Below, one piece after another: positions 1-22,271 of a DNA stretch of 22,271 nucleotides. A program made the translations under genes and the position numbers. Source of the DNA: Paraglomus occultum (Eukaryota > Glomeromycota > Glomeromycetes > Paraglomerales > Paraglomeraceae); assembly GCA_910592205.1 (NCBI GenBank), contig CAJVPJ010000544.1, positions 1-22,271 on the forward strand. The letters are read 5' to 3'. The first letter of the stretch is position 1. Every line of letters starts with the position of its first letter. The notes under the pieces were generated by a model. That model worked only from the letters and a program-made list of their open reading frames with translations. It was not told the DNA's origin and did not search any database.

Positions 1-277
1 GTGTACTGAAAGCCAGAAAGCAGATTTATTTTCAATTAAATTATCACTAACTTTGATTCAGTATTTATGAAGTTATGGGTTTTTAAATTCAACAATTGCA
101 AACATTGTGCTGGTTTTGTGAGTCACTGTACATATACCGGTAAATAAAAAATAAGAACGAAATACAGAATAAGAAAATATTAATCAGTATCTACAGTTGT
201 ATAATCTTCCTCTTGTCCTCCAGAGAGGTTGATTTTTTTTGAGTTAAAAGAAATCAGTTTGGATGAATAAAATATTT
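1..277. other. No gene seen; AT-rich flank
   Basis: AT-rich sequence with stops in all frames. It lies downstream of the minus-strand gene remnant that ends at 278. No repeat, RNA gene or promoter motif could be supported. Confidence 0.6.
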
Positions 278-1083
278 TAAAGATTTAATTTTTGACACAT
301 TGCTCTATAATATAGCAGATATATTAATATATTTGTAATCAATATGTTACATAAAAATAGTAAAGTTTCTATAAAATTAGTTACTATATTCGAATCTGAT
401 ACTCGTACAGGAATTTCGCAGTTTCTATGTGATAATATCTATTAATGTTAATTTTATCCCTGACGAGAACATTTAAATGTATAATATGTCCAGCTATTTG
501 TATTCCAATTATCCCAAATTGATCTTTTTCTGGCTTAAGTATTTTTCGGGTATAATGCATGCCATCATTGCATTCACACCCACATTTTAATTTTATCATC
601 CTTTTTTTTTCGTTGATTGCAATATAACCGCGAACACTCAAGATACATAATTTCAAAAAAAGCATCTAAATATTTCACTACATACATCATATCCGGCTTT
701 TTTCCTATTTTTTCTTCACGTTTTCTGTCAGAAATAGCAATACTTTGTCGTTTACATGTGCTGCCAAATGAAGATACCCAAGAAGCAAACTTTTTATTAT
801 TGTCTTAATTCAAAAAAATGACTGTTAATTAATAGGTTCCTTCGTTCAAGGATTCTGCAAGATTAGAATTAAATGCAGATTAACCCAAATATCTTCTAAC
901 ATAATAAAAACTTTTTTTACAATATCTAAAATTGTTTTTTTCTGATTCTTTTCAAATTTTGTTGTGAGTTAATTTTTCTGGTAATAAATTCTGATAATTG
1001 CGGTTAATAAAATTTTGATACAAATTTCTCACACATTCCCTAACTTTTAGTATAGAAGGAGGCACCATATTTTCTAATAATTA
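278..1083 (-). pseudogene. Broken gene of a multicopy fungal family (PD...E-x-S signature)
   Basis: Read on the minus strand, three or four good coding blocks lie in different frames. Block 1 (about 1080-955) reads LENMVPPSILKV and onward to a stop. Block 2 (797-572) is 75 codons open; it contains GKKPDMMYVVKYL (Pro-Asp at 696-691) and then MYLECSRL (Glu at 639-637). Block 3 (about 574-384) contains ECNDGMHYTRKILKPEKDQF and GIIGIQIAGHIIHLNV. Block 4 (about 411-278) continues as EIPVRVSDSNIV. The frames switch near 574 and near 410, so the gene is broken. The order PD, then E-x-S, then a G-x-Q strand resembles the two remnants at 1977-3542 and 4227-6740. Membership in one family is inferred from this shared order, not from a search. 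A PD-(D/E)xK-like fold is possible, with Ser where the catalytic Lys would be. Biological role unknown. Confidence 0.55.
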
Positions 1084-1090
1084 TAGTGTC

Positions 1091-1291
1091 GTGGATAAGC
1101 TAGCTCTAACGGTGACGTATTCCTCCGAAATTTCCGCTCGGTTATACGAATCTCCGGTTCTGTGGCCAACGATCTTCAATCCGGCGGTACGAATTTCTCC
1201 AAGTAGTGCGGACCCCGAAGTGCTACATCATCGCACAAAAACCGCGCCATATCGGGCTAACAGGCGATGGGTAAAATTAGAACCTTATTAA
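1091..1291. other. GC-richer patch open on both strands, unidentified
   Basis: About 200 bp are clearly richer in G+C and CG dinucleotides than the flanks. The plus strand is open for 66 codons from a GTG, with no ATG start. On the minus strand, one frame reads LGEIRTAGLKIVGHRTGD, a stretch with regular codon use. I cannot say which strand, if either, was coding. It may be a fragment of a gene or transposon inserted next to the remnant at 278-1083. No family recognised. Confidence 0.3.
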
Positions 1292-1299
1292 TTAGTGAC

Positions 1300-1639
1300 A
1301 CTTTTCCGATATATACCAAATTTGTGCAATTTCTGTTAGACAAGGATAGTTATTTAAGCGCGTCGCTTCATCATTCATTATCTTCAGCTAAGACTTTTAT
1401 AAGATTGTCCACGGAACACTTTAATTTCTTTATTTATTCGAATATACAAACGGTTCTATAGAATAACTCTTTTATTCTAATAAAACTCTGACGGGTAATT
1501 TAATCATACGTTGTCAGTTAAAATTCTGTAATTCAACCTGAATCGGAGAGTATCCGAACTCTCTGCTGCGACTCAGTCTTGTCCCTAGGTTCGCATGTAT
1601 CATCAGTTGCAGGATATTTATTTGATTGCCTACAAACAC
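1300..1639. other. Non-coding spacer with one small hairpin
   Basis: No coding potential was seen. A perfect 6-bp stem with a 6-base loop (GAGAGT / ACTCTC, 1546-1563) is present, but nothing around it suggests a terminator or RNA gene. Confidence 0.4.
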
Positions 1640-1915
1640 GTTAGCTTAGAAAACTTTTCCCAAACGATAGATTTCCGAAACTAATCCCATCAGATCATAA
1701 TTGCAGATAATTACTCGAGGTTAAATAGACATCAACGGATTAGCGTATATATACGATACGATACATTCGTAAGTATTCAAAGCCCTGTTAAAGGTCATTA
1801 ACTGTTTAGAAGAATTAGCATTAGTAGGCGTTGCCGATTACCGCCGTTGGAAGACGCTAAATCTTAAGGAAGTTATACGATCGCTCTCCCACGTGTAACG
1901 TCACGACAATAACAC
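1640..1915 (+). repeat. Dispersed repeat, copy 1 (upstream of the 1977 gene remnant)
   Basis: The reverse complement of this segment aligns with 8315-8590. Shared stretches include the 13-mer GGGAGAGCGATCG, the block AAGATTTAGCGT (versus GAGATTTAGCGT), CTCGAG, and TTGGGAAA(A)GTTTTC, all in the same order. Similarity continues past 1893 with ACGTCACGACAATA, which corresponds to CACTACGACAATA in the other copy. It ends about 60 bp before the ATG at 1977, so it may be the duplicated 5' region of a gene family rather than a transposon. Confidence 0.6.
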
Positions 1916-1976
1916 AACTTGTACAATTCAATAATAAATACTGTATTTTATTATCGTTCCTAGTTACTAGATAAGT

Positions 1977-3542
1977 ATGGCTGACATAACATATGTGTTG
2001 CGATTTAGCGGAATAGCAACAATTGTTGATGTTTCCGATGGTAAGACACCTCGAAAATGTTTAAGTAAAAAGGTAGACAAATCGAGTGTAAGTATTTTCA
2101 TCAAGGATTTGCATATTGAAATAATCTTAATAATAAATTGTTTCGAAATTTTATTGGAAAATAAGGAAAATGATGTTTTCAGAAGCGATGATCCCGATGA
2201 GTTGTTAGAATTTAAACACGATGAACTAGAGGAATTAGAACAGCAAATTACGATCAGTTCGTTAGACGAGGTATACAGCAGTAACTGGACTTTCGATTTA
2301 TGTCTATTCATATAAGTAATGTTATTCTTATATTTTAGTGGAATGTAGGCACGGTTAATGTGTCAAGAAAGTTTAAAGAATATCAAAGACAACTAATATC
2401 AAGTGTTAGACAACATTCGAGCTGTTGTAAGTACAAGTAGAGATATTTATAGTTATATTTACTTTGTGAAGACATACTGAATTTATTCTATTATATTTTA
2501 GGGCCCTGTCATCAATAATTGTAATGCGCTGGCCTTGTCCCTACTCTACATTTACAAGTTTTGAATGGCATCAAGTTCTTAATTCGAATCCATATCAGAT
2601 TACGCAACCCGTTTTAACGAATTCACTCCTAGCCACTTTATATAAAGCAACAAATAACTTTTCACTTGGTCTAAACTACAGTTTTGATTTAAATAATGAT
2701 GGTGAACTGGGGAAAAGGCCTATCGTATATTTAATTACATGTAAGCGGTTGTATTACAGAAATTGTTTGAAAGCCTAAGGGAAGATTTATTAGAATAATC
2801 TTAATTTTTTTTAACAAAGATGAGCTTCCGTTAACATCGAAACAAAAAGAAACCGAAAATAAGCACTGCATCTATTACGTAGATCCTTTTTTTTTGTGGT
2901 GAATACACGCCTTACAGCCTGGAATTAAATAAAAGTGTCAGTGGAAAACAACAAGGCCGGATTTTAGCTATGTAGTTGATGACATTGCGATATTAAATTC
3001 TGAGATCAAGCCTATGGGGTACACTCAGTTCAGGAAAGATCAGGACTTCGTAAAAGTCCATCTTAAAGGGAAGGAATCAATTAACAAGTTATTAAAAAGG
3101 GAGGACCTAACAAGTCAGTGGCTTTCTTAAATATGGGTATATATCTGTCATACTTATATATCCGTTATTTCGCAATATCTTATTTACAAAATTCACTCAA
3201 TGTAGGATATCAGAGAGTCGTTTGTAATTGATTTAGCATATGATGGAATATATAGATCCTGGCCATGTCTCAAAAACAAAATAGCAGTTGATAAAGGATT
3301 ATTTCCATTAATCGTATTGACGTTTTTCCATTTTGTAATAATGGAGGTAAAACAAGTTTATTTTTTTATCGGTTTGTACATAAAAGTTTATTTATTGATG
3401 TCACCATACTTTGTATTTGTAGCAATATGTCAGTGAAATTGTAAATGATTATAAAAATCGACCCCCACTTGAACAGATCGAAAGAAAATTTATCCGGAGA
3501 ATGCCAACCACCGCACAGTTTAGAACATTATTAAAACAATGA
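1977..3542 (+). pseudogene. Broken multi-exon gene with a PD-x13-E-x-K signature
   Basis: Exon 1 (1977-2270) starts at an ATG and encodes 98 residues, MADITYVLRFSG and onward, with an acidic tail. It is followed by an intron (2271-2338, GTATAC...TTTTAG) and a second exon ending at GTAAGT (2427). From 2502 on, coding blocks alternate between frames: NNCNALALSLLYIYKF, then EWHQVLNSNPYQITQPVL, then GEYTPYSLELNKS, then RPDFSYVVDD...LNSEIKPMGY (2954-3016). Two further introns are visible (about 3142-3207, 3347-3422). The last exon ends in FRTLLKQ and TGA at 3540-3542. At least four frameshifts make it a pseudogene. The spacing Asp-x13-Glu-x-Lys (2960-3010) is what PD-(D/E)xK nucleases show; that function is inferred. 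The upstream region is the dispersed repeat at 1640-1915. The family is not firmly identified, though it resembles expanded hypothetical proteins of Glomeromycotina. Confidence 0.6.
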
Positions 3543-4226
3543 AACTTTACGTTTATTTATATCAAGCCAATAAAATTACCGTAAGGACTCTGGCGATGAG
3601 AATGAGATAAATGATATGAATGTAATGCTTTCCGATGATGTATATAATTAGTGGTGAAGTTTATAACAAATCGTCGATCAGACATCTTGATAATAATGAT
3701 TTGTGCTCACATGCTACATAATATAATTTTTGCTATTACAAATAAAATCCTTTTGTATCAGCGACCGCAAATCATTATTTCGTTTATGCATCGGGGGTAC
3801 GAAATTTTATTTGTTGGCACGGCCAATGTAATACAATTTGCTGCTCTATATACCATATGGAAGGCATATACTCATCATGTCTTTGGAGGAAAGCCCCCTC
3901 ATCATATGATGAGATACGTAAGACACCCACTACTCTTATCCTTTCTGTCCTGTCCACAGCCATAGCATCTCAACAAGGAGATCTCAATGGCCCCCTGTCA
4001 AGTCAATTGTTGACATAATCAATCTCTAACCCCTTCTTCCTATCAATCTATCAGATCCAGGAATATTAACTCGTCTAATTATAGTTAACAAACAAAATAA
4101 CGCGGACAATTGTGCCGTGATGCTTTTGTTTTTGTAGATCGTTTTGCATTGTTCTAAACCGCAACCAAACATCTCATGAATAAGCTTCATAGGTGCTAAA
4201 AAGAAACTTTTTTTTATCGATTCGAT
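3543..4226. other. Spacer with weak ORF; probable upstream region of the next remnant
   Basis: A short acidic open stretch (DSGDENEINDMNVMLSDD, about 3588-3650) follows the first remnant. A 104-codon open frame from a GTG at 3651 to 3965 is hydrophobic (HMLHNIIFAITNKI...) but lacks an ATG, introns or recognisable motifs. I treat both as unproven. From about 4080 the sequence is non-coding and leads into the ATG at 4227. It shows no similarity to the 1640-1915 upstream repeat. Confidence 0.35.
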
Positions 4227-4599
4227 ATGTCAACTACAAGAGCCTCAAAATCTCTCAATATTGCTGAAGAAATTAGAAAGCTAAACCTTCCGAAACACTG
4301 GTGAGCCCCTGTTCAAACTCTTTATAATCAAAAGAGTAATCATCGATAATTTTACCTTTCCCTTTCTAGAATATTGGACTCGCGAACCAAACCTTTGGGG
4401 GAACTTTAAGCGACTGGGGCATTCATTATATCAATGAAAATCCTGGATGCACTAATACTAAAGAAGAAGCACACCGAAACCTTGGCGTTGAACTTGATAT
4501 CCTCTTTAACGAACTGCCGAAAAAAAGTCGTCCTTATACTAAAGTGGTCACCTAGAAAAAGGCCCTTGGAGGTCAGTCTTTTGTTATTATTATGGGCAC

Positions 4600-4860
4600 A
4601 TTCAAAAGCCCTGCAGTCATGTTCTGAGCGATTAGTCGCACAAGGCAACTCACGAAGTAGGAAGTGTTTCATAGTCTGGACTGTTAGGTCCCACTATATT
4701 ATGCGTTGGGTGCCTATTATTTTTCATGTGCCCATACCTTGCAGTCATGTTCTGAGCGATTTATCACACAAGGCAACTCACATGTTGCCCGAAGTAGGGA
4801 AGCATGGCATGTTATGGTCTGGGTCTTCGGAACCCACCATAGCATGTGTGGGCAATTAAT
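4600..4860. repeat. Tandem repeat, two diverged copies, 128-bp period
   Basis: GCAGTCATGTTCTGAGCGAT occurs at 4613 and again at 4741. Both are followed by similar text (CACAAGGCAACTCAC, GAAGTAGG). A weaker third similarity (TCTGG...CCCAC...GGG) closes each unit. The second copy has a 13-bp insertion after CAACTCAC. The repeat sits between coding blocks of the gene remnant at 4227-6740, so it was probably inserted there. No ORF of its own could be supported. Confidence 0.7.
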
Positions 4861-5823
4861 TAGGTTGTCTATATTGAACATTTTTTTTTTTTGATTAATT
4901 TTTCTCTTTCACTATTTTATCAAGAACTGTGAGAACGATTCCGCCAATGATTTATTATGGAAAAAATTATCTCAGGAAATTAGAATCGCTTGCTATTTTG
5001 GATCGAGTATATAAAGTATGTATTGTTATTACTAATGTATTTAATGTGATACTAATACGATATTTACTGTTTCTTTAATCGTTATTGTTAGCGTGAAATA
5101 AAAAACATCGCCATACAAGAAGAAGTTGGGCGAGCTGAAGATATTGGAGAAAAAACTAGAAAAACGCAAGCAAGCACAGAGGGCTCAAAAGCTGAAGAAA
5201 GGGTAATCCTAATTAAGAATTTAGTCACTGACTTCAGGTTTAACTAAGTTGCATTTTGATATTAGGTTGACTCCGATGATCTAAGCGAAAAACGACAACG
5301 GATAACTAGGAGTATGCGGATGCGAAAAATGAAATCGTATACAAATTCAATAACAGGTTCCGAATCTTATGGATTATCCGAAAACAATGAAAAAAATGAA
5401 TACATCCAAAATAATAAGGTAAAGTAACTGCTAACAATACTCGTGGTGTCTGTTTCGTATTTAATATTTAATAATATTCATTTCTTCTCTGTAGAAGCAA
5501 AACAAGAAATCGTTAAAAGATTTACTTGGTGATGATCTTCAGTGCTCAGAAAATATGAAATCCCATGACACGCTATATCCCAGTGAAAATTTAACTGATT
5601 TACGACCTAATTCGGACTATTTCAAGAAACTTCCTTTCGAAATTTTGGAACCATATTTCAAGGAGCTTGATGATAGAATTGAGAATTTAATTCCGTCAAA
5701 TGCACACAGATTCCTGACGGAGTTCTTTCAGCAAGATTTGTCCGGCGAGGAATCGCACATCAGGATTGATGACCTACGCTTTCCAAATAAAAGTGATTGG
5801 TGAATGGTTATACGAATTACGCA

Positions 5824-5868
5824 AACCACACCGCACAGCCACAGCCACACACACAGACACACAGTCAC
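5824..5868 (+). repeat. CA-rich low-complexity tract
   Basis: An irregular CA/CAG tract (ACAGCCACAGCCACACACAC...) lies just after the open exon that ends at 5803. It coincides with loss of the reading frame of that gene. Confidence 0.6.
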
Positions 5869-6744
5869 TTGCGGTACAATCTTTTTAGAAGTAATGGCAA
5901 AACGTTTACCACCATTGTAAGTACCAAATAAATGCAAGTGTTTTTTGCATTCACTCAGATGGGTGTTGTATTAACAGTATGTTTACTCAATTTTTGTAGC
6001 ATCATGGCATTTTCCATGGGTCCCCGATCCATTACTTAACTTAGCTACATTGGAGAAACCTCATTTAAACTCTTACTATGTCCATTCATGTTTACAAGCA
6101 TGTCTTTGGTATATTTTCAATATGCTACGAATTCGGAGAAATCGGATATAAACCGTGAATGTGCTGACGGCGTCGGGTATCTAAACACTCCGACAAATTT
6201 CAGTTAGTTTATATGGAAGGGTCGAAGCCAAACGTAATGATGACAAGGAAATTTCGGATGCCTCGAAAACATCCCATAACCTTCAAAACATTGTTGCAAA
6301 TATAATAAAGGATAACATAAAATGTAGACGACGATTTACCAAAACGCTTGCTGTTTTCAGTGGACAAAGTTTCCGCCTTCGAATTTACCTACAATTTTTA
6401 GATTATTGTGGTAAGTTTTGTATGTTTGATTTATATTATTGTCTATATTAAAACATCCATTTTATTGATTAATGGTATTATAATTTTAGAAGGAAAGTTC
6501 TGTCTTAATGAAGTGAACAACGCCAATCTTCCACGTGGACTTTACGGAAATGGCGGACTTCGTATTTTTTTATGTGTGTGATAAAATGGGCTGTAAGTTA
6601 CTTGCTATTTATAATAATTGATTCACATTAACAAATATTAATGGCAAATTATGAATTTAGTTGCTGGTTCGGAAAGTAAAGGAAGGGTTTGAGGAATCAA
6701 GAGCCGAAAAGAGACCATCGAGACTCTCCTACCTTAGTATTAGT

Positions 6745-6993
6745 AATTTGAACATTGTTTTCAAGGGAAAAGATGTAAATGACTTAAAAAAAGCAATCAA
6801 GGAAGAACTGTCACCTGACTTGGATGTTGTGGACTTAATATTAACTGCATCACTTTAAGAAGGCATGGTGAAGAAGTAAACTTAGTATTAGATCCTGGCT
6901 TGCTGTGGACCAGAGCTTTGAGAACAACTTCAAGCACACATCTACAAGTCATTGCAAATGATGCAGAAACAGGCCTTAGCACCAAGTATGAAA
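6745..6993 (+). pseudogene. Crinkler-like ubiquitin-type N-terminal fragment
   Basis: The frame running to 6858 reads FKGKDVNDLKKAIKEELS, then PDLDVVDLILTAS. A +1 shift at about 6855 continues as LRRHGEEVNLVLDPGLLW, then TRALRTTSSTHLQVIAND, up to a possible donor near 6986. The pattern of a short beta-rich head with a 'D(L/H)K(K/E)(A/V)IK' helix and an 'L.L..' strand is known from ubiquitin-like heads of Crinkler-type effectors, which are expanded in mycorrhizal fungi. That assignment is a weak inference from this pattern. The block abuts the preceding remnant (RAEKRPSRLSYLSISNLN) with no visible promoter, so it may be a fusion or a chance join of two decayed copies. Confidence 0.3.
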
Positions 6994-7300
6994 TGATTTA
7001 AAATGATTTTCTCCCCCCCCCCAAAAAAAGTAAACTTGTACTGATAATCAATATTTCTGCAGAATTGGATTACCAATGAAAAGGCCTAAACAGAAGGCTG
7101 ATACACCAAAAAGTTTTTTTTTCTGAGAACCAATGGCACTAATGAGTAATGTTTCAGATTATTTGAGGCAACACACACGACATAATTATTGAACAAATCA
7201 ACTTGCTGCACATGCATGGAATAAGCTAAACGCCAGCAAAAAAGTTACTATAAGGAGCAGGCCAATCAGTTGATCCAAGAAAGTAAAGATGGTAATTTAT

Positions 7301-7372
7301 TATGCAATTACATATTAATATTAACTTAAATATTAATAATTAAATATTAATAATCATAATAAACCATTAATG
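7301..7372 (+). repeat. AT-rich repeat (ATTAAT/AATATTAA units)
   Basis: Short AATATTAA-like units recur four to five times between 7308 and 7357, within a probable intron that starts at the GTAATT near 7291. No other content. Confidence 0.5.
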
Positions 7373-7547
7373 TAGCTTCTGGAAATTTTATTAAATGATA
7401 CCAGACAATTCATAATCAACTCTGTGTTGTAGTTGGAGACAGTTTACAAGCAAGTATGTAAGACATAACTGTGCATATGTGTTTATTTTTGTCAACAAGA
7501 AAACTGTGAGTACTGTACTGTACTGTGTTTCTTTCTTGTATTGCCAG

Positions 7548-7777
7548 AATACTTGAACAAGCAATATTACATTTCAGATATACCCAGTCACTGGTACTGG
7601 CAAGATATTGGCACTTTGACAGGATTCAGGCTGATTGCTGAGCATGTGATGGACGCGAAAATAGGAGGTTTAGGTACAAAGGTAGAAGGGTTAAGCTCAA
7701 GGATGGACAAATTAGAGGCAAAGATGGAAGATTTAAATGACAAGGTGCATGAAATTCGTGGTTGGATAGCAAGGTAA
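7548..7777 (+). CDS. Exon-like coiled-coil fragment, unidentified
   Basis: A likely 3' splice site (CTTGTATTGCCAG, ends 7547) opens an exon reading SHWYWQDIGTLTGFRLIAEH. It continues into an amphipathic heptad stretch (KVEGLSSRMDKLEAKMEDLN...) and ends HEIRGWIAR at TAA 7775-7777. There is no ATG start, so this would be the last exon of a longer gene. Upstream blocks around 7080-7290 (KRPKQKADTPKS; KRQQKSYYKEQANQLIQESK, which ends at a GTAATT donor) could be earlier exons but contain stops. Together with the block at 6745-6993, they may be pieces of one decayed gene. No known family assigned. Confidence 0.35.
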
Positions 7778-7896
7778 TAATTCAATGTTCTTGTACTTGA
7801 TAGAAGTTGATGTAAAAAAGAAGAACTTATTAAAACATTGTTGTGTAAATAGGGGAGAGAAATGAAGGAGCAACAAGTTGAATATTGGCAAACCAT

Positions 7897-8314
7897 TTAA
7901 AAATCTAAGAATTATGAACGAGGGACAGTATAAGTATCTGAGAAAGTTGAGATGTGAATTGAAATTGATGAAGAGGAGTTATTAGCTTGGGTTTCATCAG
8001 AATGAATCAATCAAAGCAAAAGCAAAGAACTTTTTTTAAGGTGAACATTTTACAACGCATGATCCCTATATCTGTATTCTAAAAAGTTATTGAACTATTA
8101 TACAATCTCTAGATATACAGTGTGTAACAAAAAAAAACTGGATATTTTTTTATGCAATGTAAACATTTGTTTTCTATCCGATTTGAGAGCTGTAAAATGA
8201 TGATAATCAGGTGTATATTTGGGAGTTATTCTACAACCTGATTCTTAACACAACTTTGTTTCATATACAAATGCAATGCCGTTTCTAAACAAGAAACAAA
8301 AACGTCAATGCATA
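7897..8314. other. Non-coding spacer
   Basis: No coding blocks seen. A possible Tc1/mariner-type terminus starts at TA 8116, listed separately. Confidence 0.45.
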
Positions 8315-10041
8315 TTAATATTGTCGTAGTGCCACATTAGGGAGAGCGATCGTGTAACACTCTTGAGATTTAGCGTTCAAACGGAGTTTCGGCTTACTCC
8401 TACTGGTCTGTAATCTCAGGCGAGTTGGTGACCTTAAAAAGTTTTACGTATTGTTTGTCTAAGCGAACGTATACACGTATCTGGTAAAATTATTATTTCC
8501 TCTCGAGATAGCTGACTGGTTCTAATTAGTCGGATTCAAACTAAAGTCTACTCAGTTGGGAAAGTTTTCACTAATGTACGCGTAGTTGAATAAAAAATAA
8601 TAAATTTCAGGCCGAGAACACGCAATTACGATTGCAGGATTCGTAAATTGCAACCAGAGCCCAGATAATGTTTTCGTTATAACTCCGGCCTTGTGTTGGT
8701 GCAAAACCATGCCCATATCGGGTAGTAGTAAGATTACCGGTGTGCTGATCATTATGCCCTTGATCAGATGATTATCTTTCAATCACTATCTAAACAGGTT
8801 TTCCAGAGGCAAATTTCCTTCAAATACACACAAGTGCATCACTAATAACAGCATCTTCATAATTTACAAAATGAGTTTCTAAGATGATAACGTTACTGCT
8901 GAGATGTTAAAACAATGAATTATAAGTCTTTCCATGCATGTCATATGTCAGCCTTCCACTCTAAAATCCAAACATATTAATGGTTAGCATCACACTAAAA
9001 AGAATTTATTTGTCTTCACAAACTGCTCTTGTCATTCTTCATCTAATTCTTAAATTGTCAACATTTAATTACTTTTCATTGTGGAGTAAGTAGCCTCATT
9101 CAGTTTATCCATAAAAGCTGATGAAATTACTAACTACAACTACTCTTAATATGGTAATAGGCTATCATTATTTCATACTTACTATTTCTGTTGCTTATGC
9201 TGCCTGTGTTATCTCCACTGATGGTTTACCACAATTACAATGGAACAAACTGCCATTCAATCCAATGCCACAATTGGGTGATGATAGTTGGCTTCTTTTA
9301 AATATTCAAACAAAATTGAAGAACATTATTTTTGCAGATTGTAATGACTCTTATATGTTTAGTGATCTTTGAAGGTGTGTACATTCACACACATGCACTT
9401 TGAATACATAATTTTATTGTACATTATTTGTAACCTCACTGAATTTGTAGTGCCACAACAACACATTACCCTAGAAAATTATTGCTCCTACTGCAAGTAA
9501 TGACAATATGCAATCTTCTGTCCTTTCAACATTGTCTGCACCACCTGTTTTGTCTCCATCAGCACACTACATCATCACCAACTTTCCAACCTCTGCCTCC
9601 AATCATTCTCTATACCTTTGACATATGTGTGAGCATGAACAAAACAATGTGTGTTGGCAACCTACAGTTTGTTAAATATAGCAGATAATCAACAAACACA
9701 ATTGTAGTTGTATAATCAATGATTTATTAAGATAGGCTGGTAATGTAAGAATTGAGAATTATCTCAATACAGAATAAACAAACTGTGGACATTGGAGGGG
9801 TGGGGTGTTGTTGAAAGCTTTTGGGACCAGATTAGGGGAGTGGAAATTTCTGTTATTGGCTTACTTTTTACAACTAATACACTTATAAAATTAAAATGCA
9901 TATTGGCGGGTAGAATATTATGGTGGACCATCATTCATGATATTGCTTATCCAAAATGGCGTGCTGCATATGTTCTGACTGACTTTTTGGGGTATATATA
10001 AATTAGATGAAGGTATTAGTATGTACTTTGGACACTCTGTA
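8116..10041. mobile_element. Possible decayed Tc1/mariner-like element ends
   Basis: TACAGTGTGTAACAAAA at 8116 and ACTTTGGACACTCTGTA ending at 10041 face each other. Their outer ends match at CAG.GTGT with TA outside on each side, as in Tc1/mariner termini. Only about 10-12 bp agree. No transposase is recognisable between them, and the interval contains an unrelated dispersed repeat (8315-8590). The two ends may belong to different insertions; the right end is the more typical of the two. Confidence 0.25.
8315..8590 (-). repeat. Dispersed repeat, copy 2 (inverted relative to 1640-1915)
   Basis: This segment matches the reverse complement of 1640-1915 over roughly 270 bp with many small differences. 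The best blocks are GGGAGAGCGATCG (from 8339), GAGATTTAGCGTTC, CTCTCGAGA and TTGGGAAAGTTTTC. In this orientation, the gene that would follow it on the minus strand below 8315 is missing. The copy is therefore an orphan 5' region or a member of a short interspersed family. Confidence 0.6.
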
Positions 10042-10410
10042 GAATAGCAAATTGGACAGGCTCAGCTTGCAGGAATGGATTAATTTTCAGTGGCATTTCT
10101 GGCCTCCATACTTTGCTGAATAGAATGATATAACTGCATTGTAACTAAGAGAAAACTCGCCACAAGAGATAGATAATTTATTAGATTGTCATATTATCTC
10201 AGAGATAACATTAGAGAAATTAAGGAGGGTTTTGATGTTGGCATTGGACATGTGCTAGAGGAATTGAGGTAACTAATTTTAATTGTTATTCACAAGCCAA
10301 ACATATAATTCAACTGCTAAACTTAAGTACTTTTTGACTAGGTATTGCGGGATTCAGGATATGCACACTTGTTATTGTGTGTGTGGCTAATAATAATAAT
10401 GTCCAGCTCA
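8600..10410. other. No supported gene
   Basis: Scattered open frames of 68-83 codons (for example 9121-9372, hydrophobic and starting with ATG, and 9482-9688) show no motifs, no consistent splice sites and no similarity to neighbours. I saw no RNA gene. The interval is probably decayed mobile DNA. Confidence 0.4.
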
Positions 10411-10414
10411 TTAG

Positions 10415-10852
10415 ACAGTTTGATTGGACAACTCGTGGTATAGAAAATGAACCGATTCCTCTATGGGTTCATGAATATCTTACCAATATGCAGACAAAAC
10501 AATTTGCAAAGAAAGGAAAAAATGCGGTAAGTGGTTTTTCTTATAATCCTCCATAATGTTACCCCACAAACGAATTTAATCCTAATTCCTGTAATAATAT
10601 CCACAGATAATAAGATTTTATACTGGTAGTTACCGAGCGCCTGTTGAAAAGATTACAGTATTATATTATATCATCAACAAATGTTAATATTAATATTAGA
10701 TGCATGCTTATCGTCAACTTTTTTATTTAGATCAAATTGTCGCAGCTGACACAAATTTTAGTTCAGCATACAGTCGGTTACCAAGAGCAGCATCATGTTT
10801 AAAAGAGATTTGGCTTTGCCATGAATATGAATACGATGCTGGTGAAAAGTAA
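10415..10852 (+). CDS. Three exon-like blocks of an unidentified gene (partial)
   Basis: Block 1 (10415-10526) follows a CATTAG acceptor and reads FDWTTRGIENEPIPLWVHEY, ending KKGKNA at a GTAAGT donor (10527). An 80-nt intron with a CCTAAT branch site ends at CCACAG (10606). Block 2 (10607-10657) reads IIRFYTGSYRAPVEKIT. A short possible intron (10658-10699, GTATTA...ATATTAG, 42 nt) leads to block 3 (10700-10852), which reads HAYRQLFYLDQIVAADTNFS and ends DAGEK with TAA. Block 1 to 2 and block 2 to 3 join in phase 0 with no stop, giving 104 codons. This argues for real exons, though the 42-nt intron is very short. No start codon was found upstream, so the gene is partial or decayed. Function unknown. 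Confidence 0.35.
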
Positions 10853-11055
10853 CAATTTTTTGTTCGATCTAAACTGTGCATTAGTGAATGTAGCGACGGT
10901 TTTTATGAACGGCTATAGAACTAGCTGAATAATGTAAATGATGTATTTAATACAATATTAATTGGTAGACTCCAATAATTGACTAAAAAAATATTATTAG
11001 AGCAACATTAGACAAATAGAACTTATCGCCAGCCATCACGTAAACGCGCGTTGGG

Positions 11056-11060
11056 TAATA
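11056..11060. repeat. Target-site duplication TAATA, left
   Basis: TAATA immediately outside the left inverted repeat, matched by TAATA at 14707-14711. The duplication could also be counted as TA only, because TA is part of both copies. Confidence 0.65.
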
Positions 11061-11086
11061 CAGTCAGGGATTTTACCAAAGATGGA
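11061..11086 (+). repeat. Left terminal inverted repeat, 26 bp
   Basis: Starts CAGTCAGGGATTTTACCAAA. It matches the reverse complement of 14681-14706 at 25 of 26 positions; the only difference is G versus A at position 21. After 26 bp the similarity drops to a scattered GTCGAT/ATCGAT. Confidence 0.9.
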
Positions 11087-11108
11087 AATCGATTCTAGAA
11101 AAATCTGA
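11082..11108 (+). promoter_or_regulatory. Upstream ORF of 8 codons, starting inside the left inverted repeat
   Basis: ATG at 11082-11084 (within the inverted repeat) opens MEIDSRKI and stops at TGA 11106-11108, 17 bases before the proposed main ATG at 11126. If transcription starts in or before the inverted repeat, this short frame could lower translation of the main protein. Presence is seen; effect is inferred. Confidence 0.3.
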
Positions 11109-11125
11109 GTCAAATTTCTCGAAAT

Positions 11126-14100
11126 ATGATTGGCTCTCACGCATTTTTACAACTTTTTACATATGCATTCTTTGTGAATTTTCACAATATTAGCGCACTG
11201 TTAAAAACCATACAGACACACAGTAAAAGACGTCTAGTTTCCATAATCACAAATAATCCCTCGCGTATAGCTTTTTTGAGAAAAGTAAATGAGACCTGAA
11301 AACCCTAGATTTGCTATGTACGTTGCTCATGAGAGTGAAATAAGAGTGAAAACTAATGACCAATTTTTAAAACCTTTTCAGTGTCCGCTTTCCAGAAACC
11401 AAGAGCGAAAGACCTTCCATGTCTTTTTGCAGACCTGGTTGAGAAGTACAATGGTGTTGGATTGAAAACATGTGAAACAAAGGAATCACAGAAATGGCGT
11501 CATGCTAGTAATCAGGAAACGGCTAAGCGCCTTACTCTTTATCATGACTATATTCCTGAACTTTCTAACTTTCATTCCATTTTAGAATTTTATTCAGTTT
11601 GTGAGAAACATTACAACCAGATAATTGTTGCTAATCATTTTTATCAACATATTGCAGGTCTTGTCCAAGAGAATAAACGATTGCGACTCAATACTGATGT
11701 AACTGATAATGTTCATCCTTCTGTTGAACTTGACAGGACAAGAAAGCTTCTTGAGTTGAGTCAGTTGGAGAATCAACAGAAATCACAATTAATAGCAGAC
11801 CTCACACAGCAAGTAGAAGATCATAGAAAGGAAATTGGAGATTTAAAAGCACTATTGCAGAAAGCGTATGATGATATTGTTAAAATTCGCGCGATGTACG
11901 AAGAGCAACACAAGGATAAGGAAATTCTTATGACACAATGGAATTCTCGATATTGTGATCAGCACAAACGCATACAAGCCATTATTGACATTGCACTACT
12001 TGAACGAGAATCTATGTATACAGATATCGAGTCTCTTATAAGGGACAATAATCGGTTTTCCTTAGAAAATTTGTTAAATTATACTCCGCAGACATGGCTA
12101 AGTAAACGTAATCAGGTTATTGTAAAATTTATTGAGACGTTAACTAACAATACTCTTAACACAGATTCCTCGAATAGCAAGAAACTTTATAAAAGAGCTA
12201 TGGCTATCGATTTAATATATGGATCAAGACACAGAAGATACATATCGGAAATAAGCCTTGCGGCATCGGCTATAAAATATTCCATTGCACGATCGAAAAC
12301 CATTATTAATATTGATGGCCATATCACAAATTCGGGAAGCTATTCTCACTTTCAAAGTTGGTTGGATGAATTGTCTGAAAGAGAAGAATCTTTGCCTAAA
12401 GGAGTCTTGCTTATGGCATTCGATAATGAACAAAAGGGTCAAAAAAATTATCTCGATCGAGGCTTCAACACAGTGACATTTCATATTGTTACCAGGTTTG
12501 TTGCTTTTAATATGGAACCGCAAAATTATATTCAACATACTAACACACCTTGGGTGTCTAGTTCTCTTAATAGATCACAATATGAAAGTCTTTTCAGTAT
12601 TACGTCTGATATGCAAGATGTGATTGAAAAAGAATTATACACATATCTGTCTGAAATTATCGATTTATTACGTGAAGAAAAAGTATCTTCAATTAATCGT
12701 ATTGATTCTTTTATAGATAACACCAGATCGAACGAACGCTCCAGTAAGAAGTGTCCTAATTGTAATGAATTAGATATTGATAATCGAAGGCAAGTCTGTC
12801 CGAAATGTAGAACGCCTTTACCTACATTAGCAGAATTGCAAAAGCAACGCGCATCCGAGTTAGAGGAAGATACATCAGACCGGTTAACAATTTATAAGCC
12901 TTATAATGTTCGTAAAGAAACTGAACCGTCCAGTTCGTCAAGAATTAGCATCACTCAGAGACAGACTGCTGATTGTGGAGTTAATGTTCCAGATATCTTT
13001 GTTCCTGATCCTCTCAACATTAACCCCAATTCAACTGCTAATGTTGAAAAAGTTCTTCTTCATATTGAGCAAATATCGGGAATTAAAGACGGTATACGTA
13101 AATGGATAGCCGTAGCATGTGATGGCATTCCGTATCATCGTATAACCAAAATAAGGGAGAAATATCCATGGTTGGTTCTCATTCCTGGCCAATTGCATGA
13201 AGAAATGAATATGCTTCGAGCATTCGTAGAATTAAATTGGTGAGCTTGTGTTATGTCTGATTACTTTATATTCATTATACTTATATATATATATAATATT
13301 CCCTCTTTTCGAAAGGGAGATCGATCTCAAACAATTCGCAATTTGCCAGGGATATAGAACGGAAAATCAGCTTGCTTACTTTAAGAAATGTAATGACCAT
13401 CACAAGTCTTGGGATTCGATTTGCAACATTTATCGCCAAGCTATGGCTATGGAACTGATGTGGCCATATGTCAACAGCCACTCTAACCCGACAGCAGATG
13501 GATATATGGCTTGGGTAAAAGAACAAAAGGATCCACTTTATCAAATAAAATTTGAACAGGTAGGATTGCTTATTCTATTGATGATATTTGTATTAATACT
13601 AATACTTATTTTAATCAATCGTTCGAATAGATATTTAGTTACCTACAAGCCATTATCAATTACAGAACAGCTATCAGAAGAAATAATCCGTTACTCAAAA
13701 GAGCTGCAAGACGAGTCTTTTCGCCGATATGGTCAGCACGACGTCATCCAATATACCGCATGATAGAAGTCACAGATGAAGTACAACGGATGCGACTTGA
13801 CCCGACTATACGAAATATTATAGAAAGAAATAATGTGGTTTCTCGATCGGGTCTTTTTAATCAGCATCAAGGGTTAGATGCAATTTTAGAAGAAATAAAC
13901 AAGACCCTGAAAACGTTGATACCACCTGTTCCACAAATACGTCACTGGAAAATCGCGGCTCGTAATTGTAAAAAATTCTTCCAGGTAAACTGATTGTTTG
14001 ATTTAAAGTATAAAGTTTTCGATCAAATTATTTACAATCATTGAATACTTAGTTACGGAACAATTTCTTTAAATCAATTGGATATAATGACGTTCAAACA

Positions 14101-14550
14101 ACTGGCCCGAGGACCCGACCAGAAATTATTGCAGAATGTCAGCGATTTCGTGTCCGTTTAAGAAAGGATAATTTCCTTAATCCGATAAACTCGAGGATTA
14201 TCTATAAAAGTTTAGGCGATGAAAATGAACTGAGTTCTCAGTTGACAAATCTTACTGATTTAGCAAAGAAATCTCGTCAAGAGTATATTATTGAAGTTTT
14301 TTATAATAACAACCCAACTACTTCTTTTAGGCCAATTCCGATTACCAAACGAGAAGCAGTTGCACAGGAAGATGAAGCTAATATGTCTAAACGAGAAATT
14401 ATTTTCAAGATAGAAGCTCTTCTTGAACAGATGAGTGAGAGTATTCGGAAGAGGTATGTTAATATAAAATTTAGAAGGCGAGATGAATTACTAAAGACAT
14501 TAGAAGAGGTAAAATCTTTAATCAATTCAGACTGTGTCGATATTCTGTAA
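11126..14550 (+). CDS. Transposase-like protein, five exons, 1,032 codons, zinc ribbon
   Basis: Exons: 11126-11284, 11396-13239, 13316-13559, 13631-13984 and 14053-14550. The introns are 111, 76, 71 and 68 nt, most with a CTAAT- or TACTAATAC-type branch site. Spliced this way there is no internal stop and every phase agrees. ATG 11126 is the first ATG after an in-frame TAG. The first exon (MIGSHAFLQLF...NPSRIAFLRK) is the least certain. Order: N-terminal region with LFADLVEKYNGVG and NFHSILEFYSVCEKHYN; coiled coil about 166-232; MAFDNEQKGQKN (Asp396); zinc ribbon CPNC...CPKC (Cys506, 509, 521, 524); ACDGIPYHR (Asp629) followed by LIPGQLHEEMNML; SRSGLFNQHQGLDAILEEIN (Asp832, Glu836/837) followed by LIPPVPQ; a basic, helical C-terminus. 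Asp396, Asp629 and Glu836/837 are my candidates for a DDE triad (inference). Probable role: nuclear transposase of the surrounding element. Alternative: a domesticated or uncharacterised DNA-binding protein. Confidence 0.8.
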
Positions 14551-14565
14551 TAAAATGACAATAAA
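14549..14565 (+). terminator. Two AATAAA polyadenylation-type signals
   Basis: AATAAA overlaps the stop codon (14549-14554) and occurs again at 14560-14565, directly after the transposase-like gene and before the right inverted repeat. This is well placed for 3' end formation inside the element. Such hexamers are frequent in AT-rich DNA. Confidence 0.4.
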
Positions 14566-14680
14566 CGTATTAGTATCATATGTCCAATCAAAATTAATTA
14601 TGTCACATGGAATAAATCTTCGAAACGTCTGGAATATTCTGATCGACAGTTCTTTGACATAAAAGTTGCGATCGACATCA

Positions 14681-14706
14681 TCCATTTTTGGTAAAATCCC
14701 TGACTG
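14681..14706 (-). repeat. Right terminal inverted repeat, 26 bp
   Basis: Reverse complement starts CAGTCAGGGATTTTACCAAA; 25 of 26 positions match 11061-11086. Followed outside by TAATA. Confidence 0.9.
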
Positions 14707-14711
14707 TAATA
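14707..14711. repeat. Target-site duplication TAATA, right
   Basis: TAATA immediately after the right inverted repeat, identical to 11056-11060. Confidence 0.65.
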
Positions 14712-14949
14712 ATGATAATGAAATGATTGTAATGTGTGATAATATTTCATAAATTGTAACTTTACCGAATTCGTTTCTTAAACTTTTTAATCGAAATAAC
14801 GGCGAGTGTTTTTGTTTTTCAAAATCAAGCCACTTTGATCTTTCAACCGTAAGATATCTGAATTTGGGCATCTGAAAATAATGTCAAGATTTCTATCGCA
14901 TTATTAGAAAAGCGGCCTGGAGGCACACAGTTGTTTGGTCTTTTTTAAC

Positions 14950-15269
14950 ATGTTGTGCTTTGTTTTGGCAATAATTCTTGGTATTGTTTAAGCAAATATT
15001 ATCTCCCATCGTGCGACCAGATTAAAAAAACAGTACACTTGTACAATTATTTCTCAAACTGTAGTGCTAAAAATTATACCAATTACTTCGATGCAATTCA
15101 AGAATTAAATAATTTACAGTCTAACTGTAATGCTGAAAATCACACCAAATATTTCGATGTCAATCACAGTGCGGTTAGATCAAACATAGTTACATTACAG
15201 TCTAAATTATACTGGTTAAATTGGTGTCGCGGGCTTGCTGGCGAGTCGTTGTTTTCTGAATGCCGGTAA
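14950..15269 (+). pseudogene. Small repeat-containing ORF behind a signal-peptide-like start
   Basis: ATG 14950 opens MLCFVLAIILGIV, which looks like a secretion signal core, and stops at once. The neighbouring frame is open from 14955 to 15269 with no ATG. It reads CFGNNSWYCLSKYYLPSCDQ and then two similar units, NCSAKNYTNYFDAIQELN and NCNAENHTKYFDVNHSAV, spaced 66 bp (15058 and 15124). A possible splice donor (CCG|GTAAGA) falls at 15268. Taken together this may be a decayed gene for a small secreted, Cys- and Asn-rich protein with internal repeats, the signal being one frameshift away. That is an inference; it could equally be chance in AT-rich DNA. Confidence 0.3.
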
Positions 15270-15530
15270 GACCTTTTCTTTAGATTATTTTTGTATTCTT
15301 ACTTTTTTCTGTCAGTATTACTTCTTTTCGAGCGTGGAGACGAGCCGCCTAAAGTCATGCATTATAATGATAGGTTTTCTACTTACTTGTCTGTTTTGTT
15401 AATATTAATGTCATTAAGCATTAATTCTTATGCTTAAGCAGACGAATGATATGAGTAGTGTATTAATATTAATGAAAAATAAAAATGGGAGCTTAATAAA
15501 CAAAAAAGGAGATGTGTGTCACTCAAATTT

Positions 15531-15740
15531 GCGTACAACGACTGTCGTTATATTATATCGCGATACTATATTAAGATTTGTTTCAATAAGCCTTTCCCAA
15601 AATGTCGTTATACCGTTATACGAATATATAATGTCGTTACATCGAATAAATTTCATTATATAGATTTTTTGTTCCAGGATTTTTGTCAGTATAACGAGAT
15701 GTCGTTATAACAGGTCGTTATATCGAGACGCACTTGTACG
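15531..15740. mobile_element. MITE candidate with repeated GTCGTTATA motifs (pogo-like)
   Basis: GTCGTTA occurs at 15544, 15604, 15633, 15701 and 15714, mostly extended to GTCGTTATA, with further TATCG and ATAACGAGA variants on the opposite strand. The outer ends both contain CGTACAA in opposite orientation (15531 and, reversed, about 15735). 'Tcg(t/a)tataacga' repeats near termini are typical of pogo/Tigger-related elements and their MITEs. There is no transposase. A diverged direct match (GTGTGTCACTCAAATT, 15515; GTGTATCACTCCAAATT, 15740) flanks the segment. Confidence 0.4.
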
Positions 15741-17661
15741 TGTATCACTCCAAATTATCTCTGCATCTGGACATTATCAGGATTATTATCAATATCGTAT
15801 TTGTACCGGTGTTGAATCGGACGTTGGCCGTGACGTCGCATATTAGATCAAATTCTATCAACCTGCCAGCGGCAAATAAATACAAAAAGAATACACACCT
15901 GATTTCTGAGCTTATTTGTAAGCTTGGAAGACTTCCGGTACAATAGAATGTATATTGTTGAATTTGGTTCACATAAATTCACCGATTGTGAGAGGTTAAA
16001 GATCGCATATGAATGAAGTGATCACATGAACGTGACTGCCTGCATTTCTCCTACCAAATTGTTTAGAAGTTATGTTAAGATTCCAGTAAATAGTCGACTT
16101 GTAATTGCGGTTAATTTTTTAAAGTACCTATGCCCATCATATTGTATGGGTAAACTTTGTAGAAGGGATTTGTCTGAAGATCGTATTACAAGAAATTTAC
16201 ACATTTATCATCACAGCAAACTCTCCAAAGCGTAAATATACTACAAAAAATTCTCCATATTACGCAAGATGGCACGAACAAGTTGTTAAACAACGCAACA
16301 AACTTTTGCCACTCAAAATGACCTACGACGAACAATTCTTACCGTCACTCCCACTTTACTTTATATTACGCGCGCGTACGGCAGTTCGAGGCAACTCACT
16401 AACAAGTCCTCAAACAACGACAGAGAGGGGTTTGACGCGAAGGTGTTTTCGAGGCAAGAAATTTTACTGGGTAAATTAGTTGAGGGTTTGTATCCGTGGT
16501 ACGTTGCCACTAGTGTGCTAGGTGTAATCGAGTTTTGAAAGCGCGGAAGGTTCCTTCCTCATTAACGAAATAGTATTTAACTTAAATAAAATAACGATAA
16601 ATTCACAATAGCTTCGCAACAATAATAAGTTCACAATAGTTTTATTAGATCGAACGAGTATCAACCTTCTAACGAGTATGCTAAATTCTCGGTGTTATAC
16701 ATCGTCTATACTATATACTACGAACGCCTTTTTTGTACTAAACATAAAGTCTTATAATCGCAGTTTTTCTAAACTAGACACTTCTTATGCTTTCCTTGTT
16801 AGCCGTCAAGAGATTATGCCTAAGGCAACTTGCTTATTAATCGGCGAAGAACTTACTAAATAGTGTGCTTCTATAGATCTGTTGCGGACTATACTTTACG
16901 TGCTGATTATTTATACGGTATGTAAAAATATTAAATTGACGGATACAAGTTCCTGATTGGTTACTTGTAAGTCATGTGAATTTTTGCTCCGGACTCACAA
17001 CGGTTCCCGTTTCCTAGTATAGTTAATTCTCTGATCTTTCAATAATATGATCATTTTGGTCGAGCCCATCAAATAATTTTCTGGGGATTGTCAAAAACGT
17101 GACTTTGCTGCAGATGTATCAAAAACGAAACTTTTGCATTCATGGGCTGCAGAGAAAGACTTTATCACATAACTTGCTGTGGCCAATTCATATCAGTGTG
17201 GCTTGTCTGTAATATGTAACACTTCCTCACTCTTTGAGAGTAATAAGTAATTCACTACATTAACAAACTGTATGATCTCAACTCTTCAGGAATAGATTTA
17301 CTATTACTCATCATCTCTTCACTGGTGTTGGATGTTCTGATGCTAATAATAATCCTTCCCCTCTGCAAGGGCTGGTATTCCAGCCTACCAAATGAACATT
17401 CTAGCAACAGAACTCTTTGATGGAGATCCTACTGGTGTTCCTGCATCAGACTATATATATATTACAAACATAATAATAATACATTACTTGCTCAACTTTA
17501 TATACTTCATTGTCATTCAATGAAACATAAGTTTGTTTATTCAGACAAAGATTGAATTGGAATTTTGTTATCAGCAATTTAAAATGGCCTTTCAATGAAT
17601 TTTGTCAGCTGCACTGGATTTGATGCCATTGTTGATCAGTATTAGTATATCCAAAAATCAT
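15741..17661. other. No supported gene; minor internal duplications
   Basis: Open frames here (for example 16026-16235 and 16678-16863, both ATG-started, 61-69 codons) lack motifs and splice context. Small internal duplications occur at 16603-16680: ATTCACAATAG / GTTCACAATAG and GAACGAGTATC / TAACGAGTATG. Two (TA)n runs occur near 17450. No RNA gene was recognised. Confidence 0.4.
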
Positions 17662-19150
17662 GAATTAAAAAGGGCTAAGCTATTTATTACTCAAGAAATG
17701 TATGATGAAGCATTCAGATACTCTGTAATCCCAAAAATTTGCAAATATCAGACAACAAGACCAGACATTGGGTAAGTTACTACAAACAATTTTTTATTTA
17801 TGAGCTTGTTGCAAAGAAGCTTTAACTATAGCCATACATTGCATATAATTAATTCTAAAGTCAAAAATAATTTTCAAATTTGGGAGGCCAATAAAAGTGA
17901 TCAATACACTATATTGAAAGAACAGAAAGGCAATGATTTGAGACCAGCAAGACCCATCTGTGTCAAAGAAATCTATATTATATATGATGTGCTCACAAAA
18001 TTCACAGTAATCTATCCTGTGCATCCCAGAATGCATGCATTTGGCCTGAGGTTTCTCAAGTGATTACTGAATCTTACATCAAACAATGTGCCCTCTGTTC
18101 AACACACAAACCTAAAATTAAGCAGTCATCTTCAAGACAAGACCAATTTTATCCACAAATTTTTAAACAATGTGCAGGTTGATCTTACATACTAGGTATA
18201 TTTTCCAAAGCTCACAGGTAATGCAGATACCTCCCTGGGTCATGGATCAAAACTTTGCAAAGAAAGTTACAACAACAGCAAGGACTTGGTGCAATCCCTC
18301 AAAACACCTCAAAGCCAGAGTTTTTTGGGGTGTTGGCAATGACCCATTTTAATATAACCAGATCAGGGCTACAAATGGTTTTGTCATATACAAGACTTCT
18401 TGGATGATAATGAGTCTTTTAGAAAGTAAAAGTCCTGTGAAAATGGTCAAGGCATTGTATGATGTATTTATTGTTTTTGTGCTCCATTGATATTACAGAG
18501 TGATAATGGAGCAGAATTCACATCAAGTATTATCAATATCAAAGAGCTCATGCTATGTTAGAGGTAACCCAAGACATCTACATTCATAAGTCACAGGGCT
18601 CTGTTGGAAGGATAAATGCCATTTTAAAACCTTACCAAATGGATGGAATACAACAAAAGTAAACATTGGCTTGCAATGAATGTATCCACATGCAGACTTA
18701 CAAATTGTATGCCATATGAGCTAGTATTTAATAAAAATCCATGAACATACTATATATTATTGGATGATTTGATGATAACAAAATCATAGGTGAGGAGCAT
18801 TTAAATATAGACTTCAAGGAAAACCTGAATAGACTTGAAAACCACTACCCAGATTAGAAGTCAGTAGTACTAGGGATTTAGTGGAAATGGAGAGTAGAAT
18901 GGTGAACATAATGATGAAGAGGTGTGCTGGACAGTGATGCATATAAACTGTTTGCCAAAGCGGGTGATCATATTTGGAGTTATAACATCACCAGATATGA
19001 AGGATGCAAAATCATTTGCGTGTTACTAAAAAAACTATTCAATTCCAAAACAGTCATACTCTTTATCTCTGTCTGCATCATCTCACAGATTAAAATTCTA
19101 AATTATAGTCTGATTAGCAAAACAGTGCAAGGAATGGGTCATGTAATTTA
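17662..19150 (+). pseudogene. Decayed DDE integrase of KRBA2/Ginger type
   Basis: Blocks in the order expected for this integrase class appear in alternating frames. First come ELKRAKLFITQEMYDEAF (17662) and QIWEANKSDQYTILKEQ (within 17800-18063). Next are a zinc-binding tail ITESYIKQCALCSTHKPKIK (18064 on) and VQVDLTY (first Asp, 18181). Then follow DQGYKWFCHIQDF (18361), PLILQSDNGAEFTSSI (second Asp, 18502), SQGSVGRIN (18591) and MPYELVFNKNP (18709). In intact relatives the SQGSVxR motif carries the catalytic Glu; here the codon is GGA (Gly, 18606-18608). Asp to that Gly is about 35 codons, as in DD35E integrases. At least five frameshifts and many stops show it is dead. Weak continuation to about 19150 may be the C-terminal region. 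Family assignment is from motif order, not a search. Confidence 0.7.
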
Positions 19151-19334
19151 ATGAGCTGAGTCTGTCAGGCCAATCTCATCTCAGAGTCTACAGCCCAAAT
19201 TCAAAGAAAGGCTGCAGAATGTCAGATAGAGAGTGAACGTCTACCAATCACTAGTCAAGGAAATAGGAGGTCAACCTGCCCTTGTCATGCCTACTTTAAA
19301 ATGTGTGCACAAGACGAGCTGAAAAATGACCTAC

Positions 19335-19375
19335 AATAAAATAAATAAAAACAATAAAAATAATCACAAGATGAT
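19335..19375 (+). repeat. A-rich tract after the integrase remnant
   Basis: A tract of AATAAA-like units (CAATAAAATAAATAAAAACA...) follows the integrase-like sequence by about 180 bp. It contains several AATAAA hexamers and could be a decayed 3' end or a simple repeat. Confidence 0.4.
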
Positions 19376-20091
19376 CAACATAAAAAAATTCGCCCCCCGT
19401 TGTATCTGAAACTAACCAATGAGGTCAGAAAATAAAATCTGATGTATCTATCCAGGTTATAAGTAGCGAATATTCCAGTCAGGCGAGAATAAAAAGGAGT
19501 CTATTTGGCTGGTGTATCAGATATTATATTTCTTTTATTGTTACTGTGTGTTTGTCGAACACCCGGTCCATACTTTTCTCTTATCTTGTGTCGGTTTTAT
19601 TGTACAGTCAGTTACCAGAATTATCTAATACCAGCATGTCGATAGATATATACACTTATTAACACTGTCAATGTACCGTTCTACTATCGGAATGATAAAG
19701 GTTAACAGATACTAAATGCTCAATATTCACTTGCTTATCAGTGGTCTTGTGATTACTAGTCTCAACTGAGGGACATTATAGAGGTAAAGCATCACTGTGT
19801 TTACAAATGTGTATATATACCCGAGTGACAGTTTTATTTCTTCTAATACAAGAAGTAAACGGTGATGAGACTTACTTATAGTGTACGTCTAGCGAACCAT
19901 CCCATCCCAGAATATCAAAACTGAATACATTACTACAGCTAAGCGGACACGAACCAAAACATCATCCATACCGAATAAACAACGACAACTCCGATGTCAA
20001 TATTACTGTACCAATACAAATCAACCATGCATGTTCTGTGTATAATAAATAGGTTGAAAACCGAATATCTTACAAGTATTTCACCATTGCA
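19376..20091. other. LTR-like or promoter-like non-coding sequence, unproven
   Basis: No gene. GGTTATAAGTAGCG near 19456 resembles a TATA-box region. The stretch to about 19870 has the texture of a long terminal repeat, but no matching second copy, primer-binding site or polypurine tract was found in the window. Confidence 0.25.
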
Positions 20092-20220
20092 TCTAATGAA
20101 TATCGGCAGTACGTTAATGTGGAAGACTTTGTTCAATTTACTGGGAGACTAGTACACAAAACGAAACATTATTACATTACATTCGTAAGTTCAACATTTC
20201 TCCGCAATAAAGCTCAGAAT
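20092..20220 (+). repeat. Direct repeat, copy 1
   Basis: Matches 20967-21087 in the same orientation. Shared text includes TCTAATGAATATCGGCA, CTGGGAGACTAGTACAC, GAAACATTAT, TCCGCAA and AGCTCAGAAT, in order, with small indels. The two copies are about 875 bp apart. Confidence 0.75.
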
Positions 20221-20626
20221 ATCTTGTTTGTTTGTGCTGTAAATTAAGTTACAAGCGTACCGTCTTCAATGATACATGCTGAATGTTCCTTTCCTTAAAA
20301 AGTTTACACCGCTGCGAATTGGTTTTTGTTGTATTACGTAAAATTTAATTCTTTGTTCAATTTAATTAAGAGAAATTGGTGACGTTTTCTATTATTTGAA
20401 TTTTCACTTCACTTCATGTGAAAGCAATTTATCTGATTTAAAAATAATTGATGGTAATGCTTCAGAAATCCACCTGCCTTTCTGCCTTCACTTTTTCTTT
20501 TGTTGTTTGATTTTTACTTCCTACTGTTCAAGATCATTGAAATTATTCACTTCTGAACGATTACGTGGTACTTTAAACGTTCCCTTCTGAGTAATGATCG
20601 ACTAATTTGACTTTATTCATCTTTTG

Positions 20627-20800
20627 TACTATGCAACATCATATGTTTGCACAGCTATCATCACGCACAAGTTGATTCTATGTTTGGTTCCTAAATTAAC
20701 GACGATACTGACTAATGGTCGAATAATTGACTGCGCAATATGCAATATCACACGATACTTTGATGCATAGTGTTGATTCTATGCAACATCAGATGTTGCT
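20627..20800 (+). repeat. Diverged short repeats around TATGCAACATCA
   Basis: CTATGCAACATCATATGTT (20629) and CTATGCAACATCAGATGTT (20779) match at 18 of 19 positions. GTTGATTCTATG occurs at 20671 and 20772. These form an imperfect interspersed repeat between the two 120-bp direct repeats. Confidence 0.55.
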
Positions 20801-20966
20801 TATGTTGCTCATCTTAAATATATCGCATCCATTCCCAATAATCATATGTGAAAAAAAAAAACTAAAATGCGCAAACTCAGCGACAAGATCGGTATAATTA
20901 ACACAAAATATGTCGTTAATAAAATGATTCAAGGGGTAGCGGCCTATCAATGTGGCGTGATTGCTT

Positions 20967-21087
20967 TCTAATGAATATCGGCAAGACTTTAATGTGGGAG
21001 ACTTCGTTCAATTACTGGGAGACTAGTACACGAAAGCGAAACATTATACATTACGTTCGACACTCCTCCGCAACAAAAGCTCAGAAT
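20967..21087 (+). repeat. Direct repeat, copy 2
   Basis: Second copy of 20092-20220, 121 bp versus 129 bp, with roughly four-fifths identity by eye. The flanks of the two copies do not match beyond this core. Confidence 0.75.
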
Positions 21088-22271
21088 CGCGTGTACCGAT
21101 AATAATAATGAACTTCCAATATCAACTCCCACCATGACAACCACAGTAGTACTGCGAGTCCGCCAAAAAAACTGTCATGTACGATTTTTTCAAGCAGCCT
21201 ATTATGAATATAATGCCGTTACTAACAACAAGAGAGTAGAGCAGGTGGTGAATGTTGTAGTCAGGGAAGATGATACAAAGCCTAGTAAATGCTACGAGCA
21301 AACTAACAAATGATCGTCCGTTCGTTATTTCTGAGCTGCTTGCAATCGGGGAAGATGTAATTGTCTATGTTAGCGTTATAGACTAACGAAAGTTGCTTTT
21401 CGTTCTCGTTGCATGACTAATTTTTGAATTTTTGATTGATACAGTACATCTAATAATAATTGCTACTATTATTCATTATACATTTAGATACTGTTCAACT
21501 TTTCTTGAAACGACTTCACATAGTTTTTGAGAGAAGGTATATAGGTGGTAAATAGATGAAGTCGAATTGACTCGAATAGCGGGACTACATACGGGCGATC
21601 TCAAATTTTGTTTCTCAGAGAAGAATATGTCTCGCGTGAATGTATAAAGCGCAAATCGGCAATTCAGTAGCTTCAACGTTATAACATAAGTTTGGGTATC
21701 AAATAATGCAATCTGTGAATGATTGGAGTACTAAATGCGGAATAAATGGGTTTGAAAGTGATAGCAAGTGAATCGCGAAAGTTGAAGTTCATTTGATTGC
21801 GTTAATACACTATTGAAGTGACATTTCTACTACTACTTCAAGTGGTCTTACTGTGACTCTATCTGACATGTGACCGATTCATTTTTAATTAATGGTGCAC
21901 CATGTTCTTGTACCCAATTTCCTCTCCAAAATGCATTTGCACTCACTGTACATAAGCACAAGGGCTAACTCTACCCCATGTATCCTTATCAATTGAGCTT
22001 ATGTTGCCTTCAGCCGTGCAACATGCTGGGGGGAAAACTTGAGTTGTCTGCATTTGAAGGGAATGGATGGCAGTAAAAGCATAATAACGTTAACCATTAC
22101 TGCTTGAAGCATGTCAAACTATCAATTGTAAAGAGCTTGAATAGGAAGGGGAAAAAAAAACGTTGTTGGCAACGTGGACAGCCCAACAAATCAGATGTGC
22201 TTAGCACAATTAGAGTTGAACGAAATGTATAGTATGAGGACTGCATACGGAAAATAGTAGGCCTTGTGCCA
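21088..22271. other. No supported gene
   Basis: Short open frames only (the longest is a 66-codon minus-strand frame at 21476-21676 without motifs). No repeat partner, RNA gene or transposon end recognised before the window stops. Confidence 0.4.

Follow-up and report, generated by a model that had tools for sequence, protein, structure and literature searches.

Structure of the locus

The window, a stretch of 22,271 nucleotides from Paraglomus occultum, contains a complete DNA transposon at positions 11061-14706, which carries a multi-exon transposase gene (Table 1). Its inverted ends are identical at 25 of 26 positions and thus have the form of the terminal inverted repeats of cut-and-paste DDE (TIR) transposons. 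When the two 200-base end regions were shuffled 40 times, the best pair of arms reached 18 of 26. A preliminary description of the locus had reported the 26-bp ends with 25 matches and the TAATA on both sides, and we found both as described; its coordinates (11056..14711) enclose the complete element, but count in the two target-site duplications. A scan of the left end with a bacterial promoter model, which is not expected to be informative here, found nothing, and a Pfam scan of seven other open reading frames in the window gave no match over cutoff.

Table 1. Features of the transposon, with positions in the window
Feature	Position	Strand	Basis or remark
Left target-site duplication, TAATA	11056..11060	.	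occurs once at 3 of 4 paralogous empty sites
Left terminal inverted repeat, CAGTCAGGGATTTTACCAAAGATGGA	11061..11086	+	25/26 versus right end
Exon 1, with the putative start; least certain part of the model	11289..11334	+	without support from the three relatives compared
Exon 2, coiled-coil region, first candidate Asp, zinc ribbon and second candidate Asp	11382..13239	+	exon model, relatives
D363 of FDNEQ, candidate first catalytic Asp	12422..12424	+	follows beta strand 308-313 in the P0006 model
Zinc ribbon CPNC...CPKC	12752..12808	+	sequence
D596 of CDGIP, candidate second catalytic Asp	13121..13123	+	follows beta strand 530-534 in the P0006 model
Exon 3, part of the helical insertion preceding the Glu helix	13316..13559	+	exon model, relatives
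Exon 4, carries the Glu helix	13631..13984	+	exon model, relatives
E803 of LDAILEE, candidate catalytic Glu	13889..13891	+	alignment with relatives
Exon 5, C-terminal region up to the stop codon	14053..14550	+	exon model, relatives
Right terminal inverted repeat	14681..14706	-	25/26 versus left end
Right target-site duplication, TAATA	14707..14711	.	single TAATA at 3 of 4 paralogous empty sites

The transposase gene was modelled with five exons and 1,000 codons including the stop, encoding 999 amino acids. Introns 2-4 are backed by the relatives P0006 and P0010, whose alignments run straight across the junctions, while P0003 runs straight across junction 4 and is irregular at junctions 2 and 3. 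These three proteins give no support for exon 1 or for intron 1 (47 nt). The intact spliced gene of the preliminary description therefore stands with a changed length, as 1,032 codons without a stop had been proposed. Other protein features named there were recovered: the zinc ribbon was located, the coiled coil fits long N-terminal helices (124-157 and 161-188) in the predicted structure of a relative, and D363, D596 and E803, which are conserved in relatives, form a candidate D/D/E triad.

Empty sites and host repeat

Both flanks of the transposon, fused at one TAATA, were searched against the same genome, an assembly of 1,408 contigs totalling 32.3 Mb in which a conserved small-subunit rRNA pattern was not found. 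The eight matches comprise the window's own two flanks, two places that do not span the junction and four that do, located on contigs C1327 (84% identity), C1156 (81%, and a second place with 75%) and C1084 (83%); these empty sites, 75-84% identical, are paralogous rather than allelic. Three of the four contain TAATA once, in an alignment that is ungapped at the junction and without a single extra base, and in the fourth the sequence has drifted to ATATAA. Had the duplication been TA alone (2 bp), the joined sequence would hold three additional bases, and their absence shows that the duplication is 5 bp long. The precise join expected by the preliminary description at sites without the insert was thus found, although in paralogues rather than alleles.

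As the flanks occur in paralogues without the insert, the transposon sits in an interspersed repeat that is found elsewhere without it. This host repeat was observed around the transposon at 10861-11060 and 14712-14911 of the window, with one paralogue each on C1327 and C1084 and two on C1156.

Copies in the genome and target motif

The pattern of the terminal inverted repeat, with up to three mismatches, occurs at 29 sites genome-wide, compared to three for a reversed control pattern. Among the 21 ends that start with CAGTC, position -2 is T in 20, position -4 is A in 17 and position -1 is A in 13; over all 29 flanks the corresponding counts are 25, 19 and 16. The resulting flank motif of the 21 ends, nAnTn, is a palindrome centred on the 5-bp site, and this symmetry about position -3 is what a 5-bp duplication predicts. 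Of the two options left by the preliminary description, a duplication of 5 bp or of TA, the paralogous empty sites and this motif uphold the former and dismiss the latter.

Both ends were recognized in three copies. Besides the window copy (TAATA/TAATA), a copy on C173 has the two ends and its own 5-bp duplication (TAGTA/TAGTA), but is internally deleted; it provides the further copy with both ends for which the preliminary description had called. The third, on C87, has flanks that do not match (CAATA/CATTT). A copy on C1011 has kept an intact left end and lost its right terminus. Matches to the exon-2 protein number at least 43 on 27 contigs and those to exon 4 at least 20, the window included in each case, and no second full-length intact copy is among the exon-2 and exon-4 matches listed. 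The next longest exon-2 match listed, on C27, covers 365 of 627 residues and has two stops; some shorter matches listed are stop-free, but only of partial coverage.

Two further groups of ends were noted. The places L062 (C62:44700-45520) and L063 (C100:12300-13080) are 68% alike over about 700 bp and have CAGTCAGGTGTTTTACCAG ends, with CAGTCAGG in common between C62 and C100. No match to the window transposase was found in C62:41700-45520, and the two places are perhaps a second family with the same ends. The ends L066 and L067 (C49 and C1348) have a common CAGTCAGGGAGATTTCC start, are 79% alike over 104 bases and may represent another subfamily.

Selection and age

We compared the window transposase to copies in the same genome by the Nei-Gojobori method, using gapless codons only and excluding stop codons. 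The dN/dS ratios were 0.12 (C27), 0.08 (C173), 0.15 (C87) and 0.14 (C44), at dS values of 1.2-2.1 that are near saturation, and 0.36 (C1011) and 0.37 (C303), both at a dS of about 0.05. For C96, C839 and C148 synonymous sites are saturated, so that no ratio is given. The transposase is thus under purifying selection relative to the other copies. Such low ratios imply that the transposon lineage was kept functional, probably until recently. Since the closest other copies lie at a dS of about 0.05, the data support recent, but not current, movement of the window transposon and do not bear out the 'possibly active' of the preliminary description.

Relatives of the transposase

Searching with the 999-aa protein, where the 7,994 candidates with most shared words were scored, yielded 56 proteins. 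All 34 rows with an organism name are unannotated proteins of Diversispora epigaea, Gigaspora rosea, G. margarita or Scutellospora calospora, the first two of which belong to the Glomeromycotina; the named close relatives are proteins of arbuscular mycorrhizal fungi. Three annotated Diversispora gene models (P0001, P0002 and P0003) contain internally duplicated stretches, perhaps artefacts of prediction or assembly. Via the more distant member P0056, whose search gave 17 proteins, we reached P0058, which in turn found 13 proteins, the one named among them being from oyster. P0058 and the fungal-type P0006 share 25% identity over 762 aligned columns. A 20-row tree, for which four partial or irregular rows of alignment A3 were removed and four fungal-type rows and the window protein added, places the window protein and seven fungal-type rows in one group (100/100) and the ten P0058-group rows in another (100/99); two rows sit on very long branches, and 'animal' is our own label for rows without a name. 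P0058, P0062 and P0064 carry a C2H2-like finger inserted right after the second candidate Asp, which is absent from the fungal proteins read.

The family leads to the Pfam domain DUF6589 (PF20231), annotated as 'function unknown'. Nineteen of the 51 members of alignment A2 match it at E<=0.01. The relatives P0002 (37.6 bits), P0056 (32.6) and P0068 (32.9) exceed the cutoff of 27, which none of the window's exons, scanned separately, reaches (exon 4 scores highest, with 13.2 bits). We found no mention of DUF6589 in the literature covered, outside of which lie most subscription journals and Repbase Reports, and for PF20231 nothing beyond an unrelated physics context. None of four proteins matched in an NCBIfam scan, and scans of viral contigs found no relative of the transposase.

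Predicted fold and superfamily placement

The predicted fold of relatives, together with the conserved D/D/E residues, points to a probable RNase H fold with a candidate D/D/E triad. In a second-look structural alignment with the models of two distant members, the Hermes and P element transposases came first. Foldseek comparisons to PDB and viral models had best E values of 0.31 and 0.32, and the fungal profile, searched against PDB sequences, retrieved eight weak matches (best E 0.19), with no transposase among them. The likeness to hAT transposons such as Hermes would comprise the predicted RNase-H-like core with its helical insertion, short inverted ends starting with CA and a small duplication. 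The window family differs by a zinc ribbon that lies between the two candidate Asp residues, and by its nAnTn duplication. The P element, with its 8-bp duplication, and ISCth4, which we take to be of IS256/MULE type, differ in duplication length and gave no sequence match in the PDB search with the fungal profile.

Duplication lengths in named superfamilies were taken from excerpts of published work. In these, hAT duplications are usually 8 bp, with 5, 6 and 7 bp in hAT5, hAT6 and hAT7 (PMC12730594), so that the 5 bp found here differ from the hAT norm and equal hAT5; MuDR/IS256 duplications are 4-10 bp (PMC10045372), those of Ginger2 4 or 5 bp, and Transib shares the 5-bp length (PMC8355894). 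There is also a likeness to transposons that end in CA..TG and duplicate 2-5 bp of target (PMC12730594). In the excerpt of the same paper the duplications of Zisupton and of a Dileera family are 8 bp long, and the 5 bp found here speak against a KDZ assignment. The C(2)C and H(3-4)H motifs of Transib/CMCT between the second Asp and the last Glu were unseen in the fungal rows read, while some rows on the P0058 side have a local, differently arranged C2H2-like finger in that region. Nothing matching the window transposon appeared in the excerpted literature on new superfamilies, 5-bp duplications and N-RAG-TP, nor in the excerpts of PMC11075540, PMC4411706, PMC2996935, PMC7204232 and PMC10294476, and the lineage is not among the 19 transposase superfamilies named, in the part available, for a curated Rhizophagus library of profiles.

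Alternative readings

The transposon could be a divergent hAT member, for example of the hAT5 kind, instead of a separate lineage. Hermes ranks first for the fungal member's model, hAT families with 5-bp duplications are reported in the excerpt of PMC12730594, and a His follows strand 5 in the place of the hAT motif C/DxxH, which stands between second Asp and Glu (excerpt of PMC10045372). At this place 13 of 16 covering rows show GxxH (GQLH in the window protein) and the remainder AxxH, ExxH and GxxQ, so that the Cys or Asp of the hAT motif is replaced by Gly in most rows and is never present. Moreover, the P0058 model places the P element over Hermes, and no hAT model, such as that of the C-terminal dimerisation domain, is among the 25 listed of the 29 Pfam families matched by the 51 A2 members at E<=0.01, 19 of which match DUF6589. 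The one hAT-like_RNase-H match (P0033, residues 889-967) lies behind the stretch common with the window family and may stem from a fused gene model. We consider hAT membership unlikely.

Two other readings concern the ends. Tc1/mariner ends often begin with CAGT, as here, and TA stands at both borders, so that a TA-duplicating (Tc1/mariner or PHIS-type) element might have landed in TAATA by chance. This is scarcely credible: the empty sites fit a 5-bp join, the motif has its centre of symmetry in the middle of the 5-mer, 8 of the 21 CAGTC ends lack a preceding TA and the Pfam matches listed include no Tc1/mariner model. Tc1/mariner itself fails for want of a TA duplication, unless an unrelated 3-bp deletion is common to the three paralogous sites. 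If the gene were instead a domesticated host gene with the ends as relics, purifying selection and the sole full-length intact copy among the matches listed would follow, but selection between copies is equally expected of a living transposon lineage. Partial family copies at a dS of about 0.05, the perfect duplication, ends with 25 of 26 matches and insertion into a repeat that occurs elsewhere without the transposon make domestication very improbable.

A RAG1-like region in distant relatives

Two distant relatives, P0068 (33.9 bits) and P0071 (47.5 bits), match the RAG1 importin-binding region above its cutoff of 23.3, and P0072 falls under it; the region is absent in six of nine scanned proteins, some of them incomplete. 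In a search against the PDB, P0071 matched the RAG1 N-terminal domain (E 5.5e-5). In both proteins the RAG1-like region precedes the core common with the window protein, whereas the four window exon frames scanned (exon 1 left out) had no match to PF12560 at E<=1. A comparable case is N-RAG-TP of Aplysia, a molluscan transposon with RAG1 N-terminal-like sequence (Panchin and Moroz 2008, via excerpts of citing papers); P0068 and P0071 resemble it in carrying such a region, and the window exons scanned differ in being without one. Chapaev transposons have, as excerpted, a Chapa domain in common with the N-terminal part of RAG1.

We tentatively raise a broader idea, which we regard as rather doubtful. 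The DUF6589-type proteins might be an unnamed DDE superfamily of fungi and animals, with a fungal-type branch that makes 5-bp TANTA duplications and another branch that carries a transposon form of the RAG1 N-terminal region. This superfamily, and not Transib, would then have given rise to, or co-carried, the front half of the V(D)J recombinase of vertebrates.

Conclusion

We conclude that the locus very probably holds an autonomous cut-and-paste (TIR, DDE) transposon with an RNase-H-like core (D363, D596, E803), into which a long all-helical insertion is set as in the transposases of hAT and the P element, and that it belongs to a lineage with DUF6589 relatives that is unplaced in the named superfamilies. 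The transposase would most likely bind the CAGTCAGGG ends and would excise the transposon and insert it at nAnTn sites, preferably TANTA, cutting the target with a stagger of 5 bp; gap repair would convert the stagger into the 5-bp duplication. The ends, the duplication, the precise empty sites, the family of copies and selection on the protein are directly shown, whereas fold and triad are deduced from predicted structures of relatives and from conservation, and the chemistry, the autonomy and the recent activity are likewise deduced. The complete DNA transposon with an unassigned multi-exon transposase of the preliminary description is thus supported, the enzyme being probably of DDE type. 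That it fits no nameable family holds as far as our tests reached, although its relatives fall under DUF6589; the best reading is a cut-and-paste DDE transposon of a lineage that we could not assign to a named superfamily and that is structurally near hAT and the P element.

A domain of 'function unknown' thereby becomes a testable transposase lineage, with ends and target site defined and catalytic residues proposed. Through the RAG1-like region of two relatives, the origin of the N-terminal half of RAG1 can be approached by direct comparison, and the intact copy with its known ends could serve as a laboratory transposition system. In Rhizophagus irregularis, unclassifiable repeats extend over 32% of the genome (excerpt of PMC8647823), and some of the unclassified repeats of mycorrhizal fungi may belong to the window family.
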